Position numbers and translations under genes: made by a program. Below the pieces are notes generated by a model. That model ran no database searches. It saw only the letters and a list, made by a program, of their open reading frames with translations, and was not told the origin of the DNA. From positions 1 through 64,000 of the forward strand of contig JBBDIG010000017.1 in the NCBI GenBank assembly GCA_040880525.1: a stretch of DNA of 64,000 nucleotides, read 5' to 3'. Of the stretch, positions 1 through 64,000 are shown one piece after another (position 1 is the first letter of the stretch; each line of letters starts with the position of its first letter). The stretch comes from Bacteroidia bacterium. Its GTDB lineage: Bacteria; Bacteroidota; Bacteroidia; CAILMK01; JBBDIG01.

Positions 1-62
1 ACTTCGTACGTATTGCCACTAACAACCGCCAGGTCATCAAACGCGTTGTGATCGCCCAATAA
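1..62 (+). CDS. C-terminal end of a protein with a type IX secretion sorting tail (partial)
   Basis: Only the last 19 codons are visible, in the frame starting at base 3 and ending with TAA at 60-62. They read FVRIATNNRQVIKRVVIAQ. The pattern F-V-R-I-A-T-N-N-x-x-V-x-K-R-V-V-I matches the final strands of the Bacteroidota Por/type IX secretion C-terminal sorting domain, which routes proteins through the outer membrane and is then cleaved. The body of the protein lies outside the window, so its function cannot be given. A strong terminator follows 40 bases later. Seen: the short frame and its stop. Inferred: the T9SS tail, from the motif alone. Confidence 0.6.
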   Translation, partial: FVRIATNNRQVIKRVVIAQ

Positions 63-101
63 GCATCCGCAACCGAAGACCAAACGGTTCGTTCTTTACC
101 C

Positions 102-140
102 AAGCCGCCCCAACTCATTGCAGTTGGGGCGGCTTTTTTT
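102..140 (+). terminator. Rho-independent terminator
   Basis: A 14-bp perfect stem (AAGCCGCCCCAACT, 102-115, with its complement at 122-135) closes a six-base loop and runs into eight T residues. It ends the transcript of the T9SS-tail gene to its left. Confidence 0.93.
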
Positions 141-295
141 TGGGGTGTCTTACAGCCTTGCGGAAAAGCAAGATAAAAATCGCTCACCAGAACTGTTAGA
201 CACAATGGAAAACTATTGTTGAATTTTATAGCAGAAAATCACCAATCTAAAACCCATTATTTTCGTATTTTTAAACCTATAAAAAAACCGGCACA

Positions 296-1087
296 ATGCA
301 AAAAACTCATTATAAGAAGGAACTGACAATCAATGGGATCCTCAAAAACGGAGAGAGCGGCAACGAAGTGAAAAAAGTGCAAGAATGGCTGAACCTGTGG
401 CGATATATAAAGCCGGAGTGGCTCAGCATAATCAGCATTGATGGTGACTATGGCGCCCAAACCAAATCAGCCGTAATGGAATTTCAGCAAATACACGGTC
501 TTGAAACGGATGGTATTGCAGGGCCAGTCACTTTTGGTATGTTATCGAGTCCGTTGCGCAATGCTTTTGAGTCCATAGCGGGTTCTTCTGACCTGCGCGC
601 ACTGATCGTGTCTTATGCAAAGCAGCACCTCAGGAATATACCCCGCGAGTTAAACAGCAGGAACGAAGGCCCGTGGGTTCGAGCTTATATGGACGGAAAT
701 GAAGGGGCACCCTGGGCATGGTGCATGGGATTCGTGCAAACTATTCTGGACCAGGCATGCAACTCCGTTAATCAGAACTTTACGGCCATTATGCCACATT
801 CCTATAGCTGCGATGTGGTAGGCAGCCACGGTCTTTCCAGGAACTCATTATTGCGAAATGAAAAAATACGAAACAATCCATCTCAGGTTCAGCCCGGAGA
901 TATATTCCTGAATGTTCGTACGCCCCATGATTGGGTTCATACCGGCATCATCACCGGCATTCAGGGAGACTGGTTCCACACCATAGAAGGAAATACCAAT
1001 GATGAGGGTTCAAGGGAGGGATTCGAGGTTTGTAAAAGAATGCGCAACTTTATGAACCACAATATGGATGTTTTTAAAGTAAACTGA
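296..1087 (+). CDS. Peptidoglycan-binding protein with C-terminal CHAP-like amidase/peptidase domain
   Basis: 263 aa. Residues about 12-88 form a PG_binding_1 repeat (NGESGNEVKKVQEWL, then IDGDYGAQTKSAV and GIAGPVTFGML), which binds cell-wall peptidoglycan. Residues about 100-260 look like a CHAP/NlpC-type cysteine peptidase: candidate nucleophile C143 in AWCMGFV, candidate histidine H215 in WVHTGII, and an acidic/amide position in EGNTNDEG. This architecture fits a peptidoglycan amidase or endopeptidase. No signal peptide is visible at the chosen ATG, so either the protein is cytoplasmic or uses another export route (phage-type or effector-type lysins of this architecture also lack signal peptides). 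The gene stands alone between the terminator at 102-140 and a convergent transporter pseudogene. Domain calls are from motifs; substrate is inferred. Confidence 0.75.
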   Translation: MQKTHYKKELTINGILKNGESGNEVKKVQEWLNLWRYIKPEWLSIISIDGDYGAQTKSAVMEFQQIHGLETDGIAGPVTFGMLSSPLRNAFESIAGSSDLRALIVSYAKQHLRNIPRELNSRNEGPWVRAYMDGNEGAPWAWCMGFVQTILDQACNSVNQNFTAIMPHSYSCDVVGSHGLSRNSLLRNEKIRNNPSQVQPGDIFLNVRTPHDWVHTGIITGIQGDWFHTIEGNTNDEGSREGFEVCKRMRNFMNHNMDVFKVN

Positions 1088-1130
1088 TTATTGAATTAAA
1101 ATACCCTTATATTTATTTTTAAATGATTTG

Positions 1131-1159
1131 AATAAAAATAAAAACGGCTGACAAGCCGT
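1131..1159 (-). terminator. Rho-independent terminator for the minus-strand transporter locus
   Basis: On the minus strand ACGGCT-TGTC-AGCCGT (1159-1144) is followed by a T-rich run, TTTTATTTTTATT. It lies about 260 bases beyond the transporter stop. The plus strand has no T-run after the stem, so the site works for the minus strand only. The rest of 1088-1418 (331 bases) shows no gene or repeat that I can support. Confidence 0.75.
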
Positions 1160-1418
1160 GCAAAGTCCATTAAATGCTTGCGCCTCTGAAGCATTTTCCT
1201 GCTGTTATTTTCATCTCTGTCTGCCGGAGTCTATCAAATAAAGAACTCCACAGGATTGTTGCCAGCACAGGATTTCAGCACCATGTTCAATTTCTATTCA
1301 ATCCTAAAACATAACAGCCTGCAAGGATTAACGCATACAAACTGATCTCAAAAAACAATACCGTCCCAACTTTTAATATTTCCATTTAATTTCAGACGTG
1401 ATTTACATTCTAATGCAT

Positions 1419-2861
1419 TTAATTAAAGAAAAATGGAATTAAAAAATAGCAATAAGCTGTAATAATTATTACTGAAATGATATTCATAGAAAATCCTGCT
1501 TTCACCATATCCCTCATCTCCAGTTGACCACTGCCAAATACTACAGCGTTAGGAGGGGTTGCTACCGGCAACATAAAAGCACATGAAGCTGCGAGGGTTG
1601 CGGAGATCATCAGCCGATAGGGTGATACACCCAGGCCAAGGCTAAGAGAAGCAAGAACGGGCAGAAAGATCGTTGCAGTGGCCGTATTTGAAGTAATTTC
1701 CGTGAGGAAGTTGATCAATGCCACCACCAGCAGCATAAGGATGATCAGGTTCAGCCTGCCGGCTTCCGAGAGATGGCTGCCAATCCATTCGGCTAATCCC
1801 GAAGTGGTAAACCCCTCTGCTATGGCTAAACCTCCTCCAAAAAGCAGCAAAATGCCCCAGGGCAACTTTTTGGCTGTGTCCCAATTCATCAGTCGCTCTC
1901 CTCCCTTTGCAGGAATGATAAACAGTAGCGTTGCCCCGGCCAGGGAAATCATTGTGTCGTTGAGTTGCGGAATTATCTTCGTCAGCCAGAATGAACGGGA
2001 GATCCAGCAAAAGGCGGTAAGGCAAAAAATTATCAGTACCCGTTTTTCTTCCACGGTTATTTTCCCTAATTCATGCAGTTGTCGTTTTAGATCTTCATTG
2101 CCCTGGACCAGTTGATGATCACCAACATTAAAAAACCATACGAGATACACCCAGCATACACCCAGAAGGATCAATGATAGCGGCAGCGCAAAAAGCAGCC
2201 AATCCGAGAAGAATACTGTATTTCCGAGTGTATCCTCCACTATGGCCGCCATTACGATATTTGGCGGAGTGCCGATCAGCGTAGCAAGGCCCCCAATAGA
2301 GGCGGCATAAGCGATGGCCAGCATAAGAGGCTTGGCCAGAACGCTCTTTCTGGCTGCACCGCCATTTTGAATTTCCAGGGACCTGGATTCTTGTAAGATA
2401 ATGGCCAGCCCAATGGGCAACATCATCATGGCTGTTGCCGTGTTTGATATCCACATTGAAAGGAAAGCGGTTGCCACCATAAATCCGAGGATCAGCATTT
2501 TAGAACGGGTGCCGGTACGCGAAATAATATTGATCGCAATGCGCCTGTGTAAATTCCACCGCTCCATGGCAAGTGCCAGCAGGAAACCTCCCATGAACAG
2601 AAATATCACGGAATCACCATAGGCGGAAGTAGTAGATGCTATATCCGCAGCACCCGTGAGCGGAAACAAGATAATGGGAAGCAGTTAGGTGACCGGAAGC
2701 GGCACCGCCCCGGTAATCCACCAAGCGGCTACCCAGCAGGTTACTGCCATAACTGCCTTGGCGGCCAGACCCATTGCGCCTTCATCCACGCCCGTCCAGA
2801 CCAGCAGAAAAAGGAAAGGCCCCGAAAGCAAACCCGCTAATGGACCTAATTTTTTTAGCAT
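1419..2861 (-). pseudogene. DASS/SLC13-family sodium:dicarboxylate (or anion) symporter, interrupted by an in-frame stop
   Basis: The full frame starts at ATG 2861 (MLKKLGPLAGLLSG...) and runs 480 codons, but codon 59 is TAA (2685-2687). The stop falls inside the family signature: AAWWITGAVPLPVT-stop-LLPIILFPLTG. In working DASS proteins this segment normally reads with an Ala or Ser before LLP, and Glu instead of Gly before AVPLP. Downstream of the stop 423 codons stay open, with multiple membrane helices, the S-N-T-A-T loop motifs (SNTATAMMMLP, TSNTATATIFLP) and the TPPN motifs near both halves, so there is no other obvious lesion. The family moves dicarboxylates, citrate or sulfate with sodium across the inner membrane. 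A single C-to-A change (TCA to TAA) would explain the stop. Either a recent pseudogene or a base-call error; the internal ATG at 2669 would lack the first helices. Confidence 0.85.
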
Positions 2862-3103
2862 GAATTATTTGTGTTTCCGGCCACAAGATAAGGGTACAAG
2901 ACAGTATGCAGAATTCACAACCGGATTACAACTGTAGCACTTTCTAATTTCCGGGGAAAGGATAACCGCTAACTGCATTCGTCATGCGGAGGGGGAATAT
3001 GGCAATTGCTTTACAGGATTTTTCCTATTTTAGAATAATACTACCTGAACTGCCTGCAGAATTTTGGATTCTTTACAATTACAGTGTATTTCTGTTTCGC
3101 TTG

Positions 3104-4582
3104 TTACTGCCCCTGCGCCAGTGAAAACCCGCGCTCTCCATCAAAATATTTCAGAATAAAAACATGCCCTATCACAATTTTTTCTGACAGCCGGACGGAA
3201 AGTTCCAGCAATTCCTTTTCAGTTGTCTGCACGTTTTCATCTTTCACTTCAATACGAAGGCGAGCGTAACCTACAAGTTCCGTGAATTTGGAAGCAGTGG
3301 GCCATACGATCGTTCCCCGGTTGCTCACAAATGTGAGTTTAAACTTGGGAGGTAATTCTTTCAGAACCACGTTTGCGATCTCTTCCGGTTGCTGCTGAGT
3401 TTCGCAGCCAATGTCAATACCCCGCACCTGGGCCTGAGGATTCCTACTGGTTTGCAACACTATTTGCTTTTCGGGAAGGCGGGGTGCCGAAAACATTTTC
3501 TTATTGGTTTTTACTGTATGCACAGGTTCTGTTCGCTCCGGCTTACTTCCCAGGTTATTAATAATTGCCTGCGCAAAACCTTCTGTGTTTTCCGATGCCG
3601 ATCCCGGTTCGCCAAAATCGCCAGTATGTATGCCTTGCTCCAGTGTGTAATAGAGCGAATTCTCTACCTGGTCAGCCTGCGCGGCCAGGCCCAGGAACCG
3701 CAACATATACAGGCCGCTCAGCAGTAGTGAAGTAGGGTTAGCGATGTTCTTTCCTGCAATATCAGGAGCCGTACCATGCACTGCCTCGAATATGGAGATA
3801 TTGTCGCCAATGTTGGCACCAGGAGCAAACCCAAGTCCGCCTACCAGTCCCGCGCACAAATCCGAAATAATGTCTCCCTGCAGGTTGGTAGCTGCTATCA
3901 TTTTAAACCGGTCCGGCCAGCGAACCAGCTTCATGCAGAGATCATCAATGATGACATCATCGGTTTTAATATCAGGATATTCTTTCGCGATCTCATAAAA
4001 CGTGTTAAGGAACATGCCATCCGTGAGCTTCATTATATTAGCTTTATGCGCACAGGTAACGTGATCGGTTCCCTGCCTTCTGGCGGTTTCAAACACAAAG
4101 CGCATGAACTGTTCGCTACCTCCCCGGCTCACCAGACGCAGCCCCAGCGCCATATCATAAGCCGGCAGGTATTCGATGCCTCCGTAGGTGTCCTCAATAT
4201 TTTCGCGGACAATGGTGATGTCAATGGGAATTCCTGCCTTTGAGAAAACAGTATTGACGCCCTCCAACGTTTTAAATTTACGCACGTTGGCGTATGTATT
4301 CCAAAGCTTACGGGCTGTTACGTTGATGCTTTTAACCCCTTTCCCTTTTGGCGTTTCCATGGGTCCTTTAAAAAGAACGCCCAGTTTTTCGATCGTTGCA
4401 CGCGCATCTTCCGTCATACCGGCTCCATATCCTTTGTCGAAAATGGACTTTCCCATATCTACATATTCATAATGAAGCGGTACCTGCGCTGCCTCAAAAA
4501 TATTGATCACCGCCTTCATTATTTCAGGGCCAATTCCATCTCCATTGGCTACAGCTATTATTTGTTTTTCTGACATCTGCAA
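3104..4582 (-). CDS. icd: Isocitrate dehydrogenase, long Thermus/alpha-type with C-terminal extension
   Basis: 492 aa. It oxidises isocitrate to 2-oxoglutarate and CO2 in the TCA cycle. Visible family features are the N-terminal GDGIGPEIM, the phosphate/substrate segment ITIVRENIEDTYGG, the catalytic Lys region CAHKANIMKLTDG, the metal-binding acidic segment LQGDIISDLCAGLVGG, and the nucleotide-site motif FEAVHGTAPDIAGKNIANP. The core ends near residue 345; the remaining ~145 residues form an extra C-terminal domain like that of the ~496-aa Thermus-type enzymes, distinct from the short E. coli type and from the monomeric type. Cofactor is probably NADP but cannot be settled by eye. A second ATG two codons in (4576) is an equally possible start. 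The next gene in the same direction is suhB-like, but suhB lies upstream with a 44-base gap, so co-transcription is possible. Confidence 0.93.
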   Translation of the reverse strand: MQMSEKQIIAVANGDGIGPEIMKAVINIFEAAQVPLHYEYVDMGKSIFDKGYGAGMTEDARATIEKLGVLFKGPMETPKGKGVKSINVTARKLWNTYANVRKFKTLEGVNTVFSKAGIPIDITIVRENIEDTYGGIEYLPAYDMALGLRLVSRGGSEQFMRFVFETARRQGTDHVTCAHKANIMKLTDGMFLNTFYEIAKEYPDIKTDDVIIDDLCMKLVRWPDRFKMIAATNLQGDIISDLCAGLVGGLGFAPGANIGDNISIFEAVHGTAPDIAGKNIANPTSLLLSGLYMLRFLGLAAQADQVENSLYYTLEQGIHTGDFGEPGSASENTEGFAQAIINNLGSKPERTEPVHTVKTNKKMFSAPRLPEKQIVLQTSRNPQAQVRGIDIGCETQQQPEEIANVVLKELPPKFKLTFVSNRGTIVWPTASKFTELVGYARLRIEVKDENVQTTEKELLELSVRLSEKIVIGHVFILKYFDGERGFSLAQGQ

Positions 4583-4626
4583 TTAAAATTATTCATGTTT
4601 CTCAATACTTCTACAGATCTATTGTT

Positions 4627-5436
4627 TTAACCTGCTTGTGCATTCTTTGAAAAAGCTTTATGTACAATCTTCAGGAAAGCATCTCCAATTTTACCGTTGG
4701 TTGCAATTATTTCCTTCCCGAACAGGTAATTTCCTCCGCCTTCAAAATCGTAGATCTCACCACCGGCTTCTTTTACGATGAGTGCTGCCGCAGCCACATC
4801 CCAAGGGCTCAGGCCATATTCATAAAAAGTATCGAACTGACCCTCCGCCAGGTATACCAGATCCAAGGCTGCTGAGCCAAGCCGCCTCACACCATGTGTA
4901 TACCTCATACAATACTCAAAAACCTCCATGTATTCCGGCAGCCTTCCATAATCCCTGGAAGGAAATCCGGTTGCCACCAGCGAATCATCAAGCGTCTGCA
5001 CATCGCTTACTCTGATCGTTTCTCTATCGCGCCATGCACCTCCTCCCTCCCAGGCATAATAGGCACGGCTTGTCTCTACCTCGTATACCACGCCCATTCG
5101 CACCGCTCCGTTATGATAAAGTGCGATGCTGATGCAATAAATTGCCATGCCGTGTACAAAATTGGTAGTGCCGTCAATGGGATCAATAATCCAGGTCAGG
5201 TCAGTTGCTTCAGCCTCTGCAGCGGTTTCTTCGGCCAGGAATGTAGCTCCGGGCAGGATCTGCGATAACCTCTCTTTCAGTCGCTTTTCTGTCTCAATAT
5301 CAAGATAGGAAACCAGATCATTGAAGCCTTTGCTGCGAATATCGCTGATATTGAAATGTTTCTTTTCCTCAAGGATATATTCCGCAGTTTCGCCTGACAG
5401 CGAGATTACCTGTTGGCAGAGGTCCTCATAATTCAT
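4627..5436 (-). CDS. suhB: Inositol monophosphatase family protein (SuhB-like)
   Basis: 269 aa, the usual length for the family. The lithium-sensitive phosphatase motifs are all present: the acidic EE pair in FLAEETAAE, WIIDPIDGTTNFVHG (metal-binding D-P-I-D-G-T) and the C-terminal LSPWDVAAAALIVKEAGG. Members hydrolyse inositol-1-phosphate or related sugar phosphates with two or three Mg ions, and in some bacteria SuhB also acts in rRNA transcription; which role applies here is not visible. It lies 44 bases upstream of icd on the same strand. The preceding ~200 bases are very AT-rich and probably hold the promoter. Confidence 0.9.
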   Translation of the reverse strand: MNYEDLCQQVISLSGETAEYILEEKKHFNISDIRSKGFNDLVSYLDIETEKRLKERLSQILPGATFLAEETAAEAEATDLTWIIDPIDGTTNFVHGMAIYCISIALYHNGAVRMGVVYEVETSRAYYAWEGGGAWRDRETIRVSDVQTLDDSLVATGFPSRDYGRLPEYMEVFEYCMRYTHGVRRLGSAALDLVYLAEGQFDTFYEYGLSPWDVAAAALIVKEAGGEIYDFEGGGNYLFGKEIIATNGKIGDAFLKIVHKAFSKNAQAG

Positions 5437-5584
5437 AGATCGGGGATTTGTAAATTGAATGCAATAATAAGTTTTATATATCTTGGGAAGGGCAATTTTA
5501 TAGTAGCATTTACCTTTGAATTTTAAACAATTATTTTAATATTTAACATTTAATAATTAACAAAAAAGGCCATAAGAATTTGAT

Positions 5585-5613
5585 ACCGCCAGTAAAAACT
5601 GCGGTTCTTTTTT
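5585..5613 (+). terminator. Hairpin with plus-strand T-run between two minus-strand genes
   Basis: ACCGC-(C)-AGT pairs with ACTGCGGT around a short A-rich loop, one base bulged, and is followed by TCTTTTTTAT on the plus strand. That is terminator geometry for plus-strand transcription, although the adjacent genes run on the minus strand. It may stop antisense transcripts, or act only as a 3' hairpin for the small membrane gene. Confidence 0.4.
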
Positions 5614-5636
5614 ATAAAACAATATTGTTCCCGGAA

Positions 5637-5843
5637 TCAGGGAGCTAAGTGCCTGGTTTTGATCATAAGGCCAATTCCTGCCAACGCCAGCAGCAGTGAA
5701 ATAATAAGCATTATGGTCATTAATACAGGTGCTCCATAAACCACACTTGTGGTGTTAAAAACACTGAGCGTTGACGGGATTAACATAAAGCCTCCAATCA
5801 AAAAAAAGGCATATCCCAGGATCCGGAGTGTACGGCTTTTCAT
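5637..5843 (-). CDS. Small two-helix membrane protein, function unknown
   Basis: 68 aa. Two hydrophobic segments, about residues 8-25 (ILGYAFFLIGGFMLIP) and 38-60 (APVLMTIMLIISLLLALAGIGLM), with basic residues at both ends (MKSRTLR, KTRHLAP) suggest an inner-membrane hairpin with both termini in the cytoplasm. I recognise no family. A single gene, with a hairpin at 5585-5613 just beyond its end. Coding reality rests on the clean two-helix pattern and the good start. Confidence 0.5.
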   Translation of the reverse strand: MKSRTLRILGYAFFLIGGFMLIPSTLSVFNTTSVVYGAPVLMTIMLIISLLLALAGIGLMIKTRHLAP

Positions 5844-5979
5844 AACAGCAGGTTTTAATTTAATGATACTGAAAGTATATTATCAATGCACTTAATCCTG
5901 AATTTGTTCCACATATCTGTTTCATGCTAATTTATTTGGTTCCCACCCAACGTTTTTTGGTTTTCCTCATTTAAAAGAA

Positions 5980-6447
5980 ATGACTACAGAAAAAGGTGTA
6001 AAAGAATTCCGGAATATTGAAAAGGTGGCTGATCTGCTGGACAGCAAATTCCGGATACCCGGAACGAAATTCCGCTTCGGGCTGGAACCGGTGATCAGCC
6101 TCATTCCATTTTTGGGCGATGGCGTAACGCTGATCATGCAGGGCGGGCTGGTCTTAATTATGGCGAGGCATGGCGTCAGCGGCCGCGTAGTGGCGCTGAT
6201 GGTGGTGAATGTGCTCCTGGATTTTCTTATCAGCAGCATTCCGCTCATCGGAAATATCTTCGACTTTTTCTTCAAAGCCAATACCCGCAACCTGAAGCTC
6301 CTGAAGGCGCATTATACTGAAGGCCGGCATCAGGGAAGCGCTGCCAAAGTGATCGTAATTGCTGCTATTGTGTTGCTGGTCGCAGCCATCCTGCTGCTAT
6401 GGGCGCTGTGGGAAGTGCTGGAATGGGCATGGCATGCCGTTACCTGA
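5980..6447 (+). CDS. DUF4112 domain-containing membrane protein
   Basis: 155 aa. The DUF4112 core is plain: a lead helix (VADLLDSKFRIPGTKFRFG), the family motif LEPVISLIPFLGDGVTLI, then two membrane segments ending in SSIPLIGNIFDFFFKAN. An extra hydrophobic segment near residues 123-147 (VIVIAAIVLLVAAILLLWAL) adds a C-terminal anchor. The biochemical role of the family is unknown. Its last 8 bases overlap the end of the convergent AlbA_2-domain gene, so the two transcripts run into each other without a terminator between them. Confidence 0.85.
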   Translation: MTTEKGVKEFRNIEKVADLLDSKFRIPGTKFRFGLEPVISLIPFLGDGVTLIMQGGLVLIMARHGVSGRVVALMVVNVLLDFLISSIPLIGNIFDFFFKANTRNLKLLKAHYTEGRHQGSAAKVIVIAAIVLLVAAILLLWALWEVLEWAWHAVT

Positions 6448-7120
6448 TCTGATCCTGCCCTTCCGTCTGCGGATGTCCTTGCGTAAAATAGGTTTCGTCA
6501 GTGGTAATATGGATTTCGATGATCCCGATGGCCGCCAGGTTTATCAGGATGTTCTCCGCCTTGCGCTTGCTGATGCGGGTTAGTGTCCCGAATTCTCCGA
6601 GGGTGATCTTCTTATGCTCCAGCAAATATGCCAGCAGCAGATTTTCTTCTTCCGAATATTTTATCACCGTCTGCTTCTCCTGGCGCTTGCGCCTGATGGT
6701 TTCCAGCCAGATCCGGTTGGCCAGCAGGTTATTGTCCTCAAAGCGGATATACGCCAGCCACTTGCCTTTTTCATCCATCGCATAGTGAGGTTTTTTATCG
6801 CTTTCAGCTATATAAACTTCCAGGACCATCCGGTCGTCTACCTCCCACTCCTGCGTTTCAAACTTTACTTCAGGTTTGGTATACATTGTTGCGGCAGCCT
6901 CTATCATATAGTACTCCTCATCAGAGCGAACTCCGGCAATCTGTCCGTTATCTTTCACGCCAATCAGCAGCCTGCCTCCCTGAGTATTGGCGAAGGCCAC
7001 CAGGGTTTTAGCAATTTTCCTTGAGTTTGAAATATTAAATTTAAAATCAAGATGCTGGTTTTCGCCCTGCAGGATGAGTTGCTTGACGCGATGCAGGGGA
7101 CTCTCGAATTCGAAGTGCAT
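6440..7120 (-). CDS. AlbA_2 (Schlafen-type) DNA-binding domain protein
   Basis: 226 aa. The N-terminal half carries the AlbA_2/divergent AAA-4 fold signature: E-x-Q-H-L-D-F-K-F (residues about 20-28), then KTLVAFANTQGGRLLIGVKDNGQIAGV. The C-terminal ~90 residues contain a charged linker (ETIRRKRQEKQ) and a probable winged-helix segment (LTRISKRKAENILINLAAIGIIEI). Members are putative transcription regulators or nucleic-acid-processing proteins; the target is not known. Convergent with the DUF4112 gene, overlapping it by 8 bases. Confidence 0.8.
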   Translation of the reverse strand: MHFEFESPLHRVKQLILQGENQHLDFKFNISNSRKIAKTLVAFANTQGGRLLIGVKDNGQIAGVRSDEEYYMIEAAATMYTKPEVKFETQEWEVDDRMVLEVYIAESDKKPHYAMDEKGKWLAYIRFEDNNLLANRIWLETIRRKRQEKQTVIKYSEEENLLLAYLLEHKKITLGEFGTLTRISKRKAENILINLAAIGIIEIHITTDETYFTQGHPQTEGQDQIR

Positions 7121-7233
7121 GACAGGCAGGTTTAAGGAACTAGTAAAAAAATAACGCCAAAGGAATTAATAAAATGCGGCAGGCCGGGCTTATTTTATCA
7201 GAACTTCGCCTTAATTTTGTGGCCTTTAAAAAC

Positions 7234-7308
7234 GGTGGTTGTAGCTCAGTTGGTTAGAGCACCAGTTTGTGGCACTGGGGGTCGTGGGTTCAAATCCCAT
7301 CTTCCACC
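7234..7308 (+). tRNA. tRNA-His (anticodon GTG)
   Basis: A cloverleaf fits: D-arm GCTC...GAGC, anticodon stem CCAGT/ACTGG with loop TTGTGGC (anticodon GTG at 7269-7271), extra loop, T-stem GTGGG/CCCAT with TTCAAAT loop, and C73 as discriminator. Base 7234 is the extra G(-1) that HisRS needs, here encoded. No CCA is encoded. The acceptor stem pairs at 1-4 and 7 but positions 5:68 and 6:67 are both T opposite T, which is unusual. A terminator follows within 10 bases. Confidence 0.93.
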
Positions 7309-7317
7309 CTTCTGAGA

Positions 7318-7353
7318 AAGGCGCTGAGGCATAGCTTCCAGCGCCTTTTTTTT
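7318..7353 (+). terminator. Rho-independent terminator of tRNA-His
   Basis: AAGGCGCTG (7318-7326) pairs with CAGCGCCTT (7339-7347) and runs into eight T residues. On the minus strand the stem is followed by a weaker T-rich stretch, so it may also end the convergent DUF2064 gene. Confidence 0.92.
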
Positions 7354-7357
7354 ATGC

Positions 7358-7999
7358 TTAGCTGATCAGCTTTTTGAGCGGCCCCAGGTCTTCCTCACGA
7401 TCTACATCCAGAAGCTTTTCAAACACAAAACACTTCAGGCCGAGCTTGTCCATTTCATCCACGGTTTCCGCAAAAAGCACCTCTGATCCCCAGGACTTTT
7501 CATCGAACAACGAGGAATGCAGCTTATTCATGCCAATCATGTAATAGCCCCCGTCTTCTGTCGGACCAATTACCACGTCTACGTTATCCAGCTTTTTATA
7601 AGCATTCTCTATAATGGAAGGCCGCAGCTTCGGGCAGTCAGGGCTGATGACGAGTACTTTATCAAAATCCTCCTTAAACGCATCAGCGAAGGCATTCTTC
7701 ATTTTTTCCCCTAAGCCGTCCCCTTTCTGCAGCAGCTTCAGAAATTCGTTCGCGTTCCATTCATCTTTTGCCGGGATATAATCGCTGTAAAAAAGCCAGT
7801 TATCCGTATTATCCACCTCTTCTATTACTCCTCTGGTATGCTCCAGCAAGCGGTGATATACCTTCAAGGCACTGCTGTTACCAATGGTGCTGGCCAATCT
7901 GGTTTTTACTTTCCCGATCACGGGGTTCTTTATAAAGATGAGCAGTGCTTTTTTGATGCTGTTTCCCATTGTTTCAATATTCTGAATTGTTTCGGCCAA
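7358..7999 (-). CDS. DUF2064 / TIGR04282-family glycosyltransferase-like protein
   Basis: 213 aa. It shows the family features of a small GT-A-like nucleotidyl/glycosyl transferase: N-terminal FIKNPVIGKVKTRLA (the K-x-P-x-x-G-x-V-K-T-R-L nucleotide-binding motif), central LVISPDCPKLRPSII (SPDCP, metal-binding D), and VIGPTEDGGYYMIGM with the conserved DGGYY. Related proteins occur in arsenosugar and other cell-surface sugar pathways, but nothing nearby supports a specific substrate. The start at 7999 is ambiguous; an ATG 10 codons in (MGNSIKK) leaves a normal family N-terminus. Confidence 0.85.
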   Translation of the reverse strand: MAETIQNIETMGNSIKKALLIFIKNPVIGKVKTRLASTIGNSSALKVYHRLLEHTRGVIEEVDNTDNWLFYSDYIPAKDEWNANEFLKLLQKGDGLGEKMKNAFADAFKEDFDKVLVISPDCPKLRPSIIENAYKKLDNVDVVIGPTEDGGYYMIGMNKLHSSLFDEKSWGSEVLFAETVDEMDKLGLKCFVFEKLLDVDREEDLGPLKKLIS

Positions 8000-8052
8000 A
8001 ACTATAAAACATCAGGAGAAAACAATGGCTAAAAAATGAAACAACCTTACCC

Positions 8053-8104
8053 GGATATTAGAGGACTTAAATATCCTGTATTTACAAAGGGCACTTTACC
8101 TTTG
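8053..8104 (+). promoter_or_regulatory. Candidate promoter and operator of the Rrf2-family gene
   Basis: GGATATT (8053-8059) and AATATCC (8070-8076) form a perfect 7-bp inverted repeat with a 10-base spacer, a plausible operator for a dimeric regulator. TACCTTTG at 8097-8104 fits the Bacteroidota -7 box TAnnTTTG, 38 bases before the ATG. A 10-mer TCCTGTATTT at 8074-8083 recurs upstream of the dioxygenase. Autoregulation is inferred. Confidence 0.5.
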
Positions 8105-8142
8105 TCAAATAAACAGGAGGAAAGAAAAATCCATCCCAGCCT

Positions 8143-8589
8143 ATGCTGAGCAAAACGAGCGAGTACGCCATCAAGTCTCTTATTTATCTGGAATCAAAAC
8201 CCGGTAGAAAGGGGAAGGTTGGCGTTGAGGAAATTGCAACGGCCATTCGCTCTCCGAAATCTTTTACCGCAAAGGTTCTGCAGCGGCTCGCCAAAGCGGG
8301 ATTGATCAGCAGTCTTAAAGGTCCGGCAGGAGGATTTTCCATAGCGCGCGACCGCGATGCCATATCCCTGATGGAAGTGATCCTGGCAATGGAGGGCGAA
8401 ACCGTATTCCAAAAATGCGGACTTGGGCTGGACCGGTGCAGCGCTGCCCAACCATGCCCGCTTCATCATGAATACGAGAAAATTCGAAACGACTTTAGAG
8501 ACCTGATGGCACGGCAAACCATCCAAATGCTGGCAGCTAAACTTACAGACGGTACCGCTCAACTGAGATTCACAGAAATTGATATTTAA
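8143..8589 (+). CDS. Rrf2-family transcriptional regulator
   Basis: 148 aa. The N-terminal winged helix is typical (SKTSEYAIKSLIYL, then SPKSFTAKVLQRLAKAGLISS, then KGPAGGFSIAR). The effector region holds three cysteines, C-x6-C-x5-C (KCGLGLDRCSAAQPC), the arrangement used by IscR/NsrR/RsrR-type members to hold an Fe-S cluster, so the protein may sense iron-sulfur status, NO or redox state. It lies about 160 bases upstream of tryptophan dioxygenase, a haem enzyme, and both upstream regions share a 10-mer; control of the dioxygenase is inferred. Confidence 0.9.
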   Translation: MLSKTSEYAIKSLIYLESKPGRKGKVGVEEIATAIRSPKSFTAKVLQRLAKAGLISSLKGPAGGFSIARDRDAISLMEVILAMEGETVFQKCGLGLDRCSAAQPCPLHHEYEKIRNDFRDLMARQTIQMLAAKLTDGTAQLRFTEIDI

Positions 8590-8654
8590 CTGCATTTAAT
8601 TTTATTAAAACAATAAGCTATGAAATTAAATTTTGAAATAAATTATTTTGACAC

Positions 8655-8674
8655 TCCTGTATTTTTAATATTTG
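8655..8674 (+). promoter_or_regulatory. Candidate control region of tryptophan 2,3-dioxygenase
   Basis: TCCTGTATTT (8655-8664) is identical to a 10-mer upstream of the Rrf2 gene and is followed by AATATTTG (8667-8674), one base off the TAnnTTTG -7 box. A TTTG at 8647-8650 stands at roughly -33 distance. Overlap of a shared word with the probable promoter suggests a common regulator. Confidence 0.35.
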
Positions 8675-8746
8675 TTTTTAAAATTAAAAGCGATACACTT
8701 AATCCCAGGTTTAATTCAAACATTTCACTTAATTAAATTTACAAAA

Positions 8747-9667
8747 ATGGATCAGAAATTATTAGATCAAATAAAAGCAAAATACGAAAGTTTGGGCGAA
8801 AACCCGGAAACCTATCTGAAGGGTTTGCTTGAGGCTCGTCCGGTTACCTACTGGGACTATGTGGAAGTGGATACCCTGCTCTCACTGCAAAAGCCCCGCA
8901 CCGGTTATAAGGATGAAGAGATCTTTATCATGTATCATCAGGTGACGGAACTGACGCTGAAACTGATCCTCCACGAACTGAAGCAGATCACCGGTGAAAA
9001 CGATCCCGATGCGATGGCTATAGCGGCCAAGGTGAGGCGAGTCATTCGTTATACTGATATGCTCATCACCTCCTATGACGTGATGCGGGATGGGATGGAT
9101 TATGACGACTACAATGCATTCAGGATGACGCTTGCGCCCGCCAGCGGTTTCCAGAGCGCTCAGTTCAGGTTTATCGAACTTCATTGCACACCTCTGCCAA
9201 ACCTGATAAATGAACATGGTAAAAGACATTTGCCAGACAATCCTTCCGTGGAAGACTACTTCCGGAACATATACTGGCGGGATGCCGGCTATAGCCGCGA
9301 AACAGGAAAAACCACGCTAACATTGAATCTTTTTGAAGAAAAATATCTGGACAGCTTTATTGCCCTTGCCAAAGCGTTGGCAGGCAAAACGCTGGATGAC
9401 AAGATGAGAAACCTGGCAGAAAAAGCGCCTCCTGAACTTACAGCAGCTTTGCGCGATTTCGACCGGTTTTATAATATTGAATGGCCGCTCGTGCATCTGC
9501 GAACAGCGCAGCACTACCTCGACCGAAAAGGCGAAACCAAAGCCGCTACCGGTGGCAGCCAATGGAAAAAATACCTGCACCCGAAATATCAGCAGCGCAA
9601 GTTCTTTCCCTCACTTTGGACGGATGAAGAAAAAGATAATTGGGGAAATGATCCTGGGCAGTTTTAA
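8747..9667 (+). CDS. kynA: Tryptophan 2,3-dioxygenase
   Basis: 306 aa from ATG 8747 (MDQKLLDQIKAKY). An upstream in-frame ATG at 8672 would prepend 25 residues encoded by AT-rich promoter-like sequence and is rejected. The enzyme opens the indole ring of tryptophan to give N-formylkynurenine, the first step of the kynurenine route. Seen: YHQVTELTLKLILHEL (active-site helix), the substrate/haem region DYDDYNAFRMTLAPASGFQS, the probable haem-ligand histidine in WPLVHLRTAQHYL, the T-GG loop in AATGGSQWKKYL, and FFPSLW near the end. No other kynurenine gene is in the window. Rrf2 gene immediately upstream. Confidence 0.92.
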   Translation: MDQKLLDQIKAKYESLGENPETYLKGLLEARPVTYWDYVEVDTLLSLQKPRTGYKDEEIFIMYHQVTELTLKLILHELKQITGENDPDAMAIAAKVRRVIRYTDMLITSYDVMRDGMDYDDYNAFRMTLAPASGFQSAQFRFIELHCTPLPNLINEHGKRHLPDNPSVEDYFRNIYWRDAGYSRETGKTTLTLNLFEEKYLDSFIALAKALAGKTLDDKMRNLAEKAPPELTAALRDFDRFYNIEWPLVHLRTAQHYLDRKGETKAATGGSQWKKYLHPKYQQRKFFPSLWTDEEKDNWGNDPGQF

Positions 9668-9780
9668 TATTAAAAAATCCATTAAAAATAAAAACACTTC
9701 CAAGCACTTATTAATTAAATTGAAAAAACAAGGGTAATATAAGTTTTAGCTTTTAATAATTAATTTAATATTACAAAAAG

Positions 9781-9819
9781 CCAATTGCCAACGTCCAATT
9801 GCTAATTGCTAATTGCCAA
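9781..9819. repeat. Short AATTGC-word repeat
   Basis: Four to five copies of (C)CAATTGC(C/T)AA-type words follow each other just before the response-regulator stop. The words are near-palindromic (AATT centre). A low-complexity intergenic repeat; no function is visible. Confidence 0.6.
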
Positions 9820-9825
9820 CCACCT

Positions 9826-10524
9826 CTACTGCTCCACCAGCAACCGGTATCCCTTGCCATGTACGTTCATAATCTGAACCCGGGGATCCTGCTTCAGGTA
9901 TTTGCGCAGCTTGGTGATGTAAACGTCCATGCTGCGGGCAGTGAAGTAGTCATGCTCATTCCATATCTCCTTCAGCGCCACATCGCGGCTGAGGACATTA
10001 TTCTGATGCAGGCAAAGCATCCTTAGCAACTCTGATTCTTTGGTACTTAGTTTACGGGATTCCGGTCCGCACTTCAGCGTTTGATGGTCCGGATCAAATA
10101 TGAAATCCCCGAATTTCATCTCCCCGCTCAGTCCGTTCTGGTTTGGCAGATTTCCGGTTCGTCTCAATATGGCGTTTACACGATACAGCAATTCTTCCAT
10201 GCTGAATGGTTTCGTCAGATAATCGTCAGCGCCCACCTTGAATCCAGTCAGCCGATCCTCTTTTTCAGATTTTGCAGTTAGAAAAATGATGGGTGGATGA
10301 TTCGGGTTGCGTGCATGAATATCACGGGCCAGCGTAAATCCATCTTTGCGGGGCAGCATAACGTCAAGGATCAGCAAATCAAATTTACCGTCTTCGTAGC
10401 GCGCCAGGCCCTCATCGCCATCCCTGCAAAGCCTCACCGAATAATCTTTCATTTCCAGATATTCCTTCAGCACGATGCCAAGATTCTCATCATCTTCTAC
10501 CAATAATATATTTGCCTTGCTCAT
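9826..10524 (-). CDS. OmpR/PhoB-family DNA-binding response regulator
   Basis: 232 aa. The receiver domain (residues 1-118) has the acidic pocket E10-D11-D12, phosphoacceptor D54 in LLILDVMLP, conserved Thr in IIFLTAK and Lys in YLTKPFS. The winged-helix effector (about 135-230) ends in the typical TKLRKYLKQDPRVQIMNVHGKGYRLL. It is downstream of, and 44 bases from, the histidine kinase gene on the same strand, so the two form a two-component pair. The regulon is not visible. Confidence 0.95.
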   Translation of the reverse strand: MSKANILLVEDDENLGIVLKEYLEMKDYSVRLCRDGDEGLARYEDGKFDLLILDVMLPRKDGFTLARDIHARNPNHPPIIFLTAKSEKEDRLTGFKVGADDYLTKPFSMEELLYRVNAILRRTGNLPNQNGLSGEMKFGDFIFDPDHQTLKCGPESRKLSTKESELLRMLCLHQNNVLSRDVALKEIWNEHDYFTARSMDVYITKLRKYLKQDPRVQIMNVHGKGYRLLVEQ

Positions 10525-10568
10525 TGAGTAATTATTTAAACCAACCTTTTCTGAATAGTTTATCCCAA

Positions 10569-11918
10569 TTAATGCTCATGTTTTAATGGAAACCAAAGCG
10601 TAAACGCACTTCCCTTGCCTGGTGAGCTTTTAAGGCTTACGTGTCCGCCATGCGCATCTACAATTGATTTTACATAGCTGAGGCCCAGGCCAAAGCCTTT
10701 GACATTGTGCAGGTTTCCTGTCGGGATTCGATAGAATTTCTCGAATACCCTTCGCTGTTGTTCCTGGCTCATACCGATGCCATTGTCAGCCACCGATATT
10801 TGCAGGCCGGAGTTCACCGGCTCAGCCGACACGGTAATGACAGGTTTGCTTTCTGTGTATTTCATGGCATTGTCCAGCAAGTTGCCGAGCACATTAATAA
10901 AGTGCATCCGGTCTGCACAAATGCTCAGCGGTTCCGTCAGTGGCTTGTAGTGCATTTCACCGCCCTTTTCCTCCACCAGCATTTGCATGCTTTCCACCAC
11001 ATCAGTTATTGCTTCCCTGGCATCAAACCAATCCTTCTCCATCGTAACCTGTCCTTTTTCCATTTTGGCTATCTGCAGCACCCGCTCCACCTGGCTTTCC
11101 AGGCGCTTAGTTTCGCTGGAAATAATGCCGGTAAACCGGTCCAGCAATTCCTGTGTGCGATCAAGCTCTGAATCACGCAATGCCTGCGTAGCCAGCGAAA
11201 TTGTGCTGATGGGTGTTTTCAACTCATGCGTCATATTATTAATGAAGTCCGTCTTCATAGCAGAAAGCTTTTCCTGGCGCAGCAAATTATTCACCATCCA
11301 GAAAAATGAATACACAATAATGAGGATAAAAAGCCCAGAGAAAAGCAACATCCAGAGGACGCGCTTTAGCAGGTAGATCTGCTGGTCAGGAAAGCTAACG
11401 ACCAGCATTGTGGATTGATCCGCAAAAATATCTGTGGGGAAAAGGGCAGCACGAAACTCACTTCTCGCCAGATTGGCTTGCGTAGCCTCGGAACTCAGAT
11501 AAAGGAAGCTGTCTTTTGCATCATTAATTATGGCAGTTTCAAAATTCAGTTGCAGATCCCGGTTTTCAAATTCCTGTTGCAGGTATTCTTCCAGTTTTGC
11601 ATAGTCAAGGCGCTCATCAATCTCCTGGCCCTGGCGGCTCAGGTCTATCGCTATCCCCTGAAGCATTTCCAGGCGCGCCTGGTCTGCCTTCTTTGGTAAG
11701 TGTATTTCAGTAAATACCCATTTTTTCTCTACATATTCATAAATGGTTCGCTTTTCCAGCCGCTCGGCCACGCGCTGCAATGCCGCATTTACATGTATCT
11801 CAAATTTATTGCGGTTCTCTTCCAGGGCCGTTCGTATCCACATAGCCTGGATCACCATAAGGCCAATCATAGAAGCTGCAGCAAGCGCTATCAGAAAATG
11901 AATTTTATACTTTCTCAC
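10569..11918 (-). CDS. Membrane sensor histidine kinase
   Basis: 449 aa. A transmembrane helix at about 7-27 and another at about 190-214 (VLWMLLFSGLFILIIVY) frame a ~160-residue periplasmic sensor region with no recognised domain. There is no clear HAMP. The HisKA helix carries H231 in FINNMTHELKTPISTI; the ATPase domain has the N box (NVLGNLLDNAMKYTE), G1 (ADNGIGM) and G2 (GFGLGLSYVKSIV). It autophosphorylates H231 and should pass the phosphate to D54 of the regulator encoded just downstream. Signal unknown. Confidence 0.93.
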   Translation of the reverse strand: MRKYKIHFLIALAAASMIGLMVIQAMWIRTALEENRNKFEIHVNAALQRVAERLEKRTIYEYVEKKWVFTEIHLPKKADQARLEMLQGIAIDLSRQGQEIDERLDYAKLEEYLQQEFENRDLQLNFETAIINDAKDSFLYLSSEATQANLARSEFRAALFPTDIFADQSTMLVVSFPDQQIYLLKRVLWMLLFSGLFILIIVYSFFWMVNNLLRQEKLSAMKTDFINNMTHELKTPISTISLATQALRDSELDRTQELLDRFTGIISSETKRLESQVERVLQIAKMEKGQVTMEKDWFDAREAITDVVESMQMLVEEKGGEMHYKPLTEPLSICADRMHFINVLGNLLDNAMKYTESKPVITVSAEPVNSGLQISVADNGIGMSQEQQRRVFEKFYRIPTGNLHNVKGFGLGLSYVKSIVDAHGGHVSLKSSPGKGSAFTLWFPLKHEH

Positions 11919-12082
11919 AAAACAAATTTATAAGCTATTAAACGTGCTATTCGCTGTTTAACATACTTTAACCTTTATTCTATCTTCGTTAACTCACTTT
12001 AATATAACCATCATCCACCTTTGTGTTCATAATTGAAACGCGATTACTTTTTGGTTTAAATTTAAAACTGAAGGCAAGCACG

Positions 12083-12400
12083 ATGAAACGATTGAAAAAA
12101 TATCTTGGAACGGCCGCAGGAGCAATGGCCCTCCTCGCCACGATGCCCTCCCTGACGGCACAAATTTATAATAATCCCCAATGGAATGAACCGGTGCTGC
12201 TGGCCTCCGGAGAACCGGTTAAAAAGGAATCTTCTAAGCCTGGGGATTCGATAGAACTTGACCTTGCGCTCATCAATGAATTGCAAATGCTTACGGCTGA
12301 AAATGCCGATAGTGTAACGCCAAAGAAAGCGACTGCTGCTTCTGAAAAAATAGAAAAACCTGAAGTTGTTCCGGATCATCAATGCCGTCAGAAGAAGTGA
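12083..12400 (+). CDS. Small secreted protein of unknown function
   Basis: 105 aa from ATG 12083 (MKRLKKYLGTAAGAMALLATMPSLTAQ). The start gives a clean signal peptide with cleavage near TAQ-IY; a longer frame from 12023 lacks one. The mature part is about 80 residues, hydrophilic, rich in K/E/S, with no recognised fold. Divergent from the kinase gene. The gene could be a surface or periplasmic accessory protein; it may also be a decayed remnant, as nothing conserved is evident. Confidence 0.5.
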   Translation: MKRLKKYLGTAAGAMALLATMPSLTAQIYNNPQWNEPVLLASGEPVKKESSKPGDSIELDLALINELQMLTAENADSVTPKKATAASEKIEKPEVVPDHQCRQKK

Positions 12401-12463
12401 TGGTCCGCAACTGCCACGGAAAATCGTATGACCAAAATCCTGAAGTCATTTAAAATAAAGAGA

Positions 12464-13717
12464 ATGAAGAAGGTCAAAGTCCTGTTGTCCATGCTTTTTC
12501 TGACACAAATATCAGTTGCTCAGGATATTGATATATGCAGAAGAGTTGTGGATCTTAGCATTGAAGCAATCAATAACCAATCCTCTACAAATCTGAATAA
12601 TCATCTGTCTGATGATTTTACTATGGCTGGACAAAAAGGAGAGACAGCAAAATTGGTCTTAGCCCAACTTTTATCGCAATTAGGAGAAAATGTAAAGTCC
12701 CACGAAGAAGTAAATCAAAATAAATTGAATGAAGGGCTGGAACTAAAGTACAGAATAGAGTATGAAAAAATGGGCATCAAAGAGGCTACGTTCATTTTCG
12801 ATAAGAATAATATGATAAAGGGTCTCAACCTTTTTAAGATAGAAGTTAAAACTTTAAATGATAAAAGTGAAATAAAAAAACCCAACAAGGACATCATTGA
12901 GGTTCCTTTCTATATGGCAGGTAATTTAATTGCAGTAAATGTTCTCTTAAATGGAGAAAAAAGAACATTCATTCTGGACAACGGTTCGCCCAAAGTCATA
13001 CTCAACTCAAAATACTTTTCCGGAAAAGAGAGGAGCCAAAGAACTATTTCATCATCAAAAGGGGTAAGTGGGAACATTTCGGGGATGGATATAGAGAACG
13101 TAGAGCAGCTTGATTTTGGTGGTATTCAGCTCATTAATCAAGAGGTAATTACTCTTGACTTATCTCATTTGGAAGAAAAATTAGATACAGATATTTATGG
13201 ACTTATTGGATTTGATCTCATTAAGGATTATGATATAATATTTAATTACAAGACGCTCAAACTCACCTTTATTAATCCAGATATTTTTGAGAAATATAGA
13301 GACGAAAATTTGCTACACAATAATTTAAGCTCAGTTCCATTCATGTTAGAAGGACATATACCGGTGGTTGAAGCACAAATTAACAATAAAACTTTAGCCT
13401 TTGGGATCGACTGCGGTGCTGAATCAAATTTGATTGATGATCATTTAATTCAATCCCTAAAAGGGCAGGTAAAGCGAATTAAAACTGACAGATTAGTAGG
13501 TGCTGAGAACAACCCCAAGGAGATTAAAATTGGCAAAATTAAAAATACCTTAGTAGGGAAAAAGGAATTTAAAAACCTGCCTACTGCGTTTAGTGATATA
13601 TCTCATTTAAATGAAGCTTATGGACTTAAACTTGACGGCTTGATCGGTTATCAAGTATTATCGAAGCAACGAACACTCCTTTCGTTTGCCCGAAAGGAGA
13701 TGATATTTATTGAATGA
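12464..13717 (+). CDS. Secreted retropepsin-like aspartyl protease homologue with N-terminal NTF2-like region
   Basis: 417 aa from ATG 12464, giving signal peptide MKKVKVLLSMLFLTQISVAQ. Residues about 22-125 look NTF2-like (alpha+beta). Two retropepsin-type lobes follow: FILDNGSPKVILN with D172 and, later, FGIDCGAESNLID with D316; each lobe closes with a strand pattern GLIGFDLIKDYDIIFN or GLIGYQVLSKQRTLLSF. Typical active sites read D-T-G or D-S-G; here they read D-N-G and D-C-G. Both aspartates remain, so activity is possible but not assured. More AT-rich than its neighbours. Ended by the terminator at 13804. An upstream ATG at 12428 would spoil the signal peptide. Confidence 0.75.
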   Translation: MKKVKVLLSMLFLTQISVAQDIDICRRVVDLSIEAINNQSSTNLNNHLSDDFTMAGQKGETAKLVLAQLLSQLGENVKSHEEVNQNKLNEGLELKYRIEYEKMGIKEATFIFDKNNMIKGLNLFKIEVKTLNDKSEIKKPNKDIIEVPFYMAGNLIAVNVLLNGEKRTFILDNGSPKVILNSKYFSGKERSQRTISSSKGVSGNISGMDIENVEQLDFGGIQLINQEVITLDLSHLEEKLDTDIYGLIGFDLIKDYDIIFNYKTLKLTFINPDIFEKYRDENLLHNNLSSVPFMLEGHIPVVEAQINNKTLAFGIDCGAESNLIDDHLIQSLKGQVKRIKTDRLVGAENNPKEIKIGKIKNTLVGKKEFKNLPTAFSDISHLNEAYGLKLDGLIGYQVLSKQRTLLSFARKEMIFIE

Positions 13718-13803
13718 TAAAATTGCGAATGGAAAGGCGAATCAGCGACAGGCTTTTTCATTACTTTAAAATTTAGTCGGTTTAATCTTCATGTATTCCT
13801 GTA

Positions 13804-13846
13804 GACGTGGGTTCTGAGATCGTTCGGAACCCGCGTCTCTTTGTTT
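13804..13846 (+). terminator. Rho-independent terminator
   Basis: GACGTGGGTTC (13804-13814) pairs with GAACCCGCGTC (13827-13837), one G-T wobble, followed by TCTTTGTTT. It ends the aspartyl-protease transcript and lies upstream of the metallopeptidase ATG at 13909, which argues against the GTG at 13807 as that gene's start. Confidence 0.85.
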
Positions 13847-13908
13847 CGGGCCAGCCCATTTCTTTTTCCAAAACATTTCGGTTTGGCGCCTTGTATTTTA
13901 TAACTAAT

Positions 13909-15786
13909 ATGAAGCAAGAACCAATATCCGATTCCTTTATTGAGAAAGTTATCGCCACTATAGAAAAAGGCAGTTGGCTGGCGAAAAGGCTTCCGAGGCA
14001 CGGGAAGATCAGCATTGAAAAGCAGTTGCCCTACCTGATGGTATACCGCTACCCCAGCCGCGAAGATGATGCAGCGACCTTTAAGCTGGTTTTGTCAGAA
14101 TCATCCTATTTGCTTACTTCCAGGAACGACTACGAAACCTATCAAATCAGGAAACTGGTAAAAGCAATTGCCAATAAATTTTCAGTCCTGTTTCGCTCCT
14201 TTATGCTTTTTGAAATTTGGAGCGCTGACGAAGAAGACGATAACACCTTTAAGATAAAATGCCCTGTCGATGAGGCCCAAAGCACCGTAGAAATTCTTGA
14301 GCAAGAGTTGCAGAAAGTAAAGCGTCTCTATGCCTTTGCCAAAGTGGAAAAGGAATGCAATGACGTGCGCTATCCCAAGGGTTTTGAGCCGTTGCTTTCG
14401 CTGGAAGAGTGCAAGGATATCGGGATTTTACTGATCGGATTGCAAGTGCCTTCGCTGTTCAAAGATTCATTGGCAAATCAGCGCTATCCATTGCTCTTCC
14501 GAAGGTTGCAAAACCTGCTTTCCGGTGTATTTAAAAAAACCATTTACGACTTCATCCGGGTACAAACCACCTGTCCCGTTTCCAGCTATCAGAAGCTTGG
14601 AAGACGGACGCTGGATCGCAGCGTGTGGCACGTGGATAAGGAACTTGCCGCCATTGAGCAGAGCTACCAATTCCTGCTGCTTATATCCCCTGTAAACAGC
14701 CAGAGCGAATGGCTGAAATTCAGAAAGATGAAGTACAGCAAGAATCCGGAATTCCACTACCGCCTGCTACCTGTAGATCCTGACGAACTGAAAAGACGCC
14801 TCTACAAACTCAATCTGAAAAAGATCCATGATTCTGCGATGGCCTTTCTGCTGCGCGATAAACGGGAGGAACTGGATAAGCAGATCACGATGCTGGGCGA
14901 AAGGAATTCCAGATCCTTTATGCACAACAGCATCCGACTTTTCAATGGCATTGAAAACCGCTTTGTAAAAATAGCCGAGGGGTTGCTGGCTTCGCTGGAC
15001 GTAACAATTGAACATGCTCCCAAAATGATGGAAAACCGGGAGAAACCGGTTGGCGCAAAAGAATTTGCAAAAAAGGCCGGGGAAGAATTTGATCATTACA
15101 GGAAAATCTATCCTGATTTTTCTTCAAGGATTGAGGTGCGTGATGACCTGACCGGCTTGATGGTATCACAGGGAAATCTGCTGATTCCTTCAATATTGAA
15201 AATTTCCAGGTCGCGATTACAGCCGCTGCTGCAGCATGAGGTCGGCATCCATGTGCTGACCTACCAAAACGGGACTGCACAGCCGTTCCGGCAATTATAT
15301 AGCGGACTGGCCGGCTACGAGGAGTTGCAGGAGGGACTGGCCGTATTATCCGAATATCTGGTAGGAGGCCTTGATCGTCCGCGTTTGCGGTTGCTGGCCG
15401 CCCGGGTGGTGGCGGCCCATTCAGTGATGGAGGGAGCCGAATTCGTGGAAACTTTCCGGCTGCTTACGGGAACCTATCAGTTCACCCCAAAAACCGCCTT
15501 TGGTATCGCCACCCGCGTGTTTCAGGGTGGCGGATACATTGGCGATGTAATTTACCTGCGCGGCCTCACACGCCTCATGAAGCACCTCGAAAATGGTGGT
15601 GAACTTGAACCGCTCTTCATTGGAAAAATCGCTGAAAAGCACATTTCTGTTATGCATGAATTGCAGGAACGGGAAGTTCTTAAACCCGTTCCCCTTGTTC
15701 CACGTTACCTTGATCTCCCCTCTGTCCGGAAACGGCTGGACAAAGTCAAAAAAGGAATTCAACTCATCAATTTATTAGAGAAATAA
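13909..15786 (+). CDS. DUF1704 'flavohemoglobin expression-modulating QEGLA motif' metallopeptidase
   Basis: 625 aa from ATG 13909 (MKQEPISDSFIEKVI). The family signature is complete: H443-E444-V-G-I-H448 (zinc HExxxH) and QEGLA at 474-478, with a conserved region following (FQGGGYIGDVIYLRGL). The fold belongs to the clan that includes the animal tubulin tyrosine carboxypeptidases (MATCAP), so a carboxypeptidase acting on a C-terminal residue is the best family-level guess. The ATP-grasp gene starts 5 bases after the stop, so the two are co-transcribed; the GCS2 and AstE/AspA genes follow in the same direction. The flavohemoglobin name is historical and no flavohemoglobin gene is here. Confidence 0.92.
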   Translation: MKQEPISDSFIEKVIATIEKGSWLAKRLPRHGKISIEKQLPYLMVYRYPSREDDAATFKLVLSESSYLLTSRNDYETYQIRKLVKAIANKFSVLFRSFMLFEIWSADEEDDNTFKIKCPVDEAQSTVEILEQELQKVKRLYAFAKVEKECNDVRYPKGFEPLLSLEECKDIGILLIGLQVPSLFKDSLANQRYPLLFRRLQNLLSGVFKKTIYDFIRVQTTCPVSSYQKLGRRTLDRSVWHVDKELAAIEQSYQFLLLISPVNSQSEWLKFRKMKYSKNPEFHYRLLPVDPDELKRRLYKLNLKKIHDSAMAFLLRDKREELDKQITMLGERNSRSFMHNSIRLFNGIENRFVKIAEGLLASLDVTIEHAPKMMENREKPVGAKEFAKKAGEEFDHYRKIYPDFSSRIEVRDDLTGLMVSQGNLLIPSILKISRSRLQPLLQHEVGIHVLTYQNGTAQPFRQLYSGLAGYEELQEGLAVLSEYLVGGLDRPRLRLLAARVVAAHSVMEGAEFVETFRLLTGTYQFTPKTAFGIATRVFQGGGYIGDVIYLRGLTRLMKHLENGGELEPLFIGKIAEKHISVMHELQEREVLKPVPLVPRYLDLPSVRKRLDKVKKGIQLINLLEK

Positions 15787-15791
15787 CATAT

Positions 15792-16835
15792 ATGAATATT
15801 TGCTTTCTGGTCAATCAGATCAGCACAGAATACCCAACCTATGCTTCCATACTTCTTGCTTTCGCAGCGCATAAACGCGGGCATAACGTTTACCTGGCAG
15901 AAGTAGGCGGACTCACCTATTATCCTGATGGCCAGATGGGCACAAGAGCCCGGCATGTTCACAGCAGAAAATTTAAGAACACGACCACTTTTCTTGAGGC
16001 CCTGAAAAACAAGGTCAATTCAACTCAAGTATTTACCCGGGAACTTGATGTGCTTTGGCTCCGCTACAATCCGGCTGAAGAAGTTGACAACCGGTCATGG
16101 GCACAAAATGCTGGGATCGTCTTCGGACAAATAGCTGAGAAAAATGATGTGCTGGTGCTAAATCATCCTGGTACGCTTTCGTTTGCCATCAATAAAATGT
16201 ACTTCCAGCACTTTCCTGCCATCGTGCGGCCGCGAACCATTATTACGCGTAACGCAGATGAGATTATGAATTTTTATGAGCAAATGAATAAGCAGATCGT
16301 GCTGAAACCACTCCTGGGTTCCGGAGGCACGGATGTATTTCTGCTGAAAGATGAAGCCACCAACCTGAACCAGATCGTTCAGGCCATCAACCGGTCGGGC
16401 TACGTGATAGCCCAGGAATACCTGCCTGAAGCGGTGAAAGGCGATACACGAATCCTGATGGTAAACGGAAAACCGCTCACCGTTAAGAATAAATATTGTG
16501 CGATCAGCCGTGTGAATAAAACCAATGACGTACGCAGCAACATCAGCGCTGGTGGCGTTCCCAAAAAAGCAAAAATAACGGACAAGATGCTGGAACTTGC
16601 CGGGATCGTTGGACCCAAGCTCAGGCATGACGGACTTTTTTATGCCGGGCTTGACATTGCAGGCGACAAACTAATGGAGATCAACGTAATAAGTGCTGGA
16701 AACCTCCAAAGCGCCTGCACTCTCGAAGAAACAGATTTTACCGCTCCAATCATTGATGCAATAGAACGGAAGGTGTATTACAGAAAGCTATACGGTAACT
16801 CACTCACCAACCGCGAGCTTGCTACCATGGATTGA
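15792..16835 (+). CDS. GshB/RimK-like ATP-grasp peptide ligase
   Basis: 347 aa. The N-terminal half resembles the pre-ATP-grasp domain (MNICFLVNQISTEYPTYASI). ATP-grasp motifs: the Lys-Pro-loop region QIVLKPLLGSGGTDVFLL (residues about 167-184), the hinge VIAQEYLPEAVKGDTRILMV, and the metal-binding end YAGLDIAGDKLMEINVISAGNL. It forms an acyl-phosphate and joins it to an amine, as glutathione synthase does. No canonical gshA partner is present, and the neighbours are a carboxypeptidase-like enzyme and a GCS2 ligase, so a non-glutathione product is more likely. Five bases separate it from the upstream metallopeptidase. Confidence 0.88.
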   Translation: MNICFLVNQISTEYPTYASILLAFAAHKRGHNVYLAEVGGLTYYPDGQMGTRARHVHSRKFKNTTTFLEALKNKVNSTQVFTRELDVLWLRYNPAEEVDNRSWAQNAGIVFGQIAEKNDVLVLNHPGTLSFAINKMYFQHFPAIVRPRTIITRNADEIMNFYEQMNKQIVLKPLLGSGGTDVFLLKDEATNLNQIVQAINRSGYVIAQEYLPEAVKGDTRILMVNGKPLTVKNKYCAISRVNKTNDVRSNISAGGVPKKAKITDKMLELAGIVGPKLRHDGLFYAGLDIAGDKLMEINVISAGNLQSACTLEETDFTAPIIDAIERKVYYRKLYGNSLTNRELATMD

Positions 16836-17024
16836 AATGCGATCCGCGTTAAAAGCAAGCATTCTTACCTACGTATTTTTGCCGACATTTTCTGATGGCT
16901 CTGATCTGCAATCATTGCAAACGACATCCTTCCTACCATCACAGAAAAAAATTTCATATTTTAATACTCTGATAATCTTTGTTTTATAGCATATATCACC
17001 CACTATAATAAAAATACTTAAGTA

Positions 17025-17075
17025 TACGTAAACAATTACGTAGTTATCGCGTTTATAATACTAAACAACGATAAC
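17025..17075 (+). promoter_or_regulatory. Two adjacent palindromes upstream of the 17100 gene (candidate operators)
   Basis: TACGTAA (17025-17031) and TTACGTA (17036-17042) form a perfect inverted repeat with a 4-base spacer. Directly after it GTTATCG (17043-17049) and CGATAAC (17069-17075) form a second perfect inverted repeat around a 19-base AT-rich core. Both sit within 75 bases of the ATG. They could bind one or two regulators. The remaining 16836-17024 stretch is AT-rich with no gene. Confidence 0.5.
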
Positions 17076-17099
17076 AAACATCTCTAAAATATACACGTC

Positions 17100-17696
17100 A
17101 TGAAAGCTGCAATCAAAACCACGATCATATTCGCAATAGCACTTTTTACTGCGCAACTTTCAACTGCGCAAGCTCAGGATAGCAAAACGCAATACTGCAT
17201 CAAGCATACCTGCTACATCGTTAATCCGGCTACTGCTGAGAAACAGCAACAATTCAATGCCGATAATCAAAAAGCGGAAAAATCAGCCAAACTCATGTTG
17301 CGAAATCTCATCAATGAAATTGAAATGTCCATTGAATATGGCCAATACCTGCGCCAGTCATCATTTGTACAAAACGAGGATGGCTCGCTTACCGCCAATG
17401 TAGATTTTCAAAAAATATTTGAAAACTACGACCTGAATTATAATGAAGTTAAATTCATTGCTACGGCTAAAACCAAAGAAAATGGCTCCTTGCGCGATGT
17501 GCTACTCACTGCAAGTGAACTGCAGGAAGGCCTGACTATTTATCCCGATAAAAATGGTGAATTTAAACTGGAGTTAATGTTCCTGTTGAATGACGTCAGT
17601 TCTGAAAGACTGAACGTAACCGGTAACATGCAGGAGTATTTCTCATTCGCCATTCCTGTTAAAATTAGCGAGCAGAATCAACTTGCCGCTAAATAA
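17100..17696 (+). CDS. Secreted protein of unknown function
   Basis: 198 aa. Signal peptide MKAAIKTTIIFAIALFTAQ with cleavage after the AQA near residue 26. A short Cys pair (YCIKHTCYI, C-x4-C) follows near residues 32-40 and may form a disulfide. The rest is mixed alpha/beta with no recognised domain. It lies between the ATP-grasp and GCS2 genes but has its own palindromic control region and terminator, so it is a separate transcription unit inserted in the cluster. Confidence 0.65.
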   Translation: MKAAIKTTIIFAIALFTAQLSTAQAQDSKTQYCIKHTCYIVNPATAEKQQQFNADNQKAEKSAKLMLRNLINEIEMSIEYGQYLRQSSFVQNEDGSLTANVDFQKIFENYDLNYNEVKFIATAKTKENGSLRDVLLTASELQEGLTIYPDKNGEFKLELMFLLNDVSSERLNVTGNMQEYFSFAIPVKISEQNQLAAK

Positions 17697-17737
17697 CAGT
17701 AGCCCCCGGTCAAACTAATTATCCAATTATCAAGGAT

Positions 17738-17771
17738 AAAAAACCTCGTGTTATAAAACCCGGGGTTTTTT
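17738..17771 (+). terminator. Rho-independent terminator
   Basis: AAAAAACCTCG (17738-17748) pairs with CGGGGTTTTTT (17761-17771), one G-T wobble. It follows the 17100 gene by about 40 bases. The rest of 17772-18023 shows no gene. Confidence 0.85.
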
Positions 17772-18023
17772 GTATTTAATCTTTATCCCAATTATAATTT
17801 TTCATATTTAAATACATAAATAAGAACCTTGTATTGTGAATTATCACTGGTATTATCAGGAAATTTTCTCATGTTCTGTTTGCCCGGATTTCCCTTTCCT
17901 GCCGGATTGCGGAAGAAGGCATTTTGTTCCTGTAAAGGCTCAACTAATCACGGTTCGCCTTGTTGAAAGGATACAATTTTTTAAACATTCATAATCCATA
18001 ATTAATCAAGCTAAAAACAACTA

Positions 18024-19925
18024 ATGGGGAGTAAAAAAATAAAGCTTCTTGACAATATATCTGACCGCAAAGTCTTTAGCCAGCATTTGCTGAAAGACAT
18101 GCGCGCCCTGGAGAAAATGCTTCAGGAAGATAAATTTGAGAAGGGCGTGCAGCGCATTGGCGCAGAACAGGAAATCTGCATGATAGATAAATCAATGCGC
18201 CCGGCACCCATCGTTATGGAAATGCTAAAGAATATCCGGGATGATCACTTCACGACTGAATATGCAAAATTCAACATGGAGATAAATCTGGACCCGCAGC
18301 CCTTTACGGGAAAATGTTTTTCCAAAATGAAAACGCAACTCACCAGGTTCCTTAAAAAAGCAGAGAACGCTGCAAATAAATTTGAAAGCAACGTGATCCT
18401 GGCCGGTATTCTCCCTACTATTCGTGAATCGGATATGCGCATGGAGAACCTCACCCCGGAGCCCCGGTTTGAAGCCTTGAACAGCATCATTCATAAAATG
18501 CGGGGCAGCAATTACGAATTCAGCATTCGCGGAATTGACGAGCTCATCAGCCGCGAAAATCCCACGGTGTTTGGCGGAAGCATTACCAGTTGGCAAGTTC
18601 ACCTTCAGGTAGACCCGCAGGACATTGTGGAAAAATTCAATTGGGCGCAAGCCATTGCAGGCCCTTCGCTTTGCATTGGCACCAATTCTCCCATTTTCCT
18701 GGGTAAAAGACTTTGGAAGGAAACGCGCATGGCCATCTTTCAGCAGTCGAGCGACATCAGGCGGAAGCACGCTATGAAACGCGAAAAAAGCGCGCGTGTG
18801 GAATTCGGAAACAATTGGGTGGAAGGTTCCATTACAGAACTATTCCGGGAAGACCTGGCGCGCTACTCCCTCCTGTTGGGAACCGAGGTAGAAGAAGATT
18901 CCCTGGAAGCGCTGGCTACCGGAAAAGTACCACAGTTAACAGCCCTTACTTTCCAGAACGGTATGGTATATCGCTGGAACCGCGCCTGCTACGGGATCAC
19001 GGATGGCAAGCCCCACCTGCGGATCGAAAACCGGCTGCTCCCCTCCGGCCCAAGTGTGGAAGATGAAATAGCCAACTCAGCTTTCTGGCTGGGACTGATG
19101 AATGGAATGCCTGATTCTTACAAAAACATCAGTAAAAAAATGGAATTCGATGATGCCAAAACGAATTTTATAAATGCTGCGAGGATGGGTCTTGACGTGC
19201 AGTTTCAATGGATGAAAAACAGCAAACCGGTAACTGCGCAGGAACTGTTGCTGAAGGAGATGCTGCCGATTGCCCGCCAGGGATTAGCGAACGCAAAGAT
19301 CAACAAAGAGGAAGCAGCCCACTACCTGGGAATAATAGAAGAACGGATAAAAAGCCGGCAAACAGGATCGAAATGGATACTGGACTCTTATGCGCAGCTT
19401 AATAAAAACATGAAAAAGGATGAAAGCATCCTGACCCTGACAGAAGCAATGGTAGTGCGCCAGCGCGAAGGAAAACCGGTACATAAATGGAACCTGGCCC
19501 AGCCTGACGAAGCGGGATCAACCGCGCAAAAGTTCTCGCGCATTGACCAGCTTATGACAACGGATCTTTTTACCGTTCAGGAAAATGACCTGATTGACCT
19601 CGCTGCCAGCATCATGAACTGGAAAAAAATCGGACATATCCCCGTGGAAGACGAGAAAGGAAAACTGGTGGGGCTGATCACGAAAAATTCACTGCTCAGC
19701 TATTTTGTGGAAAGAATTGGCGACCAGGTGGAATCGCATCCGGTAAAGGATCTTATGATCAATAATCTGGTGACAGTAAAACCGGATACGCCCATTAAAA
19801 ATGCCGTAAAAATGCTGATGGAAAAAAATATAACATGCCTGCCGGTAGTGGAAAAAGGTAAACTCCTTGGCCTCGTTACCGAACATGACATTGTGAAAAT
19901 AGCACGGAATCTTTTTAACGACTAA
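18024..19925 (+). CDS. GCS2-family glutamate-cysteine ligase-like enzyme with C-terminal CBS pair
   Basis: 633 aa. Residues about 20-430 match the GCS2/carboxylate-amine ligase fold (glutamine-synthetase-like active site): RIGAEQEICMID, then FNMEINLDPQPFTG, the substrate loop GGSITSWQVHLQVDP, and the arginine-rich region RRKHAMKREKSARVEFG. Residues about 498-633 are two CBS motifs (IDQLMTTDLFTVQENDLID; VKDLMINNLVTVKPDTPIK) ending in LPVV-LGLVTEHDIVKIA, which usually bind ATP, AMP or SAM. Such a fusion suggests a ligase switched by cellular energy or adenosyl ligand. It joins an amino acid gamma-carboxyl to an amine; the actual substrate is unknown. The AstE/AspA gene starts 16 bases downstream. 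Confidence 0.88.
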   Translation: MGSKKIKLLDNISDRKVFSQHLLKDMRALEKMLQEDKFEKGVQRIGAEQEICMIDKSMRPAPIVMEMLKNIRDDHFTTEYAKFNMEINLDPQPFTGKCFSKMKTQLTRFLKKAENAANKFESNVILAGILPTIRESDMRMENLTPEPRFEALNSIIHKMRGSNYEFSIRGIDELISRENPTVFGGSITSWQVHLQVDPQDIVEKFNWAQAIAGPSLCIGTNSPIFLGKRLWKETRMAIFQQSSDIRRKHAMKREKSARVEFGNNWVEGSITELFREDLARYSLLLGTEVEEDSLEALATGKVPQLTALTFQNGMVYRWNRACYGITDGKPHLRIENRLLPSGPSVEDEIANSAFWLGLMNGMPDSYKNISKKMEFDDAKTNFINAARMGLDVQFQWMKNSKPVTAQELLLKEMLPIARQGLANAKINKEEAAHYLGIIEERIKSRQTGSKWILDSYAQLNKNMKKDESILTLTEAMVVRQREGKPVHKWNLAQPDEAGSTAQKFSRIDQLMTTDLFTVQENDLIDLAASIMNWKKIGHIPVEDEKGKLVGLITKNSLLSYFVERIGDQVESHPVKDLMINNLVTVKPDTPIKNAVKMLMEKNITCLPVVEKGKLLGLVTEHDIVKIARNLFND

Positions 19926-19941
19926 ACCAAAAACTAAAGTT

Positions 19942-20898
19942 ATGGTAGAAGTACTGATAAAAGCCACCGAAGAAAAATTTGAAACCCGCAGAGAATTAGG
20001 CTCCTACACCGGCACTGAAGAGGGGCCGGTCCTGGTAGTATTTGGCGGAATCCATGGCAATGAGACCTCCGGGATTTGTGCCTTGCAAAAAGTGCTGACC
20101 AAACTGGAGCGGCTCCAACTTCCCTTCCGGGGCCGGCTCATTGCCCTGGCCGGTAACCTGAGAGCCCTGGAAAAAGGAGACCGCTACATTGATATGGACC
20201 TGAACCGCCTTTGGACAAATGATAAAGTGGCCGCCATTATGAAAGACCATGAAACCGTGGCGAAAGACATTTCCGAAGCCCATGAACTCTTTGAACTTAA
20301 TAAGATAATTCTCAAGGAAATTGAAGAAGCAGGCGAGCGTAAGATCTACTTCCTGGATCTGCATACAACCTCCTCCGTGAGCCAGCCTTTCATCAGCATT
20401 GATAGTCTCCCGATCAACCGGAAAATGGCCAATCTCTTTCCGGTATACACCATTCTGAATAAACCGGGTGTACTTACCGGAACGCTTACCCACCATATAA
20501 ATGAAATGGGTTATCCGGCAATATGCTACGAGGCCGGGCAACATGATGCGCTTTCATCCATCGAAAACCAGGAAGCAATAATATGGCTCGCCCTTAGTGC
20601 TGCCGGCCTGATGCGTGATGATGACATTCCGAGGTACCAATTATTTTATGAAGAGCTCTCCAAATCCACGACCGAAGGCAGGAAAAATTTCCGGATGGCC
20701 TTTCGATATTCTATTCATATTGATGAACAATTTAAAATGGAACCCGGCTATGTGAATTTCGAAAAAATAAAGGCAGGACAAATATTGGCTCGAAATCAAA
20801 AAGGTGCAATTAAAGCAGAAATTGATGGCCGCCTTTTCATGCCGCTCTACCAGCCACAGGGAAATGACGGCTTCTTCATAATAGAAGAAGTGATATAG
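19942..20898 (+). CDS. AstE/AspA-family zinc deacylase (succinylglutamate desuccinylase/aspartoacylase-like)
   Basis: 318 aa. Zinc and catalytic positions of the M14-like family are all present: GGIHGNETSG (H38, E41), YIDMDLNR (arginine substrate clamp region), FLDLHTT (H141), and YEAGQHDA (E197, general base). Family members remove an acyl group from an amino acid, for example succinyl-glutamate or N-acetyl-aspartate. It is the last gene of the metallopeptidase/ATP-grasp/GCS2 cluster and could remove a protecting or capping acyl group from the product. No arginine-succinyltransferase genes are nearby. Confidence 0.9.
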   Translation: MVEVLIKATEEKFETRRELGSYTGTEEGPVLVVFGGIHGNETSGICALQKVLTKLERLQLPFRGRLIALAGNLRALEKGDRYIDMDLNRLWTNDKVAAIMKDHETVAKDISEAHELFELNKIILKEIEEAGERKIYFLDLHTTSSVSQPFISIDSLPINRKMANLFPVYTILNKPGVLTGTLTHHINEMGYPAICYEAGQHDALSSIENQEAIIWLALSAAGLMRDDDIPRYQLFYEELSKSTTEGRKNFRMAFRYSIHIDEQFKMEPGYVNFEKIKAGQILARNQKGAIKAEIDGRLFMPLYQPQGNDGFFIIEEVI

Positions 20899-20917
20899 TT
20901 TTTATACTCAGAAATAA

Positions 20918-21082
20918 TTAATCCCTTAACAATTGCGCCATTGCTTTTTTGTGCTCTTCATGGGTTTTAAATTTAGCATTTTGGACATCTTTAAGCACAC
21001 GCTTGATATCAGCAATTTGCTTTTCCGATAAATTAATAACTTTCTCCTCACCTGTGCTCATTTCAATTAAGGCTGCGTTCAT
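20918..21082 (-). CDS. Small protein, 54 aa, in a DUF2442 operon
   Basis: Reads MNAALIEMSTGEEKVINLSE... to ...HKKAMAQLLRD. Its ATG overlaps the stop of the upstream DUF2442 gene (ATGA), which is classic translational coupling. Charged, helical (ADIKRVLKDVQNAKF), no recognised domain. In similar loci small helical proteins act as antitoxins or adaptors; here that is only a guess. Confidence 0.6.
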   Translation of the reverse strand: MNAALIEMSTGEEKVINLSEKQIADIKRVLKDVQNAKFKTHEEHKKAMAQLLRD

Positions 21083-21411
21083 TCGTGATTGATGGTGTTT
21101 CGTTCTGGTCTTATTCTTTTCCCGGCCACCGTTAATTCAAATAAAACTTCATGGGCAATATCCAAAGGACCTTTTTTGATTTTTCCATCATAGTCTTTAA
21201 ACTCCAATCCCTTTTCCCAATACAACGTTGAGCCGTCACATTTTACTTCAGCAAATCGCTTCTTATCCGCTAATTGAGCATAAGAATTTTCAGGATTCTT
21301 AGCTTTTTCCATAATAAATTCAGTTAAATCAATTTTTCTGACCACCCCGTCATTCCACAAACAGGTAACGGTATAGTCATTTATTTCCTTTATACTTTTT
21401 ATCCATTTCAT
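21079..21411 (-). CDS. DUF2442 domain-containing protein
   Basis: 110 aa. The DUF2442 pattern is visible: I-K-S-I-K-E-I-N-D-Y-T-V-T-C-L-W-N-D-G, then KIDLTEFI, F-A-E-V-K-C-D-G-S-T-L-Y-W-E-K-G-L. DUF2442 proteins are often encoded beside toxin-like partners; the function is not settled. Overlaps the 54-aa gene by 4 bases, so they form an operon. Confidence 0.85.
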   Translation of the reverse strand: MKWIKSIKEINDYTVTCLWNDGVVRKIDLTEFIMEKAKNPENSYAQLADKKRFAEVKCDGSTLYWEKGLEFKDYDGKIKKGPLDIAHEVLFELTVAGKRIRPERNTINHE

Positions 21412-21488
21412 TATGATAGTGGTTCTATTTTTTTAAAGGTTCTATAACCATTCATTTATTGCTTTTTGTGTCCTGATGGCTATAAGTT

Positions 21489-21629
21489 TTACTTCTTGCA
21501 ATCTTTCTGATTTTTCCCACCGGAATTTTCAACTTCCTTCATTTTTCTCAGGTATTCCTTCTCTTCTTTAAGCGTCATGTTTTGGATGTCAATATTTATC
21601 TTATCCCGGATGGCTCTGAGTTTTTTCAC
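21489..21629 (-). CDS. Small ORF, 46 aa, helical, with GTG start or upstream stop
   Basis: From GTG 21629 it reads VKKLRAIRDKINIDIQNMTL, then KEEKEYLRKMKEVENSG and a Lys-rich end. The R-D-K-I-x-x-x-I-x-N-M-T-x-x-E-x-x-x-Y pattern resembles small antitoxin-like or adaptor ORFs common in Bacteroidota. The same frame is open 11 codons further up to an ATG (21662) but is cut by a TGA directly before the GTG, so this is either a GTG-started gene or a lightly damaged one. Located 78 bases upstream of the DUF2442 gene on the same strand. The remaining 21630-21869 stretch holds the leader of the carboxylase gene and nothing else I recognise. Confidence 0.4.
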   Translation of the reverse strand: MKKLRAIRDKINIDIQNMTLKEEKEYLRKMKEVENSGGKNQKDCKK

Positions 21630-21869
21630 TCAACCCTTATGAGTTTTGACTTTCGTCCTAATCATCTTAAACAATTTCATTAGGTGTTCTGATCAACGCT
21701 CATAAAAGGAAACTATGTCTATGGAAAATTTTCATCAAAATAACCTCCGAAAACGGATGTCTCCAAATAAACTGATTTCAGCATGTCTTTTAATCTTAAT
21801 AAAGCCTTTGGCAACTCCCCCACCTCCCCTCACAAATCCCTAAACTTGCACTCTCAAAGAATCAAAGAT

Positions 21870-23492
21870 ATGAACCTGGAGTATAATACGAACGAAGACC
21901 AGAATAAGCTGCTGTTGAGCAAAACTGAGCAATTGCTGCGAAAAATCCATGAAGGTGGCGGGGAAAAGAGGCAACAGAAGCAAAAGGCACAGGGCAAAAT
22001 GCTGGCCCGCGAGCGCGTGGAATACCTCCTTGATAAGGGCACCGAGCGGATCGAGATTGGGGCATTTGCCGGCCATGAGATGTACAGGGAATATGGCGGC
22101 TGCCCGGCAGGTGGCGTTGTGGTGATGATCGGTTATGTATCGGGGCGGCAGTGCATCGTGGTAGCCAATGATGCCACAGTGAAGGCTGGGGCATGGTTTC
22201 CCATTACGGCCAAGAAAAACCTGCGGGCACAGGAAATTGCCATCGAGAACCGGCTGCCCATCATTTACCTGGTGGACAGCGCAGGCGTTTTCCTTCCGAT
22301 GCAGGATGAGATTTTCCCGGACAAGGAACACTTTGGACGCATGTTCCGCAACAACGCGGTGATGAGCAGCATGGGCATTATTCAGATCTCTGCGGTAATG
22401 GGCAGTTGCGTAGCCGGTGGCGCCTACCTCCCGATCATGTCAGACGAGGCGATGATCGTGGATGGCACAGGCTCTATTTTCCTGGCCGGGCCTTACCTGG
22501 TAAAGGCTGCCATTGGTGAGGACGTAGACAGCGAGACCCTGGGCGGGGCCACAACCCACAGCGAAATTTCGGGCGTTACAGACTATAAATTTGATGACGA
22601 CCCAAGCTGCCTGGATGCAATCCGCAAGCTCATGGACAAGCTGGGAAATTATGACAAGGCAGGTTTCAACCGGGAAGCACCGAAGGCACCTAAAAAAGAT
22701 GTAAAGGAGATTTTCGGTCATTTCTCTTCCAGCAAACCTTATAACGTAATGGAGATCATTGACCGCCTGGTAGATGATTCTGAGTTTCAGCAATACAAGG
22801 AAGGATACGGCAAATCCATCGTGTGTGGCTACGGGCGCATTGACGGCTGGAGCGTGGGCATCGTAGCCAACCAGCGCAAAGTGGTGAAGACCAAAAAGGG
22901 CGAAATGCAGTTCGGTGGCGTCATTTATTCTGATTCGGCTGACAAGGCCGCGCGATTTATCATGATCTGCAACCAAAAGAAAATCCCTCTGGTCTTTTTG
23001 CAGGATGTCACCGGCTTTATGGTCGGCTCGCGCTCTGAGCAGGGCGGCATAATAAAAGACGGGGCGAAGCTGGTGAATGCCGTTGCGAATTCCGTGGTGC
23101 CAAAGTTCACCATCATTACCGGCAATTCCTACGGGGCCGGAAACTACGCCATGTGCGGCAAAGCCTACGACCCGCGCCTTATCGTGGCCTGGCCCACCGC
23201 CAAAATCGCAGTAATGGGAGGCGAACAGGCCGCCAAGGTATTGCTGCAAATAGAGGTAGCCTCCCTAAAGTCCAGGGGAGAAGTCATCACCCCTGAAAAA
23301 GAGAAAGAGCTATTGGACGAAATGAAGAACCGCTACGAAAGACAAACCACCCCCTATTACGCAGCCGCCCGCCTTTGGGTAGATGCCATCATCAACCCGG
23401 TGGAAACACGCAAGGTGATTTCGATGGGCATAGAAGCCGCCAACCATTCTCCGATTGAGAAGAAGTTTAATTTGGGGGTGCTTCAGACATAA
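21870..23492 (+). CDS. Acyl-CoA carboxylase, carboxyltransferase (beta) subunit, MccB-like
   Basis: 540 aa from ATG 21870 (MNLEYNTNEDQNKLLLSK); an ATG at 21783 would add 29 residues unlike the family N-terminus. Two crotonase-type halves: the acyl-CoA half (QGKMLARERVEYLLDKG; YLVDSAGVFLPMQDE) and the carboxybiotin half (VFLQDVTGFMVGSRSE; NSYGAGNYAMCGKAYDP; AVMGGEQAAKVL). The GGEQAA segment and overall length favour methylcrotonyl-CoA carboxylase (leucine breakdown); propionyl- or geranyl-CoA type cannot be excluded. The biotin-carrying alpha subunit is not in the window. Transfers carboxyl from biotin to the acyl-CoA in the cytoplasm. Confidence 0.88.
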   Translation: MNLEYNTNEDQNKLLLSKTEQLLRKIHEGGGEKRQQKQKAQGKMLARERVEYLLDKGTERIEIGAFAGHEMYREYGGCPAGGVVVMIGYVSGRQCIVVANDATVKAGAWFPITAKKNLRAQEIAIENRLPIIYLVDSAGVFLPMQDEIFPDKEHFGRMFRNNAVMSSMGIIQISAVMGSCVAGGAYLPIMSDEAMIVDGTGSIFLAGPYLVKAAIGEDVDSETLGGATTHSEISGVTDYKFDDDPSCLDAIRKLMDKLGNYDKAGFNREAPKAPKKDVKEIFGHFSSSKPYNVMEIIDRLVDDSEFQQYKEGYGKSIVCGYGRIDGWSVGIVANQRKVVKTKKGEMQFGGVIYSDSADKAARFIMICNQKKIPLVFLQDVTGFMVGSRSEQGGIIKDGAKLVNAVANSVVPKFTIITGNSYGAGNYAMCGKAYDPRLIVAWPTAKIAVMGGEQAAKVLLQIEVASLKSRGEVITPEKEKELLDEMKNRYERQTTPYYAAARLWVDAIINPVETRKVISMGIEAANHSPIEKKFNLGVLQT

Positions 23493-23559
23493 GTTTTAAT
23501 GTTAAATATTGAGTGCTAAATGTCAAATAAAAATAGTGAAATTAACCAAAATTCACAGA

Positions 23560-23850
23560 CACTAAGTCACCAGGACACAAAGACACACTAAGTTTTTGCT
23601 TTGTAATTCTTTGTGAATTAGCCAGTACGTGGTAATTGGTATTAAGACTGACGTTTATAAAATTTAATAAAAAATCTTTGTGCTCATTTGTGTTTTTCGG
23701 GTCTTTGTGGAAAAAAACTTTTTAATTATAAATTATTAATTATTAATTATTAAAAAACTTTGTGTTACTTAGTGTTCTTCGTTTCTTTGTGTCTAAGCGT
23801 TTAATCAAACCTTAGTGTCCTTCGTGCCTTTGCGGCAAAAAACCAGTACT
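23560..23850. repeat. TTNGTG-word repeat array (dispersed copies, mixed orientation)
   Basis: Three to four ~50-bp units built of words CTTTGTG, CTTAGTG, TTCGTG spaced 10-11 bases apart. One unit near 23565-23605 is inverted (CACTAAG, CACAAAG); units near 23670-23725 and 23752-23845 are direct. The last pair, joined by TAAGCGTTTAATCAAACCTT, is nearly the same as 26322-26414. No ORF of note lies in this gap. Confidence 0.85.
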
Positions 23851-23879
23851 TTTGATTTCTAATTAAAGCTTTGCCGACT

Positions 23880-24539
23880 ATGAAAATAAGAAACATAGTA
23901 TTCACTACCCTTTTTGCTCTCGCCTTTTTCTCTGTCACCGCTTCTGCGCAGTCACACAAATGGCAAATTGGCGTGGAAGGCGGGCCTGGCATTTCTTCAA
24001 TGAGAGGAGACACATTCTGGGATCCCTATAATCCAGCGCTGGCCTACTACTGCGGAGTTGCAGTTCAGTATAACGTTTCCAGGCATTTTTCGCTCAAGAC
24101 AGGATTGGCTTTAGAGAGGAAGGGGACATACGCTGAGTTCTCTATGACAGACCAATTTGGAAGGCCGGCAGGCAAGTCAAAGATTCATAATAATTTTTAT
24201 TATAGCAGTATACCCCTATTGGGCCACCTTTCTTTTGGAAATAAATTCAAGTTTTTCATAAACGCTGGCCCTTATGTAGCATTTCTGTTAAATCAGGTTA
24301 TGGTTCTGAAACCGTGGCGACATCAACCTGAAATGCGGGTTGATAGGACGGAGAATTACAAAAGGCTGGATCTCGGTATTGCGGGAGGGATAGGTGTCGG
24401 AACACAACTTGGCGAGCTATTCTTTCTAAGTTTGGAAGTAAGGGACAATCTTGGTCTTTATCAAATATATGGATCTGAGCATTTTCCCAAACGTACCAAT
24501 GCAGCTTATGCAATTGTAGGATTGGCATATCAATTTTAA
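23880..24539 (+). CDS. Outer-membrane beta-barrel (PorT-like) protein
   Basis: 219 aa from ATG 23880. Signal peptide MKIRNIVFTTLFALAFFSVT with cleavage after ASA. The mature part alternates hydrophobic strands with Gly/aromatic turns (KWQIGVEGGPGISS, HFSLKTGLALERKGTY, FKFFINAGPYVAFLL) and ends in aromatic-terminated VGLAYQF, the usual C-terminal barrel signal. Probably eight strands (OMP_b-brl_2 type). Role unknown. Flanked on both sides by TTNGTG repeats. Confidence 0.82.
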   Translation: MKIRNIVFTTLFALAFFSVTASAQSHKWQIGVEGGPGISSMRGDTFWDPYNPALAYYCGVAVQYNVSRHFSLKTGLALERKGTYAEFSMTDQFGRPAGKSKIHNNFYYSSIPLLGHLSFGNKFKFFINAGPYVAFLLNQVMVLKPWRHQPEMRVDRTENYKRLDLGIAGGIGVGTQLGELFFLSLEVRDNLGLYQIYGSEHFPKRTNAAYAIVGLAYQF

Positions 24540-24593
24540 ATAAGCCAGTACTTTTTTAATTTTGAATTATAAATTTTGGATTATAAATTATTA

Positions 24594-24645
24594 AAAAACT
24601 TTGTGTCCCTTTGTGTTCTTCGTGTCTTTGTGTCTAAATTTTAAG
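24594..24645 (+). repeat. Single TTNGTG repeat unit
   Basis: One unit (ACTTTGTGTCCCTTTGTG, then TTCTTCGTGTCTTTGTG) of the family seen at 23560-23850 and 26157-26418, in direct orientation. Confidence 0.85.
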
Positions 24646-24697
24646 TTGGATTCTATACCTTTGGCGCAACCGAGGCGAATTAAAACATTTCAGTATC

Positions 24698-26101
24698 ATG
24701 AATTTCTCCAATTTAATTTTCCTGCTTCTCTTTGGCTTTACACCGTTTATTGCATCTGCCACGATTGTGAAAGGCACCAGCCCCTATAAGGCAAATGTGA
24801 AGCTATATTTTGCCTTACCGGAATCCGGTTATGAACAAGAGGTATTGAAATCAGCCGTTGATATGGATGGCTCCTTCTACTTTGAGTTCAATCATTCCAG
24901 CGCGGTTAGGGCATTCATTATTATAGGCCCTGAAAAATCCGCATCCCTATTTTTAGTTCCAGGGGATACTTTATCTGTTGAATTCGACATCATAGACTCT
25001 GACAGTCTTATAGTACATTTTAAAGGAGGCGAAGCTTTGGGATGTCAGTTGCTGAAGGAGGAAGAACAGGAAAGATCAGCATTTTTATTAAAAAATTATT
25101 GTTCTCCAAGAGAGCTTCCTAATCTTCATTCGGAATGTTGGGGTAGATACGACCAGTTTCGGTTGGACCGGTATCATAAAATTTGGTTGCCTTCGAATGT
25201 CCATCCTTCCTTCAAAAATTATATATATCAGGAAATATTATATTCAATTGCCACGAAAAGGATTCTTTATCCGATGTTTCATGCCTACAATTTAGGAATG
25301 AAGACAGACTCTGGCATTGTGGATTCGGATTATTATTCGTTCCTCGATACCATCCTCATTGAAAATCCTGAAGACTTGGATATTCCGGAATATCGCTCCT
25401 TTACTGGCTATTACGTATGGAATTATATACTGTCAGAGCAGAAGAGAAAAGGTTTTGAATATAATCAGGATTCCCTATATCCCATACTTTTCGATATTAC
25501 TGATTCCGTTTTTACGGGAGAAATTGCCTGCTATCAAAAGACCAGGCTTGTAGAACTGGCGTTACAAAAAACACCTCACGAATCCATTCAATTGCGCTAC
25601 CAAAAATTGCTGAAGGATTGTGCAGGAACGCCTTATGCTGAAAGGGCACGAAAGAATTACCGTAAGGTGGTGATGTTGAAGCCGGGCAATGTTCCACCAG
25701 CCATTGTAGCATCGACAATAAATAACGACACTTTCGATTTATCTGCTTATGCCGGCAAAACTGTAGTGCTGGATTTTTGGGCTTCCTGGTGCGCACCCTG
25801 TATTATGGATATGAGCAACTTCAGAATGCACAAGGAAGAATTGCTGAAGGAGGATGTTGTTTTCGTATATGTATCAATAGATGAAAATGAGGCGCAATGG
25901 CGAAATTCAGTGGAGATGTTGGAAATTGAAGGAATACACCTGAGGGTGTCAGGGATTAAATCGCCAATTGCAGAAGCATATAATATCTCAGGAATTCCCA
26001 AAACCTTCCTCATCAACAAACACGGCAAAATTGCCGACCCCAATCCACCACATGATCCAGATGAACTTAAGGAAGCAATCCGGGCACTGAATGCGGAGTA
26101 A
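24698..26101 (+). CDS. TlpA-like thioredoxin-fold thiol-disulfide oxidoreductase with large N-terminal region
   Basis: 467 aa. Signal peptide MNFSNLIFLLLFGFTPFIAS. Residues about 22-110 resemble the beta-rich DUF4369-type domain often placed before thioredoxin domains in this phylum; 110-330 is a helical middle. The C-terminal domain carries W364-C-A-P-C368 (VVLDFWASWCAPC), the structural cis-Pro in GIPKTFLI, and a family-typical end. Likely exported to the periplasm, where it reduces disulfides. The gene stands alone between repeat arrays. Confidence 0.88.
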   Translation: MNFSNLIFLLLFGFTPFIASATIVKGTSPYKANVKLYFALPESGYEQEVLKSAVDMDGSFYFEFNHSSAVRAFIIIGPEKSASLFLVPGDTLSVEFDIIDSDSLIVHFKGGEALGCQLLKEEEQERSAFLLKNYCSPRELPNLHSECWGRYDQFRLDRYHKIWLPSNVHPSFKNYIYQEILYSIATKRILYPMFHAYNLGMKTDSGIVDSDYYSFLDTILIENPEDLDIPEYRSFTGYYVWNYILSEQKRKGFEYNQDSLYPILFDITDSVFTGEIACYQKTRLVELALQKTPHESIQLRYQKLLKDCAGTPYAERARKNYRKVVMLKPGNVPPAIVASTINNDTFDLSAYAGKTVVLDFWASWCAPCIMDMSNFRMHKEELLKEDVVFVYVSIDENEAQWRNSVEMLEIEGIHLRVSGIKSPIAEAYNISGIPKTFLINKHGKIADPNPPHDPDELKEAIRALNAE

Positions 26102-26156
26102 AGAATCGCTTGGTTTAACTTTTATTAATTCGAAATAATTCTCAAAATTCTATAAA

Positions 26157-26418
26157 CAAAACCTTGGTGCCCCTTAGTGTTCTTCGCGCCTTCGTGTCTA
26201 ATTTAAAAGCAAAACTTAGTGCCCCTTTGTGTTCTTCGTGCCTTTGTGTCTAATTTAAAAAACAAAAACTTTGTGCTCCTTAGTGTTCTTAGTGCCTTTG
26301 TGGCAATTTTAAAAAACAAAACTTCGTGCCCCTTAGTGTTTTTCGTGTCTTTGTGTCTAAGCATTTAATCAAACCTTAGTGCTCCTTAGTGTCCTTTGTG
26401 CCTTAGTGGCTAAAATTT
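26157..26418 (+). repeat. Tandem array of five ~53-bp TTNGTG units
   Basis: Five direct units begin near 26157, 26210, 26264, 26317 and 26370. Each unit has four words of the type C-TT-N-GTG spaced 10-11 bases (for example CTTAGTGCCCCTTTGTG, then TTCTTCGTGCCTTTGTG) followed by an A/T tail TCTAATTTAAAAAAC. The units differ at many positions, so the array is old. There are no unique spacers, so it is not a CRISPR. It fills most of the 386-base gap between the TlpA-like and DUF1569 genes. Confidence 0.92.
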
Positions 26419-26487
26419 TAAAATAGCAAAATCGATAAATAAACCCTTTGCCTATATCCATGTTCTTAATTCCTCAAAACCTGCCCG

Positions 26488-26946
26488 ATGAATGAACATG
26501 CCGAATTCGTTTTAATGAAAGCGCCTTCACTTTTGGAGAAGCTTGAGAAGGACACCCCCGCCCGCTGGGGTCAGATGAATGCACAGCAGATGCTGGAGCA
26601 CATCATCCTCACCGTGAAAATTGCCAATGGCAAGCTTGACCCTGGCCTGGGAATTTCGCAGGAGGAGGCAGAGAAGAAAAAAGAATTGCTGCTCTCTGAC
26701 AGGCTCTTTGAGCGCAATATGCATAATCCGCTGATGCCTGCCAAACCACGCCCGGCACACTATCCTTCGTTTGAGGATGCCAGGAACAAACTGCTGAACG
26801 AACTTGAGGATATGAAGGCTTTTATGCGCGAACATTCAGGGGCAATGCCTGTACATCCATTATTTGGCGCCCTCACGCTTGAAGAGTGGCTGCTGTTTCA
26901 TCACAATCATATAATGCATCATTTCAGTCAGTTCGGACTGATCTGA
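26488..26946 (+). CDS. DUF1569 / DinB-like four-helix protein
   Basis: 152 aa. Helical, with the DinB-superfamily metal-site pattern: a first histidine in ARWGQMNAQQMLEHIILT and a C-terminal EEWLLFHHNHIMHHFSQFGL (H-x-x-H-x-x-x-H). DUF1569 members are small metal-binding proteins, perhaps thiol-linked transferases; the reaction here is unknown. Convergent with the rhomboid gene, 18 bases away. Confidence 0.85.
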   Translation: MNEHAEFVLMKAPSLLEKLEKDTPARWGQMNAQQMLEHIILTVKIANGKLDPGLGISQEEAEKKKELLLSDRLFERNMHNPLMPAKPRPAHYPSFEDARNKLLNELEDMKAFMREHSGAMPVHPLFGALTLEEWLLFHHNHIMHHFSQFGLI

Positions 26947-26964
26947 GCGCTTTTATTGATTTCA

Positions 26965-27618
26965 CTACCGGATCAGCCGTCTGAAAAAACCTCCGGCTAC
27001 TCCGAATACAAATCCGCCTATATGCGCCCACCAGGCCACTCCACTCGTCTGGGCCGTATCTATGGAAATGCTGGCCACTCCGCTGATGACCTGCTGCACG
27101 ATCCAGATGCCGAGAAAGAAAAAGGCATTCACCCGCCAGGTGGTGATGAAAAAGCCGAGAAAGACAAGCACCCTAACCTTGTTCTTAGGGTGTAGTACAA
27201 GGTAAGCACCCAATACGGCCGAGATGGCTCCGCTGGCCCCAATGCTGGGCACAACGCTCTCCATATTGAAATAAATATGTGCAGCCGAAGCTGCAAGTCC
27301 GCCTGCCAGATAGAAAAGCAGGTATTTCAGGTGGCCAAATTCGTGTTCGATGTTATCGCCAAAAACCCAGAGAAACAGCATGTTGCCGATGAGATGCATC
27401 CAGCCTCCGTGCAGAAACATGGAGGTAAAGAGCGACAAGAGATTCTGGCCCTGGAGGATTTCCACCGGGATGACTCCATAGTTCGTAAAAAAAACCGCGA
27501 GCTCTTGCTCCGTCAGGCCGAGTTCATACACAAAGCCCAGAACATTGAGTACTATAAATATCCAGTTCAGAAAAGGCGTCCGCGAGCCTTTGATGTGATC
27601 ATCTCCGATCGGAAACAT
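26965..27618 (-). CDS. Rhomboid-family intramembrane serine protease
   Basis: 217 aa with six membrane helices. The catalytic dyad is S129 in SIGASGAISAVLGAYL and H199 in WWAHIGGFVFG; HGGWMHLIGNMLFLWVFG (loop/oxyanion region) and the first cytoplasmic segment SRTPFLNWIFIVLN are also typical. It cuts membrane-spanning helices inside the inner membrane. Substrate unknown. The upstream side (27619-27730) is the divergent promoter region shared with Ku. Confidence 0.93.
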   Translation of the reverse strand: MFPIGDDHIKGSRTPFLNWIFIVLNVLGFVYELGLTEQELAVFFTNYGVIPVEILQGQNLLSLFTSMFLHGGWMHLIGNMLFLWVFGDNIEHEFGHLKYLLFYLAGGLAASAAHIYFNMESVVPSIGASGAISAVLGAYLVLHPKNKVRVLVFLGFFITTWRVNAFFFLGIWIVQQVISGVASISIDTAQTSGVAWWAHIGGFVFGVAGGFFRRLIR

Positions 27619-27730
27619 AATTTGTCAGGTTCATGTGGTTAAAAGAAAGAATTTCATTTCCGGCAATATCTGCCCAGAACAGGCCCATCAGGATTTTGTT
27701 ATTCAACTACAATGTTAAGTTGAAAAAATT

Positions 27731-28492
27731 ATGAGAGCAATCTGGAGTGGAAGCATTGCCTTTGGCCTGGTAAATATTCCTGTAAAACTATATTCAGCCG
27801 TGAGCCACCAATCTATGGGATTCAGGCTGCTGTGCAAAAAATGCCATACACCGGTTAAATATAAGCGCCACTGCCCCGGCTGTGAAGAAGACGTGGCATG
27901 GGACGACACCGTAAAAGGGCTGGAAATTGCCAAGGGTGAATTCCTGGTTTTTACAAAAGAAGAACTGGAAAAAATAAAACCGGAGAAAAGTGATCAAATT
28001 GAAATTGAAGAATTTGTTGACCTGAAGGAAATTGATCCTATTTATTACAACAAACCCTATTTTATTGCCCCGGCAAAAGCTAAGGAAAAGGCATATTTTC
28101 TTTTTAAAGAAGTTTTAAAAACCAGTGATAAAGTAGCGATTGGCCGTTTCGTAATGCGTGAGAAAGAATACATCTCCGCCATTCGTGATTTTGACAATGG
28201 TCTTATTCTCAGCACCCTTAATTATAAATATGAAGTGCGGGATGTAAATGACATTAAGCAACTGGAAGAACCACCGCGACTCAATAAAAAGGAACTTGAA
28301 CTGGCTATTTCGCTTGTAAACCAACTTTACGAAGAAGAATTTCATGTAGAGAAATTCAAAGACACATTTGCCGAGCAGCTTAAGAAAATGATGGAGAAAA
28401 AGGAAAAGACCTACATTGAGGAGCCAAAGGCCGAGAGCACAGGGAAAGGAAAAAGCCTGATGGATGCTTTGAAGGCGAGCCTGGAGCAGTGA
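27731..28492 (+). CDS. ku: Bacterial Ku protein (non-homologous end joining)
   Basis: 253 aa. N-terminal MRAIWSGSIAFGLVNIPVKLYS is diagnostic for bacterial Ku, followed by the beta-barrel region with C-x2-C-x9-C-x2-C (CKKCHTPVKYKRHCPGC), then EIEEFVDLKEIDPIYYNKPYF and IGRFVMREKEYISAIRDF. It binds DNA ends as a homodimer and recruits the LigD ligase. No ligD is in the window, which is common when the genes are scattered. The C-terminal 30 residues are lysine-rich (EKKEKTYIEEPKAES), as in the extended DNA-binding tails. Confidence 0.95.
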   Translation: MRAIWSGSIAFGLVNIPVKLYSAVSHQSMGFRLLCKKCHTPVKYKRHCPGCEEDVAWDDTVKGLEIAKGEFLVFTKEELEKIKPEKSDQIEIEEFVDLKEIDPIYYNKPYFIAPAKAKEKAYFLFKEVLKTSDKVAIGRFVMREKEYISAIRDFDNGLILSTLNYKYEVRDVNDIKQLEEPPRLNKKELELAISLVNQLYEEEFHVEKFKDTFAEQLKKMMEKKEKTYIEEPKAESTGKGKSLMDALKASLEQ

Positions 28493-28494
28493 GT

Positions 28495-28565
28495 GGTGTG
28501 CTGTGTTCAGCGTTCAGCGTTCTGTGTTCCGTGTTCAGCGTTTCGTGTTTAGTTCGTGAGCTGTA
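28495..28565. repeat. GTTC-word low-complexity repeat
   Basis: Degenerate direct words GTGTTC-AGCGTTC recur about six times between Ku and the methyltransferase gene. It resembles the GTTC/GAAC words at 32517-32580 and 33161-33266. Confidence 0.75.
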
Positions 28566-28566
28566 T

Positions 28567-29727
28567 TTAGGGGGTGGATAATCTTGAGGCAAAAAGTGAA
28601 TCGCTTCTTTTATCATAGCCGGGAAATGCTTTTCGGGATTCTTCGGTAAGGCTGGGCCCGGCTGCCCCAATTACTTCTGAATTTTCTTTTTTAAATACCG
28701 AGCAGGTAATATAAATAATGGGTTTGCCGGGATTGAGAAATTGCTGCACGCGCTCAAGGAGTTTTTGCTGAAGTTTAGCGTATTGCTCTATTTCATTTAA
28801 CTCAAAATAGCGCAGCCGCTCCGAATTGCGGGCCCAGGTGCCGGAACCTGTGCAGGGTGCATCCAGGATGATCCCGTCAAACTTTGGCAGCGCAATTTCT
28901 TCATCCTTTGTCAGATCGGCCTCCAGAACTTTCTCAGGTTTCACGCCTGCCTTCATCATTCGTGTTTTGTAATTGCTCAGAATATTTTCACGGATGTCGG
29001 TGGCATAGAGGTGAATATCCGGTTGCATATCCCAGATCAAGAGACTTTTGCCGCCAGAACCAGCGCAGCAGTCCCACCAGAATTCGCCCGGCTTGGGATT
29101 GAACATTTTGGCGGTCATTTGCGAGGAGCGATCCTGAATATCAAACCAACCCTGGCCATAACTTTTAAGCTGCGTGAGCGGAAGATCCTGCGGAAATGCC
29201 ATCATCTGTCCTTCGTCTACCATGGGTTCCCAGCCCTTTTCCACAATTTCCTCCCGTACCTTTTTTTCTTCCTTCCTGATCCTGATCCAGACCCAGGGTT
29301 GTACCAGCAGGGACCTGATAAATGCCGCAGCATCAATTTCTTCCATCAACTCATCGGTATATGGAAAAATGTGCTCCAAATTAAAATCCACATGCTTTTC
29401 CAGCAAAGCCGATTTTTCGGCTAAAGGCAATTGCACATCGTCAGGTTGAAGCTGTGAAAATTCGCGAAGCCAAAAATCGAGAAACGGATCAGCCTGCGAG
29501 GATACCAGGAAATGTGCATACACCAACGCTTCCCTGGCCGGAAGATGATCCAGGCTGTGGCCGGTTCGGAAATAGTGGTAACAAAGGGAAGAATACAACC
29601 GCCTGTCGCGGCTGCCAAACTGTTTATGTTTTCGGAAAAATTGCTTCAGGTGTACATGAAAAGGCGCAGGAGGACTGTACGTTTCCAGGATTTGCAGGGC
29701 ATAATTTAGCTGTACTTGTTGTTTCAC
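28567..29727 (-). CDS. RsmB/NOP-family SAM-dependent RNA methyltransferase
   Basis: 386 aa. The C-terminal half is the m5C methyltransferase core: SAM site (FWWDCCAGSGGKSLLI), motif IV FDGIILDAPCTGSGTWARN with its Cys, and motif VI IYITCSVFKKENSEVI with the second, catalytic-type Cys. The N-terminal ~130 residues are helical, as in the NusB-like region of RsmB. A cytosine-5 rRNA or tRNA modification is likely; the exact site is not visible. The stop lies inside low-complexity sequence, and the last residues (SDSLFASRLSTP) may have been extended by the adjacent repeat. Confidence 0.85.
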   Translation of the reverse strand: MKQQVQLNYALQILETYSPPAPFHVHLKQFFRKHKQFGSRDRRLYSSLCYHYFRTGHSLDHLPAREALVYAHFLVSSQADPFLDFWLREFSQLQPDDVQLPLAEKSALLEKHVDFNLEHIFPYTDELMEEIDAAAFIRSLLVQPWVWIRIRKEEKKVREEIVEKGWEPMVDEGQMMAFPQDLPLTQLKSYGQGWFDIQDRSSQMTAKMFNPKPGEFWWDCCAGSGGKSLLIWDMQPDIHLYATDIRENILSNYKTRMMKAGVKPEKVLEADLTKDEEIALPKFDGIILDAPCTGSGTWARNSERLRYFELNEIEQYAKLQQKLLERVQQFLNPGKPIIYITCSVFKKENSEVIGAAGPSLTEESRKAFPGYDKRSDSLFASRLSTP

Positions 29728-29759
29728 TTAATTAATTTATTAAAATATAAAACAGGTAA

Positions 29760-31040
29760 TTAAAACTTCACTCTGGTGAGTTCATCGTCCTCGTACTTAA
29801 GGAGATGCAGGTAATGATTATAATATCCACCTGTTGCTGAATCCTTTTCCATTTGATATTTGCTGTGCAGAAGCGGAAAAGTTTGGCCATCAATATAGCG
29901 CTGAAAATACTTTCCATCCTGCACCAGCCGTGAAGCGTAGAGCAGCATATCGTCATATCCCCGAAAAGCAAAATCCCGTGGTTCCTGCTTGTATTGCTCC
30001 CGGTATTTCAATACAAAATCCACGACATTCTTATCCTCATAATCCACATAAAATGAGGTGAGAATATGCACGTTTCCGTAGCTCCATACCCTCGGGTCAA
30101 AAGTCTGAAAGCTGAGCCAGTTATTAAGGCCAACAACAGTTATTTTATTTCCACGGCCTGCAATTTTATTAAACAAAGAATTTACAAAAAGCTCATCATC
30201 GGTAGGTACGAAAATGATCATATCCTCTTCAAAATCTTCATTGCTAAACTTGATGTTGCTGATGCTGCCGCTTTTCTCCACGATGTTGTTGGCGATGGCC
30301 GTATCAAGATGCTGCCGCAATTTATCCGCAATGGCTTTTTGATCCAGCAGCGGTTCCCTGACAATATAGAGCTTCTGTCCAAAAAGGGTCTTATTGAGAT
30401 AATTCCCCAGCACCCGTCCATAATCCTCCTGTTGCGGTACGGAAAGGAGAAAGTAGTGATTTGTACTGCCGCTGTCTGCCACATCATAAAAAGGCGAGAC
30501 AAACGGGATGCGCTTCAGAGCCGAAAATTCATAGACCATTTTTACATGGTTCCTGATCATAGGACCGATGATCAGATCAGTTTCCTTACCTGACATTTGC
30601 CTGAGCAGTTTGACTATTTCGAGCGTATCATCTTTAGTATCATGTACGTGCAAATCGAAATCTATCCCGCAGGCCTTCAGCGTGTCCAGCGCCAGGAGTG
30701 CGCCCCAATAATATTCGCTGGCAATTCTGGAAATGGCGTTATTGCGGCCCACCTCGCGTTCCTGCCAGTCCAGATGAAGGGGCAGCAGCATCGCAATGCT
30801 GTATTTGTTTTTCATCACGCGCGGATAGAGCAGGTCAAGCGTATCTATCACATTGTCAGGAGTCACCTCGCGCACATCAGGATCATCTTTAGCCGTAGGG
30901 TCTTCTTCTGCCGGTTTGTCCGCCCTCTCCGTTTTCTCAAAAAGAAAACATGAGGAAAACGTGAACGTCAGCAGCATCAGTACTAAAAGCCGGAACTTAC
31001 TCCCACTCAATGGTAGCCGGAGGTTTTGAGGAAATATCAT
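29760..31040 (-). CDS. Periplasmic-binding-fold (type 1) lipoprotein
   Basis: 426 aa. Lipoprotein signal: [14 protein letters not shown] with the lipobox Cys at residue 31. An acidic, Pro-rich linker ([17 protein letters not shown]) leads to a branched-chain amino-acid-receptor-like fold: [14 protein letters not shown], then [41 protein letters not shown], and [11 protein letters not shown]. Bacteroidota use such LivJ-like lipoproteins in cell-envelope or peptidoglycan-amidase activator roles; no ABC transporter is nearby. The start lies 44 bases inside guaA on the same strand; no later in-frame Met leaves a proper signal peptide, so the overlap appears real. Confidence 0.72.
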
Positions 31041-32589
31041 ATACTACCCTGTTTATACCTTTTATCTTATTAATGATCTGATTGGAAATTTTGCTCAAAA
31101 AATCATGCGGCAAATGAGCCCAGTCAGCCGTCATTCCATCAGTCGAATATACGGCCCGCAGGCAAACTACATTTTCGTAAGTACGCTCATCGCCCATCAC
31201 GCCTACTGACCGCACGGGAAGCAGAATTGTCCCCGCCTGCCATACTTCATCATAAAATCCTTCACGCTTTAATCCACTGATAAAAATATGGTCGGCTTCC
31301 TGAAGCACCTTCACCTTTTCGGCAGTAATATCGCCCAAAATACGAATGGCCAGCCCTGGTCCCGGAAATGGGTGCCGGTTCAGAATATTCTGCGGAATTT
31401 CAAGCTCCTTCCCTACCCTGCGCACTTCGTCCTTGAAAAGCGTATTGAGGGGCTCTAATGTTTTCAAATGCATTTTTTCCGGCAGCCCGCCTACATTGTG
31501 GTGGCTCTTAATTGTAGCCGAAGGCCCTTTCACGCTCACCGACTCAATCACATCAGGATAGATGGTGCCCTGCCCAAGCCATTTCACGTCCTGTATCCGA
31601 TGGGCCTCACGGTCGAACACCTCGATGAAGGTGCGGCCTATGGCTTTGCGCTTTTCCTCAGGATCAGAGATTCCAGCCAGCGCATCATAAAATTCCTGCT
31701 TTGCATCCACGCCTTTGATGTTCAGTCCCATATCCCGGTAGCTGTGCAGCACTTCCTCAAATTCATCTTTGCGCAGCAGGCCATTGTCCACGAAAATGCA
31801 GAAGAGGCGGTCGCCAATGGCGCGGTCTATCAGGCTGGCGGCTACGGTGCTGTCTACCCCGCCTGAGAGGCCCATCACTACTTTGCCCTCATCGCCCACC
31901 GCGTCCCTGATCTCCTGCACTGTGGCATCCACAAAGTGGGCTGGTGTCCAGTCCTGGCTGCACCCGCAGATGTCCACAAGGAAATTCCTGAGCAGAAGCA
32001 GCCCGTCAGTGGAATGATAAACTTCAGGATGGAACTGCAGCCCGTATATTGGCTTGTCAGTGGAGTGAAATGCTGCGACCTGAACCGTCTCCGTGCTGGC
32101 GATAATCTCATAGTTTTCCGGCACCTTAAGGATTGTGTCCCCGTGGCTCATCCACACTTGCGAGTGCTGCGGAATGTCTTTCATCAGCTTGGAATCGGGA
32201 TCAGCATATTGCAGGTTGGCGCGGCCATATTCACGGATGTTGCTGGCCTCTACTTCCCCGCCCTCATTTATTGCAATAAGCTGTGCTCCGTAGCACACAC
32301 CAAGTACTGGAGTCCCGCCCAGCACTTTTTGCAAATCCACACGTGGTGATTGCGGGTCCTTCACAGAAGCGGGGCTGCCACTGAGGATGATGCCTTTAAC
32401 TTCCGCGCCCCACTCAGGCAGGTGATTGAAGGGGTAGATCTCGCAATAGACATTCAGCTCCCGGACTTTGCGTGCAATGAGCTGGGTGTATTGTGATCCG
32501 AAGTCGACTATCAGAATTCGTTCTGGGTTCTGGGTTACGGGTTCCGGGTTCGATGTTCCGGGTTTTGGGTTGTGTGTTTCTGGTTCCAT
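30997..32589 (-). CDS. guaA: GMP synthase (glutamine-hydrolysing)
   Basis: 530 aa. It converts XMP, ATP and glutamine to GMP. The class I amidotransferase domain has C99 in LGVCYGAQL and the His of [10 protein letters not shown]; the ATP-pyrophosphatase P-loop reads [13 protein letters not shown]; the dimerisation domain ends with the invariant KPPATIEWE. The first 23 residues ([18 protein letters not shown] within it) are unlike other GuaA proteins, which begin just before [10 protein letters not shown], and are encoded by a GAACCC-type repeat. No other ATG, GTG or TTG start lies between. Followed by the overlapping lipoprotein gene. Confidence 0.95.
32517..32580. repeat. GGGTTC/GAACCC repeat inside the guaA 5' end
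   Basis: On the plus strand GTTCTGGGTTCTGGGTT and related words repeat about six times with a 7-10-base step. It is the inverted counterpart of the array at 33161-33266, and it is translated as the Pro/Asn-rich start of guaA. Confidence 0.85.
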
Positions 32590-32637
32590 ATTTTATTGAG
32601 TGGTGTTAGGTTTAATCCTTGTAAATTCAATTTAGGG

Positions 32638-33123
32638 TCAAACAGATTCATCGTGGGGTGCAATGAGAAATTCGTTGGGGAATTTCATTATTTCTTTAGC
32701 ATACAGGACTTCTGGATCTGAAACACGATTGTTAAATTTTGAACCTTTAAAAGAAGACTGATTCAAGTAACTAATAAGTTTTCCTATTTGCCTGATGCAC
32801 TGATCGAGGAGTTCATAGGTGCTTTCGAATTCCTCTTTAGAAATATAGTTTTGATCTAAGGCCCGGTACAGTTGTGATTTCAATTCTCCGGCAGAAGCCT
32901 TTGAAATACTTAGGAAGTTGGAAAATTCCTTATTTCCTCCACGTTCAAATCCCTCGGCAAAATTATCCATGATGGAACCTGCTGATGCCCTCGCCTGTCC
33001 TTGAAACCTATAATCCCGAAACCATGCTTCACGCTTGGTAAATTCATAAATAATCTTTGCTATGTTCCGGGCTTGTTGCCAAATCCGAAAATCCTCAAAC
33101 CGTGTCAATTTATCCAAACTCAT
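32638..33123 (-). CDS. Four-helix-bundle protein (23S rRNA intervening-sequence type)
   Basis: 161 aa. The family pattern is clear: FEDFRIWQQARNIAKIIYEF, RFQGQARASAGSIMDNFAEG, EFSNFLSISKASAGELKSQL, then a fourth helix ending RQIGKLISYLNQ. Members form pentameric helix bundles and are found inside 23S rRNA insertions, near diversity-generating retroelements (Avd-like), or alone; the function alone is unknown. Here the gene sits between guaA and valS with GAACCC arrays in opposite orientation on both sides. Confidence 0.9.
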   Translation of the reverse strand: MSLDKLTRFEDFRIWQQARNIAKIIYEFTKREAWFRDYRFQGQARASAGSIMDNFAEGFERGGNKEFSNFLSISKASAGELKSQLYRALDQNYISKEEFESTYELLDQCIRQIGKLISYLNQSSFKGSKFNNRVSDPEVLYAKEIMKFPNEFLIAPHDESV

Positions 33124-33160
33124 AATTCAATTTATTATATCATGATTTTTACAGCCTAAA

Positions 33161-33266
33161 CCTCGAACCCAGAACCCTGAACGTTGACCCCAGAACCCCG
33201 AACGTTGAACCCTGAACCCCGAACGTTGAACCCAGAACGTTGAACCCAGAACCCAGAACCCAAAAC
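33161..33266. repeat. GAACCC/GAACGTT tandem array
   Basis: About five units of roughly 21 bases (GAACCCNGAACGTTGA type) run from the upstream side of the four-helix-bundle gene to 2 bases before the valS stop. The words are shared, in reverse orientation, with 32517-32580. Confidence 0.9.
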
Positions 33267-33267
33267 G

Positions 33268-35898
33268 CTACAACCTCTTTAGACTTTCCTCCAAACTCTT
33301 AATCTTCGCCTCAGCATCCGCTTGTTTTTGCTTTTCATTTTCCAATACCTGGGCTGGGGCATTATTCACGAAGCGCTCATTTTCCAGCTTTTTCATGACC
33401 GATTGCAAGAACCCGCGCTGGTATTTCAACTCCTCATTCAGCTTCGCCTTTTCCGCCTCAGTATCAAAAGCACCAGTTCGTGGAATGTAAAATTCATCCG
33501 TTCTAATCATAAATGAAATAGCATTTTCCGGGGCCGATGGTGTTTCGCGTATTTCCTCCAGTTTGCACAGTTTTATGATTTCAACATTAAAACGGTTGTA
33601 AACCTTGCCCTGATCCTGCTTCACCAGTAAAGTCAGCTTTTCGGTACCGGCTATGCCAAATTCATTGCGGATGTTCCGTATCTGGGAAATCAGCTCCATT
33701 ACCTTTTCCGTCTCTCTGAGCAACGGCTCGTCCACTTCCCTGAGCTTTGGATATTCGGCCACCGAAAGGAAATTCTGCTCCCTGCGTTCGCGGAGCGTAT
33801 GATAAATTTCTTCAGAAATAAATGGCATGAAAGGATGGATCAGCTTCATCAGCATCTCGAAGAAATCCAGCGTCTGTTCGTATACCGGTTTGCAAATTTG
33901 CTCGTCCTTTCCCGGCTTCACCATTTCCAGGTACCAGGAGCAGAAGTCGTCCCAGATGAGCTTATAAATATCAATCAATACCTCGCTAATGCGGAATTCA
34001 TCGTACTTCTGCTGCGTGTCGCGTACCACTTTGTCCAGCCGGGCCTGGAACCAGTTGATGGGCGCAAGTGCACTGTTTTCCAGCGCATCCGAAACGCGGC
34101 CATCGTCCTCCCAGCCTTTTACGAGCCGCAATACATTCCATATTTTATTGCAAAAATTGCGGCCCTGCCTCACCTGCTCCATGTCGAATAGCAGATCGTT
34201 GCCGGCAGGTGCAGAAAATAATACACCCGTACGCATTGCATCGGCTCCGTATTGCTTTATCAGGTCCAGTGGATCGGGGCTGTTGCCAAGTTGCTTGCTC
34301 ATTTTCCGGCCCTGGCTGTCGCGGACAATTCCCGTAAAGTATACCCGCTCAAACGGTTTCGTATTCCGGAATTCGTAGCCCGCCATGATCATCCTCGCCA
34401 CCCAGAAGAAGATAATGTCCGGAGCCGTTACCAAAGTGTTTGTAGGATAATAGTAGCGAATATCCTCGTTGTCAGGGTTGAGAATGCCATCGAAAACCGA
34501 GATGGGCCACAGCCACGAACTGAACCAGGTATCCACCACAGCTTCCTCCTGCCGCAAATCCTCCAGGCGGAGTGCAGCGTTTCCCGTTTTCTCTTGGGCT
34601 AGTTTCAGGGCTTCTTCTGCATTTTCGGCCACAAAATATTCATCATCGCTAATGAACCAGGCCGGGATGCGCTGGCCCCACCAAAGCTGGCGGCTGATGC
34701 ACCAGTCCTTAATAATTGCCATCCAATGGCGGTAAGTATTTTTGAATTTTGAAGGAAAAAACAGCACACTGCCATCCGCTACGGCTGCGAGTGCCGGTGT
34801 TGCCAGGTCCTTCATGGTTACGAACCATTGCAACGAAAGGCGCGGTTCTATCACCACATTGGTGCGCTCGCTGTAGCCAACGTTATTGGTAATCTGCTCC
34901 ACCTTTTGCAGGAAACCTTTCTCCTTCAGTTCCGCAACAATCTTTTTCCGCACGGCAAAGCGATCTTCGCCAATGTATAGCTGCGCCTTTTCATTCATGG
35001 TGGCATCCTCGTTAAGGATGTCAATAAATTCCAGCTTATGCTTCAGGCCCAGCTCATAATCGTTCAGGTCGTGTGCGGGCGTTACTTTTAGCGCACCGGT
35101 ACCAAATTCCATTGTCACGTATTCATCGGCAATAATGGGCACCTCGCGGTTTATGAGCGGAACCAGCGCCTTTTGCCCCACCAGGTCTCTGTAGCGATCG
35201 TCATCCGGATGCACACATATAGCCGAATCGCCCAGGATGGATTCCGGGCGTGTGGTGGCAATCGTGATTTTCCGGTCGCTGTCCTTTATTGCATAATCCA
35301 GGTAGTAGAGATGGGACTGCTCCTCGCGGTGAATAACCTCTTCATCGCTCAAGGCAGTTTTTCCTGCCGGGTCCCAATTCACCATCCTGTAGCCGCGGTA
35401 TATAAGCCCCTTGTTGTGCAAGTCCACAAATACCTTCGTCACCGATGCTGACAGCTTTTCCTCCATCGTAAACCGCGTACGGTCCCAATCGCAGGAAGCA
35501 CCAAGCTTCTTCAACTGCTCCAGGATGATCCCGCCATACTTCTCCTTCCATTCCCAGGCATGTTCCAGAAATTCCTCACGGCTCACGTCCTGCTTCCTGA
35601 TGCCCTTTTCGCGCAGCATATTCACCACCTTAGTTTCGGTGGCAATGGAGGCGTGGTCAGTGCCCGGTACCCAACAGGCGTTGTAGCCCTGCATCCGCGC
35701 CCTGCGCACCAGCACATCCTGGATGGTATTGTTGAGCATGTGGCCCATGTGCAGGCTCCCCGTCACGTTAGGCGGAGGAATCACAATGGTGTAGGGTTCA
35801 CGAGCATCAGGCTCCGAGTGGAAAAGCTTGTTGTCCAACCACTGCCGGTACCACTTCTCCTCTATCTCGTTCGGCTCATACGTTTTGCTGATCGGCAT
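33268..35898 (-). CDS. valS: Valyl-tRNA synthetase
   Basis: 876 aa, full length. Class I motifs: H50-M-G-H53 in PPPNVTGSLHMGHM and KMSKQ in GRKMSKQLGNSPDPL. The editing (CP1) domain carries VTPAHDLNDYELG and IATTRPESILGD. The C-terminal ~65 residues form the coiled-coil arm typical of ValRS (EKAKLNEELKYQRGFLQ; AEAKIKSLEESLKRL). It charges tRNA-Val and edits Thr. The gene borders the AT-rich island that begins at about 36.2 kb. Confidence 0.98.
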   Translation of the reverse strand: MPISKTYEPNEIEEKWYRQWLDNKLFHSEPDAREPYTIVIPPPNVTGSLHMGHMLNNTIQDVLVRRARMQGYNACWVPGTDHASIATETKVVNMLREKGIRKQDVSREEFLEHAWEWKEKYGGIILEQLKKLGASCDWDRTRFTMEEKLSASVTKVFVDLHNKGLIYRGYRMVNWDPAGKTALSDEEVIHREEQSHLYYLDYAIKDSDRKITIATTRPESILGDSAICVHPDDDRYRDLVGQKALVPLINREVPIIADEYVTMEFGTGALKVTPAHDLNDYELGLKHKLEFIDILNEDATMNEKAQLYIGEDRFAVRKKIVAELKEKGFLQKVEQITNNVGYSERTNVVIEPRLSLQWFVTMKDLATPALAAVADGSVLFFPSKFKNTYRHWMAIIKDWCISRQLWWGQRIPAWFISDDEYFVAENAEEALKLAQEKTGNAALRLEDLRQEEAVVDTWFSSWLWPISVFDGILNPDNEDIRYYYPTNTLVTAPDIIFFWVARMIMAGYEFRNTKPFERVYFTGIVRDSQGRKMSKQLGNSPDPLDLIKQYGADAMRTGVLFSAPAGNDLLFDMEQVRQGRNFCNKIWNVLRLVKGWEDDGRVSDALENSALAPINWFQARLDKVVRDTQQKYDEFRISEVLIDIYKLIWDDFCSWYLEMVKPGKDEQICKPVYEQTLDFFEMLMKLIHPFMPFISEEIYHTLRERREQNFLSVAEYPKLREVDEPLLRETEKVMELISQIRNIRNEFGIAGTEKLTLLVKQDQGKVYNRFNVEIIKLCKLEEIRETPSAPENAISFMIRTDEFYIPRTGAFDTEAEKAKLNEELKYQRGFLQSVMKKLENERFVNNAPAQVLENEKQKQADAEAKIKSLEESLKRL

Positions 35899-36217
35899 AT
35901 TGGGTCAGGATTTTTTTGAAGCGGCAAAAATAGGGGTTGTGGGGGAGGGATGGGGTAAAGAGTACGATAAGCCTCCACCCGTCCAGAGCCTTGTGATACA
36001 CATCATCCAAAGTAGCAGGCATTTTAAGCAGTAAAGTCCTATAGACCAATAAAAATCCGCTAATAAAAGGATAACGGCTACATTTGACAGCGAATCCAGG
36101 ACAGAAATCCGGGTCAGGCAAACTGAATATTCACTTGTATTATCCGCAACCCTATGACGATAGGCACACATGAATCAGACCTACTTTGAACAAACATTTT
36201 TATAAATGCTTTGAAAA
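35899..36217. other. Intergenic: valS upstream region and left edge of the AT-rich island
   Basis: 319 bases without a supported gene. The first half probably carries the valS promoter (minus strand). Base composition drops in GC toward the right. No repeat, integrase or att-like duplication is visible here. Confidence 0.6.
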
Positions 36218-36370
36218 ATGACAGACACCGCAACAAATGAACAGACAAATGTCTCAGAAAATAAAACACCGATGAAAACATATAGAGCCAAATTCGACAA
36301 TGCTTTGGTTTTCGGTGTCAAAAGGTATTTTCTTTCTTCCTTGAAACATGATTTTCAATCCAAAAAATAA
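36218..36370 (+). CDS. Small ORF, 50 aa, leading the AAA ATPase/protease operon
   Basis: ATG 36218 to TAA 36370, 10 bases before the ATPase ATG. It reads MTDTATNEQTNVSENKTPMK, then TYRAKFDNALVFGVKRYFLS and a basic end HDFQSKK. The position, the single clean frame in an AT-rich region and the basic C-terminal helix are the only support. It may be a real small operon member, a leader peptide, or chance. Confidence 0.4.
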   Translation: MTDTATNEQTNVSENKTPMKTYRAKFDNALVFGVKRYFLSSLKHDFQSKK

Positions 36371-36380
36371 ATTAACATAA

Positions 36381-37376
36381 ATGAATCAAGATTTGATGAT
36401 AAGATTATTCCGTTCCATTGAAGGAGACAGGGAAGATGATGTTGTCAAAGTTGCATCTCTTATCATTGAGGACGAGAAGAAAAAAGGACATGAGAAACTT
36501 GCGGACAAGCTGAAATTCATTTTAGATAAAAATATTTCGGCCAGCCAAACTTTCAGAGGAGAATTAAGAAAAATTTTGCCAAATGGAATTTCTATTCCAA
36601 CTGACAAACGAAATAATTTTCCACTTGCAACTTCTATTGACCGAGATGAGTTGCGACATGAAATGGTTTTACCATCTGAAACTGAAGAAAAAATCAGACG
36701 AATAGAAAAAGAGTTTGCAGCAAAAGAACGACTTGCACACCACGGATTACAATACAGACAGAAAGTTTTAATTTACGGAGCTCCCGGTTGCGGCAAGAGC
36801 ATGAGTGCAGAAAGGATTGCTTGGAATTTAGGACTACCATTCTTGAAAGTTCGTTTTGATGTTATTATTTCTTCTTTCCTTGGAGAGACAGCAAGCAACC
36901 TCACAAGATTATTTGACGGCATAAAGGACTACCCTTGTGTTTTGTTATTTGACGAGTTTGATGTTATCGGCAAGACCAGAACTAATTCCCAGGATGTTGG
37001 TGAGATGCACAGAGTAGTAAATATTTTATTAACGCTTTTAGAACAGTATAATTCAAAAGGTATTTTGATTGCGACAACAAATATTGAAAATGCACTTGAC
37101 CAAGCACTTTTCAGACGCTTTGACGACATCATTGAAATGCCAAAGCCAAGCAGAGAAGAAGTTTTGCGTTTAACGAAAATGACCCTTTCATCAATTGAGA
37201 AATCAAAAGACATCAATTGGAATTCTATGGTTAAGAGGATGATTGGTTTTAGTTCTGCAATTGTTGTGAAAGTTGCTAATGACGCAGCAAAAATTGCAGT
37301 TATCGGCAACGAAAATGTTTTGCAACAATCTCATATTGAAAAGTCATTAAACGAAAATCTTCTTTACCTAAAATAA
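36381..37376 (+). CDS. AAA+ ATPase of an IetAS-like pair
   Basis: 331 aa. An N-terminal helical region (about 1-95) precedes an AAA+ module: Walker A GAPGCGKSMS with K139, Walker B LLFDEFDVIG with D191-E192, sensor 1 IATTNIENAL, and arginine finger region ALFRRFDDIIEMP. The lid follows to residue 331. The protease gene starts 4 bases after the stop, so they are coupled. In the Agrobacterium IetAS pair the ATPase (IetA) is the antitoxin/regulator and the subtilisin-like protein (IetS) the toxin; related pairs are listed among anti-phage systems. The assignment rests on architecture and pairing. Confidence 0.88.
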   Translation: MNQDLMIRLFRSIEGDREDDVVKVASLIIEDEKKKGHEKLADKLKFILDKNISASQTFRGELRKILPNGISIPTDKRNNFPLATSIDRDELRHEMVLPSETEEKIRRIEKEFAAKERLAHHGLQYRQKVLIYGAPGCGKSMSAERIAWNLGLPFLKVRFDVIISSFLGETASNLTRLFDGIKDYPCVLLFDEFDVIGKTRTNSQDVGEMHRVVNILLTLLEQYNSKGILIATTNIENALDQALFRRFDDIIEMPKPSREEVLRLTKMTLSSIEKSKDINWNSMVKRMIGFSSAIVVKVANDAAKIAVIGNENVLQQSHIEKSLNENLLYLK

Positions 37377-37379
37377 TTT

Positions 37380-39926
37380 ATGGCTGATTTTCCTCATTTA
37401 AAATTGCCGTTCAAAGTTGAAGGAAGAACTAAACCTTTCAAAGGCGGTGGCAAAAGAAATCCACAGGCGGAAGCAATTACGAATGTAAACAAAGGAATTA
37501 ACAGGCAATACCACGGAGAGTATCTTGGAAATTCAGCTAATACGTTAATTGAAAAATGGAATGCACTTAAAGAGTTGAAAAGAGCGGAGGGAATTGAATT
37601 TCCAAACGTCACAGACATTCCAGTTTTTCTCAAAATTGACACTGCTGAATTCAAAATAGATTCACTTTCAAATTGGGGTATTGAAGTTATTTCTGAGGAG
37701 AAAGAAGGATATATCATTGGAGCATCATTGGACGGACTTGTATCATTTCAAGAAAAGATAACTCAGTTTCTTACTCAAGAAGGAAGATATAAAGATACAG
37801 CAGCTAAAATTTGGGAATTAGTAACTGATGAAAGTTGGAGAGTTGGCGAATTACTAAAAGGAGAGTTAGGGATAATTTGGGACACAATTGAGCCCGATGT
37901 TCTTTACACAGTTCAATTAGGTATATCGTGTTACATACCGAACAAGAAAGAATATCCTGTTAGAGATGAGTTTGACTCTGAAATTAAGTTTCAACAAAAA
38001 GTTGCTGACTTCAAAGCCCATGTAAAAACCCTACAAGTTGAGAGAGATACAAAGCAAATAAAAAGAGAAGACGAGATTGAAAGCTACATAGGAATTTACG
38101 GAGGGGAGCTACATGCTATTTGGGATAACGAAGTTGATGCAGTTTATTTTAAAATCTCAATAAGCGGAAAAGGATTAAAGGATCTAGTTCAAACATACCA
38201 GTATCTCTATGAAGTAAGGTTGGACACAAAATACGATTTGGAAAATGTGCATTTACCTCTTCTCGATGATTACGAAATAGAAATTATTACACCCGACAAC
38301 AACGCTGCAAATGTTTGTGTTATTGATAGTGGTATTCAAGAAAATCATCGGCTAATTCAAGGTGCAATTGATACAGCAAACTCCCGTTCTTATGTTGACG
38401 GTGACACAACAACCGCTGACTATTTTAGACCAAGCGGACATGGAACAAAAGTCGCTGGTGCAGTGCTCTATCCTAATTCAATACCTAAAGAAGGACAAGT
38501 TAAATTAGAATGTATCATTCAAAATGCAAGAATTCTTGACAAGAATAATCGTATTGTAACAAGGCGGTTTGAGCCAAAGTTGATGCAACAAATTATTGCT
38601 GACTATTCTCCTGAAACAAGAATCTTCAATTTATCCGTATCAGAAGATACTTCTTATATAGGAACTCACATGCCGTCACTTGCAGCATCAATAGACAAAC
38701 TAATTCATGAGAACAATATTCTTTTCATAGTTGCTGCTGGAAATCTATATTCGAGTTCAGTTATTTCTACAAACCTTGGGATTATAGAACATTTGCAATA
38801 TGGTAGAAAATATCCAACTTATTTGGACGAAGCTCAATCAAAAGTTGCAAATCCAGGCGTTAGCTATTTTTCAATAACGGTTGGTTCAATTGCGAGAGAA
38901 GATTTTGAAGATGCAGATTACAAAGCATTGGCAGGGAAAAACCATGTTTCGCCTTTTTCAAGGACTGGACTTGGTATGTGGGGGTGCATTAAACCGGATG
39001 TTGTTGAATTTGGTGGTGACTTGGTGAAAAATAAATTATCAGATCAACTGATAACAAATGAAACTACATCACCTGAATTAGTAAACTCAACTTTACATGG
39101 AGCAAGTGCAGTTGGTAAAGATTCATTTGGCACTTCTTTCAGCACACCTAAAGTAAGTTACATCGCTTCAAGATTGCAAACAGAACATCCAACTGAATCA
39201 GCACAAATGTATAGGGCTTTAATTATACAGAGTGCAAGATTACCCGAACACTGTTTTGACAATCCGACAATAAATGATTTCAGATATTATGGTTACGGAG
39301 TTCCCGATGTAAACCGAGCTTTGAATAATTCTCAATCAAGAATCACATTTATTCAAGACGGAAAAGTTGGGCCGAAAAAAGCTGACATCTATCGTTTAAA
39401 AATTCCTGATGCTTTAAAAGGAGAGGGAAAAGAGTTTAGGATTTTAGTTGAGGTTACACTTTCATTTACTGCAAAAACAAGATTAACGAGAAAGGGTTCT
39501 CATTCCTATTTATCAAACTGGCTTGAATGGCAATCATCAAAATACAATGAGAGATTCAGTAGTTTCAGAAGCCGAACTATTGAGTATTTGGAAAAAGATG
39601 AAGAAACAATTGAGGCAGGAGAAATTGAAGAAGGTGCTGATTCAATCAAATGGATTATCAGAGAGAATCCTGCTTATACAAATAATGGAATCAACAGAAA
39701 TAATTCAACCGTTCAAAAAAGTTGGGCAATGATAGAACCACAGCAATTTGCCGAAGAATTTAGTATCGCTATCATTGGACATTTTGGTTGGGACAGAAAT
39801 CTTGAAAGTGAAACGAAGTATGCACTTTGTGTGTCCTTTGAAGTCATGGATGTGGAAATGAATATCTATGAATTATTGGCACAAGCACAAGTTGAAATTG
39901 AACCAGAACAAGAAATTGAAGTTTAG
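37380..39926 (+). CDS. Subtilisin-like (S8) serine protease of an IetAS-like pair
   Basis: 848 aa. No signal peptide, so it acts in the cytoplasm. The catalytic triad is intact: D316 in VCVIDSGIQ, H354 in PSGHGTKVAG and S586 in SFGTSFSTP. About 300 residues precede the catalytic domain (a basic start, KPFKGGGKRNPQ, and a mixed alpha/beta region) and ~230 follow it as a beta-rich C-terminal region (FRILVEVTLSFTAKTRL). Coupled to the AAA+ gene upstream; the ATPase probably holds or delivers the protease until a trigger. Trigger and targets are unknown. AT-rich, unlike the valS region. Confidence 0.9.
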   Translation: MADFPHLKLPFKVEGRTKPFKGGGKRNPQAEAITNVNKGINRQYHGEYLGNSANTLIEKWNALKELKRAEGIEFPNVTDIPVFLKIDTAEFKIDSLSNWGIEVISEEKEGYIIGASLDGLVSFQEKITQFLTQEGRYKDTAAKIWELVTDESWRVGELLKGELGIIWDTIEPDVLYTVQLGISCYIPNKKEYPVRDEFDSEIKFQQKVADFKAHVKTLQVERDTKQIKREDEIESYIGIYGGELHAIWDNEVDAVYFKISISGKGLKDLVQTYQYLYEVRLDTKYDLENVHLPLLDDYEIEIITPDNNAANVCVIDSGIQENHRLIQGAIDTANSRSYVDGDTTTADYFRPSGHGTKVAGAVLYPNSIPKEGQVKLECIIQNARILDKNNRIVTRRFEPKLMQQIIADYSPETRIFNLSVSEDTSYIGTHMPSLAASIDKLIHENNILFIVAAGNLYSSSVISTNLGIIEHLQYGRKYPTYLDEAQSKVANPGVSYFSITVGSIAREDFEDADYKALAGKNHVSPFSRTGLGMWGCIKPDVVEFGGDLVKNKLSDQLITNETTSPELVNSTLHGASAVGKDSFGTSFSTPKVSYIASRLQTEHPTESAQMYRALIIQSARLPEHCFDNPTINDFRYYGYGVPDVNRALNNSQSRITFIQDGKVGPKKADIYRLKIPDALKGEGKEFRILVEVTLSFTAKTRLTRKGSHSYLSNWLEWQSSKYNERFSSFRSRTIEYLEKDEETIEAGEIEEGADSIKWIIRENPAYTNNGINRNNSTVQKSWAMIEPQQFAEEFSIAIIGHFGWDRNLESETKYALCVSFEVMDVEMNIYELLAQAQVEIEPEQEIEV

Positions 39927-39961
39927 CAAAAAATGCGAGCTAAATGTTAAAATATGCTTCT

Positions 39962-39996
39962 GTTAGCGCGCGTTAGCGCCATCGAAACGTGTGCGG
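39962..39996. repeat. REP-like element, copy A (degenerate)
   Basis: GTTAGCGCGCGTTAGCG...AACGTGTGCGG: a shortened relative of the element at 40054-40088. It sits 35 bases after the protease stop. Confidence 0.6.
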
Positions 39997-40053
39997 AGCG
40001 AGGACACCACCCTCGCTGTGCCTATAACCCTTTTTCAGGACGAGACAACCCCT

Positions 40054-40263
40054 GTTAGCGCGCGTTTAGCGAAGCGTAACGCGTGCGGCCCGCCTTCTGG
40101 ATTCCCAGACTTAAAAAATTCTATTCCACCTCCCGCAAATCCAGCTTAAAGCCTGGAAGGGCGTCTTCACCCGATAGCGACCGGTCAAAACCCTCCATTT
40201 TTTCAGGTGCAGCGCTTTGCCGGTAAATTTAGGTTACCTGATTAGCGGAATCAATCAGGAACC
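40054..40263. repeat. 210-bp direct repeat, left copy (contains REP-like element B)
   Basis: Aligned by hand without gaps to 41164-41373 with 20 mismatches in 210 bases. The first 35 bases hold GTTAGCGCGCGTTTAGCG...AACGCGTGCGG, whose ends can pair (GCGCGCGTT with AACGCGTGC, one wobble). The pair brackets the toxin-antitoxin genes. Of the 640-base gap 39927-40566, this repeat, copy A and the Cys-rich frame at 40229-40393 account for most; the remainder shows nothing I recognise. Confidence 0.9.
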
Positions 40264-40393
40264 CAAGCCGAACGCCAAAATCAGAGCTAATGGGCGCGAA
40301 CTTTTGGCGCTGTGTCTCTTCAAGTAGCTGCTCACGCTTTCTGCAAATCCATTTATCCAAGTCTTCCGAAGGACACTTAGAACTGGCAGGCAT
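40229..40393 (-). other. Possible small protein or gene remnant, 54 codons, ending in the direct repeat
   Basis: From ATG 40393 it reads MPASSKCPSEDLDKWICRKR, then EQLLEETQRQKFAPISSDFG, and ends FLIDSANQVT. The open frame continues upstream without an ATG and adds QCLKCRVC, giving a Cys-rich, zinc-ribbon-like start. The same last ten codons (FLIDPANQVT) end another minus-strand frame at 41339. It looks like the tail of a duplicated, partly lost gene. Confidence 0.35.
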
Positions 40394-40566
40394 ACAAACG
40401 CGGCATTTCAGGCACTGGAGCGGTATGAACCCACCGGGCTATTACCACCACTGAATTGGGACTGCCGGGAGGAAATATAAGCCTTGTGATTATTTGTCAT
40501 CACAAGTTGTTAACGTTGCCACAATGTGGCGGCCAGACATCGGTTAAAGTTCTTCTTGTGGCCTCA

Positions 40567-40890
40567 TCAAAGGCCACCAATCAACTTCCGTATTTCTTTA
40601 TCTGACAAAGTGCTTTTTTCGCTTTTATTATAGATGGTAAAAAGGATTACCTCCTTTTCCAGTACCTGGACCAAGGTCATTACCCTCAGGCCACCAGATT
40701 TCCCTTTGCCCTTGGATGTGGTGGTCAGCCGGATCTTGTAAATATTCTGGCCAAGAGGAGTGCCGGTGGTAGGCTCTGTTTCAAGGTCTGCAATGAGTTG
40801 AGCAATGTCGTCCTTTAATGATCGGTATTTTTTAACCAACCGCTTGGCCTCCTTACTGAAGTTACTTGAAACCTCAACCTTATAGCTCAT
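40567..40890 (-). CDS. RelE/ParE-superfamily toxin
   Basis: 107 aa, standard size. The RelE-like fold is suggested by SSNFSKEAKRLVKKYRSLKDDI, the strand IYKIRLT, the basic loop KGKGKSGGLRVMTLVQV and FTIYNKSEKSTLSDKEIRKL. Such toxins usually cut mRNA at the ribosome or block gyrase. Its start overlaps the antitoxin gene by 11 bases, so it is translated after it. The module is flanked by the 210-bp direct repeat. Confidence 0.88.
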   Translation of the reverse strand: MSYKVEVSSNFSKEAKRLVKKYRSLKDDIAQLIADLETEPTTGTPLGQNIYKIRLTTTSKGKGKSGGLRVMTLVQVLEKEVILFTIYNKSEKSTLSDKEIRKLIGGL

Positions 40891-41089
40891 CTAAAAACTG
40901 TTTTGCAGAAATTGTCTTGAGCTTTCCTTCTTTGGCAAGCTTCACTTCCTCCAGACCTTCCTTAATATTTTCCCTAATCGCCTTATCGGAATCTCCGTCA
41001 TCCTCCAGTTGAACAAATCCAAGGCTCTTGATCAATTCCATAAAAAACTGAAAGCGGTTGTCAGGTATGTTGAGCGTTATCTGTTTCAT
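40880..41089 (-). CDS. Antitoxin partner of the RelE-like toxin
   Basis: 69 aa. MKQITLNIPDNRFQFFMELI is a ribbon-helix-helix-like or DUF2683-type N-terminus, followed by an acidic linker (QLEDDGDSDKAIRENIKEGL) and a toxin-binding tail ending TISAKQFLDEL. It is the first gene of the pair, which is the usual antitoxin order. It should neutralise the toxin and repress its own promoter. Confidence 0.85.
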   Translation of the reverse strand: MKQITLNIPDNRFQFFMELIKSLGFVQLEDDGDSDKAIRENIKEGLEEVKLAKEGKLKTISAKQFLDEL

Positions 41090-41111
41090 CGTCTATTTTG
41101 CGTTTGTAGCA

Positions 41112-41119
41112 CAAATTTA
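41112..41119 (-). promoter_or_regulatory. Promoter -7 box of the toxin-antitoxin operon
   Basis: On the minus strand TAAATTTG is an exact TAnnTTTG box, 22 bases before the antitoxin ATG. No convincing -33 element was found. The upstream bases are AT-rich. Confidence 0.5.
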
Positions 41120-41163
41120 CATTACTGTTATAAAATTCTTATATATTTTCAGATTCACCCCAG

Positions 41164-41373
41164 GTTAGCGCGAATTTAGCGAAGCATAACGCGTGCGGCC
41201 CGCCTTCTAAATTCCCAGACTTAAAAATTTCTCTTCCACCTCCCGCAAATCCAGCTTAGAGCCTGGAAGGACATCCTCACCCAATAACGACCGGTCAAAG
41301 CCCTCCATCTTTTCAGGTGCAGCGCCTTGATGGGAAATTTAGGTTACCTGATTAGCGGGATCAATCAGGAACC
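41164..41373. repeat. 210-bp direct repeat, right copy (contains REP-like element C)
   Basis: About 90% identical to 40054-40263, same orientation, on the other side of the toxin-antitoxin pair. On the minus strand it can encode KMEGFDRSLLGEDVLPG and LDLREVEEKFLSLGI; the left copy has a TAG in place of the first Glu after REVE. The rest of 41374-41619 shows only a Cys-rich minus frame (41339-41692) whose upstream part collides with the next gene. Confidence 0.9.
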
Positions 41374-41619
41374 TGAACAAGGGACTTCCACCCTCTGGAA
41401 ATTCTAAAGGCATCTTCGATACCTTTGCCCATGCCGGGCACACACAGCACCTAAGAAAACATCGGGCGGACAGTGGTTTCCGCGAGGATCGTTCTTCGTG
41501 GCTATCTTTGCCACAAGCGGACAGGAAAGTGCTCCGAAATGCCCCACGTTTCTTAGCTGCAAAACGTTGGCAAGCATTTGATTTCCTCACAAACCTATAT
41601 AGTTGTTGCTTGAAAATAA

Positions 41620-42096
41620 ATGAAGCAGTCGCATCAAACAAATCTACCCACTGAAAATAAAAATCACACATTGAATATGATTGTGATTGCAAATATTTTT
41701 ATCATCTTGGGAATGAGTTTTTTTCTATACAAGTTCTTTTCTCCAACATTACTTTACTTCTTTTTATTGATAATTATAGCTGATTTTATTTTATCTCGGA
41801 TGTTATTATTAAGACAAAATATTCAAAAGGTTGAACTTAGAGATGAGGGGCTTCGTGTTATGTATAATGCAAAAACCATTGACATAGATTTCGAAAAGAT
41901 CGATGATATAAACTATGCCTTAAATTATTATATTGACTTCAATGGCAAACTATCGCTATTTTATACCGTTAGATTAAAGATAAAATATAGATTTGGACGC
42001 AATTTATATTTCAAATATTCAAAAAAAGGAATAAAGGATAAAGAGCCACAAGATATGATGATAATTAAAAAACAGTTAAAAACGCTTGCCAATTGA
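41620..42096 (+). CDS. Membrane protein of unknown function
   Basis: 158 aa. Two membrane helices at about 20-37 (MIVIANIFIILGMSFFLY) and 41-58 (SPTLLYFFLLIIIADFIL), then ~95 residues of mixed alpha/beta (KVELRDEGLRVMYNAKTIDI; FEKIDDINYALNYY) that resemble a small PH-like beta domain. AT-rich. A start at 41677 (MIVIAN) would remove the polar lead. No family recognised. Confidence 0.6.
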   Translation: MKQSHQTNLPTENKNHTLNMIVIANIFIILGMSFFLYKFFSPTLLYFFLLIIIADFILSRMLLLRQNIQKVELRDEGLRVMYNAKTIDIDFEKIDDINYALNYYIDFNGKLSLFYTVRLKIKYRFGRNLYFKYSKKGIKDKEPQDMMIIKKQLKTLAN

Positions 42097-42647
42097 GGTA
42101 CTGTCATAAAAACCAAACACAGCCCATAAAATTTTCTCTAACTTAACGCTGGCTGAAAGAGGGCTTCAGTCGATTGTTTAGACGGAAGTTCATATTGTGC
42201 AAACAACAACCGCTCATGGCCAAACTCAGGACAGTCTACGTACCGGATTTTGCAGTCCCGCCTCCTTCAGTGCTTCCCTCGCGGGAAACCACCCCCGACA
42301 TAGGTTCGGGGCAAGCTTTGCGGCTTGTCGAAGATCCCGGATTTATTACGGGGCTAGTCCCGCCACTCACAACATGGGAATTACGATGCTGCTTCGATAC
42401 AGAAATCCGGCACAGCCCTGCCGGCATAATTGGTCACCTGACAGAGCCAGGCGACTGCGAAGAGAACCTCGTACCAAATAACATACTTTAGTTTCTATAT
42501 TTAGTAACTTTTATTATCTGCCCAAATTAGCCCGGAGGACCTGGGTGAACTAATTCCGAATACATGCGGAGTGGGAGCGGGAAGGCAGTAAGGCTAAAAA
42601 GGCAATGCTAAACAACAAAAGCAAGAAACGGATAGTAACTTTGCACA
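42097..42647. other. Intergenic, no supported gene
   Basis: 551 bases. Positions 42220-42460 are clearly more GC-rich than the surrounding island and contain the hairpin CCCCGA...TCGGGG near 42293-42311. Short frames on both strands show no family resemblance. It looks like a patch of inserted or remnant chromosomal sequence. Confidence 0.5.
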
Positions 42648-43330
42648 ATGGATATCAAAGAAAAATTAACCATAAAAAAGCTTATTGAAGAAGCACAAGT
42701 TTTTGTGTTGCAGAGTCCACGTACAAGCATGCAGAACTTTATGGCGTCACTGATGGCAAAGCTGTAGGGACTCTGATTGAGCAAAAATTTCAAAAACACC
42801 TAAATAACAAATATGAAGTTACTGTAGGTTCATCAGCAAGAGGTATTGACCTTCCTTCAGCCGATATTCAAACTGATATAAAAGTTACTTCGATTAATCA
42901 ACCACAATCATCTTGTCCGTTTAAGGATGCCAAACAAAAAATATTTGGACTTGGATATAATCTTCTTGTATTCGTATACGATAAAACTGATGACGCTGCT
43001 ACCCAAACCGCTATTTTAAATTTTGTAAGCTGTTCCTTTGTTCATAAAGAACGAACAGCAGATTATACAACTACATTTCGATTAATAGAAATGGTAAAGG
43101 ATGGGGCAAATGAGGCTGATATCCTGGCATATTTACAAGACAAAAATATTCCTGCTGACGAAATAACTCTGTCGAAAATAGCAGCACAGATATTAGACAC
43201 ACCACCTGCACAAGGATACCTGACCATTTCAAATGCGTTACAATGGCGACTGCAATATCAAAGAATTGTTGCACTGCACGATGACATTCCAGGAATTGAT
43301 AAAATTATTAGCTATAACAAACCCAAATAA
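42648..43330 (+). pseudogene. Type II restriction endonuclease, frameshifted in a T-run
   Basis: From ATG 42648 the frame reads MDIKEKLTIKKLIEEAQVFV and then goes out of frame to a stop at 42765. One extra T in the T5 run at 42700-42704 restores ...EEAQVFCVAESTYKHAELYG, continuing to GSSARGIDLPSADIQTDIKV and ...KPK, stop 43328. The repaired protein is about 227 residues, with a PD-(D/E)xK-like D-I-Q-T-D-I-K-V segment. Its stop overlaps the ATG of the methyltransferase (TAATG), so the pair is a restriction-modification operon. As written the nuclease cannot be made in full. Homopolymer slip, phase variation or base-call error are all possible. Confidence 0.82.
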
Positions 43331-45096
43331 TGAAAATATTTGAAGCGAATATTACTCATCAGGTTATAGATTGGTTAAATGATCATCTGAAAAAATTTGT
43401 GTCTTTTGAAAAGGCAAATCAAAAAATGTATGATGCCTTTGGCTTTTTGCATTTTTTTGATAATAAGGAAGATTTTGATACACTTAAAGAAGTGATTGCT
43501 ATCAATCAGAGCATTGCTGAAGAAACCTGTAGAGCAGCCTATGGCGATTTTCAAACTAATTCTGATTTGGCAAATAAAGTCACATCGCATTTAGCATCAA
43601 AAGACATCTCACCTGAAATTGTAATTGAGCCAACTTGCGGAAAAGGAAATTTCATTATTGCATCATTACAAAACTTTAAGAATATAAAAAACGTATTCGG
43701 AATTGAAATTTATAAGCCTTACGTTTGGGAAACCAAGTTCAGTATTTTGGATTTTTTTCTATCAAACCCAAATACTACCAAACCGGAAATTTCAATTATT
43801 CATTGCAATATTTTTGATTTTGATTTTAAGAAAATAGCAATAAAACACTCAACAAAGGAAGTTTTAGTTATTGGGAATCCACCGTGGGTGACTAACTCAA
43901 CATTGGGCAGTCTTAATTCAAAAAACCTTCCTAAAAAAACAAATTTCAAAAAGCATAGTGGCCTGGATGCAATGACAGGCAAAGGAAATTTCGACATTGC
44001 TGAATTTATCACCCTAACTGTGATCAACGCCTTTCAAAGTATGAAAGGCAATTTATTGCTATTGGTTAAAAACTCAGTTATCAAAAATATTCTGTTTGAC
44101 CAAAATAAAAATCACTATAAAATTTCATCTATCGAGAAGCATAGTATTGACAGTAAAAAAGAATTTAATGTGTCGGTAGAGGCATCTCTGTTTTATTGTC
44201 AACTAAACTCTCTACCATCTTATGATTGCAAAGAATATAATTTTTACAAACAGACTTCTAAAGGCAATTTTGGTTGGTTAAATGATAAATTCGTTTCCAA
44301 CATTGATGCGTACATGCACACGAAAGAGTTTGACGGTGAATGTCCTTTCGTTTGGCGACAAGGTTTAAAACATGACTGTTCATCGGTAATGGAATTAGAC
44401 AAAGTCGATAGACATTATGTAAATCGGTTGAATGAGGAAGTTATATTGGAAAATGGATTAGTTTTCGGTCTACTCAAAAGTTCTGATCTTAAAAACACGG
44501 TAATTAATCAGACAAGAAAGTTTACGATCGTTACCCAAACAAAAGTAGGTCAGGAAACCAAATACATCAAAACTAAATATCCTAAAACCTATCAATACTT
44601 GTCGCAGCATCAAGCAAATTTTGAAGCAAGAAAATCAAGTATCTATAACAACAAACCTTTATTTTCAATATTCGGGGTTGGAGATTATTCGTTTAAGCGC
44701 TTTAAAGTAGCCATTTCAGGACTTTACAAAACATTTCATTTTACACTGATCCTACCACAGGACAACAAACCCGTAATGCTTGACGACACCTGTTATTTAA
44801 TAGGTTTTGACGAAATAGAATTTGCTGTTTACTCTTTGATTCTTTTGAACTCTGATACCACAGCTCAGTTTCTGCATTCAGTAACTTTTCCTGACGCTAA
44901 AAGGACTTTTACAAAAGATATATTAATGAGAATTGACCTTTTTAAATTAGCAAAACAGATTGACAAGCATTACATGCAAACAGAACTCGAAACGCTAAAT
45001 AAAAAATATAAACTCAATTTGACATTAAATTTATGGGACAGTTTTATTAAAAAAATGGCACCCGCTAACAATGGACAGATGGTTTTATTTGAATAG
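43330..45096 (+). CDS. N6-adenine DNA methyltransferase (restriction-modification)
   Basis: 588 aa. SAM motif I is EPTCGKGNF (residues 100-108); catalytic motif IV is NPPW (183-186) in LVIGNPPWVTNS, which marks an N6-adenine enzyme. The region FDIAEFITLTVINAF and a later ~350-residue part (target recognition) follow. Overlaps the nuclease stop by one base. With the nuclease broken, the methylase acts alone in this sequence. Recognition site cannot be read from the protein. Confidence 0.88.
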   Translation: MKIFEANITHQVIDWLNDHLKKFVSFEKANQKMYDAFGFLHFFDNKEDFDTLKEVIAINQSIAEETCRAAYGDFQTNSDLANKVTSHLASKDISPEIVIEPTCGKGNFIIASLQNFKNIKNVFGIEIYKPYVWETKFSILDFFLSNPNTTKPEISIIHCNIFDFDFKKIAIKHSTKEVLVIGNPPWVTNSTLGSLNSKNLPKKTNFKKHSGLDAMTGKGNFDIAEFITLTVINAFQSMKGNLLLLVKNSVIKNILFDQNKNHYKISSIEKHSIDSKKEFNVSVEASLFYCQLNSLPSYDCKEYNFYKQTSKGNFGWLNDKFVSNIDAYMHTKEFDGECPFVWRQGLKHDCSSVMELDKVDRHYVNRLNEEVILENGLVFGLLKSSDLKNTVINQTRKFTIVTQTKVGQETKYIKTKYPKTYQYLSQHQANFEARKSSIYNNKPLFSIFGVGDYSFKRFKVAISGLYKTFHFTLILPQDNKPVMLDDTCYLIGFDEIEFAVYSLILLNSDTTAQFLHSVTFPDAKRTFTKDILMRIDLFKLAKQIDKHYMQTELETLNKKYKLNLTLNLWDSFIKKMAPANNGQMVLFE

Positions 45097-45405
45097 AAAG
45101 AAAGTACATGGCTGTAACTTGAAGGTCATGAACCTTTCGAAATTGAGAAATTTTAATAGCGTTTTACCAGGAGCCATAAATTAAAAAAATCCCGGGTCCA
45201 GTATTCCCCAGGCCAGGCGAACTCGCGATAACACGCACATCACCAGAATGGGCATGTACCAGCAAAATACCCAGAGGATCGGTTGGACCTTTAAAAGGAC
45301 TAATACCTACACTCGTAAACGTCATTGCCAAAAAGATACGGTACACAGTTTACTCCACAATATTTATCAGACAAGTGCAGTTGGACATTTTATAAAACTC
45401 AAAAA
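45097..45405. other. Intergenic, no supported gene
   Basis: 309 bases. A minus-strand frame of 60 codons (45164-45346) is more GC-rich than its surroundings but has no recognisable family, and the plus strand is equally open there. No terminator or repeat seen. Confidence 0.45.
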
Positions 45406-46311
45406 ATGAAAAGAATCAAAATTTTGGCAGTCGTTATATCGCTGACGGTTTCCTTCTCAGTTTTCGGACAGGAACAACAACCAACGACCGTTAAGAAAAT
45501 CAGCATCCATGACGTATACATTCAAACTGGATTTTTTACAGAGGATAACACTAACGGAATCCTTTCTGACTTCAGAACGCTTGTTCCTCAATCTGAAATA
45601 TTGAACAACAATATGACGGATTTTTCTCAACTTGGTAGCTCTACCTTGATAAGTAATAACACGTTTTCAGTAATGTTAGGAATTCAATTCAGCGACAAGA
45701 AAAAAACCATTTACAAATCAAATCCACTATTGCGACTTGGCATCAGTTATTTTTCCGGAACAACTTTGACAGGCGGATCATTCGAGGAGGACCGCAAACC
45801 TTATGATACATTGACATCTGCTCAAACGGGTGAAACAGTTTATATTGACTCTGTAACTACGCAGTATTACGGAATGAATTATTCATCCGAACAACTTCGG
45901 TTTGATGGCTCGCTGATTTTCAGGACCAATCCCGGGGCACGCTGGTCTATATATACTGGCATAGGCATTACAGCCGGGCTTTCTATCAATGCCAGCACAG
46001 ACATTTCTTATAGTAAATCCGGCAGGACAGAAACTCGCTACCCAAATGGCAATACCTTTACATCACACGGTTACTCAGGTTCAGGCAGCAGCAAAACAGA
46101 AAAGTTCAGAAACGAAACTAATTTTGGTGCATCAACCTATGTCCCGATGGGAATTGACTTTAGAATAGGAAATAAAAGAGAATTCTGGAAACGGATGCAT
46201 GTGTTTTATGAGCTAAGACCAGGCATAAACATTACATCCATTCCAGAACTTCGGACGATTACCAATGCAAGTATTCAACAAGGCCTTGGCCTACGAGTTT
46301 CGTGGAACTGA
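45406..46311 (+). CDS. Outer-membrane beta-barrel-like secreted protein
   Basis: 301 aa from ATG 45406, giving signal peptide MKRIKILAVVISLTVSFSVF. Alternating strands with Gly/Ser/Asn turns (SVMLGIQFSDKKKTIY; LRLGISYFSGTTLTGG; WSIYTGIGITAGLSIN; YVPMGIDFRIGN) and an amphipathic end GLGLRVSWN fit a barrel. Gly/Ser-rich loop YSGSGSSKTEK near the middle. Role unknown. Codon use is intermediate between the island and the core chromosome. Confidence 0.65.
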   Translation: MKRIKILAVVISLTVSFSVFGQEQQPTTVKKISIHDVYIQTGFFTEDNTNGILSDFRTLVPQSEILNNNMTDFSQLGSSTLISNNTFSVMLGIQFSDKKKTIYKSNPLLRLGISYFSGTTLTGGSFEEDRKPYDTLTSAQTGETVYIDSVTTQYYGMNYSSEQLRFDGSLIFRTNPGARWSIYTGIGITAGLSINASTDISYSKSGRTETRYPNGNTFTSHGYSGSGSSKTEKFRNETNFGASTYVPMGIDFRIGNKREFWKRMHVFYELRPGINITSIPELRTITNASIQQGLGLRVSWN

Positions 46312-46373
46312 ACAATTATTTGCCGGACCAGCCTCAAGTAATATAATGATAGCACATTATAAAAAAACCAAAT

Positions 46374-46938
46374 ATGAGAAAGCTAATTGCAGGAATCAAC
46401 ATGACCCTTGACGGGTTTTGCGACCATACGGCAATAATACCCGATGATGAAATACATCAACATTACGCTGACCTGTTAAGTAGCGCTGGCACCGCTTTAT
46501 ATGGGCGGATAACATTTCAACTTATGAAATATTGGCAAACTGTGGTGGAAAATCCTACGGGCAACAAAGCAACGGATGAATTTGCCATAAAAATGGATAC
46601 CATTCCAAAAATTGTTTTTTCCCGAACATTAAAATGTAGAATGGGAAACTGCAAAGTTGGCTGACCGGGCCATTGAAGAAGAAGTTCAGGCACTCCAACA
46701 GCAATCCGGCAAAGACATTTTGGTGGGCAGCCGGACTTTAATCATACAGTTAATGAAACTTAATTTGATTGATGAATACCAAATTTGTGTTCACCCTGTT
46801 GTTGCCGGAAGCGGCTTGCCGTTATTCGAAAACATGCACGACAGGACTATTCTTAAACTCATTAAGACGAAAACCTTTAGTGGTGGTGCAGTTGCGCTTT
46901 ATTATGAACCAACAAACGAAAGAACAACGAACCACTGA
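46374..46938 (+). pseudogene. RibD C-terminal / dihydrofolate reductase-like protein, frameshifted
   Basis: The first frame (MRKLIAGINMTLDGFCDHTA ... PKIVFSRTLK) stops early at 46664; the second continues from about 46635 (NVEWETAKLADRAIEEEVQA, then KDILVGSRTLIIQLMKLNLI). The junction is an A4 run (46629-46632), where family members normally read SRTLKNVEW; two missing As, or one extra, explain the shift. The repaired protein would be ~187 aa, standard length. The family is annotated as DHFR-like, physiological role unclear. Confidence 0.85.
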
Positions 46939-46962
46939 CATTGAATAAGGAGAAATAGAACC

Positions 46963-47415
46963 ATGGCAAAAAACAAATTATTAAGAATGGACAATGTGGG
47001 CATCGTAGTAGAATCCCTTGAGGACGCCATCTCTTTTTTCACGGAGATAGGCATGAAGCTCGAAGGACGGGCCACAATCGAAGGAGAATGGGCCGGGCGC
47101 GTTACAGGACTGGGTTCTCAGCGCGTAGAAATTGCCATGATGGTTACCCCCGATGGCCATAGCCGGCTCGAGATTTCACGATTTCTCAGTCCATCTGTTA
47201 TTTCAGATCATCGTACTGCCCCCGTAAACGCGCTCGGCTACCTGCGCATCATGTTCACCGTTGAAGACATTGACGAGATGGTACATAGACTCAGCAAGCA
47301 TGGCGCACAGCTCGTTGGTGAAGTGGTTCAGTACGAGGACTCGTACCGGCTCTGCTACATTCGTGGAACCGAAGGGCTTCTCATCGGACTGGCAGAACAA
47401 CTTGATAATAAATAA
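46963..47415 (+). CDS. VOC (glyoxalase/bleomycin-resistance) superfamily protein
   Basis: 150 aa. Two beta-alpha-beta-beta-beta modules: RMDNVGIVVESLEDAISFFT...RVEIAMM and ALGYLRIMFTVEDIDEMVHR...RLCYIRGTEGLLIGLAEQL. The terminal E-G-L-L-I-G-L-A-E-Q is typical of lyase-type members with a metal-binding Glu. Substrate unknown. GC content is again like the core chromosome, so the island probably ends before it. Confidence 0.88.
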   Translation: MAKNKLLRMDNVGIVVESLEDAISFFTEIGMKLEGRATIEGEWAGRVTGLGSQRVEIAMMVTPDGHSRLEISRFLSPSVISDHRTAPVNALGYLRIMFTVEDIDEMVHRLSKHGAQLVGEVVQYEDSYRLCYIRGTEGLLIGLAEQLDNK

Positions 47416-47561
47416 GTGGTGGGTGTTTTATAAAAACATTGACTGTAGAATTTTCAGCCCAACGCCAATGCTTCCCGAAAAAATTCGGGAAGCCGCTAAC
47501 AACCATTTGCATAGGCAGGGTTTCGCGCTCCACAGATGAAACATCAGGATACCAAATAAAC

Positions 47562-47609
47562 AGTCGTCCCCCTGTCTGATATTATAATTTATCTGACAGG
47601 GGGACGACT
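47562..47609 (-). terminator. 20-bp-arm hairpin, probable terminator in a convergent gap
   Basis: AGTCGTCCCCCTGTCTGATA (47562-47581) pairs with 47590-47609 with one T-T mismatch and an 8-base loop. On the minus strand it is followed by TGTTTATTT, which fits termination of the ice-binding-like gene; on the plus strand it may also stop the VOC transcript. Confidence 0.7.
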
Positions 47610-47698
47610 CTAAATCAAATACACCAACCCGGAACTTAAGACCTGTTAATTCAAATTACGCAGCAGTGCAGCTATTGAAATTTACAGGCTCGTGATGA

Positions 47699-48778
47699 TT
47701 ATGGTTGAGTGATCGTATTAGCATCAAGGATAACGGCCGTTTGTGCCAGGGCGCGACCTTTAAGAACGGCTCCGGTATCAAGGGTAATGCCTGTCATGGA
47801 TAGTATAATTCCCTTAAAATCTACGGTCGTGCCGAGGTTTACTTCGCCAGCCACCTGCCAGAAAATGTTCTCAGGTCTGGCACCACCGCCAAGCGTTACT
47901 TTCACTCCTGAACTCACGCTGAGGTTTCCGTCAATCTGGAATATCCATACATCAGAGGCACTACCTGATATGACCAGGTTCGTAGGCACTGTAACCGTGC
48001 TGCTCCATTTATAAAGACCGGGTACGAGCGTTTTGCCGCCAATATTTCCCGACCCCAACTCAATGAAATCCGGGGCTTTACGCCCTGCCGCCTCATTGTA
48101 AGCCGTAATCATATCACTTACTGCCGTAGTAAGGTTGTCAGACGTGGGAGATGCCATGTCGGCCGCATATACCCTTCCGGTGATTTGAGCTGAGGTTGCA
48201 TACCCGGTGGCATCGGTAAGGGAAAACCCGGTGATGTACGAGGCCGCAGCGGGGCTTATGGCTATGTCGCCCGTGATGGCGGAAGTGGGTATGTTATTGA
48301 TGGCCGTTTTGGCAAGTATAACATAGTTTTCGGATGACTTCAGGTTTATCCTGGCCAGGCCCTTGGCATTGGCACCTGTGGTAAAACTCCATGTTACATC
48401 TTTAGCCATGACCTGACCGGTAATGTCTTTTACATCCGCTGTGATGGTGGCCGTGTATTCCTCATTTTCTTCCAATGAAACTGAGGGCTCAAACATTGCC
48501 GTTTTGCCGGAGTAGGACACGCTTCCGGCAATCGGTGTGCTGCCCTTTTTTACGGAGAAGCTGCTGTTGTTAATGCTCGAAGCATCCATGGCATCACTAA
48601 AATTTGCGGTAATTACTTTATTGCGGGCAACATCGGTGGCGTCACCATCAGGGCTTGTTGATTCTACTTTTGGATATACGGTCGGATCCGGTTTGGGATC
48701 GTCATTTTTTTTACATCCTGTTACAAAAACTACAGCCCCAAGGACAAAAGCGGTAATAATATTTCTTAATTGCATCAT
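47699..48778 (-). CDS. DUF3494 ice-binding-like lipoprotein with Ig-like domain
   Basis: 359 aa. Lipoprotein signal with lipobox FVTGC (Cys 22), so it is membrane anchored. Residues about 38-135 form a SbsA-type Ig domain (STSPDGDATDVARNKVITAN; EYTATITADVKDITGQVMAK). Residues about 145-359 match the DUF3494 beta-solenoid: ENYVILAKTAINNIPTSAIT, then GDIAISP, TLVPGLYKWSSTVTVPTNLV, and VWIFQIDGNLSVSSG, ending TAVILDANTIT. Many members bind ice; others are adhesion proteins in warm-growing species. A cold or saline habitat is suggested but not proved. Confidence 0.92.
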   Translation of the reverse strand: MMQLRNIITAFVLGAVVFVTGCKKNDDPKPDPTVYPKVESTSPDGDATDVARNKVITANFSDAMDASSINNSSFSVKKGSTPIAGSVSYSGKTAMFEPSVSLEENEEYTATITADVKDITGQVMAKDVTWSFTTGANAKGLARINLKSSENYVILAKTAINNIPTSAITGDIAISPAAASYITGFSLTDATGYATSAQITGRVYAADMASPTSDNLTTAVSDMITAYNEAAGRKAPDFIELGSGNIGGKTLVPGLYKWSSTVTVPTNLVISGSASDVWIFQIDGNLSVSSGVKVTLGGGARPENIFWQVAGEVNLGTTVDFKGIILSMTGITLDTGAVLKGRALAQTAVILDANTITQP

Positions 48779-48941
48779 TTAATTAATTGTATAAATGCTG
48801 AATTTATTTCCAGCATGCAAAGGTGCAACAAGAGGAAAGCTATTCTTTTACTCAATTAAAGGCTATACTTACATTTGTAAGCACATGGCAGAATAACCTG
48901 CTATAGGCTTTACAATCCGCAAACATGCGGAGCGGGAATTT

Positions 48942-49172
48942 TTAGTGGAAAGTGGAATTGATGTAGGTTGAAGTATTCGACTGGAACTTCCAAATGACGG
49001 CTGCAATATGCAGGTTATCCTTATGCCAGGTGGAGGGCAATTCCATGCTCGCATCCGAAACGAATGTTGCTCCTGCAACCGGATCCTCCACAATGATATC
49101 ACCTGAATGATGCCCTGAAGCTGTGCCCCTTAGCACGAAACGATGTTCAAGATCAGCCTTCGTTAGCTGCGT
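48942..49172 (-). pseudogene. C-terminal remnant of an Omp28-family outer-membrane lipoprotein
   Basis: The frame ADLEHRFVLRGTASG, then GDIIVEDPVAGATFVSDASM and LPSTWHKDNLHIAAVIWKF has the Omp28-like end pattern (V-L-R, W-x-x-D-N-L-x-I-A-A). It has no start; an in-frame TAA and REP-like copy D (49162-49196) cut it on the 5' side. The rest of the protein is absent from the window, so this is a truncated piece. Confidence 0.55.
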
Positions 49173-49196
49173 TTATTGACAGCGTAACGCGTGCGG
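49162..49196. repeat. REP-like element, copy D
   Basis: GTTAGCTGCGTTTATTGACAG followed by CGTAACGCGTGCGG: the fourth copy of the element found at 39962, 40054 and 41164, well outside the toxin-antitoxin region. Confidence 0.7.
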
Positions 49197-49634
49197 ATAA
49201 AAGCATAATCTTGCTGAAATTCCTTGTCGAATGTCTGGCTCTCACTACAACGTCCATCCTCCACTCCTGGTCATTTCGACTACCGCCAGAATTTCTGCTC
49301 CACTGTAAGAGTATTTCAGCGATATGCCAGCCTATCCTGGTATTCTCGTTACCGCTCAAAATGGCTGACAAAAGCTGAATTCTCATTTGGAAAGCAGTGT
49401 GACTAAACAATGGAGATTAGTACTGGTTATAGGGACATGAAAACCACGAATAACGATACTTTAATATTTGCAAGAAATAAAATCCAACGCTAAAATAACC
49501 ATGTTCAAATAAGAGGGTTGAACACCCAATGTGACACCAATTAAATACGGTGGAGTCTGGAAACCATCTTAAAAAACGGGGCGTTACCGAAAAGCCAAAA
49601 GAGTAGGAATCAACAAAAAAATAAACTGTAAAAG
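49197..49634. other. Intergenic, no supported gene
   Basis: 438 bases between the Omp28 remnant and the lipoprotein gene. A minus frame covers much of 49197-49410 but has no family resemblance. The last ~130 bases are AT-rich and probably hold the promoter of the lipoprotein gene. Confidence 0.5.
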
Positions 49635-50093
49635 ATGAAAAAGTTAACTCTCAAATTATTCTTGTTTTCTGGTTTAGCTATGATCATGCTTTCAAGCTGT
49701 ACCAGCATTCACAAAACTATGCGTGAACCCAGTTCCCGGGTAGAATTCGAAAAAGATGATTTCGCATTATCAGGACAAGTTTCGGCTGAAGCCAAAACGG
49801 TAAAAGTCCTGAGCATAGACTGGTCAAGATTGTCTGGCAGAGAAACAGCGGCAATACAAGGTGGACCACAAGGTATGGTCGATATTGCCAATATTCCTGT
49901 TATTGGGAATTATGTTGTGGACAAAACAGCAAATTATGCTCTATATAATTTAATGGCAGCGAATCCCGGCTATGATGTGGTTTTTTACCCTCAGTATGAA
50001 ACAAGAGTGGAGAGGCCGATTATAGGGATTGGATTTCTTTATAAAACAACTACAGTAAAAACTACTGCCCGATTAGGTAAACTTACCGACTAA
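49635..50093 (+). CDS. Lipoprotein of unknown function
   Basis: 152 aa. Lipobox MIMLSSC (Cys 22). The mature domain is ~130 residues, alpha/beta, with a conserved-looking Gly-rich centre (ANIPVIGNYVVDKTANYALY) and an end GIGFLYKTTTVKTTARLGKL. No domain name recognised. Alone, followed by a strong terminator. Confidence 0.7.
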   Translation: MKKLTLKLFLFSGLAMIMLSSCTSIHKTMREPSSRVEFEKDDFALSGQVSAEAKTVKVLSIDWSRLSGRETAAIQGGPQGMVDIANIPVIGNYVVDKTANYALYNLMAANPGYDVVFYPQYETRVERPIIGIGFLYKTTTVKTTARLGKLTD

Positions 50094-50119
50094 GTCAGGC
50101 GCAAAAATAAATTCAGTTA

Positions 50120-50155
50120 AAGGCGAATGTTGTAATGCGACATCCGCCTTTTTTT
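50120..50155 (+). terminator. Rho-independent terminator
   Basis: AAGGCG-A-ATGT pairs with ACAT-C-CGCCTT (one mismatch) around a 9-base loop, followed by a run of T. It lies 27 bases after the lipoprotein gene. Confidence 0.88.
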
Positions 50156-50221
50156 ATCGCATGGTAAGTTTGAAAAGCCAGGTTTATTATTTGATGTGTC
50201 CTTTGCTTGGTCACGAAGCGT

Positions 50222-51187
50222 TCAGCCTTCCCGCTCCTTGCTTTCCGGAGGAACGGTGTTGGTTTCCTGGATGATGTAGAGCGGGCGGTTTCGCAGGTTT
50301 TCGTTCATGCGGCTGATATATTCGCCTATAATGCCGATGCTCAGCAACTGGATGCCGCCTATGAATAAAACGCTGACGATCAGCGATGCCCATCCGGGTT
50401 CGTAATCCTTGGTGACCAACCGGCCATACAAGGCATAAAGCATCAGCAAAAACGCAATGAATGAAACCACGAATCCTGCAACACTGGCAAACCTCAATGG
50501 AAAGTTGGAGAAGCCGGTTATGCCATCCAGCGCAAACCGGATCATTTTGCGATAGGTATAGCCAGTTTCGCCCGCCTGCCGTGGAGCCCGTTCAAATTCG
50601 ATAGACGTTTGCCGGAATCCCACCCACGAAATCTGGCCTCTCAAAAATTTATGATGCTCCGGCATCCTGCGAAGGATCTCCACCACTTTTCTGTGAATAA
50701 TCCGGAAATCTCCTGTATCCACCGGTATTTCAATGGAGGTGATCCTGGCCAGGATCCGGTAAAATAACTTAGCCGTGAGCAACTTCAGCATGTTTTCTTT
50801 TTCCCGTTTTTTTCTCCTGGCATATACCACTTCAAATCCTTCCTGCATTTTTTTGTACATATCAATGATCAGTTCAGGCGGATCCTGCAGGTCAGCATCA
50901 ATGATCGCTACAGCTTCTCCGCGTGCTCTGTCCAGCCCTGCGGTTACCGCTATCTGATGCCCAAAATTGCGGCTGAAGTGGATATACTTCACATTCTTAT
51001 CGCTGGCGGCAAGCTCCAGGATAAGGGCCAGGGAATTGTCCCTGCTGCCATCGTTGACAAAGATCAGCTCATGCTTCACCTTTAAAGCATCCGTTACGCT
51101 ACGCAATCTTTTGTACAACTCCGGGATGTTTCCTTCTTCATTAAATACAGGAATAATCAGCGAGAGATCAATATCAGGCATTTCCAA
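50222..51187 (-). CDS. Family 2 glycosyltransferase, polyprenyl-phosphate sugar synthase (DPM1/GtrB-like)
   Basis: 321 aa. GT-A fold start DLSLIIPVFNEEGNIPELYK, donor-binding D-x-D region VAIIDADLQDPPELI, acceptor loop RRKKREKEN, and two C-terminal membrane helices (FASVAGFVVSFIAFLLMLYA; ASLIVSVLFIGGIQLLSIGI) place it with the GtrB/ArnC group. These move a sugar from a nucleotide donor to undecaprenyl phosphate on the cytoplasmic face. The divergent GT-C gene at 51347 could use the product. An ATG two codons in (51181) is an alternative start. Confidence 0.92.
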   Translation of the reverse strand: MEMPDIDLSLIIPVFNEEGNIPELYKRLRSVTDALKVKHELIFVNDGSRDNSLALILELAASDKNVKYIHFSRNFGHQIAVTAGLDRARGEAVAIIDADLQDPPELIIDMYKKMQEGFEVVYARRKKREKENMLKLLTAKLFYRILARITSIEIPVDTGDFRIIHRKVVEILRRMPEHHKFLRGQISWVGFRQTSIEFERAPRQAGETGYTYRKMIRFALDGITGFSNFPLRFASVAGFVVSFIAFLLMLYALYGRLVTKDYEPGWASLIVSVLFIGGIQLLSIGIIGEYISRMNENLRNRPLYIIQETNTVPPESKEREG

Positions 51188-51247
51188 TTATCTTTTAAAT
51201 AGAGAACAAAAGTAAATGAATTCAGGGGCGAGACTGTGTTCGGTGTT

Positions 51248-51275
51248 CAGTGAGCAGTGAGCAGTGAGCAGTGAG
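51248..51275. repeat. Heptamer tandem repeat (CAGTGAG)x4
   Basis: Four exact copies of CAGTGAG in a row, preceded by GTGTTCGGTGTT, between the divergent glycosyltransferase genes. A simple repeat that could change length by slippage. Confidence 0.9.
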
Positions 51276-51346
51276 CAGGGTGGGTTTGGCTGGGTTGGGG
51301 CTGAATAAAAATAAAAGATATTTGTACCGACTCAAAAAGTTATCAA

Positions 51347-53233
51347 ATGAAATTTCTGGTTCGGCTGCGTCAGCAAAAGTTTGCGCTATGGTTTGTCCTG
51401 TTACTATTGCTCACCTACGGTTTTACCGGAATTTATGAGGTACTTCCATTGCGGCCCCAATCCGTCCATCAATGGGCGCAAACTGACAGAGCTTCGGTAG
51501 CACTGCGCTACTACCAGGAGGGCATGAACTTCTTCCTGCCCAGGGTTCATAACATTGCTAATGGCACCGGCATCACGGGCATGGAGTTTCCGATTATCAA
51601 TTATTCAGTTGCCATTCTTTACAAGCTTTTTGGATATAATGAATGGCTTTACCGTCTGCTGATGCTCTCCATTATTACTGCCGGCCTGATGGCTACAGCC
51701 GCCCTGGCCCGAAGAATACTGCATGATCCGGTATGGGCCGCATTGCTTACGCTGATATGGTTTCTTTCGCCCGTTCTCGTTTTTTATTCCGCTAATTTTT
51801 TGCCTGACACTGCAAGCCTCGGTTTGATCATGATCGGCTGGCTGGCCTTCTTTAAGTTGAAAGACAGGTTTTCTGTGAAGTGGCTGACCATACTTTTCAT
51901 ATCTGCATCTCTGGCTTCATTAATTAAAATAGTTTCTGCGATAAGCATAATTGCGATGCTGTTAATAATTGGATTGTACCATTTAAAATTCATTCAAAAT
52001 AAAACGGGTCAGGAGATTTATAATAAAAAGAATATTGTAGCCGGAATGCTGTTGCTCGCCCTGGCACTAACTGCCGCATGGTATGGATACGCCAATTACC
52101 TGAACAAGGAGTATCTCTCAGGATTTTTCCTGCTTCAGGCGCGGCCCGCGCCATCTCTGATGGAGTTTTTACGATATGCAAAAGGTGCCGCTATGATCTG
52201 GGGGCCTGCGTATTATTCGCTGGCCACCCTTATAGCTATTGCCGCAGCAGCAATCTCTTCATTAATATTCAGAAAAAAGGTTGATCGTTTACTTTTAATA
52301 ATTTCATGGCTTGTTTTTTTGGGTTCGCTCGCATATTATCTGCTCATGAGTTTTCAGTTTCGTGACCATGATTATTATATTATTGCTTTGCTTCCGGCAG
52401 GTTATTTCTTTTTATTATTAATTACTGATTATTTAAAAAAACAGAAATCATTGATCAGAAATTTAACGTTAGCGGGGCTGGCAATTCTGTTCCTGGTATC
52501 AGCCGTGTATGCCCGCAATATGCACAAGGAGCGCTACAAAGCAACGCCCGGTTTTTCCGCTTACTTCGACCTGGAACCTTACCTTGATTCACTTCAAATT
52601 TCGCAGAAGGATATTATTTACTCGGCTTATGACGAAAGCTTTAATATTTCTCTTTATCTGAGCAACCGGCAAGGCCATACCCTTTCTCCTTATTTGCCGG
52701 AGGAATACCACCTTTTTCATTTGTATCTTAATATTGATTATGCGGTTATCAACGACACCAGCTTTATTCAATTCCCATCCATTAAACAGGTATTGGGCAG
52801 TAGAATCGGGGAACACAAAGGTTTATCCATTTACCGGGTTGAGCTTCCCCATAAAGAAAGAGCTGCATTCTTTAGCTGGGCTAATGAACTTCTTGAACCC
52901 ATGACGATGCGCATTAAATCCAATTCCACCTGGCATGATAAAGTATTACACAAAGCCCGGAAATACGGCTTGCCTGCAGATTGGCTGATCATACGCGAAG
53001 CAATAAACCTCTATCCTTTGGAGGTAAATAACCACGTTACAGAAAAAGCAAAAGACATATTTCCCGAACTATTAACGAAAGAAGGCAAAGTCAGTTATGC
53101 CGGCTTAAATAGTGCAGAGCGACAAAAACTAGAAGAAGATTATAAACAGGGAATCTTTGATGATTATGAAATGCAGCTTATTAAAATGGACGTAAACGAA
53201 AAATTTGCAAAGTACGGAACAGGTGATCTATAA
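51347..53233 (+). CDS. GT-C (PMT/ArnT-like) membrane glycosyltransferase
   Basis: 628 aa with about 10-11 membrane helices in the first 400 residues. The first periplasmic loop has the family pattern SVHQWAQTDRASVALRYYQE with the acidic catalytic-type residue, and a later loop reads FQFRDHDYYIIALLPAGYFF. The C-terminal ~230 residues form a soluble periplasmic domain. It would transfer a sugar from a polyprenyl-phosphate donor to lipid or protein outside the inner membrane. Partnered, by divergence, with the GtrB-like gene. Its last 6 bases overlap the convergent methyltransferase gene. Confidence 0.85.
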   Translation: MKFLVRLRQQKFALWFVLLLLLTYGFTGIYEVLPLRPQSVHQWAQTDRASVALRYYQEGMNFFLPRVHNIANGTGITGMEFPIINYSVAILYKLFGYNEWLYRLLMLSIITAGLMATAALARRILHDPVWAALLTLIWFLSPVLVFYSANFLPDTASLGLIMIGWLAFFKLKDRFSVKWLTILFISASLASLIKIVSAISIIAMLLIIGLYHLKFIQNKTGQEIYNKKNIVAGMLLLALALTAAWYGYANYLNKEYLSGFFLLQARPAPSLMEFLRYAKGAAMIWGPAYYSLATLIAIAAAAISSLIFRKKVDRLLLIISWLVFLGSLAYYLLMSFQFRDHDYYIIALLPAGYFFLLLITDYLKKQKSLIRNLTLAGLAILFLVSAVYARNMHKERYKATPGFSAYFDLEPYLDSLQISQKDIIYSAYDESFNISLYLSNRQGHTLSPYLPEEYHLFHLYLNIDYAVINDTSFIQFPSIKQVLGSRIGEHKGLSIYRVELPHKERAAFFSWANELLEPMTMRIKSNSTWHDKVLHKARKYGLPADWLIIREAINLYPLEVNNHVTEKAKDIFPELLTKEGKVSYAGLNSAERQKLEEDYKQGIFDDYEMQLIKMDVNEKFAKYGTGDL

Positions 53234-53992
53234 CTTTTTGGCCACAGCAAATGTGCTGACGCCAACAGGAAAATTAACTTTTTCTAAAAACCTGTTTTCC
53301 ATTTTAATTAAATTAACAAGAAAATCGTTAACCAAAGGATTTATTTTTGGATGCTGATTTTTATCCATTTCTGAAGATGAAAAATTTCTCAGAATTAATC
53401 GAATCGCTCCTGCCGGGAAAAACAACGCCAGGTTCCAATATGAACTCCGCGTAACGCGAAAACCGTTTTGCATGAGCTTTTCCACCAGTTCATTTCGGGT
53501 ATAGCGCCTGAAGTGATGATTCACCTCATCATGGCCGCTCCACATCCACTGAAAGGCAGGGACGAAAATAATGGCCTGACCTCCGGGTTTCAGCACACGG
53601 TTCCATTCCTGCAAAGCCTTCTCTTCAGCCTCAATGTGCTCCAGAACATCTGACGCGATCAGCAGGTCGAAATGCTGATCCGGGAAATCGAGGCGGGTAC
53701 CATCCATTACCTGCGCGTTCATAATGCCCCGCTTCCGGCAGACGCTGATGGCTGCTTCGCTGATGTCAATGCCCTGGACATGCTCAAAACCCAGCGTTGC
53801 CAGCTTTCTCAGCAACGGTCCTCCTGCACATCCCAGTTCAAGAATATTGCTTTGTTTCGAATTATTGCTCAGAAGTTTCAGCACCATATCGCGCCTGGCT
53901 TCATACCACCAATTGGTTTCCTCAAGCTGATGATACTTTTCCTCGTAGGTTTTATCCAAAATTTCCCTTTTTTCTTTAATGCAAAAATACAC
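53228..53992 (-). CDS. Class I SAM-dependent methyltransferase
   Basis: 254 aa. Motif I NILELGCAGGPLLRKLA, motif II VQGIDISEAAISVCRKRG, motif III region FPDQHFDLLIASDVLEHIEAEE and RVLKPGGQAIIFVPAF are those of the Methyltransf_11/UbiE-like fold. W-W-Y-E-A-R at residues about 28-33 is common in polysaccharide or lipid methylases of sugar clusters. The target is not known; the neighbouring glycosyltransferases suggest a glycan or lipid-linked sugar. Confidence 0.87.
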   Translation of the reverse strand: MYFCIKEKREILDKTYEEKYHQLEETNWWYEARRDMVLKLLSNNSKQSNILELGCAGGPLLRKLATLGFEHVQGIDISEAAISVCRKRGIMNAQVMDGTRLDFPDQHFDLLIASDVLEHIEAEEKALQEWNRVLKPGGQAIIFVPAFQWMWSGHDEVNHHFRRYTRNELVEKLMQNGFRVTRSSYWNLALFFPAGAIRLILRNFSSSEMDKNQHPKINPLVNDFLVNLIKMENRFLEKVNFPVGVSTFAVAKKL

Positions 53993-54080
53993 CGCGTATC
54001 AGGAACGTCTGAGAATTCATCACTTGGGGAAAAACCGGCAGGTGCCCAAAAAAAGAGTTCTGCAAGAAACTTCCTTATAA

Positions 54081-55436
54081 TTATTCAGAAGGCTGGCTGA
54101 CCAGTCGCGCTTTCGATTTTAAATGAAAGCGCCAGGTAAGGAACAACGCAGCGGTGCCCAGCCCCGAAAGCAAGCCCATCCACATTCCATTCACGCCCAT
54201 TCCCAGGGGAAAAGCAAGGATATATCCTCCTGGCAATCCAATAACAAAATAGGCGATGAGCGTGATGGCCGTAGGAATAGTAACATCCTCCATCCCGCGC
54301 AATGCCCCGAGACCGGTTACCTGCATTCCATCAAAAAGCTGAAAAAGACCGGCAATAATGAGCAGGCCTGATGCAATTGAAATGACCTCCGCAGACTCCA
54401 CGAAAAAAGCCGGAAGCCAATTGCGTCCCAGGATAAAAAACACAGCCATAAATCCCATAAAAAATATCACCATTTGGTAAATGGAAAAAACCGCTTTTCG
54501 GAGTTCATGATAATTCCGTAGGCCAAGCTGGTTCCCGACCCTGACCGTAGCGGCAGCCGCCAGTCCCTGGGCCATCATGTAAGTAGTGGCGGCCAGCGTG
54601 AGGGCTATTTGGTGAGCCGCCAACTCCTGTGCGCCCAGCCATCCGATGATAACCGCTGCGCCCGCAAATGCTCCCACTTCAAAAGTCATTTGCATTCCAA
54701 TGGGGACGCCCAGTTTCAGCAGTTTTGATACAAGTATTCCGCTGTAGTTGCGAAAAGAAAAGCTTAGCCGGTAACGCTTTACAATAGCCGGGAGCGCCAG
54801 GAATCCCGCCATTGCCGCTGCCATCAAAACGCGCGAAATCAGTGTGGCCCATCCTGCTCCATTAAGGCCGAGAGCCGGGAACCCCAGGTGACCAAATATG
54901 AGGATATAGTTCAGTACCACATTAAGCAGGCTGGCTCCCAGAACAATGATCATAGCCTGCGAGGTGAGCGACAGCCCTTCAGCAAACTGCTTGCACGACT
55001 GAAAGATCATGAGGGGTACCAGGCTCAGCATAATTATATTGAGGTACGGAACAGCAAGAGCCGCTACTTCAGGAGGCTGGTCAAGAAAATGAATAAAACG
55101 GGAAACGGAAAAGATGACGATGAAAAGCAAAACGCCAGTTGCTGTATAAACGACCAGGGAATTTGTGAGCAAACGGGCAAAGCGGTTGGTATGACCGCGG
55201 CCATCAGCAGCCGCCACCAATGGTGTAATGCCAAAAGATACCCCCAGCCCGGCTGCAAGGACCACCATAAAAATGCTATTCGCCAGTGAAGCTGCCGCCA
55301 AAGGAACAGTTCCTACCTGACCCACCATTATGCTGTCAGCCAGCGTAACGAGCATGTGGCCAAGATTTCCGGCAACAATGGGAAGCGCAAGCCGCAGGTT
55401 CTTACGGTAGTGCGCCAGGATGGGAGAAGTTTCCAT
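54081..55436 (-). CDS. MATE-family multidrug/sodium efflux transporter
   Basis: 451 aa with 12 helices in two similar halves. Recognisable segments: ALPIVAGNLGHMLVTLADSIMVGQVGT (N-terminal MATE motif), SFGITPLVAAADGRG, LKLGVPIGMQMTFEVGAFAG and the second-half counterpart AQGLAAAATVRVGNQLG. It exports cationic compounds in exchange for Na+ or H+. Substrate unknown. Alone, transcribed away from the secreted protein gene at 55550. Confidence 0.93.
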   Translation of the reverse strand: METSPILAHYRKNLRLALPIVAGNLGHMLVTLADSIMVGQVGTVPLAAASLANSIFMVVLAAGLGVSFGITPLVAAADGRGHTNRFARLLTNSLVVYTATGVLLFIVIFSVSRFIHFLDQPPEVAALAVPYLNIIMLSLVPLMIFQSCKQFAEGLSLTSQAMIIVLGASLLNVVLNYILIFGHLGFPALGLNGAGWATLISRVLMAAAMAGFLALPAIVKRYRLSFSFRNYSGILVSKLLKLGVPIGMQMTFEVGAFAGAAVIIGWLGAQELAAHQIALTLAATTYMMAQGLAAAATVRVGNQLGLRNYHELRKAVFSIYQMVIFFMGFMAVFFILGRNWLPAFFVESAEVISIASGLLIIAGLFQLFDGMQVTGLGALRGMEDVTIPTAITLIAYFVIGLPGGYILAFPLGMGVNGMWMGLLSGLGTAALFLTWRFHLKSKARLVSQPSE

Positions 55437-55549
55437 TCCTGTTTAAGGTAGGCTAAAGGTTGGGGAAAATTTCGGGTGCAGAATTAATAAAAAAATCCGA
55501 TGTATGCGCCCGGAAGCTAAATGCCGGAGAAAGAAGGCATAAAAATATT

Positions 55550-56164
55550 CTATTTCATTGAAGTACTGAGATCGTCCCGGTAAATGCAGAAAACCACATC
55601 ACTGGTGCCCTCGTCCGTCCGCTTGGTTACTTTGAGGCCACGCTCCACGAAATAGAAGGCTGTATGTTTCATTTCAATAGAAGGAATATCAAGCGTAACT
55701 TTCTGATAATTACACTTTCCGAGAAATTCTTTGCAGATGCCAGAGTTGCTGTCAAGCGTTTGCAGCGACAATAGGTCCTTGGTGTTCCCTACAAGGTATT
55801 CCACGCTTGGGGTAAAAAAGGTGATCATTTTAAGCCCGGTAGCGCCTTTCTCCCATATATAATAAAGTATGGGTTCATTCCTTTCGCCTTCTTCATTTTT
55901 ATCATAAACATATACCCGGTATTCATTGTAATTATCAATCTTAACAAAAAGATTGTCATTTTTCCGTAGTATCTCTAATGCTTCATGTTGTAGCATCCCT
56001 AATGATACACCATATACTGTTACCATCTCTGCATTAAAATTTTGCACACTGGTGATATCGGTTTTCATTATTTCGATCTTTTCATTTGGCGACTGCGCAA
56101 AAACCGGAGAAGCCAACATGAGAGCGAATATGAGCGTAAAGAAGTAACGTGGGAATGCTGTCAT
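55550..56164 (-). CDS. Secreted protein of unknown function
   Basis: 204 aa. Signal peptide MTAFPRYFFTLIFALMLASP with cleavage after VFA. The mature part is alpha/beta (YGVSLGMLQHEALEILRKND; EYRVYVYDKNEEGERN) with two Cys in ICKEFLGKCNYQ, probably a disulfide. No named domain recognised. Confidence 0.65.
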   Translation of the reverse strand: MTAFPRYFFTLIFALMLASPVFAQSPNEKIEIMKTDITSVQNFNAEMVTVYGVSLGMLQHEALEILRKNDNLFVKIDNYNEYRVYVYDKNEEGERNEPILYYIWEKGATGLKMITFFTPSVEYLVGNTKDLLSLQTLDSNSGICKEFLGKCNYQKVTLDIPSIEMKHTAFYFVERGLKVTKRTDEGTSDVVFCIYRDDLSTSMK

Positions 56165-56375
56165 TTTGAATTGGTTTTTTAAATTAATGTTTTACTAAAA
56201 TAACCCTGGACTTCATCAGCATTTTGAAGCGTAAAGGAAAAAACTAATACTGCCATTGAAAGCTCCGTACACCTTGCTTTCACGCGCTGATGGAGCGAAA
56301 ATAGTGCAATATTATGAGCGGCAGAAATGCACCGGAAAATGGGTATGTAAGTTTTTCTAAATTAAAACAAGAGTA

Positions 56376-57197
56376 ATGATAAAGTTCTATCAGGTTTATC
56401 CGGGTTTATCTCTTTTTGCGCTTTGGCTGTTGCCGGCCATGCTGAGTGCGCAGGAAGCAAAGCATCATTGGGTGAATCTCTCCGGAGGCTGGAATTACGC
56501 ACAAATGAGGGACGAAGGAATGTCACCCTTGTTGTACAAAGGCAGCATCTTCTCCTTTATTACTGGGTATGAGACCTTGACGGCAAAAGGGATACAGGCT
56601 GTAATGCTGAGCATTGCGGGAGGAAACGCAAAGCCGGCCACCAGTGGTTTCAGCCGTGCTGACGCCTTTACTATCAGAGCGGACGCGGACTATACTTTCA
56701 TGCCGGAAACCTGGAGTTCTGACAACCGTAAATATATTGTTTATTCGGGCGGAAGCCTGATGAATGTCGCTACCGTGAGGCAACATTCTCTTTATTCAAA
56801 TAATGATTACAACTATGAATTTTTCTCTTCACTGGCGGCTGCCGGAAACCTGAAACGGAAGTTACAGGTGCTCAAACACCGGTTCGATCTTGACTGGCAG
56901 TTGCGGCTACCATTCCTATCTTTTGCGCTTCGCCCGGCTTTCGCCTCTTCCGCTGTGGAGAAGTATGATCCTGAAGAATATTCATTAACAGGCAGTGCTT
57001 TGCGCAGCGGAGAATTCGTTTCGGTAAATCACCTGCTGCGGTTGAATTCACAGCTGAGCGGCACCTATTTTCTGAATAATGGAAATGCACTCCGCCTCGG
57101 CTATAGCTGGGATTATTACAGTTATAGCAAAATAGAGATCAACAGGGTAAAGGCAGGTTTTCATTCCATCACTTTCTCCACCCTTTTTAACCTGTAA
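56376..57197 (+). CDS. Secreted beta-barrel-like outer-membrane protein
   Basis: 273 aa. Signal peptide with LLPAMLSAQ cleavage region near residue 25. The mature part shows amphipathic strands (HHWVNLSGGWNYAQMR; IQAVMLSIAGGNAKP; ALRLGYSWDYYSYSK) and ends in an F-S-T-L-F-N-L strand, fitting a barrel. Unknown function. The S41 protease gene starts 3 bases after its stop, so the two are co-transcribed. Confidence 0.68.
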   Translation: MIKFYQVYPGLSLFALWLLPAMLSAQEAKHHWVNLSGGWNYAQMRDEGMSPLLYKGSIFSFITGYETLTAKGIQAVMLSIAGGNAKPATSGFSRADAFTIRADADYTFMPETWSSDNRKYIVYSGGSLMNVATVRQHSLYSNNDYNYEFFSSLAAAGNLKRKLQVLKHRFDLDWQLRLPFLSFALRPAFASSAVEKYDPEEYSLTGSALRSGEFVSVNHLLRLNSQLSGTYFLNNGNALRLGYSWDYYSYSKIEINRVKAGFHSITFSTLFNL

Positions 57198-57199
57198 AA

Positions 57200-58198
57200 A
57201 TGAAGCGACCGATCTTCCTGCTTTTTCTCCTTCCGCTACTGTTTTCATGCGAAAAACTTTTGATGGAACCCGGCCCGGACAATACACCTGAAAATAATTT
57301 TCAGGAGCTATGGCAGACATTAGATCACAAATACACATTTTTTACTTTTAAAAATATTGACTGGGATTCGGTTTATAATGTATACCATCCGCGTATATCC
57401 AATGATATGAGCGATCAGGCACTATTTGATGTGATGAGTGAAATGCTCTTTGAATTGCGTGATGGCCATGTGAATCTGTTCACTCCTTTTGATATTTCGC
57501 GAAACTGGGAATGGTATCTTGGAAGTCCGCAGAATTTTAATTTTTCCCTGCTTGAGCGCAATTACCTGCAGAATGATTACGAACGATCAGGTCCGCTCCT
57601 GAACAAGATGATTGACAGCATTGGCTATATTTATTGCGGCAGCTTCGGAAGCACTATTTATCCTGAGAACATAGATTATGTACTGAAGAAATTTCAGCAT
57701 CTGAAAGGGATCATCATTGACGTTCGGGATAATGGTGGGGGAAGTACGGCCAATAGCGATCGTCTGGCCAGCCGTTTTACTGCTTCTGAGCGGGTAGTGT
57801 ATTTTGAACGGTTTAAGAATGGTCCCGGCCATGATGATTTCTCCGAACCCCGACCCAAATACCTGCGGCCGGAAGGACCACTCCAATTCACCAAACCTGT
57901 GGCTGTGCTTACAAACCGCTCCAGCTACAGTGCCGCCAATGATTTTGCCGTGATCATGTCTGCGCTTCCCCATGTCACCCTTATTGGCGATACTACCGGA
58001 GGCGGAGGAGGATATCCTTATTACAGTGAGTTGCCGAATGGTTGGCACTATCGCTTTTCTTCGAGCCAAACCATCAGTGTAAATGATCTTATAGTAGAAG
58101 CCGGCATACCTCCTGATATTCAGTCAGAATTGCGGGAAGATGATGAGATCAGGGGAATTGATACAATTCTGGAACGTGCGCTGGAAGAGCTGAAGTGA
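57200..58198 (+). CDS. S41-family (C-terminal-processing-type) peptidase, lipoprotein
   Basis: 332 aa. Lipobox LLFSC (Cys 17). Residues about 30-110 are the tricorn-type N-terminal helical region (NNFQELWQTLDHKYTFFTFK); the catalytic domain follows with GIIIDVRDNGGGST and the probable nucleophile S244 in NRSSYSAANDFA, and GDTTGGGGGYP. No PDZ domain is obvious. It should cleave proteins in the periplasm or at the outer membrane. Coupled to the barrel protein gene just upstream, which may be its substrate or anchor. Confidence 0.9.
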   Translation: MKRPIFLLFLLPLLFSCEKLLMEPGPDNTPENNFQELWQTLDHKYTFFTFKNIDWDSVYNVYHPRISNDMSDQALFDVMSEMLFELRDGHVNLFTPFDISRNWEWYLGSPQNFNFSLLERNYLQNDYERSGPLLNKMIDSIGYIYCGSFGSTIYPENIDYVLKKFQHLKGIIIDVRDNGGGSTANSDRLASRFTASERVVYFERFKNGPGHDDFSEPRPKYLRPEGPLQFTKPVAVLTNRSSYSAANDFAVIMSALPHVTLIGDTTGGGGGYPYYSELPNGWHYRFSSSQTISVNDLIVEAGIPPDIQSELREDDEIRGIDTILERALEELK

Positions 58199-58232
58199 AT
58201 CCAGGTGGCGTTTATAAACTCTGCAGATAAAA

Positions 58233-59060
58233 TTACCAGCTTCCACTGGCGCCACCGCCACCGAAACTGCCGCCACCGAAGCCGCCAAATCCACCGCCTC
58301 CCCGGCCACCGCCAAAGGAGCCGCCTCCGCTATGAAAGCTTCCCCAGCCTGTGGAATTGCGGCCGCGCTTAGAAGCCATTGTGCTGAGCAACGCGGCTGC
58401 CGCCCAGAAGCCAAGACTGCGGGAATGCATCAGCCCTTTTACTTTGCTGCGCCAGCTCAGTATACCCACAAGAAATATGATAAGGATGATGATAAAGGGC
58501 AGCACAATGATCAGGATTGGGGGGCTCTCTTTTTTGCCTCCGCCTTTTACGTCTGCGGCTGTGAATTCCTGGCTGGCCAGTTTCATCAGCACGGTACTGG
58601 CGTCCCACAGGCCCTGGTAATAATTGTCCTTCCTGAACTGTGGTTGCATGTAATTATCCATGATCCGGCCCGCAAGGATATCAGGGATCACCGGTTCCAG
58701 TCCGTAGCCAACCTCAATCCGCATTTTCCGGTCGTCTTTGGCCACATAGATTAAGACGCCATTGTCATTGCCTTGCTGGCCAATTCCCCAGCTTTCGGCT
58801 AGTCGTTGGGTGTAGTCTTCCAGTGCTTCATCATCAAGCGATCGCTCTATTACTATGGCAATCTGGGTAGTGGTGGAATCATTGTAGGCCACGAGATACC
58901 GTTCCAGTTCAGCCTCTTGCTGCTCTGTCAGCACATCCGCATAATCGTTCACCAGGCGTTTCGTTTTTTCCGGGAGGTCTTTGGCGGTGAGTAAGCAGGG
59001 AAATAAAAGCAGCAGGAAAAGCCACTTATTTTCTGAAGGAAACTTCATCAGGAAGTTCAT
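58233..59060 (-). CDS. TPM-domain protein (YgcG-like) with Gly-rich tail
   Basis: 275 aa. Signal peptide in the first ~27 residues (an internal ATG at 59048 also works). The TPM/repair domain reads RLVNDYADVLTEQQEAELER, IAIVIERSLDDEALEDYTQR and GVLIYVAKDDRKMRIEVGYGLE. A membrane helix (LIIVLPFIIILIIFLVGIL) and a glycine/serine-rich tail (GGGSFGGGRGGGGFGG) complete the usual YgcG layout. Third gene of the lemA operon; overlaps the preceding TPM gene by up to 35 bases. Probable role in membrane-protein quality or envelope stress. Confidence 0.9.
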   Translation of the reverse strand: MNFLMKFPSENKWLFLLLLFPCLLTAKDLPEKTKRLVNDYADVLTEQQEAELERYLVAYNDSTTTQIAIVIERSLDDEALEDYTQRLAESWGIGQQGNDNGVLIYVAKDDRKMRIEVGYGLEPVIPDILAGRIMDNYMQPQFRKDNYYQGLWDASTVLMKLASQEFTAADVKGGGKKESPPILIIVLPFIIILIIFLVGILSWRSKVKGLMHSRSLGFWAAAALLSTMASKRGRNSTGWGSFHSGGGSFGGGRGGGGFGGFGGGSFGGGGASGSW

Positions 59061-59469
59061 TTATATCGTCTTTTTTCAAGGGGAAATATTGCTTTAATGC
59101 CTCGCCCGCCATTTCTACTCCTTTGGCCAGGCCAGCGGCAAACCGGCTCTGTTTAAATTCGGCCTGCATTTCATCTTTAATATGCTCCCAAAAATCATCC
59201 GGTACTTTTTGGTTTATGCCTTTATCGCCCAAAATGGCAAATTGATGATCCTCATAGGCCAAATAAAACAGGACGCCATTGCGCATTTTGGTTTTATGCA
59301 TTTTGAGCGCGGCAAACAGGTGGGCCGCACGGTCCTTCACTTCTTCCTCCTCAAGCCTGGCTTCGATGTGAACACGTATTTCGCCTGAAGTGCTTTCTTC
59401 CGCTTCGCGAATAGCCTGTTCAATCACCTGCCTGCCATCCAGACCAATAAATTCTTTTGCCTCTGCCAT
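59026..59469 (-). CDS. TPM-domain protein, short form
   Basis: 147 aa. The TPM fold without a signal peptide or tail: DGRQVIEQAIREAEESTSGE, RVHIEARLEEEEVKDRAAHL, GVLFYLAYEDHQFAILGDKG, WEHIKDEMQAEFKQSRFAAG. It lies 5 bases after lemA and overlaps the long TPM gene, so all three are made together. Probably cytoplasmic or exported by another route. Function unknown. Confidence 0.9.
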   Translation of the reverse strand: MAEAKEFIGLDGRQVIEQAIREAEESTSGEIRVHIEARLEEEEVKDRAAHLFAALKMHKTKMRNGVLFYLAYEDHQFAILGDKGINQKVPDDFWEHIKDEMQAEFKQSRFAAGLAKGVEMAGEALKQYFPLKKDDINELPDEVSFRK

Positions 59470-59474
59470 AGTTA

Positions 59475-60056
59475 TTAAAATTCAACTTCCGGAGCATCTT
59501 CTGAACCTGCATCCGCCTCGAAGTAGCCCTTGCTTTCAAAACCAAATATTCCCGCTGTCATATTGTTCGGGAATTTGCGGATGTAGCTGTTATAATCTCT
59601 CACAGCATCATTGAATTTTCGTCTTTCCACAGAAATGCGGTTTTCCGTGCCTTCAAGTTGTACCTGCAGGTCGCGAAAGTTCTGGTTGGCTTTAATTTCA
59701 GGATATCGCTCTACCGATACCAGCAAGCGGCTCAGCGCACCGGAAAGCTGCTGTTGCGCTTCCTGGAATCTCTGAATATTTTCGGGTGTAAGCTCATCCG
59801 CGCTGATATTGATGCCTGTAGCTTTGCTTCGCGCTTCCACTACCTGTGTCAGCGTTTCCTGCTCAAAGTCGGCTGCGCCTTTTACGGTATTCACAAGATT
59901 TGGAATGAGATCGGCCCTGCGCTGGTATACAACTTCTACATTGCCCCACTGTGCTGTAACTGCCTCATCCTTGGATACCATTGAGTTATAACCACAACTA
60001 CTGAATGTTGTAAGGGCGAATAACCCCAGTAACAAACCCGTTATATTCCTCTTCAT
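59475..60056 (-). CDS. lemA: LemA-family lipoprotein
   Basis: 193 aa. Lipobox TTFSSC (Cys 21). The LemA core is typical: VVYQRRADLIPNLVNTVKGA, QETLTQVVEARSKATG, ERYPEIKANQNFRDLQVQLE, GTENRISVERRKFNDAVRDY, then N-T-P. The helical protein sits on the periplasmic face of a membrane. First gene of the lemA-TPM-TPM operon, a common association. Confidence 0.94.
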   Translation of the reverse strand: MKRNITGLLLGLFALTTFSSCGYNSMVSKDEAVTAQWGNVEVVYQRRADLIPNLVNTVKGAADFEQETLTQVVEARSKATGINISADELTPENIQRFQEAQQQLSGALSRLLVSVERYPEIKANQNFRDLQVQLEGTENRISVERRKFNDAVRDYNSYIRKFPNNMTAGIFGFESKGYFEADAGSEDAPEVEF

Positions 60057-60161
60057 AATCGTTTTTTGTTTTGGTTTTTAAACGAAAAAGATAATCGTTT
60101 AATGAAGAGGCAAAGTTCAGTGAAACTCCTGAGCCGGGCAATTTTTATTTGTTACAGAACA

Positions 60162-61304
60162 TCAGGCCCTAAGGCTGAATACCTTCATTTCTTCAGGTTC
60201 CAACTGTGCAGTTTTAATTACGGGAAATGATACCGTAAATTCAGCACCCCGGCCTGGGTTTCCTTTGGCCTTCAGGGTGCCTTTGAGTTTTTGGATAGCA
60301 GTGCGTGCCAGGTACAGGCCCAGCCCCAAACCGGTGGTGGATGATGTGCATTTGCTGAACATCTCCAGGACATGCTCATTGAGCTTTTCCTCGAAACCGG
60401 GGCCATTGTCGCGGTATGTCATTATATACTGATCTTCTTCTCTGAAAATTGAAATGTGTATTTCCATAGGGTCAGGCCCCTTAAAATACATGAAACTGTT
60501 TCGGATCAAGGGTTTCAGGATTTCATTAAATAGAAACTGGTCTGAAAGAATTTGTTGTTCGCGCAGGTCAAGAAATAATTCAGCAGAATGCTCCTGTTCT
60601 TTTTCCTCAGAATAAACCAGGCTCCTGATCATCGTATCCAGTTGTAACTGTTCATGCACAATTACTTTTTTGCGGATTTCGCCAAACCGGGTAAGACCAA
60701 TCACGATGAGGTGCATGCGGTCAAAAATTGAATTGAGCAGCGGGAAATATCCCTTTACTTCTTCAAATTTCTCAGCCGTACTCATCAGTTCCAGCAGGCC
60801 TTGTCCTGACGCCACGGGTCCATTAATATCATGGGAAGAGCAATAAATAAATTTCTCAAGTTCACGATTTACCCTTTCAATATTCTGCTTCTGATCCAGT
60901 ACTTTCTGATGGTAATAATTTGTCTTTAAATTTGTGAGCAGCACCGATCTGATCCTGGCCAGGATCTCTGTTTCTTCAAATGGTTTTGTAATAAAATCAA
61001 TGGCGCCAGCCGCGAATGCCTGCTGTAGTTTTTCAGGAGAGGTAAGGCCTGTAATCATCAATACGGGTATCTCTGCCGTCCGTTCATGATTCTTCAGGAA
61101 ATTAAGTGTTTCCAGCCCGTCCATCTCCGGCATTACCCAGTCTGTGATAATGAGATGCGGTTCTACATCCAGGGCAATTTCGCAGGCAATCACGCCATTG
61201 GGTGCACAGTATACGCTGAATTCTTCTTCAGCCTGATTCAGGATGGAGATCATTTGCTGCAGGTAGCTGCGCTCATCATCTGCGATTAATATTTTATACT
61301 TCAT
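60162..61304 (-). CDS. Response-regulator receiver fused to histidine kinase (cytoplasmic)
   Basis: 380 aa. REC domain (1-122): D9-D10, phosphoacceptor D55 in IITDWVMPEMDG, Thr in VLMITGL, Lys in FITKPFE. The kinase part has an H-box-like FIYCSSHDINGPVAS with H158 and an HATPase with N box (LKPLIRNSFMYF), G1 (RDNGPGF) and G2 (GLGLGLYLARTAI). No membrane helix. It is downstream of the propeller kinase and overlaps its end by 11 bases, so it probably takes phosphate from that sensor and relays or integrates it. Confidence 0.9.
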   Translation of the reverse strand: MKYKILIADDERSYLQQMISILNQAEEEFSVYCAPNGVIACEIALDVEPHLIITDWVMPEMDGLETLNFLKNHERTAEIPVLMITGLTSPEKLQQAFAAGAIDFITKPFEETEILARIRSVLLTNLKTNYYHQKVLDQKQNIERVNRELEKFIYCSSHDINGPVASGQGLLELMSTAEKFEEVKGYFPLLNSIFDRMHLIVIGLTRFGEIRKKVIVHEQLQLDTMIRSLVYSEEKEQEHSAELFLDLREQQILSDQFLFNEILKPLIRNSFMYFKGPDPMEIHISIFREEDQYIMTYRDNGPGFEEKLNEHVLEMFSKCTSSTTGLGLGLYLARTAIQKLKGTLKAKGNPGRGAEFTVSFPVIKTAQLEPEEMKVFSLRA

Positions 61305-64000
61305 TCGTCTTTTTTATTCTGGCGATAAGCTTTTGGAGGATTTCTTCATATCCTGCCTGATCGCAGTTATAAATGGATTGCTCAAGGCGGTTCAACCAGT
61401 GATTGATGGCTTCAATTTTCATTTCTTCGATAGACTCCAGGATCCTGACGCTCTCGCTGGTTTGATAGACTTTCAGTGCTCCCAACTCCAGCAGATGATT
61501 CTGCAATTCCCTGTGCTGTTCTTCTTCGAGTTGCAGATCCTCAGATAATTCCTTTTCCTGGCGGTTTTGCAGCATAGCGGCTTCAGGCGCGGGGACATCC
61601 ATGAGTTCTGCAGGAAGCACAAACTGGAAGTTGCTGCCCTCACCTTCAGCAGATTCCACCCAAATCTTTCCGCCATGCGCCTCTACTACCATCTTGCAGT
61701 AAGTGAGGCCGATGCCTGTAGATTTAGCCTCGCCAGAATTTACCGAATGCACCTGCCCGAATTTCTGGAATACCAGGTTTATCTTATCAGGCGGTATACC
61801 TATCCCCGTGTCAATGATCTCAGTTTTCAAAAAGCCATTATAAACGCCTTCTTCCTGCAGAGTAGCACGGATTGTTACGGTTCCGCCAGTGGCCGTAAAT
61901 TTTATGGCGTTGGTGAGTAAATTCACCAGCACCCTTCCTACCAGTTCATGATCAATATTGCAGAGGGTATTTTGCATAATCTCAAATTTTAGCATAACAC
62001 CCTTTTGTGTAGCGAGGAACTCAACCTGATTCATAACCTCCTGGATCAGTTCCTGAAATGGAACTTTGCTCTGCTTAAGCTGCACTTTGGCTTCCTCAAA
62101 TTTCTGGACATCAAGAATATTCAGGACCAGGTTCAACATTTGGCGCCCGGCCTGGTAAATGTGCTCGGCTGTTTTGGTGGAAGGAAATTTCCGGGCGCTC
62201 ACCAGCACCGCATTCAGCGGGTTTTTCAGGTCATGCACCACCATTTCCATCATGCTTTCTTTAAATTTCTGTAGCTGCTTCAGTTCCACATAAGCCTGTT
62301 GTAATTCGCTGGTGCGTTCACTCACTTTCATTTCCAGCAGGCGTTTATCGCGTTGCAGCTTTATCAACCTGAACCGGAATACAAGGCTGATAAGCCCCAC
62401 CAGAACCAGGAAACTGAGCAGGTAAAACCACCACGTCTGCCAGAACGGAGGATGGATCGTGAAGGTCAGCGCCTCAGGTAATTCATTCCAGATCCCATCA
62501 TTATTCATTGCCTTCACCTTGAAGATATAGTTGCCGGGCGGAATATTCGGATACGTGGCAAAATTCTCTTTTACCGGAGGTGACCACTCTTCTTCAAGGC
62601 CTTCCAGCTTATACCGGAATCTTACTTTTTCCGGAATATGGAAGCTAAGCCCGTCAAACAAAAACGTGAAGTGATTCTGTCCGTGCTTAAATTCTTCCTG
62701 TTTACCTATATCATAAGGCTTCCTGTGTACTAAAACCTGGTTTATCTTAATTTGTGGAACGGCCAGATTTGTTCTGTCTTCAGAGGGGTCATATTTTATC
62801 AGCCCCTTGATGGTCCCGATCCATACATTATTCCTGCTGTCCCTGTAAATAGCGTTTTGATTGCACTCCAGGCCAATAAAGCCTTCGGCCCGCCCGAATT
62901 GTTTGATCTCCGGCTCTGCGGTATTCAGGCTTTTATAGGTGATTTTATTAATTCCGCGATTGGTCCCAGCTATCAGGTACTTACCATCTTCAATGAAGAT
63001 CAGTGAAATCACGGAATTATCTGTAAGGCCTTCTTCCGTAGTGATGTGCCTGATTTTTGGCAGGTTGCCATTTCTCAGTTTGGTGATCTCCTTTTGCGGA
63101 ATGAGATTAATCCCACCGCCATAAGTTCCGATGAGTAGATCGCCCTCCGGATTTTCAGCCAACGTAAAGCACATATTTTGGCTGAGCCCGTTCTCTTCCG
63201 TAATCTTTATAAACGAATCAGGCTGCTGAAGAAAAGCTTTGCGAGGTGAAGTGATCAGACCTTTATTGGATGCAAACCATATATGATCTTCACGGTCAAT
63301 ATGAATGTCAAGAAACTGATGCCGCGAAAGATGCAGCCCCTGCAATTCTTTCGGTTCCTTATCTCCTTCCCCTTCCTTGCGTTTAGTAAGATCAATAAGC
63401 TGCCCCTCCCGGAAAATGGAAATGCCGGCATTCGTGGCAAACCAGATGATCCCGTCAGAATCCTCCCAAATTTTGTTGACCACGTTATTGCTGATACCTT
63501 CTTCCTCAGCCAATATCCGGGAGTGCCCGTTTTCCTTTAGCAGCAATCCCTCTCCAGTTCCTATCCATAGGCGTCTGCGGCTATCTTTGAGGATGCTCCA
63601 AACGTGCTTGGCAGGGAGTTCATCAGTGATATTCTCAACAAATTTGAGTTGGTTTCCATCTGTTTTAAACAACGTAATTCCTTCCAGCGTACCTACATAG
63701 AGGTGATCATTGTCTGCTTCAATTGCGAATACTTTGTCATTGATCAGTCCTTGATCATGACCTGTATACGAGAAACGCCCGGTGCCATATTTCATAGCAC
63801 CTCCTCCGTTAGTTCCGAGCCAGATACTTCCTTCGGAATCGCAGTGCAGTGACCATATATAGTTATTGCTTAACCCATTTTTTTCATTGAAAACTTCGAC
63901 CACGGGCGGAAGGCCAATGCTATTGCTTTTCCTGATTCGAATGGCGCCACCGCCATAGGTTCCGCCCCAGATATTGCCTTCAGCATCTTCGGCCAGCGAC
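61294..64000 (-). CDS. Two-component-regulator-propeller (Reg_prop) sensor histidine kinase, partial
   Basis: About 901 residues are visible; the gene continues beyond the right edge, since the frame is open to base 64000 (SLAEDAEGNIWGGTYGGGAI). Repeated D-x-x-G-x-[IL]-W-x-G-T-x-G units form the beta-propeller sensor; a Y_Y_Y domain follows (RYKLEGLEEEWSPP ... NIPPGNYIFKVKAMNNDGIW), a membrane helix (WWFYLLSFLVLVGLISLVF), HisKA with MVVHDLKNPLNAVLVS, and HATPase (NLLTNAIKFTATG; DTGIGIPP). After the kinase come ~110 residues, mostly helical, in place of the AraC-type output of classical hybrids. Senses an outside signal, often a glycan, and should feed the REC-kinase just downstream. Confidence 0.93.
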   Translation of the reverse strand, partial: SLAEDAEGNIWGGTYGGGAIRIRKSNSIGLPPVVEVFNEKNGLSNNYIWSLHCDSEGSIWLGTNGGGAMKYGTGRFSYTGHDQGLINDKVFAIEADNDHLYVGTLEGITLFKTDGNQLKFVENITDELPAKHVWSILKDSRRRLWIGTGEGLLLKENGHSRILAEEEGISNNVVNKIWEDSDGIIWFATNAGISIFREGQLIDLTKRKEGEGDKEPKELQGLHLSRHQFLDIHIDREDHIWFASNKGLITSPRKAFLQQPDSFIKITEENGLSQNMCFTLAENPEGDLLIGTYGGGINLIPQKEITKLRNGNLPKIRHITTEEGLTDNSVISLIFIEDGKYLIAGTNRGINKITYKSLNTAEPEIKQFGRAEGFIGLECNQNAIYRDSRNNVWIGTIKGLIKYDPSEDRTNLAVPQIKINQVLVHRKPYDIGKQEEFKHGQNHFTFLFDGLSFHIPEKVRFRYKLEGLEEEWSPPVKENFATYPNIPPGNYIFKVKAMNNDGIWNELPEALTFTIHPPFWQTWWFYLLSFLVLVGLISLVFRFRLIKLQRDKRLLEMKVSERTSELQQAYVELKQLQKFKESMMEMVVHDLKNPLNAVLVSARKFPSTKTAEHIYQAGRQMLNLVLNILDVQKFEEAKVQLKQSKVPFQELIQEVMNQVEFLATQKGVMLKFEIMQNTLCNIDHELVGRVLVNLLTNAIKFTATGGTVTIRATLQEEGVYNGFLKTEIIDTGIGIPPDKINLVFQKFGQVHSVNSGEAKSTGIGLTYCKMVVEAHGGKIWVESAEGEGSNFQFVLPAELMDVPAPEAAMLQNRQEKELSEDLQLEEEQHRELQNHLLELGALKVYQTSESVRILESIEEMKIEAINHWLNRLEQSIYNCDQAGYEEILQKLIARIKKTNEV

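Follow-up and report, generated by a model that had tools for sequence, protein, structure and literature searches.

Two conserved ligase-hydrolase modules, MATCAP-GshB and GCS2-AstE, side by side in a Bacteroidia bacterium

Genes and features of the locus

The window, that is, the whole stretch of 64,000 nucleotides of Bacteroidia DNA analysed here, carries two gene pairs that each join an ATP-driven ligase with a hydrolase (Table 1): a MATCAP-type metallopeptidase with a GshB-like ATP-grasp ligase (module A), and a GCS2-fold ligase with an AstE/AspA-type amidohydrolase (module B). The four genes named in a preliminary description of this DNA are real, and the ORF list agrees with their strand, their coordinates and the intergenic gaps of 5 bases (MATCAP-GshB) and 16 bases (GCS2-AstE); the family names given there are right as well, by Pfam for MATCAP, GSH-S, CBS and AstE and by fold for GCS2.

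Table 1. Genes and sequence features of the two-module locus (positions in the window)
Feature	Position	Strand	Basis
Terminator-like hairpin, 16-pair stem, just upstream of MATCAP/module A	13803-13838	+	
MATCAP/DUF1704/QEGLA HExxxH metallopeptidase, 625 aa, module A	13909-15786	+	Pfam and fold match to human MATCAP 7z6s
MATCAP N-terminal domain, about residues 1-235, degenerate FGase-like, without zinc motifs	13909-14613	+	fold, hhalign, motif count
GshB-like ATP-grasp ligase, 347 aa, module A	15792-16835	+	Pfam GSH-S_ATP/GSH-S_N; E. coli GshB 1gsa
Small secreted protein, 198 aa, between modules	17100-17696	+	ORF call; no family match in Pfam or NCBIfam searches
Strong intrinsic-terminator-type hairpin between modules	17736-17773	+	only match in window
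GCS2-fold carboxylate-amine ligase with C-terminal CBS pair, 633 aa, module B	18024-19925	+	Pfam CBS, predicted structure
AstE/AspA-type zinc amidohydrolase, 318 aa; belongs to module B and perhaps acts for module A too	19942-20898	+	Pfam, tree

The pairs are separated by 1188 bases, which contain the gene of the small secreted protein, probably unrelated to either module, and a hairpin whose outer stem has 13 pairs and which carries a T-run (-16.4 kcal/mol, z -3.55; none of 200 shuffles was as strong). Given this hairpin and the one upstream of MATCAP, MATCAP-GshB and GCS2-AstE probably form two transcription units that are transcribed separately. The spacer, the secreted-protein gene and the hairpin are details absent from the preliminary description.

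The window MATCAP scores 283 bits against Pfam MATCAP/DUF1704 and carries the HExxxH motif as HEVGIH at residues 443-448, followed by QEGLA (E475), with H443, E444, H448 and E475 invariant among its relatives. For the core of the protein, the model (pLDDT 92) finds human MATCAP 7z6s as best fold match, with an E of 2.5e-8 and a TM of 0.71 by target length. The Lys-Asp pair near the C-terminus of the MATCAP core, possibly a defining MATCAP/TMCP feature, is absent from the window enzyme: residue 545 is Gly, where relatives have the nearly invariant Lys of a (T/S)KD motif, so that the specificity or activity of the window MATCAP may differ.

The first 235 residues of this long bacterial MATCAP have no Pfam match. 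Their profile matches the FGases of these operons, which are N-formylglutamate-amidohydrolase-like enzymes, by hhalign (E 1.8e-6) and gives no match to AstE, and weaker, moderate fold matches point to phage poly-gamma-glutamate hydrolase 3a9l and FGase 2q7s (Foldseek E 0.005-0.02). None of 41 long MATCAPs has the zinc/substrate motifs DxH and FExDxNR, which 43 and 45 of 48 FGases, respectively, carry, and at one locus (L080) an FGase with intact motifs is fused to MATCAP. We therefore read the N-terminal third of long MATCAPs as a degenerate FGase domain, a point that we take to be new here. The domain would be an inactivated FGase, perhaps serving as a docking or regulatory part, and the fusion and the degenerate domain together tie FGase to MATCAP.

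In the GCS2 protein, hmmscan finds no match to PF04107 (GCS2), nor does this family have a match across the whole genome. However, the AlphaFold model of the protein (pLDDT 90) is closest, among solved folds, to plant and yeast glutamate-cysteine ligase and to YbdK (2gwc, 3ig5, 1r8g; E about 1e-12), and therefore the GCS2 name holds despite the missing Pfam match. The C-terminal CBS pair scores 102 bits in Pfam, and a fold search of the model matches this tail to nucleotide-binding CBS pairs of AcuB type. The neighbouring AstE scores 77 bits for AstE_AspA_cat against a Pfam cut-off of 25 and has HGNE and DxNR motifs aligned to AstE 1yw6, while staying under the NCBIfam equivalog cut-offs for AstE or aspartoacylase (58 vs 306 and 55 vs 180).

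Conservation of the two gene pairs

Module A was followed by a MATCAP profile scan of one genome per species, from which the best 80 matching loci were compared in neighbourhoods of up to about 9-10 kb, some on short contigs. Among these best 80 loci, which span at least 14 phyla, the GshB-like gene adjoins MATCAP in 79 and the contig ends there in one; GshB follows within 600 bases in 76, on the same strand in 75. A third gene, FGase in 39 of them and AstE in 33, is never present in both forms at once, and the two are thus mutually exclusive, which suggests that module A needs a deacylase. Module A is found with FGase in at least 13 phyla and with AstE only in Bacteroidota, again among the best 80 loci; eight of these, several at contig edges, show neither. 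In 346 genomes of the phylum, 18 further MATCAP loci have the GshB-like gene in 17 cases and AstE in three, with FGase at the rest save one fusion and one divergent locus. The other sampled genomes of the window's order have no MATCAP. As a clue to the product, the frequent neighbours of module A were set aside, since their largest sets lie on the opposite strand to the core genes in high-GC loci and resemble antisense frames; near module A, CorA and lactonase turn up often, yet not universally.

Module B is widespread in Bacteroidota and allies. GCS2-CBS occurs in 102 of the 346 phylum genomes, counting shorter relatives without CBS (L136, L146). Of the other sampled genomes of the window's order, only one has it. 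AstE adjoins GCS2 on the same strand at 24 of 45 GCS2-CBS loci, and about half of the 45 are without an adjacent AstE; two more, one at a contig edge (L045) and one with overlapping genes (L146), are probably also GCS2-AstE pairs. At several loci (L119-L121, L142, L145) a tandem double GCS2 precedes AstE.

The gene content raises the question of glutathione, because the nearest folds of GCS2 are glutamate-cysteine ligases and the other ligase is homologous to GshB. The latter enzyme's Pfam matches are GSH-S_ATP (168 bits) and GSH-S_N, and its family profile matches E. coli GshB 1gsa with an E of 5e-62 and aligned motifs. However, the GshB-like ligase stays under every NCBIfam glutathione-synthetase cut-off (206.3 vs 272, 193.3 vs 299.05, 395 vs 408), adjoins MATCAP and never GCS2 in the best 80 MATCAP loci, and occurs in five MATCAP-GshB genomes (G402, G189, G145, G040, G062) in which profile searches found neither PF04262, PF04107 nor GCS2-CBS; the neighbour of GCS2-CBS is AstE, not GshB, and classical GshA (PF04262) was found in 0 of 18 genomes tested. 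Because of the unmet cut-offs, the absence of GshA from the MATCAP-GshB genomes and the separate neighbourhoods, glutathione synthesis by the two ligases is unlikely, and that they do merely this is very improbable. The objection raised in advance by the preliminary description, simple glutathione synthesis, is thus not borne out.

The ownership of AstE was approached through trees, which have long branches. All MATCAP-linked AstE group in a single clade (bootstrap 100 / SH-aLRT 96), outside which the window AstE falls in the best tree, on the GCS2-linked side; the AU test, however, does not reject its joining the MATCAP-linked clade at the base (p 0.40), which costs one log-likelihood unit, and therefore the window AstE could belong to module A. 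With the best tree favouring the GCS2 side and the AU test undecided, the tree was not taken as proof of origin. The window MATCAP, for its part, lies outside the FGase-linked MATCAP clade (support 98). Profile searches found no FGase in the window's own genome, which has a single AstE of this subfamily, so that AstE may serve both modules. In the tree, AstE of one subfamily goes with either module, depending on the genome, and the window may possibly resemble the evolutionary stage at which module A took over AstE from module B.

One pathway or two modules

Based on these findings, we propose that the locus consists of two conserved ligase-hydrolase modules lying side by side, rather than of an obligate four-step pathway, and we give this reading a probability of about 0.6. 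The ligase-plus-hydrolase logic of the preliminary description was upheld, as each gene pair is conserved on its own; its single four-gene pathway was not. GCS2 is absent from the best 80 MATCAP loci (within up to 9 kb) and from the 18 further loci of the phylum, none of the 44 other GCS2-CBS loci has MATCAP, GshB or FGase nearby, and the combination of all four families, the subject of the neighbourhood comparison that had been suggested, was seen in the window only. Scattered occurrence in relatives, which the preliminary description itself had named as counter-evidence, is thus what was observed, and it tells against the four-gene pathway but leaves both gene pairs standing; the exchange of AstE between modules and the absence of FGase here let a link between them survive indirectly.

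That a single pathway operates here, in which GCS2 would start a gamma-linked tail, the ATP-grasp ligase extend it, MATCAP trim it and AstE uncap it, is unlikely. The four genes do lie on one strand within 7 kb, AstE has been swapped between both modules in evolution, the genome lacks FGase, and a third type of cluster with ATP-grasp, GCS2 and FGase in three genomes (G370, G341, G301) means that combinations of ligase, GCS2 and deacylase do occur. MATCAP and GCS2 also co-occur slightly above expectation in the 346 genomes (Fisher p 0.045), although without the window this is not significant (p 0.116). Against the single pathway stand the one-off occurrence of the combination, the terminator-type hairpin and the unrelated gene between the pairs, and the three MATCAP-GshB-AstE genomes among the 346 that have no GCS2-CBS. 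It is rather improbable, too, that the pairs are unrelated neighbours, with AstE working for GCS2 only and MATCAP-GshB going without a deacylase, either because its own degenerate FGase domain is enough or because its function is reduced. The best-tree position of the window AstE, the few MATCAP loci with neither FGase nor AstE and the replacement of Lys545 by Gly would agree with this; however, the zinc motifs are lost in 41 of 41 N-terminal domains examined, which can therefore hardly replace FGase, and the fact that FGase and AstE exclude each other suggests a need for a deacylase.

A proposed reaction scheme and its relatives

As is established for these families, amide-bond formation is the activity of ATP-grasp and GCS2 enzymes, and AspA, AstE and HutG free acidic amino acids from N-acyl forms. 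On the reading of two modules, the best interpretation is that a small acidic peptide or tail, probably one that contains glutamate, would be built by two ATP-driven ligases and trimmed by matching hydrolases. In module A, the GshB-like ligase would add amino acids, probably glutamate, to the carboxylate of an acceptor, MATCAP would trim C-terminal residues, and the N-acyl-amino-acid bond that remains would be hydrolysed by a third enzyme, which in other genomes is FGase or AstE and here probably the neighbouring AstE; a shared target bond of acyl-NH-Glu/Asp type would fit the exchange of FGase and AstE. In module B, GCS2 would couple a glutamate side-chain carboxylate to an amine under control of the CBS pair by adenine nucleotide, and AstE would reverse this joining. 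What the sequences show is the membership and conservation of the modules, the exclusivity of FGase and AstE, the degenerate FGase domain and the terminator-type hairpin; the substrates, the order of reactions, the CBS ligand and the sharing of AstE are inferred. In Photobacterium damselae at low salt, a QEGLA gene (RS17025) is up 27.5-fold and a nearby GshB gene (RS17020) 38-fold (PMC10308900); this joint rise fits a common, perhaps osmotic, role.

The HExxxH and EGLA core of the window MATCAP is common to the tubulin carboxypeptidases MATCAP/TMCP (KIAA0895L, KIAA0895; fold 7z6s), and the human homologues TMCP1/2 act as carboxypeptidases, cutting off C-terminal residues and shortening chains of polyglutamate (PMC10499314). 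However, the window enzyme is bacterial, has an FGase-like N-terminal domain, is linked to an ATP-grasp ligase and is without the (T/S)KD Lys. Module A also resembles RimK-RimB of ribosomal S6 glutamylation, in which an ATP-grasp glutamate ligase is genetically linked to a glutamate-trimming peptidase (PMC12239564), but RimB is a retropepsin and not a MATCAP, and the module A ligase is GshB-like; a true RimK is encoded elsewhere in the window's genome (L235). An upstream retropepsin-like gene was rejected as a RimB analogue, having no homologue in the searched module loci. GshA/GshB glutathione synthesis likewise combines GCS2-fold and GshB-fold ligases, whereas here these belong to separately conserved modules. 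In clusters of RLAN-RimK, GCS2 and FGase (L232-L234), the ATP-grasp, GCS2 and FGase classes stand together, but MATCAP and CBS are absent and the ATP-grasp subfamily is another one. The amidoligase neighbourhoods described by Iyer et al. in 2009 reportedly included predicted associations in which peptidases and amidohydrolases accompany ATP-grasp and GCS2 ligases.

More speculatively, the window might be an intermediate of a swap in which a GCS2-linked AstE replaces FGase, and the MATCAP/ATP-grasp/deacylase system of at least 14 phyla might put glutamate-type tails onto a protein or peptide and erase them again, as a counterpart, perhaps a forerunner, of the eukaryotic tubulin ligase/MATCAP cycle; we offer this tentatively, as a doubtful idea.

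MATCAP enzymes have been recognised as tubulin carboxypeptidases only recently. The tight link of their bacterial relatives to one ATP-grasp ligase and to an exchangeable deacylase, FGase or AstE, yields a testable reaction scheme and narrows the product to a target of enzymes whose usual action is to free amino acids, acidic or related ones, from N-acyl derivatives. With this scheme, the pairing of a ligase with MATCAP would extend beyond tubulin, into bacteria.

MATCAP and the gene upstream

The N-terminal domain of the long bacterial MATCAP metallopeptidases (window 13909-14613) is a degenerate N-formylglutamate-amidohydrolase-like enzyme (FGase). An FGase-MATCAP fusion with the FGase part intact occurs at locus L080 (9136-11139, minus strand). 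Codon 545 of the window MATCAP (15541-15543) encodes Gly, where its relatives have a near-invariant Lys. Immediately 5′ of module A, the MATCAP and GshB-like ligase genes, lies a gene (12428-13717) for a probably secreted aspartyl-protease-domain protein, with Asp_protease_2 in two stretches, of which no counterpart was found beside module A elsewhere among the searched module loci.

Variants in other genomes

The MATCAP-GshB pair is tandemly repeated in L180, L185 and L191 (Planctomycetota and Verrucomicrobiota), and a CorA-type magnesium transporter gene lies near module A in several phyla (L149, L166, L180, L190 and ten Flavobacteriaceae loci). In the single family f57 (L076, L077, L081-L086), FGase-MATCAP is adjoined by a glutamate/aspartate symporter (SDF) and by a second GshB-like gene. 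AstE is preceded by a tandem of two GCS2-CBS genes in family f76 (L119, L120, L121, L142, L145), and RLAN-RimK ATP-grasp, GCS2 without CBS and FGase form a third cluster type.

Loci carrying the RLAN-RimK/GCS2/FGase cluster
Locus	Coordinates
L232	7885-11265
L233	8400-12082
L234	8790-12156
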